From Kaistia terrae (GTDB lineage Bacteria; Pseudomonadota; Alphaproteobacteria; Rhizobiales; Kaistiaceae): a stretch of DNA of 64,000 bases. Below the pieces are notes generated by a model. The model did no database searches, was not told the DNA's origin, and saw nothing but the letters and a program-made list of their open reading frames with translations. The DNA is taken from assembly GCF_026344005.1 (NCBI RefSeq), contig NZ_JAPKNH010000002.1, positions 248,001-312,000 on the forward strand, written 5' to 3'. Of this stretch, positions 1-64,000 are shown in pieces. Each line of letters starts with the position of its first letter. Within the stretch, counting starts at the first letter, position 1. The position numbers and the translations under genes were made by a program.

Positions 1-420
1 GCCGTTGTTGATGATCCGCCCGCCCATCGGCTTCTGGTCCTTCATGATGCGGAAGGCGGCCTGGGTGCAGAGGAAGACGCCCGAGACGTTGGTATCGATG
101 ACGGCCTTCCACTGCGCGTAGGGGAGGTCTTCGATATTGACGTTCGGCGCATTGACGCCGGCATTGTTGAACAGGACGTCGAGACGGCCGAAGCGGTTCT
201 TGATCTCGCCGAACAGGGCGGCGACCGAGGTTTCATCGGTGATGTCGGAGGCGATGGCGACGGCGTCGCCGCCCGCTTCCGCGACGACTTCCTGCAGCGG
301 CTCGATGCGGCGGCCAGTGACGACGAGCGTGTAGCCGGCCTCGGCCAGCGCCAGTGCGACAGCGCGGCCGATGCCGGTGCCGGCGCCGGTGACGAGTGCG
401 ATCTTGCCAGTGTTGGACAT
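1..420 (-). CDS. SDR family oxidoreductase (3' end cut by window edge)
   Basis: This is the N-terminal 140 residues of a short-chain dehydrogenase; the rest lies beyond the left edge. The Rossmann nucleotide-binding motif TGAGTGIG is near residue 10 and the structural NNAG motif is near residue 88, both standard for classical SDRs using NAD(P). The catalytic YxxxK motif would be in the missing part. The ATG start at 420 follows the next SDR gene by 25 bases on the same strand, so it is probably the last seen gene of the sugar-acid operon that begins at 9102. It likely oxidises or reduces a hydroxyl of an intermediate of that pathway; the substrate cannot be told from sequence. Confidence 0.85.
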
Positions 421-445
421 AAGCATTCCTTCCAGAAGTCGTTTG

Positions 446-1213
446 TTATTGTGCGAGAAAGCCGCCATCGACCGGCAGCGTGTGGCCCGTGACCATCGAG
501 GCGCCAGGGCCTGCCAGGAACAGGATCGCGCTGGCGACCTCTTCCGGATCGGCAAGGCGGCGAAGTGGCGTCATCGCCTCGATGCGGGCGACCAGTTCCG
601 GGTCTGCAACCAGGCCGGCGATGAACGGGGTCCGGACATAGGTCGGCGCCACGGCGTTGACGCGGATGCCGTTCGGCGCCCATTCGACGGCCAGCGCCCG
701 CGTCATGTTGACGATGGCGCCCTTGGTCGTCTGGTACGAGATGTTGGGGTAAAGCCCGCCGCCCGAAAAACCCATGATCGACGAGACGTTGACGATCGAG
801 CCCTTCGTGCCGGCGGCGATCATGTGGCGTGCCGCGATCCGCGAGGCGAGGAAGGTGCCCGTCATGTTGACGTTCACCACCGTGTCCCAGTCGGCAACCG
901 TCAGTTCGACGGCCGGACGGCGGATCGCCGTGCCGGCGCTGTTGACCAGAACGTCGATCTTTTCCGCTCGCTCGATCAGGGTGTCGAACGCGGTTTCCAG
1001 GCTGGCCTCGTCGGCGACGTCGGCAACCAGCGCGAAGTGATCTGCCGCGCCGCCCAATGTTGCCAGAACCTCGGCCGCGACGGGGCTGCGGTCGAGGATG
1101 ACGACGCGGGCGCCGGCGTTTGCAAGCGCTTGTGCGCTCGCAAGGCCGATACCGCTGCCGCCGCCGGTCACCGCGGCGACGCGGCCGGACAAAGAGAAGG
1201 GATCGCTCGCCAT
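446..1213 (-). CDS. SDR family oxidoreductase
   Basis: A complete 255-residue classical SDR, the usual length for the family. It has the cofactor motif TGGGSGIG (residues 16-23), NSAG (near 90), a catalytic Ser in the VSSIMG segment and the catalytic pair in SYQTTK (YxxxK). The aspartate in VVILDR after the second strand suggests NAD(H) rather than NADP(H), which is inference. It lies 107 bases downstream of the erythronate-dehydrogenase-like gene and just upstream of a second SDR, so it is probably part of the same catabolic operon, oxidising a polyol or sugar-acid intermediate. The two adjacent SDRs are different proteins and do not look like a recent duplication. Substrate unknown. Confidence 0.88.
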
Positions 1214-1287
1214 CGGGGTCGTTTCCGGTTTCGTGTTGCTTCAGTTCAGTCTGGAGCGAGGGTAGATCTCGCCGAAGCTCGCTTTTT

Positions 1288-1308
1288 ACCTCTCCCTCAG
1301 GGAGAGGT
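1288..1308. repeat. Isolated half of the intergenic palindromic repeat
   Basis: A perfect 21-base palindrome of the form ACCTCTCCCT-C-AGGGAGAGGT lies between the two dehydrogenase genes. The same palindrome forms both ends of the longer repeats at 20759-20886 and 33024-33152, so this is a single-arm or remnant copy. On the minus strand it sits just after the end of the 1321-2310 gene and could act as a 3' mRNA stem-loop. Confidence 0.75.
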
Positions 1309-1320
1309 GAAGAAAGCAGA

Positions 1321-2310
1321 TCAGCCGCCGATCTTGCCGCCGAGTTCGTCTTCGACATGGGCGCGGATGATCTGGTCGAACGAGGTCTCGGCCTTGAAGC
1401 CCAGCCCGAGCGCCCGCGTCGTGTCGAAATCGCGGGCCCAGCCCGCGACGATCCGGTCGATGGTCTCATCCTTCTCGTGGCGGATCAGCTTGACGGCCTT
1501 GTCGCCGGCAACCTGGCGCAGCGCTTCGATCTCTTCGCCAACCGTTGCCGAAAGGCCCGGCATGTTGAGGGTGCGGCGCGGGCCGACCGTGTTGAGGTCG
1601 ATGGTGCCGGCATGGATCAGGAAGCCGACCGCCGAGCGCGGGCTGGCAAACCAATGGCGCACGTCCGGCGAAACCGGCAGCACGGCTTCCTGGCCGACCA
1701 GCGGCTCGCGCAGGATGTTGGAGAAGAAGCCCGAGGCGGCCTTGTTCGGCTTGCCGGGACGAATGCAGATCGTCGGCAGGCGGATGCCGATGCCGTCGAA
1801 GAAGCCGCGACGGGAATAGTCCGAAAGCAGCAGTTCGCCGATCGCCTTCTGCGTGCCGTAGCTGGTCAGCGGCGTCTCGAAGAACTCGTCGCCGATCTTG
1901 TCCGGGAAGGGCGCGCCGAACACGGCGATTGACGAGGTGAAGACCACGCGGGGCTTGTAGCCGGACTTGGCATTTTCGAGGCGGATGGTGTCGAACAGGT
2001 AGCGCGTCCCGTCGAAATTGATGCGATAGCCCTTGTCGAAATCAGCCTCGGCTTCGCCCGAAACGATGGCCGCCAGATGGAAGATCACGTCGGGGCGATT
2101 GGCGAGCATCTTCTCGGACGCTTCCGGCGCCGACATGTCGATGGTGAGCGTATCGACCTTGCCGCCAAAGCCCTTCGGCGCGTCCGGGGCAACGACGTCG
2201 GCCAGCGTGAAATGGCTGATTTCCTTGCCGCCCAGATGACCGTCCGCAACAAGCTTTTCCGTCAGCTTGCGACCGACCATGCCAGCCGCGCCGATGATAA
2301 GGATATGCAT
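1321..2310 (-). CDS. denD: D-erythronate dehydrogenase-like NAD-dependent epimerase/dehydratase
   Basis: This 329-residue protein belongs to the extended SDR (NAD-dependent epimerase/dehydratase) family. It has the GAAGMVG dinucleotide motif at residues 7-13, a catalytic Ser in FTSSIAVFG and the YxxxK pair in SYGTQK. The overall sequence, including the IRLPTICIRPG and SPRSAVGFLIHAG segments, resembles DenD, which oxidises D-erythronate to 2-oxo-tetronate in tetronate catabolism; that match is from memory of the family. It is 27 bases downstream of the apionate-lactonase-like gene and shares its operon with a ribose-type importer. The partner kinase and decarboxylase expected in the known tetronate route are not visible here, so the substrate could be a related branched or four-carbon acid. 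Confidence 0.75.
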   Translation of the reverse strand: MHILIIGAAGMVGRKLTEKLVADGHLGGKEISHFTLADVVAPDAPKGFGGKVDTLTIDMSAPEASEKMLANRPDVIFHLAAIVSGEAEADFDKGYRINFDGTRYLFDTIRLENAKSGYKPRVVFTSSIAVFGAPFPDKIGDEFFETPLTSYGTQKAIGELLLSDYSRRGFFDGIGIRLPTICIRPGKPNKAASGFFSNILREPLVGQEAVLPVSPDVRHWFASPRSAVGFLIHAGTIDLNTVGPRRTLNMPGLSATVGEEIEALRQVAGDKAVKLIRHEKDETIDRIVAGWARDFDTTRALGLGFKAETSFDQIIRAHVEDELGGKIGG

Positions 2311-2337
2311 AGTACAACCTCGAATAATGAAACGATC

Positions 2338-4275
2338 TCAGGAAAGTCGGAGCCGGGCAACCGCATAGGGTGCCAGGGTGAGCGTGCGGTCTTCAAAAGG
2401 TTTGGTCAGCGTATCCAGCGCGTTCCGGTCCTTGGTGGCGGCGACAAAGCTGTCAGCATCCAGCAAAAACAAATCGCGTGGTGTGCCGGGCAGGGTGACA
2501 GACTGTTCTGTGCCTGTCCGATTGGCAAGCCAGAGTTCGACACCATCCCCGGTCTCGGCCGCGATCGCCTCGATGGTGTCGGGCGTCGCTACGGCATGCA
2601 GCGGTTTTCCCGCCAGCCGCGCCATGCCGCGCAGGACATGGAACATCGGGAACACGCCGCCTGTTTCGTCGAAGAAGGGCTGCGGCCATGACTGCTTCAC
2701 GGCGACGAGACCGAACGCGCCCGTTGTGCCGCCGAGCGTGATCGTCGTGGCACCGCCTGCCGCGAAGCGGGCGAAGAAGCCGAGCGCCCAGGCGGCGCCG
2801 AGCAGGCCGCGCTGGCGCGGATCGTTGAAGTTGATCGCCTGACGGATGTTGCCGGGATTCGGGAAGGGCGCTTCGCCATAGGGGTTCATGCGCATGCCGA
2901 TGGCGCTCGGGCCGACCGCATAGGGCTTGTCGCCGGCAATCGCCGCGGCGGAGAGCGTCACGGCGGGCAGCGTCTCCAGCGTCTCGGTGACCGAGATGTC
3001 GTCGCCGGCATGCAGCATCGCCGTCGTCGTGAACGAGACGAGATCGATCAGGTCTGTCGGCGGGCGCTTGCGGTTCATCTCGGTGAACAGGCTGAACATG
3101 CCGCCGCCGATCCGCGCGTTCGGGAAGGCTTTTCGCGCCGCCTCGAAGAAAGCGCGCGGCGGCGGGGCCGGTGGCCAGACGCTGCCGGGCAGGGTGCATT
3201 TCAGATCCGGCAGCGGCGACAGCAGCACGGTGGCAAACGGCGAGCCCATGGCCTCGAGATCGCGGCCAAGCGCTGCGATCTCGGCCTCAAAACCCTCGAC
3301 CGACTGGACGACGGCTTCGAGCCAGGGTTCGGCGTCGAGCATCCTCGCGGCGGCGACGATGCCGCCCAGCGTCGTGAATTCATGGCCGAGCGACGGGTCG
3401 TAATAGCCGACCAGAACCTTGGCGCCGACGAGACGCAGCGTGTCGGAGTGGGCGATCGTGCCGGTGATCTCAGACGGGTTGAGCCCGAGGCCGAGCGGCG
3501 GCACCGTGCCGATGCGCTCGCCGAGTGACACCGAACCTGCTTCCGAACCGGACGCGGCGTTCGCGAGAGATCCCTCGACCGTGACGTGGACGGCCTGCTC
3601 GATGCGCTCGTCTTTCGGCAGCGTATAGGGCCAGGGCAGGGCCAGCGGCCGGACATAGGTCTTGTACGAGGCGTCGGTCCAGTTGCGCTGGTCCTCCATC
3701 TCGTAGGTGTCGCCTTCCATCCGGCACGTCACCTTCAGCCCCGGCGCGGCCTCATGTGTCAGCCCGCGCAAATCCATCATCGGCTGGATCGGGTTGATGA
3801 TGTCGGGGAAATGGCTTTCGACAATCGAGCCGTCGACATGCTCGATTGTCACCGGATGGCCGGAGACTCCGGCGATCGGGTGCAGCACGACGAAGCCGGT
3901 CCGGTTGGTGAGGAAGTCGTTTTCGGCGCTGCCCTCGGCGGAGAATGACAGATTGCCGTCCGCAGAACCTTCGATGCGGGCCGAGTAGCGGAACGCCTGG
4001 CGGTCGTCGAGCGCAAGCGCCTTGTAGGTGACGGTAAAGCCGTCGGCGCGCTCGTCGACAACGAGATCCGTGAGTAGGGGGGTATACGTGCCCCAGTTCT
4101 TGTCGCGGACGATGAAGGAGACCGCGCGGATGATCTCGACGCCGGCATAGCGGATGTGGCGCAGATTGCCGGTGTCCAGTTCGGCGGTGAGCGCCCCCGC
4201 CCTCAGGATGCGGAGCGGCGTGACGGGTTCGTCGGTGCCGAAGAGCCGGATTGCGAGGGAGGGGGCGTTGCTCAT
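2338..4275 (-). CDS. apnL: D-apionate lactonase-like protein (ApnL family)
   Basis: A large 645-residue soluble protein with no signal peptide or membrane segment. Its N-terminus (LFGTDEPVTPLRILRAG, then IRYAGVEIIRAVSFIVRD) matches my memory of ApnL, which opens D-apionolactone to D-apionate in D-apiose degradation. The middle carries TIM-barrel-like features and the C-terminus looks like a beta-sandwich, so it resembles glycoside hydrolases in shape. Its ATG overlaps the permease stop by four bases (ATGA), showing translational coupling to the importer, and DenD-like and SDR genes follow. I infer a lactonase or related step acting on the imported sugar or its lactone. The alternative is an uncharacterised glycoside hydrolase; I saw no motif that proves catalysis. 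Confidence 0.6.
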   Translation of the reverse strand: MSNAPSLAIRLFGTDEPVTPLRILRAGALTAELDTGNLRHIRYAGVEIIRAVSFIVRDKNWGTYTPLLTDLVVDERADGFTVTYKALALDDRQAFRYSARIEGSADGNLSFSAEGSAENDFLTNRTGFVVLHPIAGVSGHPVTIEHVDGSIVESHFPDIINPIQPMMDLRGLTHEAAPGLKVTCRMEGDTYEMEDQRNWTDASYKTYVRPLALPWPYTLPKDERIEQAVHVTVEGSLANAASGSEAGSVSLGERIGTVPPLGLGLNPSEITGTIAHSDTLRLVGAKVLVGYYDPSLGHEFTTLGGIVAAARMLDAEPWLEAVVQSVEGFEAEIAALGRDLEAMGSPFATVLLSPLPDLKCTLPGSVWPPAPPPRAFFEAARKAFPNARIGGGMFSLFTEMNRKRPPTDLIDLVSFTTTAMLHAGDDISVTETLETLPAVTLSAAAIAGDKPYAVGPSAIGMRMNPYGEAPFPNPGNIRQAINFNDPRQRGLLGAAWALGFFARFAAGGATTITLGGTTGAFGLVAVKQSWPQPFFDETGGVFPMFHVLRGMARLAGKPLHAVATPDTIEAIAAETGDGVELWLANRTGTEQSVTLPGTPRDLFLLDADSFVAATKDRNALDTLTKPFEDRTLTLAPYAVARLRLS

Positions 4276-5249
4276 CGGCTGATCCTCGAGGAAACCAGAC
4301 GCTCGACCAGAAGCGCCAGGATGATGATGGTGCCGATCGCCGTGCCCTGCCAGAAGGGCGAGACGCCCATCAGGTTCAAGCCGTTGCGGATCATCACCAT
4401 GATGAACACGCCGAACAGCGTGCCGATCATCGAGCCGCGGCCGCCATAGAGGCTGGCGCCGCCGATGACGACGGCGGCGATGGCGTCGAGTTCCATCTGG
4501 TTGCCCATCAGCGGATCGGCGGAGAGCAGCTGGCTGATGGAGAAGGTGATCGCCACGGCCGCGAAGGCGCCCGAAAGCACATAGGGCAGGATGGCGTAGA
4601 AGGTGGTGTTCAGGCCGGCGGCGCGGGCGGCTTCCTTGTTGGAGCCAACGGCGTAGATGGTGCGGCCGCCCTTGGTATAGGTCAGATAGCCCCAGGCGGC
4701 GGCGTAGAGCACCAGCAGGAACAGCACGTTGGACGGGATGCCGAGGAAGTTCGTGTAGACGATGTTCTGCATCGCGTCGGGGATGTTCGAGATCGCCGTC
4801 TGACCGGAGAAGATGTAGGCGAGGCTGCGGCCGATGGCCATGACGCCGAGCGTCACCACAAAGGGCGCCAGCCCGAATACGGTGATCAGCGTTCCCGAGA
4901 TCAGCCCGATGAAGCCGCCGGCAGTGACCGCGATGGCAATGGCCGGGACGATCGGCACATGCTGCAGCGACAGGCCGAGGATGATGCCTGTCAGGCCCGC
5001 CACCGATCCGACCGAAAGGTCGATGCCGCCGGTCAGGATGACGAAGGTCATGCCGACGGCGACGATGCCGATCACCACCGACTGGTCGAGCAGGTTGAAG
5101 ATGTTCGACTTGGTCAGGAAGTAGGGCGATAGCAGCGACAGGCAGACCGCGATCAGCAGCGCCAGCAGCAGCATGCGGACTTCGAGCCGCTGCGCGAACT
5201 TTTTCAGCGGCGAGGCCGGAGCCTGCCGGTCGAGGATATTGGTTGCCAT
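4272..5249 (-). CDS. Ribose-type sugar ABC transporter permease
   Basis: An integral membrane permease of the RbsC/BPD_transp_2 type, 325 residues from the ATG at 5249. About eight to ten hydrophobic segments are visible, and the typical motifs GGIDLSVGSVAGL and GVMAIGRSLAYIFSG are present. An alternative GTG at 5270 would add seven residues and overlap the ATPase stop as GTGA; I prefer the ATG because AAGGAA stands nine bases before it. Only one permease gene is present, so the channel is probably a homodimer. It lies between the ATPase and the lactonase-like gene and moves a pentose-type or branched sugar across the inner membrane. Confidence 0.9.
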   Translation of the reverse strand: MATNILDRQAPASPLKKFAQRLEVRMLLLALLIAVCLSLLSPYFLTKSNIFNLLDQSVVIGIVAVGMTFVILTGGIDLSVGSVAGLTGIILGLSLQHVPIVPAIAIAVTAGGFIGLISGTLITVFGLAPFVVTLGVMAIGRSLAYIFSGQTAISNIPDAMQNIVYTNFLGIPSNVLFLLVLYAAAWGYLTYTKGGRTIYAVGSNKEAARAAGLNTTFYAILPYVLSGAFAAVAITFSISQLLSADPLMGNQMELDAIAAVVIGGASLYGGRGSMIGTLFGVFIMVMIRNGLNLMGVSPFWQGTAIGTIIILALLVERLVSSRISR

Positions 5250-5266
5250 GGGCGAAAGTTCCTTGG

Positions 5267-7174
5267 TCACAGCGTTGCCGCCATGGTGTCGATGCGGGAT
5301 TTGATGGTTCCCGGTTCCGGCAGCGGGCGGTCGGTCGGCAGGGAAAGGCCGACCCAGCCGAGGTCGTGGCCGCGCGGGCTGGTCATCGGCACGACCAGCG
5401 TCGTGCGCGACCCGTCCGGCTCGGCGACGAAGACCGGCTCGCGGCGCTTCAGCGCCTCGGGAATGTTGGTGGCGTCGAGCATGCGCGCTTCGCCGGCCTT
5501 GAAGCCGGGGTCGAGCGCCGGCGTGCTGGCAACGGCGTTGAGGCAGATCAGCCGCTCGCCTTCCAGCAACGCCCAGAAGCCGGAGCCGCCATGGGCGCGG
5601 GCAAGCTCGTTCAGCATCTCTGTGTTGCGGACCATCGAGGTGCGCGGGGCTGCCAGCAGCGTCAGGCTTTCCTCGTCGAGCATGGCGCTCGGCAGGTCGG
5701 CCGTCGTCCGGCCGTCGCTCATGACGACGACGCGATCGGAAAGGCCGAGCAGTTCCTCGAAGTCCGACGAGACGACGACGACCGCGACGCCTTTCGCCGC
5801 GATATCGCGCAGCATGGTGTAGATCGAGGCGCGGGTGCCGATGTCGACGCCCTTGGTCGGTTCGTCGAGGATCAGCACCTTCGGCTCCAGCAGCAGCCAG
5901 CGGGCGATGATGATCTTCTGCTGCATGCCGCCGGAGAAGTTCAGCATCGAGGCGTCCATCAGCCGTTCCTGCGGCAGGCCGAGATTGGCGAGCAGTTCCT
6001 CGACCTTCTTCTCGCGCGAGGCATAGCTGCAGAAGAAGCCGCGATGCGCGCCAAGATGGGCGAGCAGCAGGTTTTCCTTGACCGAGAGGTCGGGCACGAT
6101 GTTCTGCGTGCGCCGATCCTCGGCGACAAAGCCGAGCCCGGCGCGGATCGCCGTCTGCGGGCTGTCTGCCTTGAGCGCCTTGCCGTTGAGGATCACGTCG
6201 CCGCCGGTGCGCGGGCGCAGGCCGAAAATCGCCTCGACGGTTTCCGAGCGGCCGGCGCCGACAAGGCCGCCAATGCCGAGGATTTCGCCCTTTTTCACCG
6301 AGAAGGAGACGTCGCGGACGGTGGGCGTCGAGCTCAAATTGCGGACTTCAAGCGCGACAGGCGCGTCGATCGACTTGGTGTGGGTTTCCTTGCGCTCGTA
6401 GATCGCGCCGAGTTCGGCGCCGACCATGCCGCGAATGAGCTCGGCCTGCGACAGCGAGGCGGTTTCGCGCGCGTTCATCACCGTGCGGCCTTCGCGCAAA
6501 ACGGTGACGCGGTCGGTGATGGCGAAGACTTCTTCAAGCCGGTGCGAGACGAACACCAGGCCGTGGCCGGTGTCGCGCAGCCGCGCCATGATGTCGAACA
6601 GCCGCTCGGCCTCGCCGGGGCTCAGCGATGCGGTCGGCTCGTCGAATATGAGAAGCTTGGCGCGCACGCCGAGCGCCTTGGCGATCTCGACCAGCTGCTT
6701 CTGCGCCGAGGAGAGGCGGCGGACTTCCCAGTCGAAGGGCAGGCTGTCGCCCTGGCCGAGATCGTTGAGGATCTCCTGGCCGCGCTTGCGAAACTGGTTG
6801 TAGTCGAGGCGGCCGGGGCGGCCGAGTTCCGGCAGGAAGATGTTTTCGAGCACCGTCAGGTCGGGGACGAGGCTCGTCTCCTGCATGACGATGGCGATGC
6901 CGATGCGGAGCGCTTCGCGCGTCGAACGCAGGCGGATCTCGTGGCCGCGATAGGCGAGGTCGCCGCCATCCAGCGTGTAGTGGCCGGAGATGACCTTCGA
7001 AAGCGTCGATTTGCCGGCGCCATTGGCGCCCAGCAGGCCGTGGATTTCTCCCTCGCGCAGCTCGAAATCCGCGCCTTGCAGCGCCCGCGTGCGGTCGAAT
7101 GTCTTGGTGATGCCCTTGGCGACGAGCAGGGGAGAGATTTCCGCTTCCGCGATAGGGGCCAGGTTGGACTGCAA
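5267..7174 (-). CDS. Sugar ABC transporter ATP-binding protein (RbsA type) with extra C-terminal domain
   Basis: The tandem-domain ATPase of the ribose-type importer. The first domain has Walker A GANGAGKS near residue 52; the second has LNFSGGMQQK and Walker B ILDEPTKGVD, typical of MglA/RbsA. The family is usually about 500 residues, but this one has 635. The extra part from about 515 to 635 (starting MLNELARAHGGSGFWALL and including TTLVVPMTSP) has the alternating strand and helix pattern of a GAF-like ligand domain. The start is TTG at 7174, supported by GGAG eight bases before it; no ATG fits. It acts with the permease at 4272-5249 and the binding protein at 7266-8249. The extension could sense a ligand and adjust ATPase activity, which is inference. 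Confidence 0.88.
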   Translation of the reverse strand: MQSNLAPIAEAEISPLLVAKGITKTFDRTRALQGADFELREGEIHGLLGANGAGKSTLSKVISGHYTLDGGDLAYRGHEIRLRSTREALRIGIAIVMQETSLVPDLTVLENIFLPELGRPGRLDYNQFRKRGQEILNDLGQGDSLPFDWEVRRLSSAQKQLVEIAKALGVRAKLLIFDEPTASLSPGEAERLFDIMARLRDTGHGLVFVSHRLEEVFAITDRVTVLREGRTVMNARETASLSQAELIRGMVGAELGAIYERKETHTKSIDAPVALEVRNLSSTPTVRDVSFSVKKGEILGIGGLVGAGRSETVEAIFGLRPRTGGDVILNGKALKADSPQTAIRAGLGFVAEDRRTQNIVPDLSVKENLLLAHLGAHRGFFCSYASREKKVEELLANLGLPQERLMDASMLNFSGGMQQKIIIARWLLLEPKVLILDEPTKGVDIGTRASIYTMLRDIAAKGVAVVVVSSDFEELLGLSDRVVVMSDGRTTADLPSAMLDEESLTLLAAPRTSMVRNTEMLNELARAHGGSGFWALLEGERLICLNAVASTPALDPGFKAGEARMLDATNIPEALKRREPVFVAEPDGSRTTLVVPMTSPRGHDLGWVGLSLPTDRPLPEPGTIKSRIDTMAATL

Positions 7175-7230
7175 CGGATATGCTCCTGAAGGCGGCCTCG
7201 ACGCGATCGCGCGACGAGGCAGAAGGATAG

Positions 7231-7255
7231 TCGCGCGGCCCAGGGGACCGCGCGA
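7231..7255 (-). terminator. Stem-loop between binding-protein and ATPase genes
   Basis: An 8-bp perfect stem, TCGCGCGG paired with CCGCGCGA around a 9-base loop, sits just after the binding-protein stop. There is no run of T after it, so it probably acts as an mRNA-stabilising or partly attenuating hairpin that keeps binding-protein levels above those of the membrane genes. Confidence 0.55.
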
Positions 7256-7265
7256 CAGCTCGAAA

Positions 7266-8249
7266 TCAGACTTCGTTGGCGAAGACGGTCCGGCGGATGG
7301 TCGGCAGCTCAGCCTCGATGTTCGTGCTGGTGATGGCGACGATCGGAACCGTGATTTCGGCCTTCGGCTTCTTGCCGTCGAGCACTTCGAGCAGCGCTTC
7401 GCCGGAGTTGACGCCCATCAGGAAGGGCTGCTGCATGCCGGAAACGACGAGTTCGCCCGACTTCAGCAGGTCGACGAATTCCGGAATACCGTCGAAGGCC
7501 GCGACCAGCACTTCGCCGTTGCGGCGGGCCGCCTTGATGGCGCGGAGCGCGCCGATGGCCGGCTGGTCGGTCTGGATGAACAGGCCGCGCATGTCCGGGT
7601 TGGCAGTCAGCAGGTCCTGCGTGAACTTGAAGGTTTCGTCGGCGGTGTAGCTCTGCATCTGCTGCAGACCGGCTTCCTTGCCGGTGAAGCCGCCTTCCTT
7701 GAGGCCGTCGAGGAAGCCCTTGGTGCGGGCCTGGCCGTTCTTGCGGGCCTGCGAGATGGCGACGATGCCGACCGATCCGCCTTCCCAGCCCTTTGCCTTC
7801 AGGGCGGTGGCGAGCGCGACGCCGACGTCATGCGCGCCGGCATAATTGTCCGACGAGATGAACGAGGCGAACTCGCCGCTGTTCGTGCCGATATCGCCGA
7901 TGACGACCGGGATGTTGGCCTTCTGGGCCAGTGCGAGCACGCTCGGCGCGGTCGAGGAGTCGGTCGGCGAGATGATGATGCCGGCGACGCCGCGAGCGAT
8001 CGAATCCTGGGCGTTGCGGAGCTGGGTCTCGGCGCTGTTGTGGCTGTCGAGCGCCTGGAAGTTGAAGCCCTTGGCCTTGACCGTATCTTCGATACCCTTC
8101 GACAGGTAGCGCCAGAAGGGCAGGTCGAGGCCCGGCGTCAGGTAGACGATTTCCTTGCCCGCCGCAGCGGCTGCGTTGATGCCGGCAAAGCCGGCGCCGG
8201 CAAGCACGGTCGAGCCGGCTGCGAGCTTCAGGAATGTCCTGCGTTCCAT
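7266..8249 (-). CDS. Periplasmic sugar-binding protein (RbsB type)
   Basis: A 327-residue type I periplasmic binding protein. The N-terminus is a twin-arginine signal (RRTFLKLAAG followed by a small-residue stretch ending near AAAAAG), so export is probably by the Tat system, which is unusual for sugar-binding proteins. Mature features such as VYLTPGLDLPFWRYLSKGIED, shortened here to its key PFWRYLSKG part, and QTDQPAIGALRA fit Peripla_BP_4. The ATG at 8249 has a strong GGAGGA seven bases upstream. It delivers substrate to the RbsA/RbsC-like components encoded directly downstream. The neighbouring lactonase-like and dehydrogenase genes suggest a rare sugar such as apiose or a tetronate-related compound as ligand. 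Confidence 0.88.
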   Translation of the reverse strand: MERRTFLKLAAGSTVLAGAGFAGINAAAAAGKEIVYLTPGLDLPFWRYLSKGIEDTVKAKGFNFQALDSHNSAETQLRNAQDSIARGVAGIIISPTDSSTAPSVLALAQKANIPVVIGDIGTNSGEFASFISSDNYAGAHDVGVALATALKAKGWEGGSVGIVAISQARKNGQARTKGFLDGLKEGGFTGKEAGLQQMQSYTADETFKFTQDLLTANPDMRGLFIQTDQPAIGALRAIKAARRNGEVLVAAFDGIPEFVDLLKSGELVVSGMQQPFLMGVNSGEALLEVLDGKKPKAEITVPIVAITSTNIEAELPTIRRTVFANEV

Positions 8250-8346
8250 ATGTATTCCTCCCGTTGGATCAGCCCGTTGGGCTGCGTTGAAAATGTGTGC
8301 TGCGAGAGCCGCAAGTTCCTCGGTCGCGGCTCCCTGAATTCGCGCG

Positions 8347-9102
8347 TCAGCCGCCCCCCTTCATGAAGGGCTGCGTCGTCGTGTAGATACGGCCGGTATG
8401 GGCGGCGAAGGCCTCGGCCGCCGCCTCCGGATCGCGCGAGCGAACGGCGGCGACGATGGCGACATGGTCGGCATAGCTGGTGGCGATGGCGCCGGGGGAG
8501 GCCATCGCTTCGCGCCGGTACTGCATCATGTAGGCGTAGAGATCGGTGCTGATGTCGGCGAGCAGCGGGTTGCCGGACGCCTGGTAGAGGGCGATGTGGA
8601 ACTCGCGGTCGGAGATCAGGAAGCGGACGGGATCGTCCAGCGTTTCCGTCTGCGCCTCCAGCAGCGCTTCCAGGATCGCGACGCCGGCATCGTCGATGTT
8701 GCGCGCCGCGTCGGCGACCACCTGGCGGTCAACCAGCAGCCGCGCCGCATGCACGGATTCGATGTCGTAGGAATTGACCGCACGGGCCATGGCGAAGCCG
8801 ACGGCGACCGGCCCGACTTCGTTGCTGCGCACCCTCGTGCGGGCGCCGTGCGAAATCTCGAGAATGCCGCGCGCCGCCAGCATCTGGATGCCGCCGCGCA
8901 CCGCGTCGCGGCTGACATTCAGCGCGTCGGCGAGCTGGCGCTCGCTCGGCAAGGCGTCGCCGACCTGCAGGATGCCCGATGCGATCAGCGTCGCGATCTT
9001 GTCGCTGATGACGGTCGTGAGCGGACGCTTCACGATCGCTTCCCGAAAGCTCGGGAGCTCCGCGATGAGGCCGGGATCACTGACTTTCGTCGACAACGAC
9101 AT
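8347..9102 (-). CDS. GntR/FadR-family transcriptional regulator
   Basis: A 251-residue regulator with an N-terminal winged helix-turn-helix (about residues 28-95, key motif LPSERQLADALNVSRDAVR) and a C-terminal all-helical FCD ligand domain (about 105-245). The FCD metal-ligand pattern is present: Asp in SDREFH, His in EFHIAL, and later histidines in DHVAIV and HTGRIY. It is the first gene of the minus-strand sugar operon, 97 bases upstream of the binding-protein gene, and so is likely the local repressor that responds to a sugar acid or intermediate. Confidence 0.9.
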   Translation of the reverse strand: MSLSTKVSDPGLIAELPSFREAIVKRPLTTVISDKIATLIASGILQVGDALPSERQLADALNVSRDAVRGGIQMLAARGILEISHGARTRVRSNEVGPVAVGFAMARAVNSYDIESVHAARLLVDRQVVADAARNIDDAGVAILEALLEAQTETLDDPVRFLISDREFHIALYQASGNPLLADISTDLYAYMMQYRREAMASPGAIATSYADHVAIVAAVRSRDPEAAAEAFAAHTGRIYTTTQPFMKGGG

Positions 9103-9499
9103 GGCACCTACTAATAGACTGATCGGACCAGCAGACCAGTTGCTTTAATCGCGACCCGCTTTGGGAGTCAAGCGGTGAATGATGGCGCTGTCATTGGAGA
9201 TGGTTTCGCGGACAGGTTGATGTGCATTCCAGGCTCGCGCGACGGCGGATTACCCCCCGGGCGTGTCGCTCCACCACGCAGACACGAGCAGCGTCGGAGC
9301 GCGCCAACGGTGCTTCCGAAGCAGGGCAGGACCGCCTCCGCCGGGATGCCGTAACGAAAGAAGAAAATTCGCCGGAAGGTTTTGGGGAACGCACAGGCAC
9401 TGGTGGCGTTGGGTTGTGTCTTCAGTGATCGGTGCCCGGCCATCGGCCGCATCTATTTTTCACGTCGACTGTCTGAAAAGCACAAACAAGGAGCGTTTC
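9103..9499. promoter_or_regulatory. Divergent intergenic region, possible GntR operator
   Basis: No convincing gene lies in these 397 bases; the open frames here lack codon bias and ribosome sites. Two direct copies of CTGGTC on the minus strand lie at about 9130-9144, just upstream of the GntR gene, and could be part of its operator. Promoters for both the sugar operon and the mannose-6-phosphate isomerase operon should be here, but I could not place a clear -35/-10 pair. Confidence 0.35.
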
Positions 9500-10474
9500 A
9501 TGACAATCGAGTATGCTTCTATGCAAGTTGTTCGCAAACCATGGGGAAAACACGATCTCCGCCCATGGAACGACACGCGCGATGACGGCGCGCCAGTCGG
9601 CGAGATCTGGTTCCAGCGCCAGCCGTCAAGCGCCGGCGAGCCGGAACTCCTGCTCAAGCTGCTGTTCACGAGCCAGCCGCTTTCGATCCAGGTTCATCCC
9701 GATGATGCCTATGCCCATACGATGGGCGAGCCGCATGGCAAGACCGAAGCCTGGTATATTCTCGCTGCCGAACCCGGAGCCGCCGTCGCGGTCGGGCTCA
9801 AGCGCGAGTTGTCGCCGGACGCGCTGCGTGCTGCCATCGAGGACGGCTCGATCGCCGATCTCGTGCAATGGCATCCGGTCCATGCCGGCGACGCCGTGTT
9901 CATTCCCGCCGGCACCATCCACGCCGTCGGCCCCGGCCTCGTTCTGGCGGAAATCCAGCAACGCAGCGATGTGACGTTCCGTCTGTTCGATTATGGCCGG
10001 AAACGCGAACTGCATGTCGATGCCGGCGTTGCCGTCGCTCATGCAGGGCCGCCGGGACCGCAGCAGGCGCCGCGCGCGCTTGGCGACAACCGGACGCTGC
10101 TGGTGGTCAATCCGTATTTCGTGCTGGAGCGGATAGCGCTGCCGCCAAACACGACGCGGGTGCTCAATGCTTCCTGCGAGACCTGGTTTCTGGGCCTTGA
10201 AGGCGATGCCACTCTGGGGGCGAACGTTGTCGGCATCGGCAAGGCGGTGTTCCTCGATCACGAGCGCTGCACGCTGCGCTCCGGCGAGCGCGGCCTGACG
10301 GCGCTTTGCGCCTATCTGGGACCGGAATCGCACCGGAACCTTCTGGAAGCACCGGACCAGACCCTTTCCGACTCGACATTTCCCCACAGGACGGCCCGTC
10401 GCATCGGGGCGTCGATTTCTAATTCTGACGGGACGGCGACCGCCTTTCCCCGAAGCAAGGAGGTTTACTCATGA
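9500..10474 (+). CDS. manA: Class I mannose-6-phosphate isomerase
   Basis: A 324-residue cupin-type isomerase that interconverts mannose 6-phosphate and fructose 6-phosphate. Zinc-site motifs are visible: IQVHPDDAYAH, GKTEAWYIL and PAGTIHAVGPG, followed by the conserved QQRSDVTFRLFDYGR region. The length fits the short bacterial form. The ATG at 9500 is chosen because AAGGAG stands six bases before it; the open frame continues upstream to 9263 but without support. It overlaps the next gene by four bases and heads a GT4-GH130-gluconokinase operon, so it probably links mannose units from a mannoside to central metabolism or supplies mannose phosphate for synthesis. Confidence 0.88.
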   Translation: MTIEYASMQVVRKPWGKHDLRPWNDTRDDGAPVGEIWFQRQPSSAGEPELLLKLLFTSQPLSIQVHPDDAYAHTMGEPHGKTEAWYILAAEPGAAVAVGLKRELSPDALRAAIEDGSIADLVQWHPVHAGDAVFIPAGTIHAVGPGLVLAEIQQRSDVTFRLFDYGRKRELHVDAGVAVAHAGPPGPQQAPRALGDNRTLLVVNPYFVLERIALPPNTTRVLNASCETWFLGLEGDATLGANVVGIGKAVFLDHERCTLRSGERGLTALCAYLGPESHRNLLEAPDQTLSDSTFPHRTARRIGASISNSDGTATAFPRSKEVYS

Positions 10475-12771
10475 CGATGGTGCATCGGACTTCAAGCACG
10501 CGCGTGGCCTTCATCGGGAACTCTTTGCCGCGCCGCTGTGGGATCGCCACCTTCACCACGGACCTGCAGCAGGCGATCGCCGCATCGGGAATGGCAGATA
10601 CCGCCATCCTCGCGATGACCGATTGTGGCCGCAGCTATGAATATCCGGCGACCGTCGCTCTCGAGATCCAGGAAAATACGCTCGACGACTATGTTGCCGC
10701 GTCGGAATACCTCAACCGCGGCGGTTTCGATGTCGTCTCGCTGCAGCATGAGTTCGGCATTTTCGGCGGCGAAGCCGGCAGCCATGTGATCGCGCTGCTG
10801 GCGCGGCTCAACATGCCGATCATCACCACGCTCCATACGGTTCTTTCCGAGCCTTCCGACGCCCAGCGCCGCGTGATCGACCGGATCATCGACCTTTCGG
10901 CCCGGATCGTCGTGATGGCGGAGAAGGGCAGGGAGTTGCTGCGTACCATCTACCGGGTGCCGGCCGACAAGATCGATGTCATCCCGCACGGCATTCCCGA
11001 TTTCGGCTTTGTCGATCCGCAGCCGGTCAAGGCCAAGCTGGGCTTCAGCGACCGCACCGTGATCCTGACCTTCGGCCTGCTCTCGCCGAACAAGGGCATC
11101 GAGGTGATGATCGACGCGATGCCGCAGATCCTCGAGAGCCGGGCGGACGCCGTCTATGTCGTGCTCGGCGCGACGCATCCCAATCTCGTGCGCGATCACG
11201 GCGAGGCCTATCGCGACAGTCTGCTGGAGCGCGCGCGCCATCTCGGCGTCGAGGACCATGTCGTCTTCGAGGACCAGTTCGTCGACCGCGACACGCTGCT
11301 CGACTACATCGCCATGTGCGACGTCTACGTCACGCCCTATCTGAACGAAGCGCAGATGACGTCGGGAACGCTGGCCTACAGCTTTGGGCTCGGAAAAGCG
11401 GTCGTGTCGACGCCTTACTGGCATGCGAACGAGCTTCTGGCGGACGGGCGCGGCGTGCTGGTGCCGTTTGGCGATGCCAAGGCGACCGGCAGTGCCATCG
11501 CCGAGCTTTTGACCGACCATTCCCGCCGCGAGGCGATGCGCAAGCGCGCCTATTCGAGCAGCCGCTCGATGACTTGGGAGAGCACGGCCAGGCGCTATCT
11601 CGCTGCCTTCGATGCAGCGCGGCGCGGCGATCGCCTCAAGCTGATCGCGCCTTTCGGCCGGGATGTCCGGTCTCCGGCCCGGGCAGGGACGGCGCCGCCG
11701 GCCATTCAGCTCGGCCACCTGCTTGCCATGTGCGACGACACCGGCTTGTTCCAGCACGCGGTCCATTCCGTGCCGGATCGTCACCACGGCTATTGTGTCG
11801 ACGATAATGCCCGCGCGCTTCTTGTCGCCTGCGCCCTGAACAAGACGGGCGAGCAGCGGCTTTCGGATGCGCTGACGTCCCGCTTCGCCGCCTTCATCCA
11901 GCACGCCTGGAATCCGGATACGCTCTACTTCCGCAATTTCATGAGCTTCGACCGGCGTTGGCTGGAGGATCGCGGCTCGGAAGATAGTCATGGCCGCACC
12001 CTGTGGTCGCTGGGCGAAGCGTCGGCAAGCGATATCAGCCCGTCGCGGCGCCAGTGGGCCGCGTCGCTGTTCATCGCGGCGCTGCCGACCGTCGAGCGGT
12101 TCAGTTCGCCTCGGGCCTGGGCCTTCACCCTTCTCGGGCTCGAACCCTATTGTGCCGCATTTCCGGGCGATCCTATCGCCGAACAATATCGGGATCTGCT
12201 GGCAGACAGGCTCATGTCCCTCCTCGAAAAGACCGAGGCCGATGATTGGGTGTGGTTCGAGAACGGCCTCAGCTACGACAATGCACGCTTGCCGCAGGCC
12301 CTGATCGCCACGGGGCGGGCGACCCGAACCCCGGCGCATGTCTCAGCCGGATTGCGCAGCCTGAATTGGCTGGTCCAGGTCCAGACCTCGCCCAAGGGGC
12401 AGTTCCGCCCGGTGGGCAGCTCGACTTTCGGCGAGCAACGCAAGCCGCCGCTCGCCTTCGACCAGCAGCCGCTCGAAGCAACCGCCACGATTTCGGCCTG
12501 CCTCACGGCATGGCGGGCGGATGGCGATGCGGCCTGGACCGAAGAGGCGAGGCGCGCCTTTGGCTGGTTCCTGGGCGAGAACGATCTGTCGATTTCGCTC
12601 GTCGATCCTGAAACGGGAAGCTGCCGCGACGGGCTGCATCCCTATCGGGCGAATGAGAACCGAGGCGGTGAATCCGTCGTGTCCTACCTGTTGAGCCTGG
12701 CCGAAATCCGCCAGCTTGCCCGCCTCAGCGGCGATCGTACGAAACCGGAGCTCAGAGCCCTGCGTGCTTAA
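10471..12771 (+). CDS. GT4 glycosyltransferase fused to a C-terminal helical domain
   Basis: A 766-residue two-part protein. Residues 1-395 are a GT4 glycosyltransferase: N-terminal Rossmann part starting IGNSLPRRCGIATFT, and a C-terminal donor-binding region with LLSPNKGIEVMIDA and the acidic EAQMTSGTLAYSFGLGKA segment. Residues about 405-766 form a second domain rich in helical repeats, including HHGYCVDDNARALLVA, that resembles an alpha/alpha-toroid; I do not know its activity. The GT part probably uses GDP-mannose or another nucleotide sugar. The gene is coupled to manA by an ATGA overlap and is followed by a GH130 gene, so building and phosphorolysis or hydrolysis of a mannose-containing glycan may be linked here. 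Confidence 0.8.
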   Translation: MTMVHRTSSTRVAFIGNSLPRRCGIATFTTDLQQAIAASGMADTAILAMTDCGRSYEYPATVALEIQENTLDDYVAASEYLNRGGFDVVSLQHEFGIFGGEAGSHVIALLARLNMPIITTLHTVLSEPSDAQRRVIDRIIDLSARIVVMAEKGRELLRTIYRVPADKIDVIPHGIPDFGFVDPQPVKAKLGFSDRTVILTFGLLSPNKGIEVMIDAMPQILESRADAVYVVLGATHPNLVRDHGEAYRDSLLERARHLGVEDHVVFEDQFVDRDTLLDYIAMCDVYVTPYLNEAQMTSGTLAYSFGLGKAVVSTPYWHANELLADGRGVLVPFGDAKATGSAIAELLTDHSRREAMRKRAYSSSRSMTWESTARRYLAAFDAARRGDRLKLIAPFGRDVRSPARAGTAPPAIQLGHLLAMCDDTGLFQHAVHSVPDRHHGYCVDDNARALLVACALNKTGEQRLSDALTSRFAAFIQHAWNPDTLYFRNFMSFDRRWLEDRGSEDSHGRTLWSLGEASASDISPSRRQWAASLFIAALPTVERFSSPRAWAFTLLGLEPYCAAFPGDPIAEQYRDLLADRLMSLLEKTEADDWVWFENGLSYDNARLPQALIATGRATRTPAHVSAGLRSLNWLVQVQTSPKGQFRPVGSSTFGEQRKPPLAFDQQPLEATATISACLTAWRADGDAAWTEEARRAFGWFLGENDLSISLVDPETGSCRDGLHPYRANENRGGESVVSYLLSLAEIRQLARLSGDRTKPELRALRA

Positions 12772-12808
12772 TCTCGAACCAAGACCTGAAATCAAAGTCG
12801 AGGGTGAC

Positions 12809-14107
12809 GTGACTCACGCTACGTTCCTGAACCGCCAAGCCCTCTATCTCCGTCCTGATCCGGCCCGGGTGGTCGTTCGGCCGTTCAAGCCGGCAACCGA
12901 GCCGAGGGATCTGCTCCCGAAAGAGAAGACGCGGGCGAACCATATCGTCGACCGCGTCCTATCCCTGGAGCCGGAGGCTGCGGCCAGCCAGCTGATCGAT
13001 GTTCTCGAAAACTTTGACGGCCGGCATCGAAACCTGCTGAAGACCTTCGAGTTCCGATGCGACGAGATGGAGGAGGCGTTCGATCCGCATGTCGAATTCA
13101 CCCGCATCCAGCGCCAGCTGATCGGCGCGTATTTCCTGCACGAATATTCGTTCGAGGCGGCCGCGCTGTTCAATCCGAGCATCGTGCCGCATCCCGATCC
13201 CAGCGGCGCGCCGGAAGGCAGCAAGCGGTTCATCCTCAGCCTGCGGGCTGTTGGCGAGGGACATATCTCGTCGCTGACATTCCGATCCGGCTCGATTGAC
13301 TCCAATGGCACGGTGACGATCGACCCGACCGTGCGGCTCGCTTCGGTGCCGAGAGTGACCGAGCGCGTGGCCATACCGGATGGCGAGGCAGTGACGCTGG
13401 TCTTTCCGCCGGAGCTGGATATCAGCGAGCGGCTGATTTTTCCGGTCACGCCGTCGCAATCGAACGGCATCGAGGATGCGCGCTTCGTGCTGTTCGAGGA
13501 TGAGGGGCGGAAGACCCATTACGCCACCTACACCGCCTATAGCGGCAGCGCGATCCGCTCCGAGCTGATCGAGACTGCTGACTTCCTGACCTTCAGGATG
13601 ATGCGGCTTCGCGGCACCGCCGCCCGCAACAAGGGCATGGCGCTGTTTCCCCGCAAGATCGATGGCCGCTACGCCATGATCGCCCGGCAGGACAATGAGA
13701 ATCTCTATCTGATCTATTCGGACGATCTTCTGTCCTGGGACGGCGGCGTGGCGCTTCTGCAGCCTCGTTTTCCCTGGGAATTCGTCCAGATCGGTAATTG
13801 CGGCTCGCCGATCGAGCTTGACGAGGGTTGGCTGCTGCTGACCCACGGCGTTGGAGCGGTGCGCAAATATTCGATCGGCGCCGTCCTCCTCGACAAGAAA
13901 GATCCGTCGAAGGTGATCGCCCGATCCAGCGAGCCGTTGATCCGGCCCGAGCCGTCCGAGCGCGAAGGCTACGTTCCCAACGTGGTCTACACCTGCGGCG
14001 CCATGCGGCACGGCGAGCATCTCGTACTGCCCTATGCCGTCTCGGACACGTTCTCGGCCTTTGCCAACATCAAGATCGACGATCTGTTGCGCGGGATGGG
14101 CGACTGA
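12809..14107 (+). CDS. Glycoside hydrolase family 130 protein
   Basis: A 432-residue protein of the GH130 five-bladed propeller family, which includes beta-mannoside phosphorylases and beta-1,2-mannosidases. Visible family features are NRQALYLRPDPARVVVRPF near the start (a signature of the rhizobial subgroup as I recall it), NGIEDARFVLFED with the acidic residue expected for catalysis, and NCGSPIELDEGWLLLTHG. I chose the GTG at 12809, which has GAGGG five bases upstream; a GTG at 12764 overlapping the previous gene is possible. Whether it phosphorolyses or hydrolyses depends on phosphate-binding residues I cannot judge. It lies between the fused GT4 and a gluconokinase gene. Confidence 0.82.
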   Translation: MTHATFLNRQALYLRPDPARVVVRPFKPATEPRDLLPKEKTRANHIVDRVLSLEPEAAASQLIDVLENFDGRHRNLLKTFEFRCDEMEEAFDPHVEFTRIQRQLIGAYFLHEYSFEAAALFNPSIVPHPDPSGAPEGSKRFILSLRAVGEGHISSLTFRSGSIDSNGTVTIDPTVRLASVPRVTERVAIPDGEAVTLVFPPELDISERLIFPVTPSQSNGIEDARFVLFEDEGRKTHYATYTAYSGSAIRSELIETADFLTFRMMRLRGTAARNKGMALFPRKIDGRYAMIARQDNENLYLIYSDDLLSWDGGVALLQPRFPWEFVQIGNCGSPIELDEGWLLLTHGVGAVRKYSIGAVLLDKKDPSKVIARSSEPLIRPEPSEREGYVPNVVYTCGAMRHGEHLVLPYAVSDTFSAFANIKIDDLLRGMGD

Positions 14108-14192
14108 CCGCGTCGGATGTCGGTGGACGAGAGGGCGACGGCCGCGATATGGCTTGTCCGGTACTCTCTCCAGCCGATGGACGGGCAATTTC

Positions 14193-14756
14193 ATGACGAT
14201 GGCGGCATCTGACAAGACGACGAATTCGCGGATGGCGATCATCGTGATGGGCGTTTCCGGCTCCGGAAAATCCAGCATCGGCGAAGGTCTCGCCGGTGCG
14301 CTCGGCCTCGATTTCGTCGATGGCGACGGCCTGCACAGCCCGGAGAACGTCGCCAAGATGGCGAGCGGAACGCCGCTGGTCGATGACGACCGCTGGCCCT
14401 GGCTCGACAAGATCGGTTCCACGCTTGGTGACGGTAGCGCCCATCCTGTCGGCATCGTCGTCGCCTGCTCGGCGCTGAAAAAGATCTATCGCGACCGCAT
14501 CCGCGCGGCTGCGGGCCAGTCGATCCGCTTTGTCTTCCTCGACGCGCCGCAATCGCTGGTCCAGGACCGGCTCGGCGCGCGCAAGGGGCACTTCATGCCG
14601 CCGAGCCTACTCGCCAGCCAATATGCAACGCTGGAGCGCCCCGGCGCGGACGAGCCCGATGTGCTTGCCGTCGCGGTTGACGTCCCGATCGCAGAGATCG
14701 TTCGCCGCGCAGCCGAAAAGCTCTCGGGCGATTTCGCCGCCAAGACGTTGAACTGA
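14193..14756 (+). CDS. gntK: Gluconokinase, GntK/IdnK type
   Basis: A 187-residue P-loop kinase that phosphorylates D-gluconate to 6-phosphogluconate. It has Walker A GVSGSGKSS (about residues 21-29), the substrate-region motif FVDGDGLHSPENVAKMASG and a VACSALKKIYRDRIR segment, all characteristic of the family. The ATG at 14193 is the most likely start; MAIIVMG at 14232 is a shorter alternative. It ends the manA operon after an 85-base gap. A membrane PQQ glucose-type dehydrogenase at 60302-62782 could supply gluconate, but the two genes are far apart. Confidence 0.88.
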   Translation: MTMAASDKTTNSRMAIIVMGVSGSGKSSIGEGLAGALGLDFVDGDGLHSPENVAKMASGTPLVDDDRWPWLDKIGSTLGDGSAHPVGIVVACSALKKIYRDRIRAAAGQSIRFVFLDAPQSLVQDRLGARKGHFMPPSLLASQYATLERPGADEPDVLAVAVDVPIAEIVRRAAEKLSGDFAAKTLN

Positions 14757-14867
14757 CGGCGATTTTCCGGCCCGGCGCAAATGAGGAACAAGAAACTCAG
14801 CCCGGCTGAAACTAAGGAACAAACCAACTCGATTCTTCGGGTCGGTCGCCGTACTAGATCAGGGTGT

Positions 14868-14936
14868 TTCCGGCCGTAAACTCTCCTTTAGGCCCTTCTC
14901 CATCGACCTCGCCCTCAGGGGCGGTGAAGCAGAAGG
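14868..14936. repeat. Degenerate copy of the intergenic palindromic repeat
   Basis: The stretch containing TCGACCTCGCCCTCAGGGGC and GGTGAAG aligns with the right half of the repeats at 20759-20886 and 33024-33152, with several changes. It lies just before the polyamine-type ABC operon. Confidence 0.5.
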
Positions 14937-14950
14937 GCGGATGCTCGAAG

Positions 14951-16072
14951 ATGCTGATGCAAAGCCCCCATCCGGTCGCAGTCGCCCTTCGCGGCGTCGC
15001 CAAGAGCTTTGGCGGCGAGCGGGTGATTTCCGGCCTGTCGCTGGAGGTGCCGCGCGGCGAGTTTCTTGCGATCGTCGGCCCGAGCGGCAGCGGCAAGACG
15101 ACGGCGATGCGCATCATCGGCGGTTTTGAAGCGCCTGACGAAGGCTCCGTCTGGATCTCGGGCGAGAACGTCACCGCCGTTCCGGCCGAGCGGCGCGACG
15201 TCAACACCGTGTTCCAGAGCTATGCGCTGTTTCCGCATATGAGCGTTTTGGAAAATGTCGCCTACGGCCCGAGGATGCGCGGCGTTGGCCGCAGCGCGAG
15301 GCGGAAGAAGGCCGGCGAGCTGCTGGAGCTGGTCCGCCTTTCCGATGTCGGCGACCGCAAGCCCAACCAGCTTTCCGGCGGCATGCAGCAGCGTGTCGCG
15401 CTCGCCCGCGCGCTTGCCAACGAACCGGCCGTGCTGCTGCTCGACGAGCCGCTGGGAGCCTTGGACCGCAAGCTGCGGGAAGAAATGCAGCGCGAGCTCC
15501 GGCGCATCCAGCTAGAGCTCGGCGCCACCTTCATCTACATCACGCATGACCAGGAAGAAGCGTTTGGCATGGCCGACCGGCTCGCGGTCATGCGCCGTGG
15601 CGGCTTCGAGCAGATCGGCGACCCGGCAACGATTTATGATCGCCCGGTCAATGCCTGGACCGCGCTGTTCGTCGGCAGCGCCAACCAGATCCGCGCCACG
15701 CTGGGCGAGGGCGGGGCGCTCCTTTCCGATCTCGGCCCGGTCGCGGCCTCGCATGTCGACCCCACGCTTAAATCCGGCAACCCGGCGCTGGTGATCGTCC
15801 GCCCCGAAGAAACCCGCTTCCTCCGCGCTGCGCCGGAGGCCGGGCCGAACCGTTTTGCCGCCCGCATCGTCGATGCCGTGGCGCTTGGCCCGTCGCTGCG
15901 CCTGCGCGCGGTGACCGCAGGCGGTATCGCGTTTGAATCGGTCGAGCGCCGCGCCACTTCCGACGGCATCGATCTCGCTGCCGGCGACGCCATCACCGTC
16001 ACCTTTTCTCCCGAGGCCGCCCGCGCTTATCGCGATGAGCCTGTCCCAAATTCCCTCCGCCCGTCCTCCTGA
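14951..16072 (+). CDS. Polyamine-type ABC transporter ATP-binding protein
   Basis: A 373-residue importer ATPase of the PotA/FbpC class. It has Walker A GPSGSGKTT, Q-loop VFQSYALFPH, signature LSGGMQQRVALARA and Walker B LLLDEPLGALD, then a C-terminal TOBE-like regulatory region from about residue 250. The ATG at 14951 is used because AAGGGCGG lies about ten bases before it; the open frame extends to 14864 through a repeat remnant that should not be coding. The gene is followed after 13 bases by a binding protein and then by two permeases, so it powers uptake of an amine, polyamine or related organic solute. Confidence 0.9.
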   Translation: MLMQSPHPVAVALRGVAKSFGGERVISGLSLEVPRGEFLAIVGPSGSGKTTAMRIIGGFEAPDEGSVWISGENVTAVPAERRDVNTVFQSYALFPHMSVLENVAYGPRMRGVGRSARRKKAGELLELVRLSDVGDRKPNQLSGGMQQRVALARALANEPAVLLLDEPLGALDRKLREEMQRELRRIQLELGATFIYITHDQEEAFGMADRLAVMRRGGFEQIGDPATIYDRPVNAWTALFVGSANQIRATLGEGGALLSDLGPVAASHVDPTLKSGNPALVIVRPEETRFLRAAPEAGPNRFAARIVDAVALGPSLRLRAVTAGGIAFESVERRATSDGIDLAAGDAITVTFSPEAARAYRDEPVPNSLRPSS

Positions 16073-16085
16073 CAAGGATCCCGTC

Positions 16086-17213
16086 ATGACCAAGCCTCTG
16101 CTTCTTCCCAACGGCTCGTTGCGCGGCGCGGGCTTCAGCCGCCGCTCTGTCCTCGGCCTGCTGGGTGCTGCGCCTGCAGCACTGGCCGTCGCCTCTGCCT
16201 TCCCGGGCGGCGCCTCGGCCGAGTCCACCGGCGGCGCGCTCAACGTCTTCTCCTGGCCGAACTATTTCTCCAATGACAGCCTGGCCAATTACGCCCGCAA
16301 GTCGGGCGTGACGCCGAACATCACCAGCTACGATTCCAACGAGACGCTGTTCGCCAAGCTGAACAGCCCGGCCGGCGTCGATTTCGATATCGTCATTCCG
16401 AGCTCGAGCTGGATCCAGCAATTGGCCGCCAAGGGCCTGCTGCAGGAGATCGACCACAACCGCCTGAACTTCGCTTCGCTCGATCCGGCGCTGCTTAACA
16501 GGGATTATGACCCCGGAAACAAGTACTCGATCCCGAAGGACTGGGGCGTGCTCGGCGTCGTCTACGATCCGGAAGCGGTCGGCGGCGAAATCAAGACCTG
16601 GCAGGACTTCCTCGATGCGGGCGCCAAGCCGGGCGTCAGCGGCAAGGTGCGCCTGTCGGATTCCGGATGGGAAACCATCGGCATGTCGCTCTGGACCCAT
16701 GGCAAGGACTGGAACAAGGCGACCGAGGCCGAGATCCGCGCCGCCGGCGAGGAGATCAAGGCCTTCGCCAAGCATGTGAAGACCTTCTCCGGCCTCGACC
16801 CGAACCAGCTCGCCAACGGTTCCATTGTGCTGGCGCAGACCAACCAGGGCACCGCCCGCGCCGCCATCGGCCTTAATCCGAAGCTGAAATTCGTCGTGCC
16901 CGGACCGTTCAGCGAGCTCTGGGTCGACAACTACGCAATCCCCGCCAAGGCGCCGAACCTCGACAGGGCCTACGACTTCCTGTCGTACCAGCTCGAGCCC
17001 GAAGTCCAGCTTTCCGAGACGCAGTATATCGGCTTCCCCGCTGCTCTCGCGGGTTTGCGTGAAAAACTGCCGGCCGACACCAAGAACGCCGACCTGATTT
17101 TTGGCGGCAAGGATCTCGACTTCTCGAAGCTGACCTCCTTCGTCGTCGATCCGGCGACGATCGGCGTCTATCTGGAAGTGCAGGCCGAGATCCAGGCGGC
17201 GGCAGGCGGCTAA
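16086..17213 (+). CDS. Extracellular solute-binding protein, spermidine/putrescine type
   Basis: A 375-residue periplasmic binding protein. A Tat-type signal is present (FSRRSVLGLLG, then an Ala-rich core ending near GGASAES). The mature start LNVFSWPNYFSNDSLANYA is the classic PotD/PotF opening in which the Trp and Tyr help bind amines; later SIPKDWGVLGVVYDPEA fits the same family. It has an AAGGAT site and the ATG at 16086. It works with the ATPase at 14951-16072 and the two permeases downstream. A long palindromic repeat separates it from the permease genes. The ligand is probably a polyamine or an amino acid derivative. Confidence 0.88.
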   Translation: MTKPLLLPNGSLRGAGFSRRSVLGLLGAAPAALAVASAFPGGASAESTGGALNVFSWPNYFSNDSLANYARKSGVTPNITSYDSNETLFAKLNSPAGVDFDIVIPSSSWIQQLAAKGLLQEIDHNRLNFASLDPALLNRDYDPGNKYSIPKDWGVLGVVYDPEAVGGEIKTWQDFLDAGAKPGVSGKVRLSDSGWETIGMSLWTHGKDWNKATEAEIRAAGEEIKAFAKHVKTFSGLDPNQLANGSIVLAQTNQGTARAAIGLNPKLKFVVPGPFSELWVDNYAIPAKAPNLDRAYDFLSYQLEPEVQLSETQYIGFPAALAGLREKLPADTKNADLIFGGKDLDFSKLTSFVVDPATIGVYLEVQAEIQAAAGG

Positions 17214-17259
17214 AGCGCGGACGCATTCTCTCTTCAGGGGATGCCGTCACATAACTCGA

Positions 17260-17378
17260 CCATCATCCTGAGGTGCCCGGCGCAGCCGGGCCTCGAAGGA
17301 GGGTCCAGGGAGCACCTGGATTGTCTGGCTGGACCCTCCTTCGAGGCTTCGCTTACGCGAAGCACCTCAGGATGATGG
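17260..17378. repeat. MITE-like palindromic repeat, copy 1
   Basis: A 119-base element with perfect 17-base terminal inverted repeats, CCATCATCCTGAGGTGC and GCACCTCAGGATGATGG, and an inner pair around CGAAGGAGGGTCC and GGACCCTCCTTCG. A second copy with the same ends but a different centre is at 19273-19421. It sits between the binding-protein and permease genes of one operon and would fold into a long hairpin in the mRNA. Confidence 0.85.
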
Positions 17379-17460
17379 TGGAGCATGATCCGAGGCGACG
17401 TTGCGCAGGAGACGGCGCTCTGGATGATTTGAGTTGGCAGATGGCCTATCCAGGAGATCC

Positions 17461-18381
17461 ATGACTTCCGCGAACCAACCAGCACGCGCGGTCGCCGTCC
17501 CCACGGGCGGCGGTCACGCCGGGACGAAGCGCGCGCCCTCGGCGCGCGTTTCCGATCATCTGTTCGCCGTCATCCCGACCGCCTGGCTCGCCGTCTTCTT
17601 CCTCGCCCCGCTGACGTTCACGGTCGTCTATTCCTTCGGCCATTCGCTGTTCGGCGCGGTCGAGCTCGGCTTCACGCTAAAGAACTACCAGACGGCGCTG
17701 TCCGGCTTCTATCTCTCGACCTTCCTGCGCACGGTGCAATTCGCCATCACCGCCTCGGCGCTCTGCCTCGCCGTCGCCTTCCCGGTCGCCTATTTCATCG
17801 CCCGCAAGGCCGGACGGTTCCGCACGCTGGCGCTCGTCCTGATCCTCATTCCCTATTTCTCGTCGTTCCTGGTCCGCGTGATGTCGTGGCAGATCCTGCT
17901 GGCGCGGGGCGGCGTGTTCGAGGTGGTGCTGAATTTCTTGCATCTGCATGACGGGCCGCTCGACCTGCTCGATACCAAGACGGCCGTGTTCATCGGCATG
18001 GTCTATGCCTATCTGCCGATCGCCATCGTGCCGCTCTTCGTCGTGCTCGACCGCATTCCCGGCCCTCTCCTGGAGGCAAGCCGCGATCTCGGCGCCAGCC
18101 GCTTCCAGACCTTCTGGGCCGTGACCCTGCCGATGGCGCGACCCGGCATCGCCACCGCCGTGCTTTTGACCGCCGTGCCGATGCTGGGCGAGATGGTGAT
18201 CCCGAAACTGCTCGGCGGCAGTCGCGGCGTGCTGATGGGGCAGGCGATCTCGTCGCAATATCTGCAATCGCAGAACTATGCGCTGGGCTCGGCCATGGCC
18301 GTGCTGGTGCTGGTCGCGGTCGCCGTGGTCGTCGCCGCGCTTGCCCGTCTCACCAAGGGCTTTGCCGAGGTGTCGGCATGA
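17461..18381 (+). CDS. Polyamine-type ABC transporter permease (PotB-like)
   Basis: A 306-residue inner-membrane permease with six predicted membrane segments starting at AVIPTAWLAVFFLAPLTF, after a polar N-terminal tail of about 40 residues. The cytoplasmic EAA-type loop that contacts the ATPase is visible as LEASRDLGASRFQTFWAVTLP. The ATG at 17461 follows CAGGAGATCC. Its stop overlaps the start of the second permease by four bases, so the two are made together and probably form a heterodimeric channel. Confidence 0.9.
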   Translation: MTSANQPARAVAVPTGGGHAGTKRAPSARVSDHLFAVIPTAWLAVFFLAPLTFTVVYSFGHSLFGAVELGFTLKNYQTALSGFYLSTFLRTVQFAITASALCLAVAFPVAYFIARKAGRFRTLALVLILIPYFSSFLVRVMSWQILLARGGVFEVVLNFLHLHDGPLDLLDTKTAVFIGMVYAYLPIAIVPLFVVLDRIPGPLLEASRDLGASRFQTFWAVTLPMARPGIATAVLLTAVPMLGEMVIPKLLGGSRGVLMGQAISSQYLQSQNYALGSAMAVLVLVAVAVVVAALARLTKGFAEVSA

Positions 18382-19220
18382 GCGTCCGCATGGACGGCCG
18401 GCAAAAGCGGATCACCGATGCCGGGCTGACGCTCTGGTTCGGCCTCGCGATCCTGTTCCTGTTCGCGCCGCTCGCCATCTCGATGATCTATTCGTTCAAT
18501 CTCGGCGTCGTCGGCAAGCAGACCTCGAATTTCACCGGCTGGACGCTGGAATGGTATCCGGCGGCGTGGAACGATCTGGCGCTGCGCCGTTCGGTCCAGA
18601 CCAGCCTCTATGTGGCTTTCTGGGCGGCGCTGATCGCGCTCGGCATGGGCGCGTCGCTCGGCTACGCGCTGGTCCGCCACCCGAGCCCGCAGGTGCGAAA
18701 ATGGCTGTCGGGCCTGACCTATATCCTGCTGATCGTGCCGGAAGTCGTCATCGGTGTGTCGCTTCTGCTGTTCTACGCCGTCACCGGCATTCCGCTTGGG
18801 GCAGCGACCCTGATTGCAGGCATCACGCCGGCCGCCATTGCCGTTACGGCTTTGATCGTGCGGGCGCGGGCGCTGACGCTCGACCCGAAGCTGGAGGAGG
18901 CCGCCGCCGATCTCGGCAGCACGCGGCTGAAAACGCTCTGGTTCATCGTCCTGCCGCAGCTCCTGCCGGCCATCCTCGCCGGCGGGCTGATGTCCTATGC
19001 CTTCTGCTTCGACAATCTGGTCGTCGCCGCCTTCCTGACGACGCCGACCGTCAACACACTGCCGGTCTATCTCTATGGCAGCCTGCAATATGGCCCGGCG
19101 CCCTCTGTCTATGCGGCGGCGACGGTGGTGTTCCTGTTCACGGTAACCCTGCTCGGCCTCGCGGCGCTGTGCTTCCAGCTCTCGCGGAGTTCGGGGCGGG
19201 CGAGATCGGGAGGCGGGTGA
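18378..19220 (+). CDS. Polyamine-type ABC transporter permease (PotC-like)
   Basis: A 280-residue partner permease with six membrane segments, beginning with LWFGLAILFLFAPLAISMIY. The EAA loop is seen as LEEAAADLGSTRLKTLWFIV. It starts with an ATGA overlap on the first permease gene. Together with the genes from 14951 on, it completes an importer of the spermidine/putrescine class. The following 397 bases have no gene but carry a second copy of the palindromic repeat. Confidence 0.9.
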   Translation: MSVRMDGRQKRITDAGLTLWFGLAILFLFAPLAISMIYSFNLGVVGKQTSNFTGWTLEWYPAAWNDLALRRSVQTSLYVAFWAALIALGMGASLGYALVRHPSPQVRKWLSGLTYILLIVPEVVIGVSLLLFYAVTGIPLGAATLIAGITPAAIAVTALIVRARALTLDPKLEEAAADLGSTRLKTLWFIVLPQLLPAILAGGLMSYAFCFDNLVVAAFLTTPTVNTLPVYLYGSLQYGPAPSVYAAATVVFLFTVTLLGLAALCFQLSRSSGRARSGGG

Positions 19221-19272
19221 TGAGTACGACCGGCTTCACCCTGGAATGGCCCCATGGGACCCACGAACTCAA

Positions 19273-19421
19273 CCATCATCCTGAGGTGCCCGGCAAAGCC
19301 GGGCCTCGAAGGAGGGTTCAGGAATCGTCATGTGGCAAACTGCAACTTCGTGCGCCACGCGGGGTGCTCCGCTGGACTCTCCTTCGAGGCTTCGCTTACG
19401 CGAAGCACCTCAGGATGATGG
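19273..19421. repeat. MITE-like palindromic repeat, copy 2
   Basis: A 149-base element with the same terminal inverted repeats as 17260-17378 but a longer and different centre. It lies in the 397-base space between the second permease and the aminotransferase gene, which otherwise shows no gene. Two copies within about 2 kb of one operon are notable. Confidence 0.85.
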
Positions 19422-19617
19422 CGGTGCGAGATGATGGCGGAGCAAGTCGATTGGCTCGGGCGGCTCAACGGCCTCCGCTTGTCACCTGCAGCATTCGTTC
19501 GGTGCCGATTCCGGCCCTCCCCAAACCCTCGCCCGGAGCTTCGTCCCAACCTCTCGCTCCGGGAGCGTTGAAAAGCCAGGTTCCCCCGGACTTGGCCACA
19601 GCAAGAGACAAAAATCG

Positions 19618-20751
19618 ATGACCGAGTTCTCCGCCGAAGACCTGCTCGATCCGCCCAATTATCCCAATGTCGGCTATGCCGTTTTGGCCGACCGGATCGG
19701 CGCGGTGATGCGAAGCTTTGACGATGTCGTCTTCGTGCAGGCGGAAGCGGTCGTGGCGCTGGAAGCGGTCGCGGCCAGCCTCGCCAAGCCTGGCCTCAAG
19801 GTGCTCAATGTCGTCACCAGCCTGTATGGCGACTATTTCGCGGCCTGGCTGCGCCGGGGCGGCGCTATTGTCGAGAATGTCGTGGCAGAGCTTGGCCGGC
19901 CCGTCGATCTCGCGCTCTTCCAGGCCACCCTCGACGCCATGGAAAAGATCGATGCTGTCGTGCTGGTGCACGGCGAGGCGGCCAATGGCGTGCTGAACCC
20001 GCTGCCGGAGATCGCCGAAGCCGCCAAGGCGCGCGGCGCGCTGCTGGTGGTCGACGCGGTCGCCTCGATCGGCGCGCATCAATTCGAAGTCCAGACACTC
20101 GGCATAGACATCGCCGTCATCGGCCCGCAGAAGGGGCTCGGTGGCCCGGCCGGCCTTTCCGCGATTTCGATCAGCGAGGCGGCCTGGGCCAAGATCGCCG
20201 AGGAACCGGCGCTGCGCCTCTCGACGCTGTCGCTGCTCGACCTCAAGGAGAAATGGCTGGATACCGGCGCCGATGCGCTGCCCGGCACGCCGGCGCCGCT
20301 GGAATTCTGGGCGCTCGACGCCGCGCTCGACCGGATCGATGCGGAAGAGCAGGGCGTCGAGACGGTGGTTGAGCGCCATCAACTGGCGACCAAGGCGACG
20401 CGCGCCGGCATTCGCGCGCTCGGCGTTCCGCTCTGGATCGAGGATGACGCTTCGGCCTCGGCGCTGGTGACGGCGGTGCCTGTTCCCGCCGGCATCGAGC
20501 CGCAGGCGCTGGTCGCGGCGGCGGGAGAGTTCGAGGGCTCGGCGATCAGCCCCGGCGTCGGCGGCGTCGAGCATCTGCTGGTTCGCCTCAACCATACCGG
20601 GCTCCGCGCCGCCTACCGGCCGGTGCTCGCCAATGTCGTCGCCTTTGGCCAGGCGCTCGCCGCGCTCGGCCAGAGCGTCAACCTCGAGGCTGCGATCGAG
20701 GCGGTGGCCAAGACCTATCAGGACGCCGAGCCAGCGGGGTCGACGGGGTGA
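19618..20751 (+). CDS. PLP-dependent aminotransferase, class V-like
   Basis: A 377-residue fold-type I PLP enzyme. The cofactor lysine is probably the Lys of GPQKGLGGPAG (about residue 171), and the aspartate that pairs with the pyridine nitrogen is in LLVVDAVASIG. These fit the alanine-glyoxylate / serine-pyruvate class V group. The ATG at 19618 begins after the repeat-containing spacer. It lies between the importer genes and an FMN monooxygenase, so it may transaminate the imported amine or its product. The sequence is less canonical than textbook AGXT proteins, so the exact reaction is open. Confidence 0.75.
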   Translation: MTEFSAEDLLDPPNYPNVGYAVLADRIGAVMRSFDDVVFVQAEAVVALEAVAASLAKPGLKVLNVVTSLYGDYFAAWLRRGGAIVENVVAELGRPVDLALFQATLDAMEKIDAVVLVHGEAANGVLNPLPEIAEAAKARGALLVVDAVASIGAHQFEVQTLGIDIAVIGPQKGLGGPAGLSAISISEAAWAKIAEEPALRLSTLSLLDLKEKWLDTGADALPGTPAPLEFWALDAALDRIDAEEQGVETVVERHQLATKATRAGIRALGVPLWIEDDASASALVTAVPVPAGIEPQALVAAAGEFEGSAISPGVGGVEHLLVRLNHTGLRAAYRPVLANVVAFGQALAALGQSVNLEAAIEAVAKTYQDAEPAGSTG

Positions 20752-20758
20752 TGCAGTT

Positions 20759-20886
20759 CTTCACCTCTCCCTGAGGGAGAGGTCGGAGCGAAGCTCCGGG
20801 TGAGGGTTTAGGAACTCTCCGGTAAGGCCGTAAACCCTCACCCGCCGCACTTTGTGCGTCGACCTCTCCCTCAGGGAGAGGTGAAG
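20759..20886. repeat. Intergenic palindromic repeat, full copy 1
   Basis: A 128-base element bounded by CTTCACCTCTCCCTGAGGGA and its inverted counterpart ending GGGAGAGGTGAAG. Inside are smaller stems, GGAGC-GAA-GCTCC and a pairing of GTGAGGGTTTA with TAAACCCTCAC. It fills nearly all of the space between the aminotransferase and monooxygenase genes. It is close to the copy at 33024-33152. The plan resembles the rhizobial RIME-type mosaic elements. Confidence 0.9.
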
Positions 20887-20912
20887 TAACGAGACAGCAC
20901 TGGGAATCGCCC

Positions 20913-22283
20913 ATGACCGCCCGAACGATCCATCTGAACGCCTTCGAGAACTGCTCGCCGGTCAACATCTCCTCCGGCCTGTGGCGTCATCCGGAAGACC
21001 AGTCGCACCGCTACAAGGATCTTTCTTACTGGACCGAGCTTGCGACCATGCTGGAAGTGGCCGGCTTCGACTCGATCTTCCTCGCCGACGTGCTCGGCAT
21101 GCTCGACGTCTATCAGGGCAAGCCGGATGGAGCGCTCAAGACCGCGACGCAGGTGCCGATCAACGATCCGCTGTCGATTATCTCCGCCATGGCGGCGGTG
21201 ACCAGGAATCTCGGCTTCGCCGCGACCGTCTCGCTCACCTACGAGCAGCCCTATAGCTTCGCCCGCAAGATGACGAGCCTCGACCATGCCAGCCAGGGCC
21301 GCGTTGGTTGGAACATCGTCACCTCCTATCTCGACAGCGCCGCCCGCAATCTCGGCCGTGGCGAGCAGCTTTCGCATGACGAGCGCTATGATCGCGGCGA
21401 CGAGTTCATGGAGGTTCTCTACAAGCTCTGGGAAGGCTCGTGGGAGGACGATGCGGTCGTCATCGACAAGGCGCGGGGCGTCTATGTCGACCCGGCCAAG
21501 GTGCATCCGATCGCGCATCAGGGCCGTTATTTCAACGTGCCGGACGCCTTCATCGCCGAGCCGTCGCCGCAGCGGACGCCGGTGCTGTTCCAGGCAGGCT
21601 CCTCGTCGCGCGGCCAGCAATTCGCCGCGACCCATTCGGAAGGCGTCTTCGTGCATGGCACGCGGCCGGAGGTGATCGCACCCGTCGTCGCCAATGTGCG
21701 CGCCCGCGCGGCGGCGCTCGGCCGCGACCCGCGCAGCATCAAGGCCTTCGCCGTCACCACCATCATCGCCGCCGAGACGGATGGCGAGGCGGAGGAAAAA
21801 TATGCCGAGCTGCTGTCCTATGCCGATTACGAAGGCGCGATGGTGCAGTTCGCCGGGCCGCTCGGGGTCGACGTGTCGAAATTCGATCCCGACCAGCCGC
21901 TGACCGAGATCAACCCGAACGCCGCGCATTTCGCCCGGCACCTGTTTTCGGACGCCGATCCCGACACCGTCTGGACGTTGCGCGACATCGCCCACTACAT
22001 GGGCGTCGGCGGCATGGGGCCGAAATTCGTCGGCTCCGGCAAGACCATCGTTGACGAGATGGAGCGCTGGGCCGAGATCGCCGATCTCGACGGCTTCAAC
22101 ATCACCTACGCCATCCGCCCCGGCACCTTCGTCGATACGGTGAAACATGTCGTGCCGGAACTGCGCCGCCGCGGACTGATGCGTGCCGAGCATGAGGGCT
22201 CGACCTTCCGCGAGCGCCTCTATGGCGCCGGGCAGAAGCAGCTTCGCGACGACCACCCGGGAAGGAAGTACCGGCGGGGGTAG
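20913..22283 (+). CDS. FMN-dependent monooxygenase, NtaA/SnaA/DszA family
   Basis: A 456-residue flavin-dependent oxygenase of the bacterial luciferase-like class, subgroup of nitrilotriacetate, EDTA and dibenzothiophene-sulfone monooxygenases. Family signs are the opening LNAFENCSPVNISSGLWRHP, GRVGWNIVTSYLDSAARNLG, and PVLFQAGSSSRGQQFAATHS, which is the usual flavin-binding region. These enzymes need FMNH2 from a separate reductase, which is not encoded nearby. It follows an aminotransferase and an amine-type importer, so it may cleave a C-N or C-S bond in the imported compound. The substrate cannot be read from sequence. Confidence 0.88.
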   Translation: MTARTIHLNAFENCSPVNISSGLWRHPEDQSHRYKDLSYWTELATMLEVAGFDSIFLADVLGMLDVYQGKPDGALKTATQVPINDPLSIISAMAAVTRNLGFAATVSLTYEQPYSFARKMTSLDHASQGRVGWNIVTSYLDSAARNLGRGEQLSHDERYDRGDEFMEVLYKLWEGSWEDDAVVIDKARGVYVDPAKVHPIAHQGRYFNVPDAFIAEPSPQRTPVLFQAGSSSRGQQFAATHSEGVFVHGTRPEVIAPVVANVRARAAALGRDPRSIKAFAVTTIIAAETDGEAEEKYAELLSYADYEGAMVQFAGPLGVDVSKFDPDQPLTEINPNAAHFARHLFSDADPDTVWTLRDIAHYMGVGGMGPKFVGSGKTIVDEMERWAEIADLDGFNITYAIRPGTFVDTVKHVVPELRRRGLMRAEHEGSTFRERLYGAGQKQLRDDHPGRKYRRG

Positions 22284-22295
22284 GGGGCGCTCAAA

Positions 22296-22397
22296 AACCC
22301 TCTCCCTCTGGGAGAGGGTTGGGTGAGGGCCTTTCCATCCCCGTTCGGCCGATGAACAAGCAAGACCCTCACCCCACCCTCTCCCAAGGGGAGAGGG
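22296..22397. repeat. Variant palindromic repeat
   Basis: A 102-base element related to the other palindromes, with CCCTCTCCCTCTGGGAGAGGG at one end, ACCCTCTCCCAAGGGGAGAG at the other, and inner GGTGAGGG paired with CCCTCACC. It occupies the space between the monooxygenase and the M24 gene. Confidence 0.8.
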
Positions 22398-22424
22398 AGT
22401 CCGACAGAGCTTGGAAAGACCGCC

Positions 22425-23603
22425 ATGTTCAATCTCGACGCCGCCCAGCGCTTCATGCAGGCCGAGGGCATCGATGCCTGGCTGCTGGTCGACTATCGCG
22501 GCAGCAATCCGCTGCTCTGGCACATCCTCGGCATCGTCCGGAACCCGACCCGGCGAGCCTTCCTGATCGTGCCGCGAAACGGTCAGCCGGTATTGCTGAT
22601 CCACACGGTCGACCAGTTCTTCTTCCACGATGTCGACATCGAGAAGCGGATCTTTCGCGGCTGGGTCGAGATGCGGGCGATGCTGCGCGATCTGCTCGGA
22701 CCGGCGCGGCGGCTCGCGCTCGAATATTCGGAAGGGGGCGGCGTGCCGACCGTCGCCTGGGTCGATGCCGGTACGGTCGAGTGGCTCCGGAGCTGGGACT
22801 ACGAGATCGTCACCTCGGCCGATCTATTCCAGGTCTCGGCCGCCGCCTGGGACGACTTCGCGATCGAAAGCCACAAGCGCGCCTGTGTCGTCGTCGCCGG
22901 CATCAAGGACGACGCCTTCGACCGCGCGAAAACAGCCATCAGGGTTAACGAACCGCTAACAGAATATCAGCTTCAGCAGTTCATCGTCTCCGAGTTCGAC
23001 CGCCTCGGGCTGGAGACGGAAGGCCAGCCGGTCGTGCAGGTCAACGGCCATTCCGGCATCGTCTCCTACGAGCCGAAGCCGGAGGGATCGGCAACGATCG
23101 GCGCCGGCGACTGGCTGCTGATCGATTTCTGGGCGCGCTATCCCGGCGAGCGCAATGTCTATTCCGACATCGCCTGGGGCGCCTATGCCGGCGCTGTCAT
23201 CCCGGAAAAGCTGCAGGCGATCTTCGACATCGTCCGCCGCGCCCGCGACGGCGCGCTGCAAGCGATTGAAAAGGCTTGGGTATCCGGCGATGTCCTGGAG
23301 GGCTGGCAGGTCGACGACGTTGCACGCGGCATCATCGCGGCGGCCGGCTATGGCGACCATTTCCACCACCGCACCGGCCATAGCATGGGCCCGGGCAAGC
23401 GGCTGCATGGCCTTGGCGTCAATCTCGACAACCTCGAGACCCACGACACCCGCCGGATCCTGCCGCGCACCGGCTTTTCCATTGAGCCGGCGATCTATTT
23501 GCCGGAATTCGGCGTCCGGCTCGAGATCAACGTCTTCCTTGATCCATTCGCCGGACCGACCGTGACGACGCCAACGCAAACCGAAATCGTTCGCCTTATC
23601 TAG
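22425..23603 (+). CDS. M24 family metallopeptidase (Xaa-Pro dipeptidase-like)
   Basis: A 392-residue pita-bread enzyme with a creatinase-type N-terminal domain (about 1-160) and the M24 catalytic domain after it. The five metal ligands expected for an active peptidase can be found: Asp in LLIDFWA, Asp in YSDIAWG, His in HHRTGHSMG, Glu in FSIEPAIY and Glu in RLEINVF. It is therefore more likely a peptidase or prolidase than a metal-free creatinase. It ends the polyamine-type ABC operon and converges on choV, whose stop is only three bases beyond. It may hydrolyse an amide or peptide bond in the imported substrate. Confidence 0.85.
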   Translation: MFNLDAAQRFMQAEGIDAWLLVDYRGSNPLLWHILGIVRNPTRRAFLIVPRNGQPVLLIHTVDQFFFHDVDIEKRIFRGWVEMRAMLRDLLGPARRLALEYSEGGGVPTVAWVDAGTVEWLRSWDYEIVTSADLFQVSAAAWDDFAIESHKRACVVVAGIKDDAFDRAKTAIRVNEPLTEYQLQQFIVSEFDRLGLETEGQPVVQVNGHSGIVSYEPKPEGSATIGAGDWLLIDFWARYPGERNVYSDIAWGAYAGAVIPEKLQAIFDIVRRARDGALQAIEKAWVSGDVLEGWQVDDVARGIIAAAGYGDHFHHRTGHSMGPGKRLHGLGVNLDNLETHDTRRILPRTGFSIEPAIYLPEFGVRLEINVFLDPFAGPTVTTPTQTEIVRLI

Positions 23604-23606
23604 GAC

Positions 23607-24785
23607 TTACGCGCTGCGACGGAGCAGACTGGCATAGATCTCGTCATCACCGCAAAGGCCGGCAAGTCGGCCCGCCTGGTCGACGAAGATGATCGGATGG
23701 TCCGACTGTCGCTTCAGGGCGATGGCCACATTGAGCTTCAGATCGACCGGCGCGATGATGATATCGCAGGGTGTATCGAAAGCGGCCGCATTGCCGTTGA
23801 CCCGGCCCAGCTTGCCTTCGCGGCCATTCACATCGACGCTGATCGGGCAATCGCCCGCATCGACGCGCATCCGCACCAGGCCATCACGATCGAGCAGCAC
23901 CGTGCCGTCGTCACGTCGCACCGAGCACGCCGGCGTCATCACCGAACCGCCGCGAAGCACGTTCAACGGGTTGGTATGCTTGACGAATTCGGCGACATAA
24001 GGCGTAGCTGGACGGAGCAATATGTCTTCCGCCGTGCCGGCCTGGACGATGCGGCCGCCCTCCATGATGGCGATCTTGTTGCCGATCTTCATCGCTTCGT
24101 CGAGGTCATGGCTGACGAACACGATGGTCTTCTGGATCCGGCTCTGCAGGCTCAGCAACTCGTCCTGCATCTTGTCGCGGATCAGTGGATCGAGCGCCGA
24201 AAAAGGCTCATCCATCAAGAGGATATCGGCATCGGTCGCAAAAGCGCGGGCCAGTCCGACCCGCTGCTGCATTCCTCCAGAAAGCTCATGCACATGCTTG
24301 TCGGCCCATTGCGTCAGGCCGACCATGGCCAGCTTCTCGTCGACGATGCGCTTGCGCTCGTTCTTCGGAATGCCGCGTATTTCCAGGCCGAAACCGACAT
24401 TATCGCGCACCGAGCGCCAGGGCAGCAGGCCGAATTGCTGGAACACCATGGAGACGGTGCGCATGCGGATCTCGCGCAGCGTGGCATCGCTACAGGTTGC
24501 GACATCGACCGCCGCGCCGTCATGCGAGACCAAGACGCTGCCCCGCGCCACTGGGTTGAGGCCGTTGACCGCGCGCAGAACCGTGGATTTCCCGGAACCG
24601 GAAAGGCCCATCAGAACGCAGATCTCGCCACGTTCGACCTGGAGGTCGATACCGGCTGCACCCAGAATCGCGCCGGTTTCCGCCAAAATTTCTTCGCGGG
24701 TCGCCTGGCGATCCATCAGCGCCAGCGCATCCTTCTGACGGTTGCCGAAGACGATATCGACATTGCGAAGCTCGATCGCTGACAT
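23607..24785 (-). CDS. choV: Choline ABC transporter ATP-binding protein
   Basis: A 392-residue ATPase of the ProV/OpuAA group. Motifs: Walker A GLSGSGKST, Q-loop VFQQFGLLPWRSV, signature LSGGMQQRVGLARAFA, Walker B LMDEPFSALDP, and the switch His in VFVSHDLDEA. The long insert before Walker A with MDRQATREEILAETG and the C-terminal region after residue 290 match ChoV. The ATG at 24785 is two bases after the choW stop; an open frame that continues to 25556 only reads through choW in the wrong frame. It powers choline uptake for use as a carbon and nitrogen source and as a precursor of glycine betaine. Confidence 0.92.
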   Translation of the reverse strand: MSAIELRNVDIVFGNRQKDALALMDRQATREEILAETGAILGAAGIDLQVERGEICVLMGLSGSGKSTVLRAVNGLNPVARGSVLVSHDGAAVDVATCSDATLREIRMRTVSMVFQQFGLLPWRSVRDNVGFGLEIRGIPKNERKRIVDEKLAMVGLTQWADKHVHELSGGMQQRVGLARAFATDADILLMDEPFSALDPLIRDKMQDELLSLQSRIQKTIVFVSHDLDEAMKIGNKIAIMEGGRIVQAGTAEDILLRPATPYVAEFVKHTNPLNVLRGGSVMTPACSVRRDDGTVLLDRDGLVRMRVDAGDCPISVDVNGREGKLGRVNGNAAAFDTPCDIIIAPVDLKLNVAIALKRQSDHPIIFVDQAGRLAGLCGDDEIYASLLRRSA

Positions 24786-24787
24786 GG

Positions 24788-25639
24788 TCACTTCCCCGCC
24801 GTCTTGCGTTCGGGCCGCTTGCAGACCCGGTCGAGCACGATGGCGAGCAGGACGATGGCGGCCCCTGCCTCGAAGCCCATGCCGATATTGACGGAATTGA
24901 GCGCGCGAACCACCGGCTTGCCCAGTCCGTCGGCGCCGACGAGGGCGGCTATCACCACCATGGAAAGCGACAGCATGATGCACTGCGTCACGCCGGCCAT
25001 GATGGTCGGCATCGCATGGGGTAGCTCCACCTTGTAGAGCAACTGCCGCTTCGTGGCGCCGAACGCCTTGCCAGCTTCCTGCAATTGCGTCGGGACCGTC
25101 GAAATGCCGAGATGGGTCAACCGGATAGGGGCGGGAAGGGCGAAGATCACGGTCGAGATCAGACCCGGCACGGCGCCGAGGCCAAACAGCACCAACGTCG
25201 GGATCAGGTAGACGAAGGTCGGGATCGTCTGCATCAGGTCGAGGATCGGGCGGATGGCGGCATAGAGCCAGGGTCGGTGCGCAGCGGCGATGCCGATCGG
25301 CACGCCGATGACGACGCAGACGACCGTTGCCCAGATCACCAGCGACAGTGTCTCCAGTGTTGGCTGCCAGTAACCGAGATTGATCACCAGCAGGAAGGCA
25401 ATGACGGTGAAGGCGGTGAGCTTGATCGAGCGGTGCAGCGCGTAGGCGATCGCCCCGAAGATGGCGATCAGCAGCAGCGGTGGCGTCATCAGCAGGAGGC
25501 TGGTCAATCCATCGATCAGTGAGCCGAGGACCAGCGAGATGAAGTCGAAGAGCCACTGGGCATGCAGGTTCAGGAAGTCGACGAAGGACTTGATCCAGGC
25601 GCCCAACGGGATCTTGTGCTCGGTCAGCCAGCTATACAT
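24788..25639 (-). CDS. choW: Choline ABC transporter permease
   Basis: A 283-residue inner-membrane permease of the ProW/OpuAB type with about six membrane segments. The start MYSWLTEHKIPLGAWIKSFV and the ATPase-contact loop QLQEAGKAFGATKRQLLYKV fit ChoW. The ATG at 25639 follows GGAGA; a GTG at 25687 would add 16 residues and is less likely. The gene follows choX after a 116-base space that holds a strong hairpin, and precedes choV. It forms the choline channel as a homodimer. Confidence 0.92.
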   Translation of the reverse strand: MYSWLTEHKIPLGAWIKSFVDFLNLHAQWLFDFISLVLGSLIDGLTSLLLMTPPLLLIAIFGAIAYALHRSIKLTAFTVIAFLLVINLGYWQPTLETLSLVIWATVVCVVIGVPIGIAAAHRPWLYAAIRPILDLMQTIPTFVYLIPTLVLFGLGAVPGLISTVIFALPAPIRLTHLGISTVPTQLQEAGKAFGATKRQLLYKVELPHAMPTIMAGVTQCIMLSLSMVVIAALVGADGLGKPVVRALNSVNIGMGFEAGAAIVLLAIVLDRVCKRPERKTAGK

Positions 25640-25711
25640 GCGAAAAAGGTCTCCGGTGGCCGTTAAGGCCGTCCGGGCGAACGACACGTCGCCCGGTCAT
25701 TTGGCATTCGA

Positions 25712-25739
25712 TGACGACGCCGGCGGGCCGGCGTCGTCA
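25712..25739 (-). terminator. Strong stem-loop between choX and choW
   Basis: A perfect 13-bp inverted repeat, TGACGACGCCGGC and GCCGGCGTCGTCA, separated by two bases. It lies directly after choX and lacks a clear T-run, so it probably protects choX mRNA or partly reduces expression of choWV rather than ending transcription fully. Confidence 0.6.
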
Positions 25740-25755
25740 GAAAATCATGTCTCGA

Positions 25756-26706
25756 TCAGAGGCCGAGGCTCGCCTTCACGGCCGGCAGGCCGGGCTGGCC
25801 GTCGATCGTGTTGACGCCGGCAAGCCAGCCGTCGAGAGCGGCCGGATTGGCCTTGAGCCAGGCGGTCGCCGCCGCGTCGGGATCCAAACCGCCATCAAGG
25901 ATGCTGGCCATGACCTGGCCTTCGATCGGCAAGGTGAACTTCATGTTCTTGATGAGCGCGCCGACATTCGGGCACTCCTCGATGAAGCCCTTGCGAACGC
26001 TGGTCGAAACCGTCGCGCCGCCAAAGTTCGGGCCGAACACGTCATCGCCGCCATCGAGATACTGCATCGGGAACTTCTCGTTCATCGGATGTGGCGCCCA
26101 GCCGAGGAAGACGATCGCGTCCTTCTTGCGTCCGGCGCGGTCGACCTGGGACAGCATGCCCTGTTCGCTCGATTCCACCAGCTCGAACGAGCCGAGGCCG
26201 AACTTGTCGGCCTTGATCATGTCGAGGATCAGCCGATTGCCGTCATTGCCGGGCTCGATGCCATAGAGCTTGCCGCCCAGCTTATCCTTGAACTTGGCGA
26301 TATCAGCGAAGGTCTTCAGGCCTTCGTCGAAGAGATAGCTCGGGACCGCCAGCGTATACTTGGCGCCTTCGAGATTGACGCCGACGACTTCGACTGAACC
26401 GTCATCCTGATAGGGCTTCAAATCGGCGGCCATCGAGGGCAGCCAGTTGCCGAGGAAGACGTCGATGTCCTTGTTCTTCAGCGAGGCGTAGGTGACCGGC
26501 ACCGACAGCACCTGCAGCTTGGGCGTATAGCCAAGGCCGGTGAGGATGCGCGAGGTCAGCCCCGTCGTCGCCGAGATATCGGTCCAGCCGACATCGGAGA
26601 AACGCACGGTCTTGCAGGCGGCGGGTTCTGCCGCCGAAGCCGTTCCTGCGAGCGCCAGCAGGCAGGTCATGGCAACCATCGACTTGGAAATTACCGAATT
26701 CAGCAT
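25756..26706 (-). CDS. choX: Choline-binding periplasmic protein
   Basis: A 316-residue ligand-binding protein of the OpuAC group with a Sec signal peptide ending near ASAAEP. The mature part has aromatic residues in the places expected for the choline-binding box: Trp in DVGWTDI, Trp in LGNWLPS and Trp in LGWAPHPMN. These fit ChoX, which binds choline with high affinity and betaine weakly, as known for Sinorhizobium. It is the first gene of choXWV and is transcribed away from the betI-betB fusion gene. The shared 313-base space carries BetI-operator-like palindromes, so choline probably induces both units. Confidence 0.92.
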   Translation of the reverse strand: MLNSVISKSMVAMTCLLALAGTASAAEPAACKTVRFSDVGWTDISATTGLTSRILTGLGYTPKLQVLSVPVTYASLKNKDIDVFLGNWLPSMAADLKPYQDDGSVEVVGVNLEGAKYTLAVPSYLFDEGLKTFADIAKFKDKLGGKLYGIEPGNDGNRLILDMIKADKFGLGSFELVESSEQGMLSQVDRAGRKKDAIVFLGWAPHPMNEKFPMQYLDGGDDVFGPNFGGATVSTSVRKGFIEECPNVGALIKNMKFTLPIEGQVMASILDGGLDPDAAATAWLKANPAALDGWLAGVNTIDGQPGLPAVKASLGL

Positions 26707-26885
26707 TCTTTACTTCTCCCAGCATGCGGCCCCGTCAGGCGACCGCCGGATGGGCAAGCATAGCGCAGCAAGCGACGCGATGAAGCGTCGTAGCGACGGA
26801 TCGAATGATAGTCTCCGTGGCGATGTGTCCACCACTCTTTGTTTTGTGTCAAACCGAGGCGCACGCATTTGTTGTGCCTGGTTCG

Positions 26886-26910
26886 TTGAATGGTCATTCA
26901 ATTCTATAAT
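26886..26910 (+). promoter_or_regulatory. BetI-like operator with overlapping -10 box
   Basis: A perfect inverted repeat TTGAATG-GT-CATTCAA at 26886-26901 is followed by a consensus -10 hexamer TATAAT at 26905-26910. The layout suggests a regulated promoter for the betI-betB gene with a leader of about 100 bases. A good -35 box was not found at the usual spacing. Confidence 0.5.
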
Positions 26911-26994
26911 TCCGCAGTTTTATGCCATTTAAATGACGAAATTTTCTTTCGAATCCGAATTTCGATGTCAGTTCGGGTGATGGTGGTCGGTGCT

Positions 26995-27012
26995 TTGATT
27001 GTGCGTTCAATC
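26995..27012. promoter_or_regulatory. BetI-operator-like palindrome next to the fusion gene start
   Basis: TTGATTGTGCGTTCAATC contains the inverted pair GATTG and CAATC and resembles the TTGATTGGACGTTCAAT pattern that I recall for BetI sites. It lies seven bases before the ATG at 27020, where a bound repressor would block expression. The rest of the 313-base spacer (26707-27019) also has a 10-base palindrome CATTTAAATG at 26926-26935 and no gene. Confidence 0.5.
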
Positions 27013-27019
27013 GCGATAA

Positions 27020-29155
27020 ATGACGGTGGACCGTTCGAAGACGGAAAGGGATGCATTGGCCGAGACAAGTTCTGCCCGGATCGAAGCTGAGGATGTCCGC
27101 CGCCGCCAGTTGATCGAGGCAACGATCGAATCATTGGCCGAGGTCGGTTTCGCCGCCTGCACGCTGATGGACATCGGCCGTCGGGCGGGTGTCTCGCCGG
27201 GTCTGGTCGCGCATTATTTCGGCGACAAGGAAGGGCTGCTTGAGGCCACTTTGCGCCATTTGGCCGGCCGCCTCTCAAGGCTTGTCTCGGTGCGGCTCGC
27301 ACAGGCGCGGACGCCGCGCGAGCGCATACAGGCCGTGATCGACGCCAATCTCGCGCCGGAGGAGTTTGACCGGCGGACAGCCAGCGTCTGGCTCGCCTTT
27401 TGGGGTCAGGTCATTCATTCGGCCCGCTTCAAGCGCGTCCAGAACGTCTATCAGCGCCGGATGCTGTCCAATCTGCGCCACGGCTTGAAGCAGATCGTGC
27501 CGGCGCGGGAGGCGCAATCGATCGCCGTCGCGATTGCCGCGGTGATCGACGGGCTCTGGCTGCGCGAGACGCTGGCGGCGGAAGGCGAGCCGGAAAGCGC
27601 CGGAGCGCGCGCCATCGCCACTGCCTTCGTCGATGCGCAACTGGCAGCCGTCCGTTCGCGCGCACCCGCTCTTGAACCGGTCATCCAGACCGCTCGCAAC
27701 GGCCTCCTTCGCAATCATATCGGCGGTCGTGCCCATCCGGCCTTGGAGGGGCGCAGCTTCCCCTCGATCAATCCGGCGACGGGCGAAACACTGGCCGAGA
27801 TCGAGATTTCAGGTCCGGCGGAAATCGAGGCGGCGGTCGCCAGCGCGAAAATCGGCCAAAAGATCTGGGCGGCAATGACCGGCAGCCAGCGCGGCCAGAT
27901 CCTGAAGCGCGTCGCCAGCCTGCTGCGCGAGCGCAACGACGAACTGGCGCGGCTGGAGACGCTCGATACCGGCAAGCCGATCCAGGAAACCTCCGTCGTT
28001 GATGTTGTCTCCGGTGCGGATTGCATCGACTATTTCGCGGGGCTGGCGGGTGCCATCACCGGCGAGCATGTCGATCTCGGACCGGAGGCCTTTGGCTATA
28101 CCCGGCGCGAACCGCTTGGTGTCGTTGCCGGCATCGGTGCCTGGAACTATCCGCTGCAAATCGCCTGCTGGAAAGCGGCCCCTGCACTGGCCGCCGGCAA
28201 CGCCATGATTTTCAAGCCGGCCGAACTGACGCCGCTGACGGCGATCAAGCTGGCGGAGATCATGACGGAGGCCGGTGTCCCGGACGGTGTCTTCAACGTC
28301 GTGCAGGGCTTTGCCGAGACGGGGCGTCTGCTGACGCGCCATCCTGATATCGCCAAGATCTCGTTGACCGGCGAAGTCGGTACCGGGCGAAAGGTCATGG
28401 CGGACGCAGCGGAGACATTGAAGCCGGTGACGCTGGAACTTGGTGGCAAGTCGCCGCTACTCATCTTCGAAGATGCCAATCTCGATGATGCGGTGTCCGG
28501 CGCGCTGCTCGCCAATTTCTATTCCGCCGGTCAGGTCTGTTCGAACGGCACGCGTGTCTTCGTGCAGGAGAGCGTTCGCGAAGCGTTTCTCGAAAAGCTC
28601 GTCGCTCGGACCAACCGCATGGTTGTCGGCAATCCGCTCGACCCGAAAACCCAGATGGGTGCGCTGATCTCGGAAGCGCATCTGCAAAAGGTGCTCGGCT
28701 ATATCGAGCGCGGCAAGACGGAGGGGGCGAAGCTCCTGACTGGCGGTCACCGCGTCGTCGATGGCGCCTTGGCAAAGGGCGCCTTCGTCGCGCCGACGAT
28801 TTTTGACGGCTGTTCCGACGACATGGTGATCGTGCGCGAGGAAATATTTGGCCCGGTCATGGCCGTACTCTCGTTTGCGGACGAGGACGAAGGGGTTGCG
28901 CGGGCTAACGATACGCTGTTCGGCCTCGCTGCCGGGGTTTTCACGCGCGATCTGGCGCGTGGGCATCGTGTCATCGCCCGGCTTCAGGCCGGAACCTGCT
29001 GGATCAACCACTACAACGTCACGCCGATCGAGCTTCCCTTCGGCGGCACCAAGCAATCCGGCCTCGGCCGCGAAAACTCGAAGGCGGCGCTGGATCACTA
29101 CACCCAGTTGAAGAGCGTCTACGTCAATCTCGGATCTATCGACGCGCCCTATTAG
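27020..29155 (+). CDS. BetI-BetB fusion: TetR-type choline regulator joined to betaine aldehyde dehydrogenase
   Basis: One unbroken 711-residue frame holds two proteins normally encoded apart. Residues about 25-210 are BetI: helix-turn-helix around 40-70 ([20 protein letters not shown]), then the ligand domain with [13 protein letters not shown]. Residues about 236-711 are BetB, which oxidises betaine aldehyde to glycine betaine with NAD(P)+; the active-site Asn376 (GAWNYP), Glu473 (LELGGKSP) and Cys507 (GQVCSNG) are all kept. The joining segment of some 25 residues has no in-frame ATG or GTG and no ribosome site, so a separate BetB is unlikely. The ATG at 27020 is the longest start; a TTG at 27056 behind GGAAAGG is an alternative. 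Choline uptake genes are divergent and sarcosine oxidase genes converge on its 3' end. No choline dehydrogenase gene is nearby. Confidence 0.92.
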
Positions 29156-29727
29156 GTCTGCGCTCCGTCGAAATCCCGCGCCGCTTCCAGCAGGAAGCCG
29201 TGCACATAGGGGGCGAAGGAACGCCAGCATTCGACCCGGTATGTCGGCGCGTCATCCTCGCGGATCAGCACGATTTCCGCCTTGCCGAGCAGGGTGCGGG
29301 TTGCGAAGCCGGTCGGGAACGCCGCCGCTGCCAGATCCAGCGGGCAGCCGGCGTTGAGCACATCGGCAGCGTGGGCGCCGCGTACCGCGATGCCGACATT
29401 GCGATGACTGATCTCGACCAGCGCATGGAATCGCTCGCCGAACGCCTGTGCGATCTCGGCAGCGATCGCCTCGGCCTCTGCCGCGTCCCCGATCAGCAGC
29501 CATTCGTCCGGGCCGAGCCGGATCGACCGGCGCGGTCCGGACGAGGCGCTGTTGATGGCAAGATCGAGCGGAAACCCGGCCACAGCGCCCATCTCGGAAG
29601 CGAGCGCCGGTCTGAGCCGTAGCGCGAAACGGGCGGCGTCCGGCAATGGCGCGATCTCCGGTGTTCCTGCCGAGGCGGTCGCGGCAAGCGCAGTGGCGCG
29701 GGTGACCCTGTTGACGGTCTCAAGCAT
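29152..29727 (-). CDS. soxG: Sarcosine oxidase gamma subunit
   Basis: A 191-residue protein of the SoxG family, which resembles a GcvT/folate-binding fold. Typical segments are [12 protein letters not shown] and [14 protein letters not shown], followed by [15 protein letters not shown]. The ATG at 29727 overlaps soxA by eight bases and has GGGAG nine bases before it; the longer frame to 29748 is not needed. It is the last gene of soxBDAG and its stop overlaps the 3' end of the betI-betB fusion by four bases on the opposite strand. It is a structural subunit of the heterotetrameric oxidase that demethylates sarcosine to glycine. Confidence 0.9.
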
Positions 29728-32707
29728 GGACGCGTTCTCCCGCTGCATCGAAGAACGCCGGCGCGGTTACCGTCGCCTTGGTGAAGCTGCTCGGTGTCGT
29801 CACGAAGATCTCGCTGCCGATGCGCTCGCGGCCTCCCTCGACCAGCGCCAGCGCGATCGAACGGTCGCAGGCCGGGCTCCAGTAGCTCGACGTGACATGG
29901 CCAAGCGCATGGATCGGGATCGGCTGGTCGCGGTCGGCGACGATCTGCGCGCCCTCATCAAGGACCAGCGTCGGGTCGTCGGTCAGGATGCCGACCAGCT
30001 GCTTGCGGCCGGGTGCCTCCAGATCCGGCCGTGCCAGCGAGCGCTTGCCGACGAAATCCGGCTTGGCCCTGGCGATCATGCCACCCAGTCCGAGATCGTC
30101 CGGCGTGACGGTGCCGTCGGTTTCCTGGCCGATGATGACGAAGCCGCGCTCGGCGCGCAGAACGTGCATCGTCTCGGTGCCATAGGGCGTCAGCCCAAAC
30201 GCGCCGCCGCGTGCGAAAATCGCTTCCCAGACGGCGCGGCCATAATCGGCCGGCACATTGATTTCGAAGCCCAGTTCGCCGGTGAAGGAGACGCGGAACA
30301 GCCTTGTCGGCACGCCACAGATGAAGCCTGTTCGCACCGCCATATGCGGGAAGGCGTCATTGGCAAGGTCGATGCCGGTGACGAGCGGCGCGATCAGCTC
30401 GCGCGCCTTCGGCCCCTGCACGGCGATGACGGCGAATTGCTCGGTGGTCGAGGTCAGGAAGACGTTCAGTTCCGGCCATTCGGTCTGGAGGTAGTCCTCC
30501 ATATGGGCGAGCACGCGCGGCGCGCCGCCGGTCGTGGTGGTGACGTGGAAACGGTCGACTGCCAGCCGTGCGACGACGCCGTCATCGAGGATGTAGCCAT
30601 CCTCTTTCAGCATCAGCCCGTAGCGGCAGCGGCCGGGTTCGAGCTTCAGCCAGCCATTGACATAGATGCGGTTCATGAACTCCGCGGCGTCGGGACCGAC
30701 AATCTCGATCTTGCCGAGCGTGGTGGCGTCGAAGATGCCGACATGCTGGCGCACCGCCGCGCATTCGCGCGCCACCGCCTCATGCAGGTCTTCGTCGCCG
30801 CGCGGAAAATACCAGGCCCGTTTCCACAGCCCGACATCCTCGAAGCGCGCGCCCTGTTCTTCGGCCCAGCCATGGACCGGCGTCTTTCGCGCGGGGTCGA
30901 ACAGGGGGCCGCGCGATGGGCCGATCAGAGTGCCGAAGGTGACCGGGGTATAGGGCGGGCGGAACGTCGTCGTGCCGACCGCGGGCAGGGGCTTTTCCAG
31001 AATGCCGGCGACGAGGCCGAGCGCGTTCATGTTCGAGCTCTTGCCCTGGTCCGTCGCCATGCCGGTGGTGGTGTAGCGTTTGACGTGCTCGACGGATTCG
31101 AAACCTTCGCGGACGGCGAGGTGGATATCCTTCGCTGTGACGTCGTTCTGGAAATCGATGAACGCTTTGACGCGAGCCGGGTCGGCGTCGGTCGGCAGCA
31201 CGCGAACCGGAGAGAAGCCGGTGGGCGTCGGCGTCGCCGTGAAGGCGCGGCTGGCGTCGCCTCCCGCTGCGGCGCTGCCGGCGGCAAAGCCTTCGGAGAG
31301 GATCTCGCCGAGATCGTAGCGGCCGTTGGCAGCCCCAGCCGAACGCTGGGCCTGGACCGCTTGATCCGGCACGAAGGCATCCAGCGCCGGGTCGAAGCGC
31401 AGCTTGCCGCGCGATTGCGAGAACAGATGCACCGATGGAGTCCAGCCGCCCGACATGCCGACGCAATCGGCGGCGAGCGTTTTCCGCGTACCGATCTTCC
31501 CTGCCGGGGACAAAGGCGCGACGGCGAGGCCGGTGACGCGCCTGGTCCCCGCCGCGGCAAGGACGGTGTGGCCGGTCAGGACCGTGGCGCCCTTTGCCCG
31601 CAACGCGGCCAGCTCCGGTCCGCAATCGCCTTCGGGACGGACATCGACCAGCGTCACGTCGATACCGGCGGCGGCTGCGTCGAGCGCCGCCGCATAGGCC
31701 GAGGCACCATTGGTGACAAAGACGACCTTGCGGCCGGGGGCGACGGCATAGCGATTGACGAATACGCGCACACTTTCCGCCAGCAGGATGCCGGGGCGGT
31801 CATTGTCGGCGAAAACCAGCGGCCGTTCATGCGCGCCGGTCGCCAGCACGACCTCGCCGGCGCGGACCTGCCACAGCCTTTCACGCGGCAAATGCGCGGG
31901 GGCATTGTCGAGGTGGTCGGTGAGGCGCTCGGCAAGCGCGATGTGGTTGTGGTTGTAATAGCCGAAGGCCGTGCTGCGCGGCAGCAGCGTGACGTTGCCG
32001 CGCGACCGCAATTCGGCGAGCGCTTCCGCCACCCATGCCTGCGCCGGTTTCCCGTCGATGGCGGAGGTGAGGTCGTGCAGCAGCGTTCCGCCCATCTCGG
32101 CCTGTTCGTCGGCGAGGAAGACGCGCTTGCCCGTTTCCGAGCCCGCGAGCGCCGCGGCGAGGCCGGCCGGGCCGGCACCGACCACCAGCACGTCGCAATG
32201 CGCATGGCGGTTGGCGTAGCGGTCGGCATCCGGCGCGTCGGGCGCCCGGCCGAGGCCGGCGGCGGCCCGGATCTTCGGTTCATAAACGCTGTCCCAGAAC
32301 CGGCGCGGCCACATGAAGGTCTTGTAGTAGAAGCCGGCGACGAAGACGGGCGACAGCACATCGTTGATCGCGCCGATGTCGAATTCGAGCGAGGGCCAAT
32401 GGTTCTGCGAGTGGGTGACGAGCCCGTCGCGGGCTTCCGCTACCGTGGCGCGGTTGTTCGGATCGATCTTGCCGGGACCGCGATCGACCGAAAGCAGCGC
32501 GTTCGGTTCATCGGAGCCGTGGCTCAGGAAGCCGCGCGGCCGGTGATATTTGAACGAGCGGCCGACGAAATGGATGTCATGCGCGATCAGCAGCGAGGCG
32601 ACGGTATCGCCGGCAAAGCCCGCGAGCGTCCTGCCATTGAAGACGATCGAGACCGGCTTCGACCGGTCGACGCGGCCCCCCTTGGGCAAGCGGTTGCGGC
32701 CGGCCAT
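29720..32707 (-). CDS. soxA: Sarcosine oxidase alpha subunit
   Basis: A 995-residue subunit, normal for the heterotetrameric enzyme. It starts with a ferredoxin-like segment (FNGRTLAGFAGDTVASLL), then a dinucleotide-binding part with VVGAGPAGLAAALAGSETG near residue 175, which binds NAD+, and a C-terminal GcvT-like aminomethyltransferase part (from about 600; GRCRYGLMLKEDG, TGELGFEINVP) that passes the methyl carbon to tetrahydrofolate. Its ATG overlaps the soxD stop by one base and its stop region overlaps soxG. It acts in the cytoplasm to convert sarcosine to glycine with formation of methylene-tetrahydrofolate and peroxide. Confidence 0.95.
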   Translation of the reverse strand: MAGRNRLPKGGRVDRSKPVSIVFNGRTLAGFAGDTVASLLIAHDIHFVGRSFKYHRPRGFLSHGSDEPNALLSVDRGPGKIDPNNRATVAEARDGLVTHSQNHWPSLEFDIGAINDVLSPVFVAGFYYKTFMWPRRFWDSVYEPKIRAAAGLGRAPDAPDADRYANRHAHCDVLVVGAGPAGLAAALAGSETGKRVFLADEQAEMGGTLLHDLTSAIDGKPAQAWVAEALAELRSRGNVTLLPRSTAFGYYNHNHIALAERLTDHLDNAPAHLPRERLWQVRAGEVVLATGAHERPLVFADNDRPGILLAESVRVFVNRYAVAPGRKVVFVTNGASAYAAALDAAAAGIDVTLVDVRPEGDCGPELAALRAKGATVLTGHTVLAAAGTRRVTGLAVAPLSPAGKIGTRKTLAADCVGMSGGWTPSVHLFSQSRGKLRFDPALDAFVPDQAVQAQRSAGAANGRYDLGEILSEGFAAGSAAAGGDASRAFTATPTPTGFSPVRVLPTDADPARVKAFIDFQNDVTAKDIHLAVREGFESVEHVKRYTTTGMATDQGKSSNMNALGLVAGILEKPLPAVGTTTFRPPYTPVTFGTLIGPSRGPLFDPARKTPVHGWAEEQGARFEDVGLWKRAWYFPRGDEDLHEAVARECAAVRQHVGIFDATTLGKIEIVGPDAAEFMNRIYVNGWLKLEPGRCRYGLMLKEDGYILDDGVVARLAVDRFHVTTTTGGAPRVLAHMEDYLQTEWPELNVFLTSTTEQFAVIAVQGPKARELIAPLVTGIDLANDAFPHMAVRTGFICGVPTRLFRVSFTGELGFEINVPADYGRAVWEAIFARGGAFGLTPYGTETMHVLRAERGFVIIGQETDGTVTPDDLGLGGMIARAKPDFVGKRSLARPDLEAPGRKQLVGILTDDPTLVLDEGAQIVADRDQPIPIHALGHVTSSYWSPACDRSIALALVEGGRERIGSEIFVTTPSSFTKATVTAPAFFDAAGERVHA

Positions 32708-32991
32708 CAGGCGCGCCCCCCGCCGATCGGCTTTTCGCCCATCTTGTAGCTCTCCAGGATGCGGTCGCTCACCGTATCGCGCAGCGCATTGAACCAGCGC
32801 TGGCAGCCATGTGCATGGTTCCAGCGCTCGGCCATCAGGCCCTTCGGATTAGTCCGGTAGAACAGGAATTCGGCCCAGGCCTGATCGTCGATTGTCTGGG
32901 GATCGCTTGGACGGGCGATATGCGCCTCGCCGCCGCCGCGAAATTCGATTTCCGGCCGGTCGCCGCAATAGGGGCAGGGAATGAGCAGCAT
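32707..32991 (-). CDS. soxD: Sarcosine oxidase delta subunit
   Basis: A 94-residue small subunit. The zinc ligands of the family are visible: two Cys in IPCPYCGDRPE near the N-terminus and His and Cys in NHAHGCQRWFNALRDT. The sequence between them, including WAEFLFYRTNPKG, is highly typical of SoxD. It stands between soxB and soxA, with a one-base overlap on soxA. A 129-base palindromic repeat lies between soxB and this gene. Confidence 0.93.
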   Translation of the reverse strand: MLLIPCPYCGDRPEIEFRGGGEAHIARPSDPQTIDDQAWAEFLFYRTNPKGLMAERWNHAHGCQRWFNALRDTVSDRILESYKMGEKPIGGGRA

Positions 32992-33023
32992 CTTCGGGCC
33001 CCTCTTGAGGGTGAGAACTGACG

Positions 33024-33152
33024 CTTCACCTCTCCCTGAGGGAGAGGTCGGCTCGAAGAGCCGGGTGAGGGTTTAGGGAATTCTCCGGTGAGACCGTAAA
33101 CCCTCACCCGCCGCCCCCTGGGCGTCGACCTCTCCCTCAGGGAGAGGTGAAG
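33024..33152. repeat. Intergenic palindromic repeat, full copy 2
   Basis: A 129-base element almost identical in plan to 20759-20886, with the same ends. The inner stem here reads GGCTC-GAA-GAGCC, whereas copy 1 has GGAGC-GAA-GCTCC, so two pairs changed together. It interrupts the sox operon between soxB and soxD and would form a large hairpin in the mRNA. Confidence 0.9.
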
Positions 33153-33185
33153 AATGGCGCTGATGTTTCAAAGCCTGCATCCTGC

Positions 33186-34439
33186 TCAATGCGCGACGGC
33201 GGCGGCGGCCGCTTCGTCGATCAGCCGTCCGGTGCGGAAGCGATCGAGGGTGAAGGGGGCGTTGATCGGATGCGGCTCGCCCTTGGCGATAGTCCAGGCG
33301 AAGACGTTGCCGGAGCCGGGCGTCGCCTTGAAGCCGCCGGTGCCCCAGCCGCAATTGACGTAGAGGCCGGGGATCGGCGTCTTGCCGATGATCGGCGAAC
33401 GGTCGGGCGTCACGTCGACGATGCCGCCCCAGCTCCTGAGCATCCGCATCCGCGAGAATTGCGGGAACAGTTCGCAGATCGCGTCCAGCGTATGGATCGG
33501 CACATGCAGGCCGCCCTGCTGGCTGTAGGAGATGTACTGGTCGGTGCCGGCGCCGATCACCAACTCGCCCTTGTCGGATTGCGAGATATAGGCGTGAACG
33601 GCGTTCGACATCACCACGCAGGGGAAGACCGGCTTGACCGGCTCGGACACCAGCGCCTGCAACGGGAAGCTTTCGAGCGGCATGCGCAGCCCGGCGCGCG
33701 CCATCACCACGCTGGTATGCCCGGCGGCGACGACGCCGACGCGCCTGGTGGCGATGTAACCCTTGGACGTTTCGACGCCTTCGATCGCGCCGCCGGCATC
33801 GCGGCGGAAGCCGGTGACCTCGCAATTCTGCAGGATGTCGACGCCCATAGCATCGGCGCCGCGTGCAAAACCCCAGGCGACCGCATCATGCCGCGCCACG
33901 CCGCCGCGCCGTTGCAGGGCGGCGCCGACGATCGGATAGCGCAGGTCGGGCGAGATGTTGAGCGGCGGGCAGAACTCCTTCGCCTCGTCCGGCGTCAGCC
34001 ATTCATTGTCGATGCCGGCCAGCCTGTTGGCGTAGACATGGCGCTTGAAGCTCTGCACGTCGTGGCTGTTATGCGCCAACATCAGCACGCCGCGCTGCGA
34101 ATACATGACGTTGTAGTTGAGCTCCTGCGACAGCCCGGCCCAGAGCTTCATCGCATGCTCGTAGATCGCCTCGCTCTCCTCATAGAGATAGTTGGAGCGG
34201 ATGATCGTCGTGTTGCGGCCGGTATTGCCGCCGCCAAGCCAGCCCTTTTCGATCACCGCAATGTTGGTGATGCCGTGTTCTTTGGCGAGGTAATAGGCGG
34301 TGGCGAGGCCATGGCCGCCGCCGCCGACGATGACCGCGTCATAGGCGGCCTTGGGCTCGGGAGTGCGCCATTGCCGCTCCCAGCCCTGATGGGCGTTGAA
34401 GGCTTCCGAGATCAGCGACTTCAGCGAGAAACGGCGCAT
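33186..34439 (-). CDS. soxB: Sarcosine oxidase beta subunit
   Basis: A 417-residue flavoprotein of the DAO/FAD-dependent oxidoreductase family. The FAD-binding motif [17 protein letters not shown] lies near residue 34, and ERG-like [20 protein letters not shown] follows. The C-terminal [16 protein letters not shown] region is also typical. The catalytic subunit holds noncovalent FAD and covalent FMN. The ATG at 34439 ([10 protein letters not shown]) gives the usual length; the frame open to 34697 has no family match. It is the first gene of soxBDAG. The 227 bases upstream hold no gene on the minus strand. Confidence 0.95.
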
Positions 34440-34666
34440 GGGGAACCCCGATCGATGTTCGAGCGTGGCACGAAGCGGCTGTCGTTTCCAGTTGCGAGTG
34501 ACATCGAGACACCCGGCTCTACAATGGCTCAGAAGTGGCCGGAAGACCGCCGGCGCATGCCCGCCGCGATGCGGAATGCACTCGACGCGTGCGTCCGCCA
34601 GCCTATATCGCAACGAGTTGCACATCCGTGCGTTGCAGCAAGAGAAACGGTCGAGAGGAGGACGAC

Positions 34667-35332
34667 ATGAGACACGCATCCCTGGCGCTTGCGGCATCGA
34701 TGGCGCTATTGGCCCTGGCTGGGACAGCCAAGGCGCAAGACGCCAGCAGCATGACCTTCTTCATCACGAGCGCCGGTGCCGGCAAAGGGGCCGATCTTGG
34801 CGGGCTGGCCGGAGCGGATGCGATCTGCCAGACGCTCGCCGGCAAGGTCGGCGCTGGCTCCAAGACCTGGCGCGCCTATCTCTCGACCCAGGAGGCCGAC
34901 GGCAAGCCGGCGGTCAACGCGCGCGACCGCATCGGCAAGGGGCCGTGGCAGAACGCCAAAGGTGTCGTCATCGCCAAGGACGTTGCGGACCTGCACGGCG
35001 CCAGCAACAATCTGAACAAGGAAACGGCGCTGACCGAGACAGGCGATCCGGTCAAGGGGCGCGGTGACACACCGAACACGCATGACATCCTGACCGGCAG
35101 CCAACCGGACGGAACGGCATTCCCCGCAGGGGACGACAAGACCTGCGGCAACTGGACAAAGGGCGGCACGGAGGGCGCGGCCATGCTCGGTCATCATGAC
35201 CGCGTTGGCCTCAATGACAGCGCGCCGATGAAGTCCTGGAATTCATCGCATCTGTCACGCGGCGGCTGTAATCCCGCGGCCCTTCAAAGCACGGGCGGCG
35301 CAGGGCTGTTCTATTGCTTCGCAGCCGACTGA
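34667..35332 (+). CDS. Secreted lectin-like protein of unknown function
   Basis: A 221-residue exported protein with a Sec signal peptide (about 1-24, ending near TAKAQD). The mature part has [19 protein letters not shown] and [12 protein letters not shown], the start of a C-type-lectin or endostatin-like fold seen in many rhizobial secreted proteins. Cysteines in ADAICQ, DDKTCGN, RGGCNP and LFYCFA could form two disulfides. The ATG at 34667 has a strong GAGAGGAGG site; the frame upstream to 34535 is not coding. It stands alone on the plus strand, divergent from the sox operon. Ligand unknown. Confidence 0.75.
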
Positions 35333-35339
35333 CGGGAAT

Positions 35340-35365
35340 GGGGCGAGCGTTGTGGCGTTCGCCCC
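35340..35365 (+). terminator. Terminator-like hairpin after the lectin-like gene
   Basis: GGGGCGA and TCGCCCC pair around a region that extends the stem by two more pairs past one mismatch. It begins eight bases after the stop at 35332. There is only a weak T-rich tail. Confidence 0.5.
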
Positions 35366-35553
35366 GACCCAACTGCCTTTGACGGGTGGTGGCCCAGCGC
35401 AGTTGCGTGCTGCGCTAGCAAACCGCGCATTACGAGCGTGGTTCGGGCAGGCGGGAGCATGATACCCAACCGTCGACGCGCAGGGCCGCTTGTCAACGAT
35501 CCGTTAACCTTGGGACTCGAAAAGCCGACCGTACAGGACTCGGTCCGTTCGGA

Positions 35554-35766
35554 TCAGTGGAGAACGACGAGCTGGCTACGGGTCTGGATTTTTTCGATCT
35601 TGGGGATCAATTCCTTGTCGTAGATCCGGCGCTGATCGTCATCGAGGATGGTCACGCCATTTTCGATGACCATCCGGATGATCTTGTGCGCAGCGGAACG
35701 GGGGCCAATCTGACCCTCATCGACTAGACGATCCAAAGCTGTTGTGAGAAAAATTCGTCGCGACAT
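35554..35766 (-). CDS. Small hypothetical protein
   Basis: A 70-residue frame starting MSRRIFLTTALDRLVDEG. The balanced composition and ordinary residues (KIIRMVIENGVTILDDDQ, then IYDKELIPKIEK) look more like a real helical protein than a shadow frame, and no better gene overlaps it. The ribosome site is weak. It has no signal peptide or membrane segment. The local bases on either side (35366-35553 and 35767-35971) hold no other convincing gene and are less GC-rich than the average. I do not recognise the family. Confidence 0.5.
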   Translation of the reverse strand: MSRRIFLTTALDRLVDEGQIGPRSAAHKIIRMVIENGVTILDDDQRRIYDKELIPKIEKIQTRSQLVVLH

Positions 35767-35971
35767 AATCCGACCACCCTGTCGAGAAGAACAGCCTTAA
35801 GAATCGACCTCCTTCGAGATTCGGTCAAGCGATGGTATGGACCCATTCTAAATCGTCCCCCCTCATCCACAAAAAGCTGGGCGATTGCACCGTGTCCCGA
35901 GATTATCGATTTTCGTGTCGACGCCTCAAGCAAACCTGCCATAAGTAGGCAGGAACGAAGGAAACCATTGA

Positions 35972-36154
35972 ATGAACAAGAAACTCGCGACGATGCGGGC
36001 TCGTCTGGTCGAAGCGCAGCAGAAGCTGATCACGCAGGCCGTCGATGCTGGCGGGCTCCCGACCGACGGCGCGCTTCGCAAGATCTCGGATCTCGAGAAT
36101 GCCATCATGGCCGTCGAGCACATGATGGAAGACACCGGTCACGCCAAGGGCTGA
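35972..36154 (+). CDS. Small helical hypothetical protein
   Basis: A 60-residue protein (MNKKLATMRARLVEAQQKL at the start, then DLENAIMAVEHMMED) predicted to be mostly helix and possibly a short coiled coil. The ATG at 35972 has a good AAGGAA nine bases upstream. The charge pattern and codon use support a real gene. It stands alone between a minus-strand small frame and the MmcQ-like gene. Function unknown. Confidence 0.6.
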   Translation: MNKKLATMRARLVEAQQKLITQAVDAGGLPTDGALRKISDLENAIMAVEHMMEDTGHAKG

Positions 36155-36178
36155 CCGCGACTCTTGATCAGCGTCAGG

Positions 36179-36212
36179 CGCTGGTCACAGTGAAACGCTG
36201 ATCACGGTGAAG
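36179..36212. repeat. Short tandem repeat
   Basis: Two adjacent 17-base units, CGCTGGTCACAGTGAAA and CGCTGATCACGGTGAAG, followed by the first six bases of a third. It lies just after the 60-residue gene, in a spacer with no other feature. Confidence 0.7.
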
Positions 36213-36318
36213 CGCTGGCGAGCGCAAAGGGGGCCTCCCGCTCCTGTGCGCCTCGTCCGGCCACCGCGCTGCATGGCAAGGGACCACTTGTCATGGCGTG
36301 CCCCGAACAAGGTGGGGT

Positions 36319-36669
36319 TCAGGTGATCCGGCTGGCCAGGCGCTTCGGCGCAATCAGGCGATAGCTCCGACGCACGAGGTCCGCGACCTCGTCCCAATCG
36401 GGATCGCCGTCGAGGCGAATGCCGACCCAACCCTTGGGCCCTACATAGGGCGGCACGAAGAAGCGCTCGGGATCGGCGCCCACGAGGATCGACTGGCTGC
36501 CTTCCGGCGCCTTGATCCAAACCGAGTCCCGACCATCGCCACGCTTCTCCATGGCGAAGATCTTGCCGTTGACGCGAAAAGTGGGGTCGCCCCACGTCTC
36601 CTGCTCCGTCGCTTCGGGTAGGGCGAGACAGATTTCGCGCAACGTATGGATCGGATCTTCGGGCGGCAT
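36319..36669 (-). CDS. MmcQ/YjbR family protein
   Basis: A 116-residue protein of the YjbR (CyaY-like fold) family. Characteristic features are LALPEATEQETWGDPTFRV near the start, KIFAMEKRGD, and the ending YRLIAPKRL, which resembles the usual SYxLVxxKL. Members are small soluble proteins sometimes labelled DNA-binding, but the biochemical role is not established. It is 27 bases downstream of the channel-like gene on the same strand and could share its transcript. Confidence 0.85.
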   Translation of the reverse strand: MPPEDPIHTLREICLALPEATEQETWGDPTFRVNGKIFAMEKRGDGRDSVWIKAPEGSQSILVGADPERFFVPPYVGPKGWVGIRLDGDPDWDEVADLVRRSYRLIAPKRLASRIT

Positions 36670-36696
36670 TGTGGCGTCCCCGCTTTTGGCTAATCG

Positions 36697-37782
36697 TCAG
36701 CGTTCGCCCAGATAGCGGAACAGCGTCTGCTTCCACCAGTCGCTATGGACGGTGTCGAGCAAGACGACGTCGATATCCTTGCGCAGCGGGCTGCCGAGCG
36801 GCAGGGCGATGCCGTAATTCTGCGGATCGAAAACGATGTCCAGGACTTCCATCGACGACGAGTAGTCCTGCAGGACGAACCAGGCGAGCAGCGGCTTGTC
36901 ATAGACAAAGGCGTCGATCTCGCCCGCCCTCAATGCCTTGAGCCCGTCCGGCGGCGTTGGGAAGCCGCGATACTTGATCCGCTGATCGGTAAGGTAGTCG
37001 ATCGTTGCCGAACCGGCGACGGCACCGACGCGGACCGAGGCGAGATCGTTGGCATTGTTGACCGCGCCCTGCAGCGCACGTGTCGTCAGCGCCGAGGTGA
37101 CGCCGGCGGTGAAGACGGCGATGGCGATGATCGAAACCGCCATCCAGAGGATGGCGAGCGTCCGTCCGGCAAACGTGATCGGCGAGCGGACGCCGGTGCT
37201 GGCCTGCGTCATCGCTTCGGCTGACCACCAGATCGAGGCGCCGATGCCGCGCGCGCCGCCGCCAAAGTGCTCGTTGCGCCGCCGTTCGAAGAACCAGATC
37301 ATCAGCCCCACCAGCAGGGCGAGCCCGACCAGAGCGCCGACGGCCTGTAAAAAGCCGAAGGACATCATGGTGTTGACGATCGCGCTCCAGCGCGCTGGAG
37401 CGCTCAGCGATACGGCGATGCCAAGCCCTGTGCGATAGAAGGGCTGGCTGAAATCGATGATTTCGGCGCGGGGGCCGGTAATGGTGAGGGCTGCGACCGC
37501 CGCATCGTATCGGCCGGCGGCCGTGCCTTCGATCAGCCCTTCGACGTTCGGTTCCTCAACCAGCCGGTATTTGAGGTTGAGCTTCTCGGCGATGCGTTGC
37601 CAGAGATCGATGCTGATACCGGTCCAGACGCCGTCCGTGCCCTTGATGGCGAAGGGCGCCGCCTGCTTGGTGCCGATGACGAGTTCGCGGGGTGCCGGCG
37701 TACTCTCCTGGGACGAAGCCGTCGCGACATGGCCAAGGGCCAGCAAAAGGCCTGTCAGCGCAATGAGAAAGGCCCGCAGCAT
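36697..37782 (-). CDS. Bacterial ionotropic glutamate receptor-like channel
   Basis: A 361-residue protein with the split-domain order of prokaryotic glutamate-gated channels. A signal peptide (1-24) is followed by a first binding lobe (about 30-135, with RELVIGTKQAAPFAIKG), a membrane helix (about 142-168, LVGLALLVGLMIWFFERR), a re-entrant pore-like segment (IWWSAEAMTQASTGV), a second helix (ILWMAVSIIAIAVFTAGV) and a second binding lobe to the end. GluR0-type proteins gate potassium with amino acids. Here the filter region lacks a clear TVGYG, so ion choice is uncertain. The ATG at 37782 gives a proper signal peptide. It could also be called a solute-binding-domain protein, but the inserted membrane unit argues for a channel. 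Confidence 0.75.
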   Translation of the reverse strand: MLRAFLIALTGLLLALGHVATASSQESTPAPRELVIGTKQAAPFAIKGTDGVWTGISIDLWQRIAEKLNLKYRLVEEPNVEGLIEGTAAGRYDAAVAALTITGPRAEIIDFSQPFYRTGLGIAVSLSAPARWSAIVNTMMSFGFLQAVGALVGLALLVGLMIWFFERRRNEHFGGGARGIGASIWWSAEAMTQASTGVRSPITFAGRTLAILWMAVSIIAIAVFTAGVTSALTTRALQGAVNNANDLASVRVGAVAGSATIDYLTDQRIKYRGFPTPPDGLKALRAGEIDAFVYDKPLLAWFVLQDYSSSMEVLDIVFDPQNYGIALPLGSPLRKDIDVVLLDTVHSDWWKQTLFRYLGER

Positions 37783-37942
37783 CGCCCTGTCACCATTTCC
37801 CGGTTCGGCACGTTCTGTTCTCGGCACGCGAAGGCATGGTCGACGTCCTGACCGGTTCTACTGGAAGCGGTCAGGATATCCAGTGCTTTGTTCAGGCGTT
37901 GGCTCTTGCTGGAAAGCGCCAACGCCTTTTCGTGACTTCGCC

Positions 37943-39220
37943 TTAGCCGGCGAAGGTGTGGTCAGCGATCGATTCCGCCTTCATCTCGATCGAGAAGCCC
38001 GGCATCTTCGGCGGCATGTAGGCCGCGTTCTGGATGTCGCACGGCTCGATGAAGTGCTCATGCAGATGGTCGACATACTCGATCACGCGGCCTTCCTTGG
38101 TGCCGGAGACGCAGAGATAGTCGATCATCGACAGGTGCTGGACGTATTCGCACAGACCAACGCCGCCGGCATGCGGCCAAACCGGCTTGCCATACTTGGC
38201 GGCCAGCAGAAGAACTGCCAACACTTCGTTCAGGCCACCGATGCGGCAGGCATCGATCTGCACGATGTCGATGGCGTTGCGCATGATGAACTGCTTGAAC
38301 ATGATGCGGTTCTGGCACATTTCGCCGGTCGCGACCTTGATCGGCGCGATGCCCTCGCGGATCTTGCGATGACCCTCGACATCGTCGGGGCTGGTCGGCT
38401 CCTCGATGAAGTAGGGCTTGGCGAAGGCGAGTTGCTTGACCCAATCGATCGCCGCGTCGACTTCCCAGACCTGGTTGGCGTCGATCATCAGGAAGCGGTC
38501 GGGACCCATCACCTCGCGGGCCGCCTTCAGCCGGCGGATATCGTCCTCGAGATCGCGGCCAACCTTCATCTTGATGTGGTTGAAGCCCTGGTCGACGGCT
38601 TCCTGGCAAAGGCGGCGCAGCTTCTCGTCGCTATAGCCCAGCCAGCCGGCCGAGGTGGTGTAGCAGGGATAGCCTTCGCTCTTCAGATTGGCGATCCGCT
38701 CGGCCTTGCCGATCTCCGCCTGCTTCAGGATGGCGAGGGCTTCGCTCGGCGTGATGCCGTCGGTCAGGTAGCGGAAGTCGACAATCCTAACGAGTTCTTC
38801 CGGCGTCATGTCGGCGACGAGCTGCCAGACAGGCTTCTTGGCTTCCTTGGCCCAGAGATCCCAGGCCGCGTTGACGACCGCGCCGGTGGCGAGATGAATG
38901 GCGCCCTTGTCCGGACCGATCCAGCGCAGCTGGCTGTCGCCGGTGATGTGGCGCCAGAAGCGGCCGGGATCTTCCTTGATCCAGTCGAGTTCGAGGCCGA
39001 TCACCAGATGGTCGAGTGCGCGGATGGCAGCGCAGCAGATCTCGTTGCCGCGACCGATGGTGAAGGTCAGGCCATGGCCGGAGAGTTCCGGGTTGTCGGT
39101 ATCGAGGATGACATAGGCGGCCGAATAGTCCGGGTCGGGATTCATCGCGTCCGAACCGTCGAGCGATTGCGAGGTCGGGAAACGAAGATCGAAGACGCGA
39201 AGGCCAGTAATGCGAGTCAT
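37943..39220 (-). CDS. L-fuconate dehydratase-like enolase-superfamily enzyme
   Basis: A 425-residue mandelate-racemase/enolase superfamily protein, near the length of L-fuconate dehydratase. The catalytic Lys motif KMKVGRD, metal ligands in LMIDANQVW, FIEEPTSPDD and GEMCQN, and the general base His in WPHAGGVGLCEYVQH are present. The opening MTRITGLRVFDLRFPTSQSL and WIGPDKGAIH match FucD as I remember it. The enzyme would dehydrate L-fuconate to 2-keto-3-deoxy-L-fuconate. It appears to be a single-gene unit; an SDR and a D-threonine-aldolase-like gene lie farther upstream. Other pathway genes such as a lactonase or aldolase are not nearby, and no regulator is visible. Confidence 0.85.
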   Translation of the reverse strand: MTRITGLRVFDLRFPTSQSLDGSDAMNPDPDYSAAYVILDTDNPELSGHGLTFTIGRGNEICCAAIRALDHLVIGLELDWIKEDPGRFWRHITGDSQLRWIGPDKGAIHLATGAVVNAAWDLWAKEAKKPVWQLVADMTPEELVRIVDFRYLTDGITPSEALAILKQAEIGKAERIANLKSEGYPCYTTSAGWLGYSDEKLRRLCQEAVDQGFNHIKMKVGRDLEDDIRRLKAAREVMGPDRFLMIDANQVWEVDAAIDWVKQLAFAKPYFIEEPTSPDDVEGHRKIREGIAPIKVATGEMCQNRIMFKQFIMRNAIDIVQIDACRIGGLNEVLAVLLLAAKYGKPVWPHAGGVGLCEYVQHLSMIDYLCVSGTKEGRVIEYVDHLHEHFIEPCDIQNAAYMPPKMPGFSIEMKAESIADHTFAG

Positions 39221-39468
39221 GTTTCTTTGCTTTCGTCTGTCGGCGCAGTCCGGAGAGATCGGTCCGGAATTCACGGTGGAGGGCGCCGTGGTGAATGCGT
39301 CCGCCTTCGGATTATTGCAGCATTCGGGATTGGGCAACATTCCCCCGCTGGCTGCGGATACGACCGAATCGGTCGTTTCGTACTCGCCCATCGGAAAGGG
39401 ATGCGGCATTATTGTGACTGCCGATTCGAGGTTGGGCCCTTAGCCTCGAACGCGACCGGAGAAAATCA

Positions 39469-39831
39469 GTGCTGTTTCCTCGATTTCGCTCCAAGGAACG
39501 AGATGTTCGCAGCGATGTCGAACGCCTGACCCTAGTCCAGAATTCGATTTCCAAAGTGATCAGTGATGTTGAACAGGAGTTGCTCGGTCTGACGGCCCGT
39601 ATCGAGGATGCGCGCGCGCGTGCCGCCTTCCTCTATGGCGACATGATCGAGGGCGAATCTGACGACAATGCCCGGGATGCCGCGATTCTTGCCGATGCGG
39701 AGCGGGTTCTCGTGCGAGGCGACCGCCGGATCGAAGAAATTCACCACAACCTCTCCTTCCTCGTCGACCTGCGCCGGCGCATGACGGCCGAGACCGACCG
39801 CCTGCGCGCCTACGAAGCGGAAGGCGAGTGA
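39469..39831 (+). CDS. Coiled-coil hypothetical protein
   Basis: A 120-residue soluble protein with a strong heptad pattern, especially residues 15-60 (SISKVISDVEQELLGLTARI) and 85-115 (RRIEEIHHNLSFLVDLRRRM). It probably forms a long helical hairpin. The GTG start at 39469 is supported by GGAGAA a few bases before it. I do not recognise a family. It stands between two minus-strand genes. The 248 bases before it (39221-39468) contain no gene. Confidence 0.65.
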   Translation: MLFPRFRSKERDVRSDVERLTLVQNSISKVISDVEQELLGLTARIEDARARAAFLYGDMIEGESDDNARDAAILADAERVLVRGDRRIEEIHHNLSFLVDLRRRMTAETDRLRAYEAEGE

Positions 39832-39899
39832 GGCTCGGCTGAGCGGAGTTCGCCCCGGCAGGCGTCGGGGCGATGGTTCTGTGACTAGCTCGGGGCTGT

Positions 39900-40967
39900 T
39901 CAGTCGACCCGGCCGCGCGCGGCAACCGCGATCGTCTCGACGACATGGTCGCCCGAGATCAGGTTCACCCGGTCGAACAGGTTCGAAACCGGGCAGGCGT
40001 GGTTTGGCAGGATGCGCAGCCGATCGCCGACCTTTGGCTTCCTTGCCGAGGCGGAGAAGTCGATGTTGCCGTGCTCTTCGCTGATGCCGTAGATCACCGC
40101 ATCCGGATAGCCGAGCACCAGTCCGAAGCCCGTCATGCCGAGCAGGTCGCTGGTGAGCGCCTTCGAGCCGGCGTCGATGATGGCCCGGTCCGCGGTCGGG
40201 CGGCTGACGACCGTGACGAGAACGGTCAGGGCGCAATCCTCCACGTTGCCGACGCCGCGCGCGACCAGCGAGCGGTCGAGATAGATGTAGGTGCCGGGGC
40301 GGTATTCCGTGGCGACGGTCGTCTCATGTGCGCGCCAGATGTCGGGCGTGCCGCCGGTCGAAATCGTCCTGGCCGGCAGGCCAGCGGCCGCGAGCTTTTC
40401 GGCAGCCTCTTCCAGCCACTTTCGCGCAGCGGCGGCATCGCCGGCCGGCGGGTAGGTCATCAAGCCGCCGAAGACCAGGCCGGGCTTTGACGCGATGATG
40501 CGTGCCAGGGCGACGGCGTCGTCCGGGGTCTGTACGCCACAGCGGCCTGCGCCGGTGTCGCATTCGACCAGGACACTGAGGGGCGCGTCGGGGGAATCCG
40601 CAAAGGTCGCTGCATAGCCGTTGACGACGAAGGCGCTGTCGGCCGTGACGGCCAGCGTCACGCGCTTGGCCAGCTCCTTCAGGCGGTAGAGCTTTTCCGG
40701 AGCGATCAGATTGTAGGGCAGGAAGATGTCCTCGATGCCCGCATCCGCCATGACCTCGGCTTCGCCGAGCTTCTGGCAGGTGATGCCGATCGCGCCGAGT
40801 TCGAGCTGGCGCTTTGCGAAGAACGGCAGCTTGTGGGTCTTGATATGCGGACGCAGGCGAACCCCATGCGCGTCGGCATAATCCTGCGCGCGCTGGAGAT
40901 TGGCGTTGGCGCGGTCGAGATCGACCAGGACGCACGGGGTTTGCAGCGTATCGATGTGTCTCGGCAT
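39900..40967 (-). CDS. D-threonine aldolase / D-serine dehydratase-like PLP enzyme
   Basis: A 355-residue fold-type III PLP enzyme. The cofactor Lys is in LRPHIKTHKLP near residue 43, the standard position for the alanine-racemase-like barrel. The metal-binding His and Cys near the C-terminus, in LPNHACPVSNLFD, are those of D-threonine aldolase and D-serine dehydratase. The predicted reaction is cleavage of D-threonine to glycine and acetaldehyde, or a related 3-hydroxy-D-amino acid. The ATG at 40967 gives the normal length. It is downstream of an SDR gene on the same strand by 155 bases, which may handle a related hydroxy compound. Confidence 0.82.
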   Translation of the reverse strand: MPRHIDTLQTPCVLVDLDRANANLQRAQDYADAHGVRLRPHIKTHKLPFFAKRQLELGAIGITCQKLGEAEVMADAGIEDIFLPYNLIAPEKLYRLKELAKRVTLAVTADSAFVVNGYAATFADSPDAPLSVLVECDTGAGRCGVQTPDDAVALARIIASKPGLVFGGLMTYPPAGDAAAARKWLEEAAEKLAAAGLPARTISTGGTPDIWRAHETTVATEYRPGTYIYLDRSLVARGVGNVEDCALTVLVTVVSRPTADRAIIDAGSKALTSDLLGMTGFGLVLGYPDAVIYGISEEHGNIDFSASARKPKVGDRLRILPNHACPVSNLFDRVNLISGDHVVETIAVAARGRVD

Positions 40968-41122
40968 GGTGTCCTCGCCTGGTCGCCGGCCGGCGAGCGG
41001 CAGCGTTGCGGAAGTCGATTGGCGCAAATGCGCCGGGGCGGAGTTTTGGCGCGCGCGGGTCGTTGGGCGTCCAGAATAGCCGATCCGTTCAATCCGCAAA
41101 GGGGTGTGGCAGCAGCGTTCGA

Positions 41123-41887
41123 TCAGCCGCCGATGATGTCGCGGACGAAGCGGAGATTGCCGGCTGTCAGCCCGGCATCGACGGGAATGACCGTGCCGGT
41201 GACGCCGCCTGCGAGCGGGGACGCCAGGAAGGCAACCGTGTTGGCGACCTCTTCCGGCGTGACGAGACGGCCGAGCGGATAATGCTGTGCTACCTCGGCG
41301 AGCAGGCCGGGGTCCTTGGCGAGTCGATGGTCCCAGGCGGGCGTGCGCACCGAGCCGGGGCAGATGCAATTGGCGCGGACGCCGTCGCGGCCATGCTCGA
41401 CGGCGATCGCCTTCATATAGGCGACGAGACCGGCCTTGGCGGCCGAATAGGCGGGGTTGCCGTAATGCGCCAGGGCATTGACCGAGGCGATCAGCACGAT
41501 CGAGCCGCCGCCGGCGGCGATCATCGAGGAGAGGGCAGGGGTGACGAGGTTGTAGGTCCCGGTCAAATTGATCGCCAGCTCGCTGTCCCAAACCTTGCGG
41601 TCGACCGACGGCATGGTTTCAGCGCGGGTGTATCCGGCATTGCCGACGAGGGCGTCTGGAGCGCCGCTTCGCGCCACGATCGCAGCGATCGCGTCGGCCG
41701 TCGCGTCGGCGTCGGTGAGCTCGAAAACGGAGGTCTCGACGCCGGAAAGCTGCGCCAGCAGATCCGGGTCTCGGTCACAGGCCGTGACGCGCGCGCCAGC
41801 GGCCAGGAAAGTCGCGACCAGCGCGCGACCAATGCCGCCGCCCGCCCCGGTGATCACCACATGCTTGTCGTCCAGACCGAACATCAT
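41123..41887 (-). CDS. SDR family oxidoreductase
   Basis: A 254-residue classical SDR with TGAGGGIG near residue 12, NAGYT near 82, a catalytic Ser in LIASVNA and the YxxxK pair in AYSAAK. The Asp in TACDRDPD after the second strand suggests NAD(H). The start is one of two consecutive ATG codons at 41887 and 41884, after GGAGG; the second has the better spacing. It lies upstream of the D-threonine-aldolase-like gene. It may be involved in sugar-acid or hydroxy-amino-acid oxidation, but the substrate is unknown. Confidence 0.88.
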   Translation of the reverse strand: MMFGLDDKHVVITGAGGGIGRALVATFLAAGARVTACDRDPDLLAQLSGVETSVFELTDADATADAIAAIVARSGAPDALVGNAGYTRAETMPSVDRKVWDSELAINLTGTYNLVTPALSSMIAAGGGSIVLIASVNALAHYGNPAYSAAKAGLVAYMKAIAVEHGRDGVRANCICPGSVRTPAWDHRLAKDPGLLAEVAQHYPLGRLVTPEEVANTVAFLASPLAGGVTGTVIPVDAGLTAGNLRFVRDIIGG

Positions 41888-42064
41888 CGTTCCTCCGTTG
41901 CCAGCAAGGCTCGGCTGGATCGACGGCGAATGCAATCGGCGAAACGCCCGTTTTTGCCGCTTTCCTGTCGATAATGCAGGCGAACTCCGATAGCGTCGGC
42001 GCCGCTACACAGCGATTGCCATCGCCGCCCGGCGGGCGTTCCACCATGCAGAAGGGTCTTGTTC

Positions 42065-42439
42065 ATGAGCAAGTTGAAGATCGTCTACGGCGCCTCGCAC
42101 GTGCCGCTTTCGCCGGCCGTGCGCGCGGGTGATTTCGTCTACATCTCCGGCCAGGTGCCGACCGATTCCACCGGCACGGTCGTGGCCGGCGGCATCGAGG
42201 CGCAGACGAAGCAGACGCTCGAGAACGTCAAGGCAGCCCTGGCTCTGGCCGGTTGCACGATGGACCAGGTCGTGAAGACCTTCGTCATCATCACCGACGC
42301 GCGCGACTTCGGCGGCTTCAACAAGACCTACGCCACCTTCTTCCCGACCGAGCCGCCGGCCCGCACCACCGTCGAGGCCCGGCTGATGATCGACATCAAG
42401 GTCGAGATCGAAGCCATCGCCTACGCTCCGCAGAGCTAG
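42065..42439 (+). CDS. RidA-family protein (imine deaminase-like)
   Basis: A 124-residue Rid/YjgF/UK114 protein that forms trimers and hydrolyses reactive enamine or imine intermediates. The key Arg that binds the substrate carboxylate is in PPARTTVEARL near residue 105. The opening FVYISGQVPTDSTG is typical. The ATG at 42065 follows AAGGG. It is the first of a plus-strand group that includes M81 and M29 peptidases and an MFS carrier, so it could process an imine released in the breakdown of an amino compound. A hairpin follows the gene. Confidence 0.88.
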   Translation: MSKLKIVYGASHVPLSPAVRAGDFVYISGQVPTDSTGTVVAGGIEAQTKQTLENVKAALALAGCTMDQVVKTFVIITDARDFGGFNKTYATFFPTEPPARTTVEARLMIDIKVEIEAIAYAPQS

Positions 42440-42450
42440 GATCAACGCGA

Positions 42451-42471
42451 GGCTCCGGCCCGGCCGGAGCC
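42451..42471 (+). terminator. Stem-loop after the RidA-like gene
   Basis: An inverted repeat GGCTCCGG-CCCGG-CCGGAGCC follows the stop by 11 bases. The tail is only weakly T-rich (TTCGTCTTCTGTT), so it may be a partial terminator or mRNA end. Confidence 0.55.
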
Positions 42472-42535
42472 GCTTCGTCTTCTGTTCGAGCCTCGGATCC
42501 GGGATCCGGGGCTCCCGAGCCCGGAACGCCCCATC

Positions 42536-44008
42536 ATGCGCATCTTCACCGCTTCGCTCGCGACCGAAACCAATACGTTTTCGCCGGTTCCGACCGACCG
42601 GGCCAGTTTCGAGATGGCGTTCTATGCGGGGCCCGGCCAGCACCCCGAGACGCCGACGCTCTGCTCATCGCCGATGGTGGCGCTGCGCCGGCGGGCCAAG
42701 GCGGATGGCATCGACCTGATCGAGGGCACGGCGACCTGGGCCGAACCCGGCGGGCTGCTGCAGCGCCAGACCTTCGAGGCGCTGCGCGATGAAATCCTCG
42801 ACCAACTCAAGGCAGCCCTGCCCGTCGATGCGGTCGTGCTCGGCCTGCATGGCGCGATGGTGGCGCAGGGCTATGACGATCCCGAGGGGGACCTGCTCGC
42901 GCGCATCCGCGAGATGGTTGGCCCCGACGTGCTGATCGCCGCCGAACTCGACCCGCACAGCCATCTGACGGCGAAGCGCGTGGCGAACTCGAACATCCTC
43001 GCCGCCTTCCTCGAATTCCCACACACCGATTTCTACGAGCGCGGCGAGCATGTCGTCGATCTCGCCATCCGCACGCTGCGCGGCGAGATCAAGCCGGTGA
43101 TCTCTACCTTCGACTGCCGGATGATCGACGTGTTCCCGACCAGCCGCGAGCCGATGCGCTCCTTCGTCGACCGGATGAAGGCAATGCACGGCAAGGACGG
43201 CATCCTGTCGGTGTCGCTGATCCATGGCTTCATGGCCGGCGACGTGCCGGAGCTTGGCACGCGGATGCTCGTGGTCACCGACAACCGCAAGGCCGAGGGC
43301 GATGCGCTGGCCGAAAAGCTCGGCATGGAAATCTTCTCGCTGCGCGGCAAGACGATGATGCCGCAATTCAGCATCGATGCCGGCCTCGACAAGGCGCTGG
43401 AGCTCGCCGCGACCAGGCCGGGCAAGCCGGTGGTCATCGCCGACACCTGGGATAATCCCGGCGGCGGCGTCGCCGGCGACGGCACCCTGATCCTGCGCCG
43501 CATGATCGAGCGCGGCATCAACAACGTCGCCGTGGCGACGATATGGGACCCGATCGCCGTCACCTTCTGCCTGGCGGCAGGCGAGGGCGCGCATATCCAG
43601 CTCCGCTTCGGCGGCAAGGCCGGCCCGGACGGCGGTGCGCCGATCGACGCCATGGTCGAGGTGGTTCGTGCCGTCACGGAGGGCTGGCAGAGTTTTGGCG
43701 CCAGCCGGGTCACCTTCGGGCCGACGGCGCTGGTGCGTATCCTCGGCACCGAGATCGACGTGATCCTCAACACCAACCGCACCCAGACCTTCGAGCCCGA
43801 CGCCTATTCCAATCTCGGCCTCGACCCGCTCTCGAAGGAACTGCTGCTGGTCAAGTCGACCAACCATTTCCACGCCGGATTCCTGCCGATCGCCGCCGAA
43901 ATCCTCTACATCGACGCCGGCGCGCCTTATGCGTCGAACCCGCGCGTCACCGACTATCGCAAGCTGAACCGGCCGATCTGGCCGCGGGTCGAGAACCCGC
44001 ACGGCTGA
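42536..44008 (+). CDS. M81 family metallopeptidase (MlrC-like)
   Basis: A 490-residue protein of the M81/MlrC group named after microcystinase C. The family opening MRIFTASLATETNTFSP is clear, and the likely zinc ligands are in AAELDPHSHL and EFPHTDFYERG. The C-terminal half has ADTWDNPGGGVAGDGT. Many soil bacteria have such enzymes with no link to microcystin, so the substrate is probably a linear peptide or modified amino compound. No signal peptide is visible, so it acts in the cytoplasm. It is downstream of a RidA-like gene and upstream of an MFS carrier. Confidence 0.88.
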   Translation: MRIFTASLATETNTFSPVPTDRASFEMAFYAGPGQHPETPTLCSSPMVALRRRAKADGIDLIEGTATWAEPGGLLQRQTFEALRDEILDQLKAALPVDAVVLGLHGAMVAQGYDDPEGDLLARIREMVGPDVLIAAELDPHSHLTAKRVANSNILAAFLEFPHTDFYERGEHVVDLAIRTLRGEIKPVISTFDCRMIDVFPTSREPMRSFVDRMKAMHGKDGILSVSLIHGFMAGDVPELGTRMLVVTDNRKAEGDALAEKLGMEIFSLRGKTMMPQFSIDAGLDKALELAATRPGKPVVIADTWDNPGGGVAGDGTLILRRMIERGINNVAVATIWDPIAVTFCLAAGEGAHIQLRFGGKAGPDGGAPIDAMVEVVRAVTEGWQSFGASRVTFGPTALVRILGTEIDVILNTNRTQTFEPDAYSNLGLDPLSKELLLVKSTNHFHAGFLPIAAEILYIDAGAPYASNPRVTDYRKLNRPIWPRVENPHG

Positions 44009-44145
44009 CGCATGAAGCGTGTGCGGCGTGACGGTCGCGCCGCATTCCGCTTGTGCTCGCCGGCCGAAAGCGCGATGACTCGGTGGTCCGATGTGTCGCC
44101 GGCTGGCATCACGTCGCCTTGTGTTCTCCTGCGCCAGCGGCCGGC

Positions 44146-45576
44146 ATGACCTCTACCGCATCCCAGACATCGACCCAGAAATCGACATGGATTGCCCTGC
44201 TCGTCGCGGTGGCTTTCTTCATGGAGAACCTCGACGGCACGGTCATCGCGACCTCGTTGCCGCAGATGGCGCAATCGTTCGGCGTCGAGGCCGTCGATCT
44301 CAATATCGGCATGTCGGTCTACATGCTGACGTTGGCGATCTTCATCCCGGCCAGCGGCTGGATGGCGGATCGTTTTGGCGCACGCACGGTCTTCGCCACC
44401 GCAGTCGCGGTCTTCACCATCGCCTCGGTGTTCTGCGCGCTCAGCGACAGCGTCCTGACCTTCGTGCTCGCGCGCATCCTGCAGGGCGCCGGTGGCGCTA
44501 TGATGGTGCCGGTCGGCCGGCTGGTCGTGCTGCGCAATACGTCCAAGGCCGAGCTGATGCGTGCGATTGCCGTGCTGACCTGGCCGGCACTGTCCGCGCC
44601 GATCCTGGGTCCGCCGCTCGGTGGCTTTATTACCACCTATGCGTCGTGGCACTGGATCTTCATCCTCAACGTGCCGATCGGCATCGTGGCGCTGGCGCTT
44701 ACCTTCTGGCTGATCCCGAACCAGCGCAGTGATGACCGGCAGGGTTTTGACTGGCTCGGCTTCATCCTGACCAGCATCGCCTGTGCCGGGCTGATGTACG
44801 GCCTCGACCTTGTCGGCCAGACGGAGAGCGACTGGGTGATCGGCGCCGGCATCCTCGCCGCCAGCGCGCTGTTCTTCTGGGTGGCGCTGCGCCATTCGAG
44901 CAACCACCCGCATCCCTTGCCGGACCTTTACGGGCTGACGATCCAGACCTTTGCCGTCACCATGAAGGGCGGCTCGCTATTCCGCACCGCCGTCAGCGCC
45001 GTGCCTTTCCTGCTGCCCCTGATGTTCCAGCTCGGCTTTGGCCTCGATCCATTCCAGGCCGGCCTCTATGTGCTGGCGCTGTTCGCCGGCAACCTCGCCA
45101 TGAAGCCGCTGACCAGCCTCGTGCTGCGCACCTTCGGCTTCCGAAACACGCTGATCGGCAATGGCCTGTTCTTCGTCGCAACCCTGTTCGGTTGCGCAAT
45201 GCTGACGCCGGCGACCCCCTGGCCGGTCATCATCGTCGTGCTGTTCCTGAGCGGCGCGGCGCGCTCGATGCAATTTACCGCCATCGGCACCATGGCCTTT
45301 GTCGACGTGCCGCAGGATCGGATGAGCGGCGCCAACACGCTGTTCTCCCTCGTGCAGCAGATCACCTTCGGTCTCGGCATCGCGCTCGGCGCCATCGCGC
45401 TGCGGCTGGCCGATGCCTGGCTGACGCCGGATATCGCCGGGCTGACGCTTCAGGATTTTCATGTCGCCTTCCTGATCGTCGGCGTCGTCGGCCTGATCGG
45501 GCTCTATGACAGTTTCGCGCTGCCGCATGATGCCGGCGTGCTGGTCTCCAAGCATCGCGCCCGGGCACGCGCCTGA
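44146..45576 (+). CDS. MFS transporter, DHA2 (EmrB/QacA-like) type
   Basis: A 476-residue multi-spanning membrane protein of the major facilitator superfamily. The early acidic residue in FFMENLDGTVIATSLPQMA (helix 1), motif A in GWMADRFGARTVF and motif C-like PILGPPLGGFITTY are signs of the 14-helix DHA2 exporters. The frame opens upstream at 44053 but the ATG at 44146 puts helix 1 at the right place. It is placed between two metallopeptidase genes, so it might export or import a peptide-like or toxic compound, which is inference. Confidence 0.88.
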   Translation: MTSTASQTSTQKSTWIALLVAVAFFMENLDGTVIATSLPQMAQSFGVEAVDLNIGMSVYMLTLAIFIPASGWMADRFGARTVFATAVAVFTIASVFCALSDSVLTFVLARILQGAGGAMMVPVGRLVVLRNTSKAELMRAIAVLTWPALSAPILGPPLGGFITTYASWHWIFILNVPIGIVALALTFWLIPNQRSDDRQGFDWLGFILTSIACAGLMYGLDLVGQTESDWVIGAGILAASALFFWVALRHSSNHPHPLPDLYGLTIQTFAVTMKGGSLFRTAVSAVPFLLPLMFQLGFGLDPFQAGLYVLALFAGNLAMKPLTSLVLRTFGFRNTLIGNGLFFVATLFGCAMLTPATPWPVIIVVLFLSGAARSMQFTAIGTMAFVDVPQDRMSGANTLFSLVQQITFGLGIALGAIALRLADAWLTPDIAGLTLQDFHVAFLIVGVVGLIGLYDSFALPHDAGVLVSKHRARARA

Positions 45577-45651
45577 CGCGGCCCGCCATGCTCCGGGCTA
45601 GTTTTCGCGCGAGCCCATCCTTTGAATGAAACGACAAGCGGAGTTCCTGCC

Positions 45652-46905
45652 ATGACGAAGTTGAACAAAGATCCGTCGCTCACCCATGAGCAGAAGCTCG
45701 ACCGGCTTGGCGAAGTGGCCGTTCGCGTCGGCCTCGGCCTGCAGCCGGGCCAGGAACTGGTCATGACGGCATCGATCGATGCGCTGCCGCTGGTTCGCCG
45801 CATTACCGAGCACGCCTACAAGGCCGGCGCCTCGCTGGTGACGACGCTGTTCTCCGACGAGGAGGCGACGCTGATGCGCTATCGCCACGCTCCGGATGGC
45901 AGCTTCGACATCGCTTCGGGCTGGCTGTTCGACGGCATGGCCTCGGCCTTCCGCAATGGCGCGGCGCGTCTTGCCATTGCCGGCGAGAACCCGTCGCTGC
46001 TCGCCGGTCAGGACCCGGACAAGGTTTCGCGCGCCAACCGCGCTCGCTCGGCGGCCTATACGCCGGCGATGGAATTGATCGTCGGCTTCGATATCAACTG
46101 GACGATCGCCTCCTTCGCCTCGCCGGCCTGGGCGCGGGCCGTGTTCCCGAACGAGACCGAGGAAGTCGCCGTCGCAAAACTCTGGGATGCGATCTTCGCC
46201 GCCTCGCGCGTCGACCTCGTCGATCCGATCGCTGCCTGGGGCGAGCACAACAAGGCGCTGCACGCCCGAACCAAGCTGCTGAACGACAAGCGCTATTCGG
46301 CGCTTCGTTTCGTCGGCCCCGGCACCGACCTGACGGTCGGGCTCGCCGACGACCATGAATGGGAAGGCGGCGCGTCGATGGCCAAGAACGGAATCGTCTG
46401 CAACCCGAACATCCCGTCCGAGGAAGTCTTCACCACGCCGCACAAGAGCCGCGTCTCGGGCCATGTCACCAGCACCAAGCCGCTCTCCTATCAGGGCACG
46501 CTGATCGAGGACATTTCGGTGCGCTTCGAGGACGGCCGCATCGTCGAGGCGAATGCGCGCAAGGGCAGCGACGTGCTGTCGAAGGTGCTCGATACGGACG
46601 AGGGTTCGCGCCGTCTCGGCGAAGTGGCGCTGGTGCCGGATTCGTCGCCGATCTCGGCCAGCGGCCTGCTGTTCTACAACACCCTCTATGACGAGAACGC
46701 CGCTTGCCACATCGCGCTCGGCCAAGCCTATACCAAGTGCATTCGCGGCGGCGACAAGATGACCCAGGACGAACTGGCGGCGCGCGGCGCCAACAAGAGC
46801 GTCATCCATATCGACTGGATGATCGGCTCGCGCCACATCGACATCGACGGCATCGGCCATGACGGCAATGTCGAGCCGATCATGCGTCAGGGCGAGTGGG
46901 CCTGA
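45652..46905 (+). CDS. M29 family aminopeptidase
   Basis: A 417-residue metallopeptidase of the aminopeptidase T/AmpS group. The metal ligands are in NIPSEEVFTTPHKSRVSG (Glu, Glu and His) and later in ENAACHIALGQAY and HIDWMIGS, all typical positions of the M29 active site. No signal peptide, so it cleaves N-terminal residues from peptides in the cytoplasm. The ATG at 45652 follows GGAG. It is separated from the MFS gene by 75 bases on the same strand and ends with a strong terminator. Confidence 0.92.
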   Translation: MTKLNKDPSLTHEQKLDRLGEVAVRVGLGLQPGQELVMTASIDALPLVRRITEHAYKAGASLVTTLFSDEEATLMRYRHAPDGSFDIASGWLFDGMASAFRNGAARLAIAGENPSLLAGQDPDKVSRANRARSAAYTPAMELIVGFDINWTIASFASPAWARAVFPNETEEVAVAKLWDAIFAASRVDLVDPIAAWGEHNKALHARTKLLNDKRYSALRFVGPGTDLTVGLADDHEWEGGASMAKNGIVCNPNIPSEEVFTTPHKSRVSGHVTSTKPLSYQGTLIEDISVRFEDGRIVEANARKGSDVLSKVLDTDEGSRRLGEVALVPDSSPISASGLLFYNTLYDENAACHIALGQAYTKCIRGGDKMTQDELAARGANKSVIHIDWMIGSRHIDIDGIGHDGNVEPIMRQGEWA

Positions 46906-46934
46906 CGCCCTAGCGTCACGCAGCCATTGTACAA

Positions 46935-46972
46935 GAGCCAGGCGATCTGCATCGCCTGGCTCTATTTGATTT
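46935..46972 (+). terminator. Intrinsic terminator after the M29 gene
   Basis: A perfect 12-bp stem, GAGCCAGGCGAT and ATCGCCTGGCTC, around CTGC, followed by a T-rich tail TATTTGATTT. The remaining bases up to 47255 hold the upstream region of the lysyl-phosphatidylglycerol synthase gene and no other feature. Confidence 0.85.
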
Positions 46973-47255
46973 GGACGTGCGATGTCGCGCCAATCGCCTG
47001 TCAATATTGCGCGAGGCGCACGGGTCGCAGTGAACGGCCTCAATCCAGCCAGAATTGAAGCCCTTGAAGCTTGCTGTAGGATGCAAGGAGAAGGCAGCGC
47101 TCCGGCCGGGCGGGATCCAGTTCCGTGACTTGGCCGAAGCTGCGAAGTTCAAGATGACCAACAGCGCCATGATGCCCATCCGGGATGCCGAGAGCCCTCC
47201 GGAGACCCTGATCCGTCCGGCAGGCAAAAGCCGTCCTGAACCGTCGCGGGAAACC

Positions 47256-49883
47256 ATGTCCGACGACTTCGAGTCCCCCAATCACCACGAGGACGCCGAC
47301 GGCCTGGCCGAGCCGCGTTTCGAGCGGCTGCGCGCGGTGCTGGCGCCCTGGAAGCCGGCGATCATGGCGGTGGCGGGCATCGTCGTCGTCGTGCTGGTCT
47401 GGCTCGCGATCTCGAAACTCATCGCCGAAGTCGACTATGAAGACGTGCTCGACACGCTGCATGCGACGCCGATCTGGGCGATCGCAGCCGCGCTCGGCTT
47501 CACGGCGCTGAGTTTTCTGGCGCTCAGCATCTATGACCTCTCGGCGCTGCGCTATCTCGGCCGCAGCGTGCCCTATCCGATCGTCGCGCTGACCGCCTTC
47601 TGCGCCTATGCGGTCGGCAATACCGCCGGATTCGGCCCGTTGACCGGCGGCGCCATTCGTTATCGCTTCTATGCCCGCCTCGGCTTCGAGCCGGCCGACG
47701 TCGCCAAGGTGGTGGCCTTCGTCACCGTGGCCTTCGGCCTCGGCCTTGCCGGCGTCACTGGGCTTGGCCTTGCCTTTGCGGCGCATGACCTGGCTGAGCC
47801 GCTGTCGCTGCCGCCGATGCTGCTCCGGGCGCTCGGCGGCGTCATCCTGCTGGCGCTGGGCGCGCTCCTTGCCTATTCCGCCTTCGGCAATGGCCGGATC
47901 GGCTGGCGTGGCTTTTCCTTCACCTTGCCGCGCCCCGGCATCATGCTGGCGCAGTTTGGCGCCACCATCATCGACGTCTCGACCGCCGCCGCCGTGCTCT
48001 GGGTGCTGCTGCCGCAGACCGATGTCGGCCTGCCAGCCTTCATCGCGGTCTATGCGGTCGCCATCGGCCTCGGCGTCGCCAGCCATGTGCCGGCCGGCCT
48101 CGGCGTGTTCGAGGCGGTGATTATCGCCGTCGTCGGCAGGACTGCCTCGGTCGACCAGGTGCTTTCGGCCCTGATCCTCTACCGCGTGATCTATTACGGC
48201 GTGCCGCTGCTGGCAGCCTCCGGTCTCGTCACCGGCATGGAAGTGCGGCGCGCCGCCTCGGGCGCCAATGCCTCGCGCGTCCTGCGCGCCGGCGCGCAGC
48301 TATCGCCGCGCGTGCTCGCGACGCTCACCTTCGCGCTCGGCGCCGTGCTGGTTCTCTCGGGCGTGACGCCCGCCTCGGACCAGCGGCTGGATCTCCTTTC
48401 CGGCTTGCTGCCGCTGTCGATCGTCGAGGGCGCGCATTTCCTCGAAAGCGTGCTCGGCCTCGGCCTGATCGTGATGGCGCGCGGACTGGCGCACCGGCTC
48501 GACGGCGCATGGTGGGCGGCCGTGATCGCGGCCGGACTGGCTGTTTTGCTGTCGCTGCTCAAGGCCATCGCCATCAGCGAGTCGATCGCGCTGGCGCTGC
48601 TGTTCATCGCCCTGTTGGCGACGCGGCGCGAATTCAACCGCCCGGCCTCGCTGCTGCACCAACGCCTGACGCCCGGTTGGATACTGGCGATCTCGACGGT
48701 GATTGTCACCGCCGCCGCCGTGATGTTCTTCGTCTATAGTGACGTTGAATATTCGAACCAGCTCTGGTGGCAGTTCGAGTTTTCCGAGGAAGCGCCGCGC
48801 AGCCTGCGGGCGCTGCTCGGCGTCGTCATCGCAGCCGGTTCGTTCGCCGCCTGGTCGCTGTTGCGCCCGTCGAAGGGCAAGACCGGCCAGGCCGAACCGG
48901 AAGAGATCGCCGAGGCGGTCAGTATCCTGGCCGGGCAGGCGCATCCCGACGCCAACCTCGTCCGCATGGGCGACAAGACGCTTCTGTTCTCGGATGACCG
49001 CCGCGCCTTCATCATGTTCGGCCGGCAGGCGCATTCCTGGGTGGCGCTGTTCGATCCGATCGGGCCTCGCTCTTCCTGGCCGGGGCTGATCTGGCAATTC
49101 GTCGAGATGGCGCGGGCCGCCGGCGGGCGCGCCATGTTCTATCAGGTGATGCCGGAGAACCTCGCGCTCTATGCCGATGCAGGCCTGCGCGCCTACAAGC
49201 TCGGCGAGGCGGCGCATGTCGACCTCCAGGCCTTCGACCTCAAGGGCGCCAAGCGGGCCAGCCTGCGCCATGCCTTTAACCGTAGCCAGCGCGAGGGCCT
49301 CAGCTTCGAGTTTCTCGAGCCCGACCAGGTGGCGCAATCAATCGACGATTTGCAGCAGATCTCCAATCTCTGGCTCGCCGAACATCGCGCCCGCGAAAAA
49401 CGCTTCTCGCTCGGCGCCTTCGACCGCGCCTATGTGATGGCGCAGCCGGCTGCTGTCGTCCGTCGTGATGGGCGCATCGTCGCATTCGCCACCGTCATGA
49501 CGACGACGATGAAGCAGGAAGCGACCGTCGACCTGATGCGGTTCGAGCCGGAGGTTCCGGCCGGCACGATGGAATTCCTGTTCGTCAGCCTGATGCTGCA
49601 TCTGAAGGAACAGGGCTATCACTGGTTCGATCTCGGCATGGCGCCGCTTGCCGGCCTTTCCAAGAGCCCGGCGGCGCCGTTCTGGCACCGGATGGGCCGG
49701 ACCGTGTTCGAGCATGGTGAACGCTTTTATAATTTTCACGGGCTGAGGGCCTTCAAGGCCAAGTTCCAGCCGCAATGGCAGCCTCGTTACATCGCCGTAT
49801 CGGGGGGCATGTCGCCTGCGCTCGCGCTCGCCGATGTGACGGTGCTGATCAGTGGCGGGCTCAAGGGAGTGGTGGGCAAATGA
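47256..49883 (+). CDS. lpiA: Lysyl-phosphatidylglycerol synthase/flippase (MprF/LpiA)
   Basis: An 875-residue bifunctional membrane protein. The first 500 or so residues hold about a dozen membrane segments, with the flippase-part motif NTAGFGPLTGGAIRYRFYAR. The C-terminal cytoplasmic part (from about 545; LVRMGDKTLLFSDDRRAF, then DLGMAPLAGLSKSP) is the DUF2156 aminoacyl-transferase domain that moves lysine from Lys-tRNA to phosphatidylglycerol. The product lowers membrane negative charge and aids resistance to acid and cationic peptides. The ATG at 47256 is chosen; the frame to 47055 shows no family match. It overlaps acvB as ATGA, the order known in Agrobacterium and Sinorhizobium. Confidence 0.93.
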   Translation: MSDDFESPNHHEDADGLAEPRFERLRAVLAPWKPAIMAVAGIVVVVLVWLAISKLIAEVDYEDVLDTLHATPIWAIAAALGFTALSFLALSIYDLSALRYLGRSVPYPIVALTAFCAYAVGNTAGFGPLTGGAIRYRFYARLGFEPADVAKVVAFVTVAFGLGLAGVTGLGLAFAAHDLAEPLSLPPMLLRALGGVILLALGALLAYSAFGNGRIGWRGFSFTLPRPGIMLAQFGATIIDVSTAAAVLWVLLPQTDVGLPAFIAVYAVAIGLGVASHVPAGLGVFEAVIIAVVGRTASVDQVLSALILYRVIYYGVPLLAASGLVTGMEVRRAASGANASRVLRAGAQLSPRVLATLTFALGAVLVLSGVTPASDQRLDLLSGLLPLSIVEGAHFLESVLGLGLIVMARGLAHRLDGAWWAAVIAAGLAVLLSLLKAIAISESIALALLFIALLATRREFNRPASLLHQRLTPGWILAISTVIVTAAAVMFFVYSDVEYSNQLWWQFEFSEEAPRSLRALLGVVIAAGSFAAWSLLRPSKGKTGQAEPEEIAEAVSILAGQAHPDANLVRMGDKTLLFSDDRRAFIMFGRQAHSWVALFDPIGPRSSWPGLIWQFVEMARAAGGRAMFYQVMPENLALYADAGLRAYKLGEAAHVDLQAFDLKGAKRASLRHAFNRSQREGLSFEFLEPDQVAQSIDDLQQISNLWLAEHRAREKRFSLGAFDRAYVMAQPAAVVRRDGRIVAFATVMTTTMKQEATVDLMRFEPEVPAGTMEFLFVSLMLHLKEQGYHWFDLGMAPLAGLSKSPAAPFWHRMGRTVFEHGERFYNFHGLRAFKAKFQPQWQPRYIAVSGGMSPALALADVTVLISGGLKGVVGK

Positions 49884-51271
49884 TCCGGAATCTGTTTTTG
49901 GCGACGCTGTTTGCCTGCACATCGCTGCCGGCTCTGGCGCAGGATGCCCCACCAAAACCCGACAGCTTCAATGCCGGACTGCTCGGCAAGCCGGAGATCC
50001 TGTTGCCGACCGAGGCTGCAACCGGCGCCGTGTTCCTGTTCTCCGACAAGGGCGGCTGGACTTCCGAGGACGAGGCCACCGCGACGAGCCTGCAGAAATC
50101 GGGCGCTATCGTCGTCGGCATCGATACGCCGAAATTCCTGGACAGCCTCGAGGCCGACAAAAGCGAGGACTGCGTCTATGTCGTCGGCGACATTGAGGAT
50201 CTGAGCCATCAGATTCAGCGCCAACTCGGCACCGACATCTACCATTCCCCCGTCATCGCCGGCATCGGCACGGCGGGAACGTTGGCGCTCTCGCTGGCGG
50301 CGCAGACGCCGGACGCCACTGTTGGCCGCACCGTCGCGGTCGATCCCGCGCTGGCGCTGCCGCTGGTGAAGCCGCTCTGCACCGATGCGCCGCGCGCGGA
50401 AGTCGCCGGCGGCGTCAGCTATGGCCTGGAAAAGGGCGACCCGGCCAATCCGGTCGACGTGATCTACACGGCCGCGGCCCCCGCCGATGGCAAGGCGCAT
50501 GTCGCCGACCTGCAGAAGCAGGGCTTCAAGCTTAAGGACAAGACGGTCGAGGGGGACGCCCGCGCCGCGCTGCTGGAGCGGCTGCAGCACCTGCTGGTGC
50601 CGAAGTCGTCTGACGCCGACCCGCTCGCCGACCTGCAATTGATCGAACTGCCGGCGACGGCGAAGTACGACACGCTGGCGATCGTCTATTCCGGCGATGG
50701 CGGCTGGCGCGATATCGACAAGTCGGTCGCCGAGACGCTGCAGAAGGAGGGCGTGCCGACGGTCGGCGTCGACTCACTGCGCTATTTCTGGTCGCAGAAG
50801 ACGCCCGACCAGACCTCGGCCGATCTCGCCCGCATCATCGAGGCCTATACCGAGCGCTGGGGCGTCGATCACGTCATCCTGATCGGCTACTCCTTCGGCG
50901 CGGACGTGCTGCCGGCTGCCTATAACCGCCTGCCCATGGACGCCAAGGACGTTGTCACGCAGCTCTCGCTGCTCGGCCTGTCGGAAGCCGTGGACTACGA
51001 GATCTCGGTCGGCGAGTTCCTCGGTACCAGTTCCAGCGAAGGCGAGACGCTGCCGGATCTGAAGCAGATCAAGCCGGCGCTGGTCCAGTGCGTCTATGGC
51101 GAGGAAGAAGACGATTCCGCCTGCCCGAAGGTGGAGGGCACCGGCGTCGAGATGATCAAGACGACCGGCGGTCACCACTTTGACGGCGATTATGAAGCGC
51201 TGGCCGCCAAGATCCTGGACGGCTTCAAGCGCCGCGTCGCCACGGAAACGCATCCGCAGGCGAAGAAGTAG
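49880..51271 (+). CDS. acvB: AcvB/VirJ-like periplasmic hydrolase
   Basis: A 463-residue exported protein with a Sec signal (1-20, ending PALAQD). It has two related halves; the second (from about 260) is the catalytic VirJ-like alpha/beta-hydrolase part, with the nucleophile Ser in LIGYSFGADVLP and the catalytic His in TTGGHHFDGD. The conserved YSGDGGWRDIDKSVA is typical. In Agrobacterium, AcvB hydrolyses lysyl-phosphatidylglycerol and balances the product of LpiA; the four-base overlap with lpiA here fits that role. Confidence 0.93.
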   Translation: MIRNLFLATLFACTSLPALAQDAPPKPDSFNAGLLGKPEILLPTEAATGAVFLFSDKGGWTSEDEATATSLQKSGAIVVGIDTPKFLDSLEADKSEDCVYVVGDIEDLSHQIQRQLGTDIYHSPVIAGIGTAGTLALSLAAQTPDATVGRTVAVDPALALPLVKPLCTDAPRAEVAGGVSYGLEKGDPANPVDVIYTAAAPADGKAHVADLQKQGFKLKDKTVEGDARAALLERLQHLLVPKSSDADPLADLQLIELPATAKYDTLAIVYSGDGGWRDIDKSVAETLQKEGVPTVGVDSLRYFWSQKTPDQTSADLARIIEAYTERWGVDHVILIGYSFGADVLPAAYNRLPMDAKDVVTQLSLLGLSEAVDYEISVGEFLGTSSSEGETLPDLKQIKPALVQCVYGEEEDDSACPKVEGTGVEMIKTTGGHHFDGDYEALAAKILDGFKRRVATETHPQAKK

Positions 51272-51366
51272 GGTGTCGTTCAGAGGGTGAACTTCAGCTT
51301 CCCAAGCTGAATGTCGTCTCTCGCGGAATCCTATCCAGTCTCCGTGTAGGTGACCTCTCCCGCTGT

Positions 51367-51474
51367 CGTCATCCCGGCGTAGGCCGGGATCCATGAACAC
51401 AGGCACCTCGCCAGAAGGCTGTGCCTTATTTTCTCGGCCTGTGTTTATGGACCCCGGCCTCCGCCGGGGCGACG
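51367..51474. repeat. Dispersed palindromic repeat with CGTCATCCC ends, copy 1
   Basis: A 108-base imperfect palindrome with stems such as CCCGGCGTAGGCCGGG and CCCCGGCCTCCGCCGGGG, and inner GAACACAGGC paired with GCCTGTGTTT. It lies in the 264-base gap between acvB and doxX, where both genes end. A related but shorter copy is at 58614-58695. Confidence 0.8.
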
Positions 51475-51535
51475 AGGCCTGGTCCATCCGCCATGTGCTT
51501 CGTCGTGACCTTGGGAGCGCTCCAAGACCTCTCGC

Positions 51536-51970
51536 TCATGGGGCGGTGAAAGAGGCTCCAGTCCTTTCGAAGACTGAATTCCGCAGCGCCAGCTTCTCGC
51601 CCGGCCCATGCACGGCAGCAAACAGCAGACCGGCGATGAAGGTGAAGTGGTCGATGAAGAAGCCGAACTCGACCTGGTTGCCGGTCCAGTGCGACGGGCC
51701 ATGGAAGGCGAGCGCCAGGAACAGGACATAGGCTGCCGCCAGCAGGGCGGCTTCCGAGAAGAAGGCCCCGCTCAGCAGCGCGATCGCCAGCGCCGTCTCG
51801 AAGATAGCCGCCACCCAAGCCAGGAATAGGGGAAACGGAAAGCCGGCCGAGGCGATGTAGCCGGCGGTGGCGGCCATATCGAGGAACTTGAAGGTGGCGG
51901 CCATGACGAAGACGCCGCCGAAGATTAGCCTGGCGATGAGGATGGCTGCGGTCTTGAATGTGCTGTCCAT
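51536..51970 (-). CDS. DoxX family membrane protein
   Basis: A 144-residue protein with four membrane helices, first one LIARLIFGGVFVMAATFKF, and the DoxX pattern FETALAIALLSG. The ATG at 51970 follows GGAGGG. Members are linked to quinone or sulfur redox processes in some bacteria, but most are uncharacterised. The frame open to 52447 runs into the next gene and is not coding. It lies downstream of the DUF2207 gene by 88 bases and may be part of the same transcript. Confidence 0.88.
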   Translation of the reverse strand: MDSTFKTAAILIARLIFGGVFVMAATFKFLDMAATAGYIASAGFPFPLFLAWVAAIFETALAIALLSGAFFSEAALLAAAYVLFLALAFHGPSHWTGNQVEFGFFIDHFTFIAGLLFAAVHGPGEKLALRNSVFERTGASFTAP

Positions 51971-52058
51971 GGATCGGTCCCTCCGAAACGTCGCTCTATG
52001 GCAAGGCGACGAATGAGAGTGTTCCATTTCGACAGGCGCGGCTGATTTTGTCGCCGCT

Positions 52059-53969
52059 CTACCAGCCGGAGCCGCCGCCGCCACCACCGCCGCCGCCTGA
52101 GGATCCACCACCGCTGCTGCCGGAGCTGAAGCTGCCCGAGCCGGAACGAGAACCCGGTGCGGTCGAGGCGGAGGCGACCGTCTGCGACAGGCCGGAGCCG
52201 AGGCGATCGACCAGGCTGCCGGCGTCGCGGTTGCTGCTGGCGATATACCAGCTCGATACCGCCGCCGTAGCACCCGCCGCCGCCAGAATGCCGGCGAACT
52301 TTGCCGCCCAGGCATTTTCGACATCGAGCGCCACCGCATAGGGCAGGTAGCGCTCGAACAGCTCCGGCGTCTTTTCCGGCGGATGCAGCATTTCGAGCCG
52401 ATGTTCCTCGGCGATGCCGAGATACTGGCGGAAGCCGGCGATGGCATCCCGCAGCTTCTGGCCTTCCGGCGTCGGCGACCGCATCCACGTGAAGGCGGAG
52501 GAGAGTACGGGCAGCAGCGCGAAGGGCAGGATCAGCACGGCGAAATCGAGCGGGCCGCGAACGGCGCTCAGGAAGACGCCGAGACCCGCGCCGCCGAAAG
52601 CGAGCGCAAAAATGCCGATGAACAGCAGCACGAAGATCCGCTTGTACCAGGGGCTGCCGCGCAGCGAGCGCAGGGTCAGTCCGACGACGATGGCGGGGAC
52701 CGACAGGAACACCAGGCTGAAGGCGGCGACCATGCCGTTCTCGCCCATGGCGATCACCAGCCCCACCGCCGCCAGCGCGTAGGCCGCCAGCGTGATCAGG
52801 ACGCCGCCGGTCAACCACCCGCTGTTCATGTTGAATACGGTGCCGGAATAGGCCTTGGCCAAGCCCCGCGCCAGCGTCGCCTTGGCGTTGGACAGCGTCG
52901 CGTGGTTCGATTGGACCAGCGAGATCTCGCCGCCGCTGCGGAACAGCGCCTGGGCCGCCGCCGACTCCGGCGCCGCGACCGGCTTGCCGCCCGGCGTGCG
53001 GGTTACCACCAGCGTCTTGCCGCTGTCGGCGATCTTGAGCTGGCCCTTGACGCCAAGATCGAGGATCGCCGCGGTGAAGGCGCGATCATCAAAGGCCATT
53101 TCGGAGATATAGCGTGTTGCCGCGGCCGAAAGGCCCTGTGGCGGCGTGAATAGCGGAATGACGGGGCCGGGCTCCGGATCGCGGCCGGCCTTGCGCCAGG
53201 CCTGGAACAGATAGAGCAGTCCGCCGGCGGCGCCGAGCAGCGCGAAGAGGGCGCCGATATTGTCCTTGAGCCACCAGATCGTGCGCTGGTTCGCGCTCGG
53301 CGCGTCGACAACGCCTTTGGGCCATGCGGCGGCGACCGTCAGGCCGTTATGGGCGGGCAGGGGCTCCGTCGTGCGAAAAACGATCCGGCCCGGCTCCTTC
53401 GAGACGACCCGGGCATCCTGGCCGCGATCGCCCTGCTGCCCGGTGTAGATCGCCGTGTTGCCGAACGAGGCGGCCTCCGGCAGCGTGATGCGCGCCTCGG
53501 CGACGTCGATCGGAAAGGTCCAGCCGGTGCCGGTCGCGTTCCAGTACAGCTCGTCGAAATCGTCGAAGAAGCCGATCTGGCGGGTGGTTCGGTAGCGGAT
53601 GACATAGTCATGCGGGCCAGGGGACAGCAGAACGTCGCCCGAACCGATGCGGATGCGCTTGCCGTTTTCCAGCTTCTCTATGGCGAAGGGTTCGTCCCGG
53701 CCGTCGCGCGTGACCGATTCCACGTCGAAGCCGACGACGACCGTGGCGCCATTGTCGCCCTGGTAGGTGGTGGGGAAATCGCGCAGGATGCCGCGCCGGA
53801 TCTCGTTGCCTTCCGCCTGCACGCGGATCGACTCGACGACGTCGAGATCGCCGTTCTTCTGGACGTTCACGTCCGAGACGAAGCGCAGGATGCGCTCTTC
53901 GGCGCTGGCCGAGGCCAACGGCACCAGCGCCAGCAGGAAAGCGAAGAGGAACCCGGATATCCGCAGCAT
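52059..53969 (-). CDS. DUF2207 domain membrane protein with Gly-rich tail
   Basis: A 636-residue protein of the DUF2207 family. It has a signal peptide (1-24), a beta-rich N-terminal domain (about 25-230, including RTTRQIGFFDDFDELYWNAT), a membrane helix near 245, a soluble part and several helices around 390-480. The end is a Ser/Gly-rich stretch finishing in GGGSSGGGGGGGGGSGW, as in many DUF2207 and TPM proteins. The lemA gene begins just upstream with a 10-base gap. LemA-DUF2207 pairs are common in bacteria but their joint role is not known; some link to envelope stress or quality control. Confidence 0.9.
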   Translation of the reverse strand: MLRISGFLFAFLLALVPLASASAEERILRFVSDVNVQKNGDLDVVESIRVQAEGNEIRRGILRDFPTTYQGDNGATVVVGFDVESVTRDGRDEPFAIEKLENGKRIRIGSGDVLLSPGPHDYVIRYRTTRQIGFFDDFDELYWNATGTGWTFPIDVAEARITLPEAASFGNTAIYTGQQGDRGQDARVVSKEPGRIVFRTTEPLPAHNGLTVAAAWPKGVVDAPSANQRTIWWLKDNIGALFALLGAAGGLLYLFQAWRKAGRDPEPGPVIPLFTPPQGLSAAATRYISEMAFDDRAFTAAILDLGVKGQLKIADSGKTLVVTRTPGGKPVAAPESAAAQALFRSGGEISLVQSNHATLSNAKATLARGLAKAYSGTVFNMNSGWLTGGVLITLAAYALAAVGLVIAMGENGMVAAFSLVFLSVPAIVVGLTLRSLRGSPWYKRIFVLLFIGIFALAFGGAGLGVFLSAVRGPLDFAVLILPFALLPVLSSAFTWMRSPTPEGQKLRDAIAGFRQYLGIAEEHRLEMLHPPEKTPELFERYLPYAVALDVENAWAAKFAGILAAAGATAAVSSWYIASSNRDAGSLVDRLGSGLSQTVASASTAPGSRSGSGSFSSGSSGGGSSGGGGGGGGGSGW

Positions 53970-53979
53970 GGAAAGCGCC

Positions 53980-54534
53980 TCAGAAGGAAACCTTGGGCGG
54001 GATCTGGGCGGCGGCGCGATCTTCGATTTCGTAGAATGCTTCGGAGTGGAAGCCGAACATGTTGGCGACGAGCACGGCCGGGAAGGTCTGAATCGCAGTG
54101 TTCAGGTCGCGCACGGTGCCGTTGTAGTAGCGGCGCGCCATCTGCATCTCGTCCTCGACGCTCGCCAGCTGCGCCTGCAGTTCACGAAAATTGGCGTCTG
54201 CCTTCAGGTCCGGATAGGCCTCGGAAATGGCGATCAGCCGGCCGAGCGCGCCGGAAAGGGCCTGGTCGGCCGCCGCCTGGCTCTTGACGTCGCCGGCATT
54301 CATGCTGGCGGCCCGCTTGGCGGCGACATCCTCGAAGATGCCTTTTTCGTGCGCGGCGTAGCCCTTCACCGTCTCGACCAGATTGGGGATCAGGTCGGCG
54401 CGGCGCTTCAGCTGGACGTCGATGCCGCTCCAGCCTTCATGGGCGAGGTTTCGCTTGGCAACGAGGTTGTTGTAGAGGCTGACGGCATAGAACGCGGCGG
54501 CCACGATCAAGGCCAGGACAATCCATGTGGTCAA
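53980..54534 (-). CDS. lemA: LemA family protein
   Basis: A 184-residue protein with one N-terminal membrane helix (WIVLALIVAAAFYAVSLYNN) and a long helical-bundle domain. The motifs GWSGIDVQLKRRADLIPNLV, YPDLKADANFRELQAQLAS and ARRYYNGTVRDLN are strongly typical of LemA. The start is TTG at 54534, supported by GAGGGGAAA upstream; a longer frame to 54690 has no LemA features. It precedes the DUF2207 gene and is likely co-transcribed with it. Confidence 0.92.
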   Translation of the reverse strand: MTTWIVLALIVAAAFYAVSLYNNLVAKRNLAHEGWSGIDVQLKRRADLIPNLVETVKGYAAHEKGIFEDVAAKRAASMNAGDVKSQAAADQALSGALGRLIAISEAYPDLKADANFRELQAQLASVEDEMQMARRYYNGTVRDLNTAIQTFPAVLVANMFGFHSEAFYEIEDRAAAQIPPKVSF

Positions 54535-54794
54535 GGTCTTTCCCCTCGGCTTGGCGCGCGACTGGCCCGGAGACCTGGGCACGCTCTTCGAATCTCGCTC
54601 GCCTTGCGGCGGCACAAGCTGTTGATAGCGCGTCGCGCTGGCGATTGCGAAGTCCGCGTTCGCACAACCTCGCCATTTGCCCCCCGGCATAGGGGCCGGG
54701 CTTCTCCCTTGGTTTGGCCGTCAGCATCCCTATCTGTCGGGGCTGGCGTCGCCTATGACGCCTCTCACAGCCCTTGTGGCGTTTGGTGACTTCG

Positions 54795-55379
54795 ATGATC
54801 GACCCTGCCGCGCTTGCGCTCGAAACCCGGACCGGACTGCCGGAGGAGCTGCGCTATCTGGCGGCGCTCTATCCGCGCGAGGTCTGGAGCGGGCATGCCA
54901 ATCTCGGCATGACGGCGCGTTTCTGGCTGGAGCGTCACGATGCGTTCCGGGATCTCGGCGGCCGCATCGGCGCCGGTCTCGTCGATTTTCGAGAGGAGCG
55001 GATCGAAGCCAGCGCCTTCGGGCCGTGGCTGGCGCCGCGCCTGCAGCGCTTCCTCAACGACCTGCACGGTCATCACCAGATCGAGGACTACCAGTATTTT
55101 CCGGTTTTCACGGCGGCGGAACCTCGCCTTGCGCGCGGGTTCGAATTGCTGGATGGCGATCACCAGACGATCCATCACTGGATCGAAGCGGTTGCCGAGA
55201 CGGCGACCGGATTCCTGAGATCGCTCGACGGGGACCGGGATGCGCTGCGGCGGGCGAGCGACGCCTATGCCACTTCCAGCGAGACGATGCTGGCGGGCCT
55301 GATGCGCCATCTCGCCGACGAGGAAGACCTGATCATCCCGCTGATCCTCGACCGCACCGAGGACGGTATCGGGATCTGA
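54795..55379 (+). CDS. Hemerythrin HHE domain protein
   Basis: A 194-residue helical protein with a non-haem di-iron site of hemerythrin type. Ligand motifs include HANLGMTARF, LNDLHGHHQIEDYQYFPVF, LLDGDHQTIHHWI and MRHLADEEDLIIPLI, with His and Glu at the usual spacing. It could bind oxygen, nitric oxide or reduce peroxide in the cytoplasm. The ATG at 54795 is used; a TTG at 54774 and GTG at 54786 are alternatives. It stands between the lemA and patatin genes on the opposite strand. Confidence 0.88.
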   Translation: MIDPAALALETRTGLPEELRYLAALYPREVWSGHANLGMTARFWLERHDAFRDLGGRIGAGLVDFREERIEASAFGPWLAPRLQRFLNDLHGHHQIEDYQYFPVFTAAEPRLARGFELLDGDHQTIHHWIEAVAETATGFLRSLDGDRDALRRASDAYATSSETMLAGLMRHLADEEDLIIPLILDRTEDGIGI

Positions 55380-55385
55380 TGGATC

Positions 55386-56849
55386 TTAGTTGCGCGCCAA
55401 CTGCGCCGGGCCAGCCGCGTCGAAGAGCCGGGAGCGTTGGTGCGTTTCGCGGGCAACGCGCTGGATATTGGCATTGCGCCGCACAGCCTCGCGGCCGGCC
55501 TGGATGACGAGATCGACCTGCTGCCTGTCGAGGCGGAGCCGGGTCGGGATCTTGTTCAGCTGGGGATAGAGTGACGGGTCGGCGTCGCGGAACGTCAGGT
55601 GTTCGGTGGTGACCACGACGTCCCGGCAATTCCAGCCGGCCAGGGTGCCGCGCAAGCGGAGCACCTGCGCATTCGAGAGCCCGCAGCGATACTCGATCAA
55701 CTGCTGCTGCCATTGATTGAAGGCGAGGTCTACCGCGTCGAAGCTGCTGCGCGTCGAGGCGGCGATGGTGGTATCGGCGACCGAGCGCAGGATCTTGCTG
55801 AGATGCGGCGGCGGCTTCGCCGCTCCCCAATCGTAGGGGTTCTCGACGCCGGCATCGGTGACGATGAACAGAAAGTTGCGGATCCGGACGGCCTGATAGG
55901 CCGATAGCGGAGCGTAGGGCGTGTTAGCCTGGGCCCGTTCGAGCGACAGGGCGCCGATGCCGAGATTGTCGGTCAGGCCGCCGTCGAGCAGGCGGACATA
56001 TTTCAGGTCGCTGTTGGACTGGTAGGAATCGAGCATCCGCGCATAGGCGTGCAGCCGGACCGAAGGATTGTCCGAATCCAGCGCTCTCTGAAGCCAGTCT
56101 GGCCGCTTGTAGTTGCAGGTTCCCCTGGCCGGGGTCTCGATCACGACCGGGGCGAACGCGACCGGAAAGGCTGCGGAAGCGGCGACGGCATCGGCGATCT
56201 TGACCTGATCCAGGTCGCTGCAGAGCGCCGAGAACGTATCCTGGGTGAACAGGAACGGCGTGCGGTTATAGATGTCGGATGCGGTGATCCAGACAAGCGG
56301 CCTGTCCGGCTTGCGGAACGCGGCATAGGTCGAGCCGTCGAATACCTCTTCGTCGAGAAAGCGGCCAAAGGTGCTGCGGTCGTTGGCGCCGCCGTTGACG
56401 GCCGTGCGGACCAGGTTGGCCGGCGTCACCGTCGTTCGCATGTAGGTTTCGCCGTTCTTCTCCAGGAAGCGTTCCCGGAAGTCGACGTAGCCGTCCTTGC
56501 CCCTGTAGCCGAGATAGGCGGCCATCACCGCGCCGCCGGACGTGCCGGCGACCGAGCGGACGTCATCGACCAGGCTGCGTTCGACGGGGTGATCGTCGAT
56601 GATCAGCGTATCCAGCTCTGTGAGCGCGCCATAGGCAAAGGCCGCGGCGCGCGAACCTCCGCCGGAAAACGCCAACGCCACGATCGTGCTGCCATCGTCC
56701 TGGGGGTCGGGCAGGGCGGTCGGCGATGGCTGGCCCGCTACAGGCCCCGTCTGGTTGATCGGGGTGGTATCGATCGACGAGCAGCCTGCTGCCAGGATTG
56801 CCACGGCAAAGCCCGCGGCGCGAAGGCCGGCTCCAAACGTCTTCAACAC
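55386..56849 (-). CDS. Patatin-like phospholipase lipoprotein
   Basis: A 487-residue protein with a lipoprotein signal peptide: lipobox AILAAGCSS near residue 22, so it should be anchored in the cell envelope. Patatin features are the oxyanion loop AFSGGGSRAAAFAYGAL, the nucleophile Ser in VAGTSGGAVMAAYLGY and the dyad Asp in LLDGGLTDNLG. The likely activity is acyl hydrolysis of phospholipids. The GTG at 56849 follows GGGGGA; a TTG at 56876 is the longest start. It converges on the hemerythrin gene, six bases apart. Confidence 0.88.
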   Translation of the reverse strand: MLKTFGAGLRAAGFAVAILAAGCSSIDTTPINQTGPVAGQPSPTALPDPQDDGSTIVALAFSGGGSRAAAFAYGALTELDTLIIDDHPVERSLVDDVRSVAGTSGGAVMAAYLGYRGKDGYVDFRERFLEKNGETYMRTTVTPANLVRTAVNGGANDRSTFGRFLDEEVFDGSTYAAFRKPDRPLVWITASDIYNRTPFLFTQDTFSALCSDLDQVKIADAVAASAAFPVAFAPVVIETPARGTCNYKRPDWLQRALDSDNPSVRLHAYARMLDSYQSNSDLKYVRLLDGGLTDNLGIGALSLERAQANTPYAPLSAYQAVRIRNFLFIVTDAGVENPYDWGAAKPPPHLSKILRSVADTTIAASTRSSFDAVDLAFNQWQQQLIEYRCGLSNAQVLRLRGTLAGWNCRDVVVTTEHLTFRDADPSLYPQLNKIPTRLRLDRQQVDLVIQAGREAVRRNANIQRVARETHQRSRLFDAAGPAQLARN

Positions 56850-56942
56850 GGATCGATCCCCCCGCCGGATGTTCAACCGCCAGTTTAAGGGCGAGGGCTT
56901 AACCTTCCTAGAACATTCGGTGGGGTCGTTGATCCCGGCGGT

Positions 56943-57791
56943 TCACGCCTTGCCGGCCCAGGGAACCAGCCGGCGTTCGATCCAGCGCAGGACCGCTTCC
57001 AACGCGACGGCGACGGCGGCGATGACGAGGATGCCCATCAGGACGACGTCGGTGACGAGGAATTGCGCCGCCGACTGGATCATGAAGCCGAGGCCGCGCG
57101 AGGCGGCGACGAGCTCGGCCGCGACCAGCGTCGACCAGCCGACTCCGAGCGCAATGCGGATGCCGGTGAGGATCGAGGGCAGGGCGCTGGGCAATACGAC
57201 ATGGCGCACGAGTTGCGCCCGCGTCGCGCCGAGCGAGCGGGCCGCGTTCACCCGGTCTGTGTCGACGCCCTTCACGCCGGATGCCGTCGAGATGACGATC
57301 GGCGCCAGCATGGAGATGCCGATGATCAGGACTTTGGACGGCTCGCCGATGCCGAACCAGATGATCACCAGCGGCAGATAGGCGAGCGGCGGGATCGGCC
57401 GCAGGAACTCGATGATCGGATCGAAGATGCCGCGTCCGATCGGGCTCGCGCCTATGGAGAAGCCGATCGGCACGGCAATCAGCGTCGTGGCGACCAGTGC
57501 TGCGAAAACGCGACCCAGACTGGCGGAGAGATGCTGCCACAGCGTGGCGTCGACGAAACCCTCGCTGGCGACCCTCAGGAAAGCCCTGCCGGCCTCGAAG
57601 GGCGACGGCAGGAACAGCGCCGAGACGAGCTTGAAATGCGCGGCCACGGTCCACGCCAGCAGCAGCGCGATGATTGTCAGCGTGGCGGTGATGGCGACGA
57701 CCGGGCGCTTTCGCGTTGTGGACGGCTCGGTTTCGCTCTGTTCAGCGGCCCGCGGTCGCCCGAGGGCGGTGTCGGCGAGATCGAGGCTCAT
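56943..57791 (-). CDS. tauC: Sulfonate/taurine-type ABC transporter permease
   Basis: A 282-residue inner-membrane permease of the TauC/SsuC family. After a polar N-terminal tail of about 30 residues it has six membrane segments. The EAA contact loop is visible as NAARSLGATRAQLVRHVVLP, and ASRGLGFMIQSAAQFLVTD near the end is family-typical. The ATG overlaps the ATPase stop by four bases. It is the last gene seen of the tauABC-type operon. No taurine dioxygenase (tauD) follows in this window, so the sulfur-releasing enzyme is elsewhere. Confidence 0.9.
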   Translation of the reverse strand: MSLDLADTALGRPRAAEQSETEPSTTRKRPVVAITATLTIIALLLAWTVAAHFKLVSALFLPSPFEAGRAFLRVASEGFVDATLWQHLSASLGRVFAALVATTLIAVPIGFSIGASPIGRGIFDPIIEFLRPIPPLAYLPLVIIWFGIGEPSKVLIIGISMLAPIVISTASGVKGVDTDRVNAARSLGATRAQLVRHVVLPSALPSILTGIRIALGVGWSTLVAAELVAASRGLGFMIQSAAQFLVTDVVLMGILVIAAVAVALEAVLRWIERRLVPWAGKA

Positions 57792-58558
57792 GCCGCTTCC
57801 CTTTCAAAGATGCTGTCGAGGAGATCTTCGCGCGCTTCGACGAAGGCGGGGCTCGCCTTGATCGACCGGGCGCTTTCGCCTGCCAGTCTGCGGCGGCCGA
57901 AATCGACATCGAGCCGGCGGATGATGCGGCCCGGCCCGGGCGCCATCACGATGATTTGCGTCGCCAGATAGAGGGCTTCCTCGACGCCATGCGTGATCAG
58001 AAGCGTCCCGGCGCGATTGCGGCCCCAGGTCTGCAGCAACAGGTCCTGCAGAGTCTCGCGCGTCATCGCATCGAGCGCGCCGAGCGGTTCGTCCATCAGC
58101 AGGAAGTCAGGCTCTGCGGCAAGCGCCCGGGCAAGCCCGACGCGTTGGCGCTGGCCGCCGGAGAGTTGCCAGACCGGCCGGTCGCCAAGCCCGGCGAGGC
58201 CTACGATCTCGAGCGCGCGATCCGCCTGCAATCGGCGTTCGGCAGCGCTCGCCCCCGCAAGGCGGGCGGCGAAAGCGACGTTTTCCGCCGTCGAGAGCCA
58301 AGGGAACAGCGCGTCATTCTGGAAGACGACCGCGCGCTCGGCGCCAGGGCCTGCGACCGGCCTGTCATCGACGAGAACGCGACCTGAAGTGGGGTGGAGG
58401 AAGCCGGCGGCCAGGTTCAGCAGGGAAGTCTTGCCGCAGCCGGAGCGCCCGACCACGACGACGAATTCGCCGGAAGCTATGTCGAGCGAGACATTCGAAA
58501 GCACCGGCGCGCCGCCGTCATAGCGAAGCGATACGCTCTCAAGCGCGAGATGGGGCAT
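57788..58558 (-). CDS. tauB: Sulfonate/taurine-type ABC transporter ATP-binding protein
   Basis: A 256-residue importer ATPase. Motifs: Walker A GRSGCGKTS, Q-loop VFQNDALFPW, signature LSGGQRQRVGLARALA, Walker B LMDEPLGALD and switch His in LITHGVEEAL. It has the short C-terminus expected of TauB/SsuB. It lies between the binding-protein and permease genes, and the upstream gap of 280 bases has a dispersed repeat and a strong hairpin. Confidence 0.9.
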   Translation of the reverse strand: MPHLALESVSLRYDGGAPVLSNVSLDIASGEFVVVVGRSGCGKTSLLNLAAGFLHPTSGRVLVDDRPVAGPGAERAVVFQNDALFPWLSTAENVAFAARLAGASAAERRLQADRALEIVGLAGLGDRPVWQLSGGQRQRVGLARALAAEPDFLLMDEPLGALDAMTRETLQDLLLQTWGRNRAGTLLITHGVEEALYLATQIIVMAPGPGRIIRRLDVDFGRRRLAGESARSIKASPAFVEAREDLLDSIFEREAA

Positions 58559-58613
58559 GGCTGTTTCCCTTGTTGGCCGGTTCGGCCATCGTTCGCGATC
58601 TTCCCCCCTCTGG

Positions 58614-58695
58614 CGTCATCCCCGCGAAGGCGGGGACCCATTCAGCCGCCAATGCTCGTTGGCTGTATGGATCCCGGGTTATGCCCGGGATGACG
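58614..58695. repeat. Dispersed palindromic repeat with CGTCATCCC ends, copy 2
   Basis: An 82-base element starting CGTCATCCCCGCGAAGGCGG and ending CCCGGGATGACG, with an inner pairing of CAGCC and GGCTG. It is related in plan to 51367-51474. It sits between tauA and tauB on the transcript. Confidence 0.8.
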
Positions 58696-58755
58696 GCGAG
58701 TGAGTTGATCTCGTGCACCTTGAGAGGAGGGCATCCGCCCTCCAGAAAATGTTTT

Positions 58756-58790
58756 GGCCCGTTCCGCGACAGAGGGGCGCGGAACGGGCC
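58756..58790 (-). terminator. Strong hairpin after tauA
   Basis: A perfect 13-bp stem, GGCCCGTTCCGCG and CGCGGAACGGGCC, around nine bases, just downstream of the tauA stop. On the minus strand AAAACATTTTC follows, not a proper T-run, so it probably stabilises or attenuates rather than fully ends the transcript. Confidence 0.65.
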
Positions 58791-58838
58791 GGATGTTGTC
58801 GCGACATGGGCCGGCCGCCGTCGGCCGCCGCGACGACA

Positions 58839-59855
58839 TTAGTTGGAGGCTTGCGCCTCGGTGACGAACTTGGTCGTGACGTAGCCGCTATAATCCGGGA
58901 GGACTGCCTGGATCTTGCCCTGCTCCTTGAGGAAGGCCGAGGCGTCTGCGATCGCCTTGGCCGTGCCGCCGCCAAGCACTGCGTTGGAGGCCTGCTCTTC
59001 CAGCAGCGGGAAGTGGTAGCCCTTGAGCAGGGCCGGAACTTCCTCGATCTTGGCGCCCGTCAGGCGGGCAATCTTGGCTGCCTGTTCGGACTTGGCGTCC
59101 CAGGCGTCCGGCTTGGCGCGGAAGTCGGCATAGGACTGGCCGGTCACCTTCACGAAGGCCTTCACGGCTTCCGGATGTGCTGCGGCGAATTCCTTGCGGA
59201 CGATCCAGGCGTCGAAGGTCGGTGCGCCGAAGGTCGCGACCTGGGCGGAGTCGGTCAAGACCTTGCCGTTTTCCTTGATCTTGCCGAGTGCGGGATCCCA
59301 GACATAGGCCGCGTCGATATCGCCGCGCTCCCAGGCGGCCGCGATCTCCGGCGGACGCAGGTTCAGGACTTCGACGGTCTTCGGATCGATGTTCCAATGC
59401 TTCAGCGCGGCGAGCAGGCTGTAATGCGTCGTCGAGACGAAGGGCACGGCGACCTTCTTGCCGACGAGATCCTTCGGCTCGTTGATGTTGGAACCGTTGC
59501 GCACGACCAGCGCCTCGGACTCGCCGATCAGGCCGACGACGAAGATCGTCTCGATCGGCAGTTCGCGGCTGGCGGCGGCGGCGAGTGGGCTGGAGCCGAC
59601 ATAGCCGATATCGATCGCGCCGGAAGCGATGGCGGCAATCACGTCGGCGCCGGAATCGAACTTCTTCCAGTCGATCTTGGCGTTGGCGGCCTTTTCATAG
59701 ACGCCGTCGGCCTGCGGAACCTTTGAGGGCTCGACGACGGTCTGGTAGCCGATCGTCAGTTTGGTCTCGTCGGCGCGGGCCGTGGCGCCGGCGGCGAAGG
59801 TCAGGCCGATCGCGGCGGCCGTGGCGACGAAGGTGCGGCGGGTGAATTTCGACAT
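58839..59855 (-). CDS. tauA: Sulfonate/taurine-type ABC transporter binding protein
   Basis: A 338-residue periplasmic binding protein. The N-terminus is a likely Tat signal (KFTRRTFVATAAA, then a core ending near ATARADE). The mature part has LTIGYQTVVEPSKVPQADG and IAAIASGAIDIGYVGSSPLA, matching TauA. The ATG at 59855 gives a good signal peptide. The protein captures taurine or another sulfonate when sulfate is low. The 5' leader upstream holds a tiny ORF ending in Cys and several hairpins, which suggests sulfur-responsive control. Confidence 0.88.
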   Translation of the reverse strand: MSKFTRRTFVATAAAIGLTFAAGATARADETKLTIGYQTVVEPSKVPQADGVYEKAANAKIDWKKFDSGADVIAAIASGAIDIGYVGSSPLAAAASRELPIETIFVVGLIGESEALVVRNGSNINEPKDLVGKKVAVPFVSTTHYSLLAALKHWNIDPKTVEVLNLRPPEIAAAWERGDIDAAYVWDPALGKIKENGKVLTDSAQVATFGAPTFDAWIVRKEFAAAHPEAVKAFVKVTGQSYADFRAKPDAWDAKSEQAAKIARLTGAKIEEVPALLKGYHFPLLEEQASNAVLGGGTAKAIADASAFLKEQGKIQAVLPDYSGYVTTKFVTEAQASN

Positions 59856-59885
59856 GGTTTTGTCCCGGATTTTGCGCGCGAGCAT

Positions 59886-60016
59886 CCGTTCGCGGAACGG
59901 GAGCGCGCAGGAGAAAGCAGTGATTTCGGAAGGTGCCGCTTCGATGCGGCGTCGCCGTCAGGCGACCTCAACCCGTGGGTCGATCAACAGAGCCGGGTTG
60001 TCATGGCGCGTCTCCC
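59886..60016 (-). promoter_or_regulatory. Structured leader upstream of tauABC (candidate attenuator)
   Basis: Read on the minus strand, the region has a strong GGGAGA ribosome site (60011-60016), a six-codon ORF, and then stems: CAACCCG with CGGGTTG (59969-60000, holding most of the ORF), GTCGCC-TGAC-GGCGAC (59951-59966), GCCGC with GCGGC (59935-59950), and CCGTTC-CGC-GAACGG (59886-59900). Hairpins in series with a short peptide are the usual design of translation-linked attenuators. The rest of the 446-base gap to 60301 has no other gene. Confidence 0.5.
59984..60004 (-). CDS. Candidate leader peptide, six codons ending in Cys
   Basis: The ORF encodes Met-Thr-Thr-Arg-Leu-Cys and a TGA stop. 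A strong GGGAGA stands six bases before its ATG, far better than the site of tauA itself. It lies 128 bases upstream of the tauA start, inside a 7-bp stem. A cysteine codon as the last sense codon would let low Cys-tRNA stall a ribosome there and change the leader fold, giving higher expression of sulfonate uptake. The function is inference; only the ORF and its ribosome site are seen. Confidence 0.45.
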   Translation of the reverse strand: MTTRLC

Positions 60017-60241
60017 TTTGGGGCTTAGCCGTTGTTGGCGCGGGGCAAGCCGATCCTGAAATCGCCGCGGCGGTCGATCATCCGACCGTGCCATTACCTT
60101 AGGCAATGACGCCTTAGACGATAAAGGAAGTCGTTTTTAATTTTGAACCAACGTGTGGTCGTTCGTTGCGTGTTTTTCGCCTTGCGCGGTTACGGGCTCG
60201 CCCAGCGGGAGGTTGCGAACCCGAGGCGACACTGGACCTCC

Positions 60242-60274
60242 AAAGAAAAAGGGAGGGCGCTTGCGCGTCCTCCC
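60242..60274 (-). terminator. Intrinsic terminator of the gcd-like gene
   Basis: On the minus strand, GGGAGG and CCTCCC with an inner CGC-GCAA-GCG stem (one mismatch) are followed by TTTTTCTTTG. It lies 27 bases after the stop of the dehydrogenase gene. Confidence 0.85.
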
Positions 60275-60301
60275 CTGGATCGGATGGCCTCTTGAGGCGG
60301 A

Positions 60302-62782
60302 TCAGTTCGCCTTCGGCAAACTGTAGGCGACGATGTAGTCGCCGCGATCGGGCGACTGCCGCGCGCCGCCGGCCGAGATGACGACGAACTGGCGACCAGA
60401 CTCAGGCGACACATAGGTCATCGGCGTTGCCTGGGCACCGACGGGAAGACGACCCTTCCAAAGCTCTTCGCCCGTCCTGCTGTCGAGCGCGCGCAGGTAA
60501 TAGTCCTGCGTGCCGGCATAGAAGACGAGGCCGCCAGCCGTTGTCGTGGGACCGCCGAGCGAAGGCATGCCAACGGGGATCGGCAGCCCGGTCTTCAAGC
60601 CGAGCGGGCCGGTATCCTGCAGCGTGCCCGCCGGAACCTGCCAGGCGATCTGACGGGTCTTCAGGTCGATGCCGGTGATCGTCCCATAAGGCGGCTGGTG
60701 GCAGGGCACGCCGAGCGGCGACATGAAGCCGTTTTTCAGTGCGCCATAGGGCGTGCCGAGCTGCGTGCCGAGTCCGTCATGCGCCGCTGACGGTCCATAG
60801 GTGTCGGCGACAGCGCGCGGCAGCAGTTCGACGAACTGCGGCATGCGGATGTCGTTGACGACGAGCAGGCCGTTGGCCTCGTCAACCGAGGCGCTGCCCC
60901 AGTTCATGCCGCCGTAGTAGCCGGGGAAGATCAGCGAGCGGGTGGTGCCGGGCGGGGTGAATTCGCCCTCATAGCGCATCTTCTTGAAGGCGATGCGGCA
61001 GAACAGCTGGTCGAGCGGCGTCGCGCCCCACATCCGTGCCTCGGTAAAGGGCTCGGTGCCGATCGAGGGCATGCCGACCGAATAGGGCTGGGTCGGGGAG
61101 ACGAAGTCCTCCTTGACGCCGCCTGTCTGGGGAACCGGCTTTTCCTGCACTTCGGCGATCGGCTTGCCGTCGCGCCGGTCGAGCATGAAGATCTGGCCGC
61201 GCTTGGTGACCTGGATCAGGGCCGGGGTGGTGCCGCCCTTGCCATCCGGCACGTCGTAGAGCGCCGGCTGCGAGGGTACGTCATAATCCCAGAGGTCGTG
61301 ATGCACGGTCTGGAACTTCCAACGCTCGCGACCGGTGTTCATGTCGAGGGCGACCACCGAGGCCGTGTATTCCTCGGCCGCCTTCGAACGATGCGCGCCG
61401 AAGAAGTCGGGCGTCGCGTTGCCGGTCGGCAGGTAGACGAGGCCGAGCGCGTCGTCATAGCTCGGCGTCGACCAGACGTTCGGCGTGCCGCGCGTATAGG
61501 TCTCGCCGGCCGGCGGAGCGCCGGTGATGGCAGGGTTGCCGAGGTCCCAGGCCCAGGCGAGTTCGCCGGTGCGGGCGTTGAAGGCGCGAACCGCGCCCGA
61601 GGGTTCGCCGGTCTCGACATTGTCCCAGACCCAGCCGCCGACCAGGATCAGGTCGCGCATGACGGTCGGGGCCGAGGTCTGGAAGTAGAAGCCGGCCTTG
61701 ACGTCGCCCATGCCGTTCTTGAGATCGACGGTGCCGTTGTTGCCAAAGCTGGCGCAGGGCTGGCCGGTCTTGGCGTCGATCTGGATCAGGCGGGCATCGA
61801 TCGTCGTCATGACGATGCGGGCGCCGCAATTGTCGGCGACGGGGGCGGGATCAGCGGGAGCTTCCGCGGTCGGCGCGGCGGCGGTCTCGGTGCCATCGGC
61901 GGGAGCCGGAGCTGCCTCGGTCGCTGCCGGCGCGACGGCCGGAGTCTCGGCCGTGGGGACGGTCACAGGCTCGTAGTAGCTGACGCCCCGGCAACGCTGC
62001 CAGAGCGGCGACTTCGCCTCAGGATCGAACTTCCAGCGCACTTCACCGGTCTCGGCGTTGAGCGCGTGGACGATGTTGTGCGGCGAACAGGTATAGACCG
62101 TGTCGCCGACCTGCAACGGCGTGTTCTGGTCTTCCGAGCCCGAAATGGCCGGATCGCCGCTCTGGAACGTCCAGGCGACCTTCAGGTCTTTCACATTATC
62201 GCGGTTGATCTGGTCGATCGGTGCATAGCGGGTGCCGTGCGACGTGCGACCGTAGTGACGCCAGTCGGTCGCGCCGACCGCCGCGGCCGGGACAGCCGGA
62301 GGCGCCTCGGCCGAGGCGATTTCATTGCGAATGACGCCATGCGGAACGAAGGCGTAGACGACGGCCGCGCCGAGCGCGACGAACAGGACGAGGGCCAGCA
62401 GGATGGCCGGGCCAGACGACCGGCGGACACCGTTGCGGGCCGGGAAGGCCGGCACGAGGATCAGCGCGATGACGGCGAGCACCGCCGGGGCGACGAGGCG
62501 CGGCACCAGCGGCCAGAAGTCGAGGCCGACTTCCCACACCGCCCAGGCGATCGTCGCCAGCAGGATCACGATGTACAGCCACGTCGCGACCGGCCGGCGC
62601 ATGATATGCAGGATGCCTACGATCAGTAGTCCGAGGCCCGCCAGCGCGTAGTACCAGGAGCCGCCCAGCAAGATCAGCTGGACGCCAAGAACGCCGAGCA
62701 GCGCGCCAACAAGCGCGACGATGATTCCAAAGATGACAAGCAACCATCCGCCGATGCCAAGCGGAGCTCTTGAACTGGCCAT
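60302..62782 (-). CDS. gcd: Membrane-bound PQQ-dependent dehydrogenase, glucose/quinate/shikimate family
   Basis: An 826-residue quinoprotein. Residues 1-150 hold five membrane helices, first one LLVIFGIIVALVGALLGVL; the rest is the periplasmic PQQ propeller with TDWRHYGRTSHGTRYAPIDQ, HDLWDYDVPSQPAL and WGSASVDEANGLLVVNDIRM. It oxidises glucose or a polyol such as quinate and passes electrons to ubiquinone. An unusual Ala/Pro-rich insert of about 45 residues (rich in ETPAVAPAATEAAPAPADG) lies near residues 285-335 between a CRGVSYYE and a DNCGARIV segment. The ATG at 62782 follows GAGGT. A promoter lies about 125 bases upstream. The exact sugar is not certain. Confidence 0.88.
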   Translation of the reverse strand: MASSRAPLGIGGWLLVIFGIIVALVGALLGVLGVQLILLGGSWYYALAGLGLLIVGILHIMRRPVATWLYIVILLATIAWAVWEVGLDFWPLVPRLVAPAVLAVIALILVPAFPARNGVRRSSGPAILLALVLFVALGAAVVYAFVPHGVIRNEIASAEAPPAVPAAAVGATDWRHYGRTSHGTRYAPIDQINRDNVKDLKVAWTFQSGDPAISGSEDQNTPLQVGDTVYTCSPHNIVHALNAETGEVRWKFDPEAKSPLWQRCRGVSYYEPVTVPTAETPAVAPAATEAAPAPADGTETAAAPTAEAPADPAPVADNCGARIVMTTIDARLIQIDAKTGQPCASFGNNGTVDLKNGMGDVKAGFYFQTSAPTVMRDLILVGGWVWDNVETGEPSGAVRAFNARTGELAWAWDLGNPAITGAPPAGETYTRGTPNVWSTPSYDDALGLVYLPTGNATPDFFGAHRSKAAEEYTASVVALDMNTGRERWKFQTVHHDLWDYDVPSQPALYDVPDGKGGTTPALIQVTKRGQIFMLDRRDGKPIAEVQEKPVPQTGGVKEDFVSPTQPYSVGMPSIGTEPFTEARMWGATPLDQLFCRIAFKKMRYEGEFTPPGTTRSLIFPGYYGGMNWGSASVDEANGLLVVNDIRMPQFVELLPRAVADTYGPSAAHDGLGTQLGTPYGALKNGFMSPLGVPCHQPPYGTITGIDLKTRQIAWQVPAGTLQDTGPLGLKTGLPIPVGMPSLGGPTTTAGGLVFYAGTQDYYLRALDSRTGEELWKGRLPVGAQATPMTYVSPESGRQFVVISAGGARQSPDRGDYIVAYSLPKAN

Positions 62783-62907
62783 GTTTCTACCTCGGTATGG
62801 GGCGTCGCGGCCTGGGGGAGGCGGCGCCGAGTTTGCGATTGAGCCAAGAAGGCCGACCACGCCATGCGCGTCTGGCGACGCACTGACCCAACATGAGTCC
62901 GAGGAAT

Positions 62908-62936
62908 ACTATAGGTGCCGATCTATTTTGACGCAA
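62908..62936 (-). promoter_or_regulatory. Likely sigma-70 promoter of the PQQ dehydrogenase gene
   Basis: On the minus strand a -35-like TTGCGT (62931-62936) and a -10-like TATAGT (62908-62913) are separated by 17 bases, the ideal spacing. It would give a leader of about 120 bases. The rest of the 329-base gap up to 63111 holds no gene that I can support. Confidence 0.55.
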
Positions 62937-63111
62937 CGCGTCTGTCTTGACCGCCGCCAAACGGCTGCAATCCGATCGCTGTGCTGGACAGGAGGCCGGC
63001 GCAGCGGATCGGGACGCGACGTCATCTCGACGTCAACTTGGCAGAACGTGAGCGAGGCGATTGGCGGTCGCGATAGCGAGCAGGAGTCGTGCGCGGGCGC
63101 TGACCGTCGAA

Positions 63112-63657
63112 TCAGGCTGCGGCGCAGATCGGTTGGCTGCCCAGTTGCGAGGCGAGCCAGAAGCCGGCGGGCCAATGGCCATGGCCGCTCTCGGTATTGA
63201 CGTGGCCGGCATGGCCGAGATCGACCAGTTCCGAGCCCCAGCGCGAGGCAAACAGCCGGCCGCGCTCGACCGAGATATACGGATCGTTGCGGCTCAGCGC
63301 GAGCGTGCTGGGAAAGGGCAGGCGTGCCAGCGGAACCGGTGCGAAATCGGCCAGCGGGTGATCGGCAGCGAGGGACTCGGTGTCGGCCGGGGCCACCAGC
63401 AGCGCGCCGGCGATCGGCGCGCGCGGATAACGTCGGGCATAGTGCGCGACCAGAACTGCGCCGAGGCTATGGGCAATCAGGACCGGCTGCCTTGCCCGGC
63501 GGACTGCGATATCGAGACGGGCAAGCCAGGCTTCGAGTTTTGGCGCATGCCAATCATCCTGCTCGACGATGCGCGCGTCGGCGTCGACATCGAGCCAGCG
63601 GCGCTGCCAATGGCCTTGGCCGGACCCCTGCCAGCCGGGAATGATCAAACGGGACAT
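63112..63657 (-). CDS. RBBP9/YdeN family alpha/beta hydrolase
   Basis: A 181-residue serine hydrolase. The opening IIPGWQGSGQGHWQRRWL is the family signature; the nucleophile Ser is in LIAHSLGAVLVAHYA and the catalytic His in LGHAGHVNTESGHG. An Asp in SRNDPYISVER is the expected third member. The ATG at 63657 gives the usual length. It is a cytoplasmic esterase or peptidase-like enzyme of unknown substrate. It is followed on the minus strand by the promoter region of the PQQ dehydrogenase. Confidence 0.9.
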   Translation of the reverse strand: MSRLIIPGWQGSGQGHWQRRWLDVDADARIVEQDDWHAPKLEAWLARLDIAVRRARQPVLIAHSLGAVLVAHYARRYPRAPIAGALLVAPADTESLAADHPLADFAPVPLARLPFPSTLALSRNDPYISVERGRLFASRWGSELVDLGHAGHVNTESGHGHWPAGFWLASQLGSQPICAAA

Positions 63658-63850
63658 GGCGAAATCTCTGCCCAGAAAATGGATTGGGCAAAGAATAGGG
63701 CAAGCGCGCTTCTGGCCGAAGGAATGAGGGTCCAAGGTTTTCCGGGATGCCGGATTATCTTCCCTCAGATCGCGAGATGCTTGGAAGTGCAACCGCTGGG
63801 CGCCCCTTGCGGGTGCGGGGCGATTCCCACTTGAGGCAGGCGCGGTCCGG

Positions 63851-63878
63851 AAAAAAGGCCGGGCGCTGCCGCCCGGCC
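63851..63878 (-). terminator. Intrinsic terminator after the transglycosylase gene
   Basis: On the minus strand a perfect 9-bp stem, GGCCGGGCG and CGCCCGGCC around GCAG, is followed by six T. It lies ten bases after the stop codon at 63888. Confidence 0.92.
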
Positions 63879-63887
63879 TCCTCATTG

Positions 63888-64000
63888 TCAGCTGCCGGCG
63901 CGCAGGCGCTGCAGCAGCGCGGCGTCGGGATAGGAATCGGCCGGCATGCCGAGGTCGATCTGCATCGCCTTGACTGCCGAACGGGTGCCGGCGCCGATCA
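63888..64000 (-). CDS. C-terminal end of a lytic murein transglycosylase (start beyond window)
   Basis: Only the last 36 or so residues are visible. They read IGAGTRSAVKAMQIDLGMP and then ADSYPDAALLQRLRAG before TGA, which matches the end of the peptidoglycan-binding domain found at the C-terminus of membrane-bound lytic transglycosylases of the MltB type in rhizobia. The short length limits certainty. A clear terminator follows. Confidence 0.65.
   Translation of the reverse strand, partial: IGAGTRSAVKAMQIDLGMPADSYPDAALLQRLRAGS

Follow-up and report, generated by a model that had tools for sequence, protein, structure and literature searches.

A BetI-betaine aldehyde dehydrogenase fusion in Kaistia terrae and its relatives, a probable autoregulated repressor-enzyme

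Kaistia terrae carries a gene that joins the repressor BetI, in frame, to the betaine aldehyde dehydrogenase (BADH) BetB, and the same architecture recurs in many other genera. BetI belongs to the TetR family and is the choline-responsive repressor of the bet genes. We consider it likely that the fusion is an autoregulated repressor-enzyme, a single polypeptide with two semi-independent domains that controls choline import and itself. Computation established the open frame and the identities of its domains, the catalytic residues, the operator-like sites, the distribution of the fusion and the gene order in relatives, all described below.

RESULTS

A single open frame encodes both BetI and BetB

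The DNA analyzed, here called the window, is a 64,000-nucleotide stretch of the K. terrae genome assembly. The features of the locus are as follows.

23607 to 24755, minus strand: choV, choline ABC transporter ATP-binding protein (TIGR03415, 520.2 versus 483.75 bits)
24788 to 25687, minus strand: choW, choline ABC transporter permease (TIGR03416, 428.6 versus 363 bits)
25756 to 26706, minus strand: choX, choline ABC transporter substrate-binding protein, divergent (TIGR03414, 465 versus 379.05 bits)
26886 to 26901, unstranded: betI-box-like site TTGAATGGTCATTCAA, choX side (exact pattern match, perfect 7-base arms)
26995 to 27010, unstranded: betI-box-like site TTGATTGTGCGTTCAA, fusion side (exact pattern match, imperfect palindrome)
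27056 to 29155, plus strand: betI::betB fusion gene, probable TTG start, 699 amino acids (711 if the frame is read from the ATG at 27020)
27110 to 27247, plus strand: TetR_N helix-turn-helix domain, residues 31 to 76 of the 711-residue frame (Pfam)
27314 to 27643, plus strand: TetR_C_6, BetI-type C-terminal domain, residues 99 to 208 (Pfam); the BetI half passes TIGR03384
27662 to 27697, plus strand: linker, residues 215 to 226 (pLDDT below 50 in the model)
27752 to 29119, plus strand: aldehyde dehydrogenase (ALDH) domain, Aldedh, residues 245 to 700 (Pfam), holding N376, E473 and C507
29152 to 34586, minus strand: soxG-, soxA- and soxB-like sarcosine oxidase genes, convergent, overlapping the fusion stop

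Open reading frame analysis gave one open frame of 711 codons at 27020 to 29155 on the plus strand. A sequence-only reading had described this frame as a natural fusion of a full BetI regulator to a full ALDH, likely made as one polypeptide, and domain searches bear this out. Pfam scores were 49.4 bits for TetR_N (cut-off 24) and 93.8 bits for TetR_C_6 (cut-off 27). Taken alone, the BetI half exceeds the NCBIfam equivalog cut-offs of TIGR03384 (217.7 versus 201.3 bits) and NF001978 (211.6 versus 118), and the enzyme half exceeds those for BADH (TIGR01804, 694 versus 668.6; NF009725, 798 versus 593). Each half aligns almost end to end with its stand-alone family model. Asn376, Glu473 and Cys507, which the same reading had called intact, are present as N, E and C. 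The fusion is the sole locus in the 5.59-Mb assembly that matches both halves, the next-best being ALDHs with no more than 44% identity and weak TetR hits.

Although the 711-codon frame is open throughout, the protein is probably shorter than the 711 residues first proposed. The ATG at 27020 sits inside GATAAATGACG, which is also found upstream of the start in the congeners G003 and G012. In five congeners, the starts assigned by script as the nearest suitable ATG (n = 5) fall on the codon homologous to the window TTG at 27056 to 27058. Because these ATGs are preceded by GGAAG- or GGAGAGG-type stretches, and the window TTG by GGAAAGGG, translation probably begins at TTG 27056 rather than ATG 27020, giving 699 amino acids. 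Both halves of this version remain over the equivalog cut-offs.

The joining region was said to lack an ATG, a GTG or a ribosome site, and we found the same: no in-frame ATG or GTG lies between residues 201 and 254. The only start-type codon there is a TTG at residue 242 (27743 to 27745), preceded by GGTCGTGCCCATCCGGCC, in which no ribosome site is evident.

An AlphaFold2 model of the window protein (53 rows) had a mean pLDDT of 85.7 and a pTM of 0.66. It is helical up to residue 214, in keeping with a TetR-type domain, and ALDH-like in its second half; residues 1 to 3, the linker at 215 to 226, and residues 669 to 688 fall under pLDDT 50. The best 50 matches of the model to solved structures were all ALDHs, with BADHs first, and no solved sequence covered both halves among the 60 listed of 259 matched. 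Among fused loci, the linker varies in length and sequence. Since the BetI half passes its cut-off alone and the linker is modeled with low confidence, the BetI and ALDH domains may work independently.

The fusion is widespread and most likely arose once

The spread of the combined TetR_N and ALDH architecture had been suggested as a check, and the fusion proved widespread. Genome searches and plasmid matches yielded 22 loci with this architecture, the window locus included. Counting the window genome each time, one-frame fusions were confirmed in at least 17 of 397 genomes of the order (best 30 loci fetched), at least 3 of 385 of the class and at least 4 of 398 of the phylum (for both, matches at 1e-205 or better). 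Within the family sample, 9 of 28 genomes hold a complete fusion and one, G007, a fragment. A contig scan of the best 80 of 564 relatives, partly the same genomes as the 22-locus set, returned 76 one-frame fusions and 4 same-frame neighbors split by one stop, all four in Rhodospirillales; these relatives came from a fused query, and the ratio is not a natural frequency. Fused loci occur in Methylobrevis, Bosea, Ancylobacter, Azorhizobium, Faunimonas, Bauldia, Aureimonas, Rhodomicrobium and Acidisoma, as well as in Caulobacterales and Sphingomonadales. Sixteen are labeled Gammaproteobacteria, two of them Steroidobacteraceae, and all 16 are metagenome-assembled genomes whose taxonomy rests on their binning. 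Asn, Lys, Glu, Cys and Glu are kept at the five columns checked in 75 of the 76 fused loci.

A match was also found in 3467 plasmid records, three of which we opened: Komagataeibacter saccharivorans has the fusion, and Indioceanicola and Caballeronia have two genes. The K. saccharivorans gene is annotated betB with no betI listed beside it, and it is the sole fused annotation seen.

A missed stop or frameshift had been named as what would overturn the fusion. The same one-frame gene in independent assemblies of many genera rules out a sequencing or assembly error joining two genes, for which we see practically no chance.

In a 127-row tree built from both halves, a single branch (SH-aLRT 94) divides the 89 fused rows from the 38 separate ones. 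This tree used a simpler model and a quick search and has long branches, that of the Komagataeibacter row among them. Within the fused clade, whose 89 rows came mainly from the fused query, no split-back was observed. A 58-row tree had needed 2 changes and suggested two origins, a reading that the 127-row tree replaced with one origin. In unfused relatives such as G561, betI and betB share a frame and are split by one stop. From these patterns the fusion most likely arose once, when an in-frame betI-betB pair lost the betI stop. Fourteen loci with separate genes in one frame and a single stop between them were seen, and pairs of this kind are a ready starting point for fusion.

No described BetI-BetB fusion was known to the sequence-only reading. 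Nor did we find a description of a BetI-BetB or TetR-ALDH fusion in the matches listed from open-licence full-text papers, a scope that leaves most subscription journals and bioRxiv outside. The wide distribution, the missing betA described below and the probable start at 27056 are points that go beyond that reading and needed other genomes.

Two operator-like sites lie between choX and the fusion

The region from 26880 to 27015 had been put forward as an operator, and it contains two operator-like sites, at 26886 to 26901 and 26995 to 27010. Both TTGAATGGTCATTCAA and TTGATTGTGCGTTCAA match the pattern TTGAWYGNNCRTTCAA exactly, a pattern drawn up after the Kaistia sites were seen. With one mismatch allowed, the window has four matches, each of the two sites being counted once per strand, where dinucleotide shuffles predict 0.12. 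The 5.59-Mb assembly contains no third exact match, and with one mismatch it has 11, against 6 for the reversed control pattern.

We also scored 86 upstream regions of fused loci, leaving out nine loci from genomes already represented and three whose upstream sequence was too short. In 83 of the 86 there was a site agreeing with the pattern at 12 or more of 14 positions, and in 55 there were two or more. One or two boxes were observed in 79 of the 86 regions, against 0.003 boxes per region in single-base shuffles. A dinucleotide segment-swap control gave 1.45 boxes, near the observed value, and was disregarded because it hardly altered the sequences.

Aldehyde dehydrogenases can form tetramers, and we considered whether a tetrameric ALDH half might loop the DNA between the two sites. 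The boxes are 109 to 111 bp apart in six Kaistia and 41 to 234 bp apart elsewhere. No 10.4- to 10.6-bp phasing was found, and looping is unsupported: p was 0.40 to 0.49 for 41 two-box loci, a subset hand-picked to thin near-duplicates, and about 0.5 for 19 genus-level values. Contact between the boxes without helical phasing is possible and compatible with the spacing data.

The footprinted betI box of Ruegeria pomeroyi, ATTGACG*CGTCAAT in the available text of PMC12442346, resembles the half-site of the window boxes. By sequence resemblance, betI-box-like sites stand in the choline-gene promoters, as in BetI systems.

No betA equivalog is found beside the fusion or elsewhere in the window genome

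The usual order in the fused loci examined is divergent choXWV, fusion, betA. Among the 76 fused loci from the best 80 of 564 relatives, betA is directly downstream in 75, Kaistia granuli being the exception, and choX or choW is divergent upstream, within the available flank, in 50. BetA is the usual source of the BADH substrate, and in the window betA is not next to the fusion. A betA equivalog over the cut-off was found in 2 of 14 Kaistia genomes and not in the window genome, where relatives reach 647.8 bits against a cut-off of 732.1; one of these sub-threshold relatives could oxidize choline. Of the 14 genus genomes, six have choX, and it is these six that contain a complete fusion gene; in the other eight choX was not found at 1e-20.

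The sox-like genes of the window stand where betA stands in the congeners G002 and G010 and are not part of the fusion. The soxG-like gene (122.2 bits, under its cut-off of 143.95) is convergent, comes directly after the fusion and overlaps its stop. Sarcosine oxidase genes abut the fusion stop in the window and lie about 12 kb away in G002, where betA and the etf and flavoenzyme genes come between; their placement at 29152 to 34586 marks a sharp deletion boundary. Farther along, the protein encoded at 36700 to 37824 (minus strand) has SBP_bac_3 and Lig_chan (ligand-gated ion channel) Pfam domains, and counterparts stand beside the locus in five of five relatives. The same holds, in five of five Kaistia relatives, for the protein at 34535 to 35332 (plus strand), which has a sub-threshold DUF1554 match.

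Kaistia species differ stepwise in gene content around the fusion

Across the sample of 14 Kaistia genomes, three gene orders were found. G002 and G010 have choXWV, fusion, betA, further genes, sox and the gene with the sub-threshold DUF1554 match. The further genes, from a scan of G002, are electron transfer flavoprotein (ETF) subunits, an OYE-type flavoenzyme and a DUF3483 iron-sulfur protein, a set that presumably resembles dimethylglycine catabolism; G010 has close counterparts. The window species has choXWV, fusion, sox and the DUF1554-like gene, with no counterpart of the OYE-type gene in its genome at 1e-150. G003 (K. granuli), G012 and G011 have choXWV, fusion and the DUF1554-like gene; betA, the OYE-type gene and soxA were not found in these three at the thresholds used.

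In the last three species the halves of the fusion have diverged unequally. Identity to the window is 82 to 92% in the BetI half (residues 20 to 205) and 40 to 66% in the ALDH half (245 to 700). Nine betA-bearing fused genomes from outside Kaistia were compared pairwise, and in all 36 pairs the ALDH half was better conserved than the BetI half. Between the betA-bearing Kaistia G002 and G010, both halves are 98% identical. The catalytic Asn has become Ser and the Cys is lost in all three; the Glu is lost in G012 and G011 and kept in G003. The K. granuli enzyme half, with its Cys deleted, is under both BADH cut-offs, and its BetI half is still over the BetI cut-off. The AlphaFold2 model of this protein (39 rows, mean pLDDT 83.3) has more low-confidence loops than the window model and a similar run of secondary structure, which the homologue alignment would tend to yield anyway. 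A contig-end fragment in G007, judged by eye, also appears to have a dead ALDH half. In all four loci the ALDH half, though without catalytic residues, is still in frame; the BetI half is highly conserved in the first three, and the G007 contig ends inside this half.

The dead ALDH halves stay in frame to a C terminus that resembles that of the window. Gaps relative to the window are 6, 42, 9 and 33 bases in G003 and 69, 12 and 3 bases in G012, all seven multiples of three, and no base is out of register in either species. In G011, 56 of 1269 bases are out of register relative to the window and none relative to G012. Pairs that include a dead species have dN/dS values of 0.26 to 0.62 for the ALDH half and 0.06 to 0.18 for the BetI half; between the window and G002 the values are 0.062 and 0.053, respectively. 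A neutral simulation gave a mean of 1.3 to 2.3 stops per lineage in this GC-rich sequence, and because 36 to 84 of 300 runs, depending on distance, had no stop, the absence of stops alone is weak evidence; the in-frame gaps and dN/dS weigh more. The persistence of the dead enzyme half favors some noncatalytic role, with no positive sign from the unphased sites or from the linker, which is probably loose.

We asked whether residual constraint in the dead halves is limited to the oligomerization strands, and it is not consistently higher there: conserved sites are retained at 50 to 68% in what we take to be the oligomerization arm, 23 to 62% in the C-terminal strand and 38 to 91% in other ALDH parts. 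At sites conserved in 12 outgroup rows, the window ALDH half has 27 changes and each betA-bearing sister 21, and the BetI half has 4 versus 5. The trees place the window differently (the 58-row and 127-row trees disagree, and a third is unrooted), and betA may have been lost once or twice.

DISCUSSION

How the fusion may work

TetR-type repressors act as dimers, and the BetI half would be expected to form the usual dimer. It would bind the two sites in the choX-fusion intergenic region, repressing choXWV and its own gene, and choline binding in the BetI C-terminal domain would relieve that repression, while the C-terminal half would act as a BADH. From what is known of the families we infer the choline response, the repression of both promoters and the enzyme activity in the window species. 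Under autoregulation, fusion would fix the dose of repressor to enzyme at 1:1. Without betA, the enzyme half of the window species would take aldehyde from another source or would have lost its supply, and the repressor half would most likely be kept to control choline import.

Several other readings bear on this proposal. That two co-transcribed genes were simply joined when the betI stop was lost, each domain working as before with nothing gained, is a real possibility, if somewhat short of probable. The many relatives with both genes in one frame and a single stop between them suit it, as do the otherwise canonical gene order and the nearly end-to-end fit of each half to its own model, but occasional splitting would then be expected, and the 89 fused rows, gathered with a fused query, contain none. 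A dispensable ALDH half would also not be expected to survive once dead, as it does in Kaistia, although the stop-codon test of this is weak. It is conceivable but doubtful that the enzyme half of the window lineage is itself on the way to decay, with betA gone and its congeners showing the next stage; the lack of a betA equivalog in the window genome, the dead ALDH halves of G003, G012, G011 and, by eye, G007, and the 27 changes against 21 (BetI, 4 against 5) point that way. The intact catalytic residues and the ALDH-half dN/dS of 0.062 against G002 speak against it, and 27 versus 21 is a small difference. Additional production of free BADH, through internal initiation or proteolysis, seems improbable. 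Linkers contain an in-frame ATG, GTG or TTG in 61 of 76 fused loci, and an ATG shortly precedes the first BetB strand in G071 (there behind AAAGGA), G110, G144, G102 and G020; but the other 15 loci have none of the three codons, their absence was noted in G002, G010, G011, G016, G755, G189 and G1022, and the window linker offers its single TTG. These five ATGs lie at about the expected start of a stand-alone BetB and look like relict betB starts, and in relatives that keep one, a second, shorter product from internal initiation is possible.

A closer coupling of the halves, the PutA-like logic suggested by the sequence-only reading, strikes us as unlikely. Binding of the BetI half to DNA would then depend on NAD, on betaine aldehyde or on how the ALDH half oligomerizes, and the enzyme itself would report substrate. 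The lack of split-back in the fused clade would fit such a coupling, as would an ALDH half that lost Asn and Cys in three betA-less Kaistia and yet stayed in frame, with every G003 and G012 gap a multiple of three and dN/dS below 1. A low-confidence linker of variable length and sequence suits independent domains better, however, the box spacing in the hand-picked loci lacks helical phasing (p about 0.4 to 0.5), and G011 has its 56 of 1269 bases out of register with the window. We give a similarly small chance to a related proposal, that the ALDH half is an obligate, partly noncatalytic part of the repressor and determines how the BetI half oligomerizes or responds to ligand. If that were true, Kaistia without betA could lose the catalytic residues but not the ALDH domain, the fusion would represent, after PutA, another independent origin of a DNA-binding dehydrogenase, here on a TetR scaffold, and the natural dead-enzyme variants would separate sensing from catalysis. 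The reading we prefer remains the autoregulated repressor-enzyme with semi-independent domains.

Comparison with known systems and significance

Like BetI, the fusion has a TetR_N domain and a BetI-type C-terminal domain, exceeds the TIGR03384 cut-off and has betI-box-like sites beside choline transport and bet genes; unlike BetI, whose models have 189 and 197 positions, it continues into an enzyme of about 480 amino acids. It shares with BetB the TIGR01804 and NF009725 matches, the catalytic Asn, Glu and Cys, and BADHs such as 6wsa, 2wme and 3r31 as nearest solved structures, and differs in the DNA-binding-type repressor at its N terminus.

To our knowledge, few repressors are fused to an enzyme from the same pathway, and PutA is the standard case. 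The DNA-binding domain of PutA is a ribbon-helix-helix, whereas that of the fusion is a TetR-type helix-turn-helix. The pathways differ as well, and switching by substrate or cofactor is just a possibility for the fusion. Pfam gives TetR_N, TetR_C_6 and Aldedh alone, with no proline dehydrogenase domain. The likeness lies in the architecture: according to the available text of PMC9132996, PutA, too, is a single polypeptide in which a repressor domain that binds DNA is joined to an aldehyde dehydrogenase from its own pathway.

In R. pomeroyi, another alphaproteobacterium, choline genes are under BetI control with two BetI regulators, a divergent transporter and palindromic boxes, but the betI genes are separate, as far as the available text of PMC12442346 describes. 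In its main text, the word "fused" is absent and the two uses of "fusion" refer to a mutagenesis method.

The fusion draws on the large TetR class and is widespread. It may have escaped notice, as annotation can hide the BetI half, for example in the betB of K. saccharivorans. Kaistia offers a series in which the pathway genes are complete, betA is lost with the enzyme intact, or betA is lost with the enzyme dead but still attached, and this series makes the question of why a switch should be fused to an enzyme testable with natural proteins.
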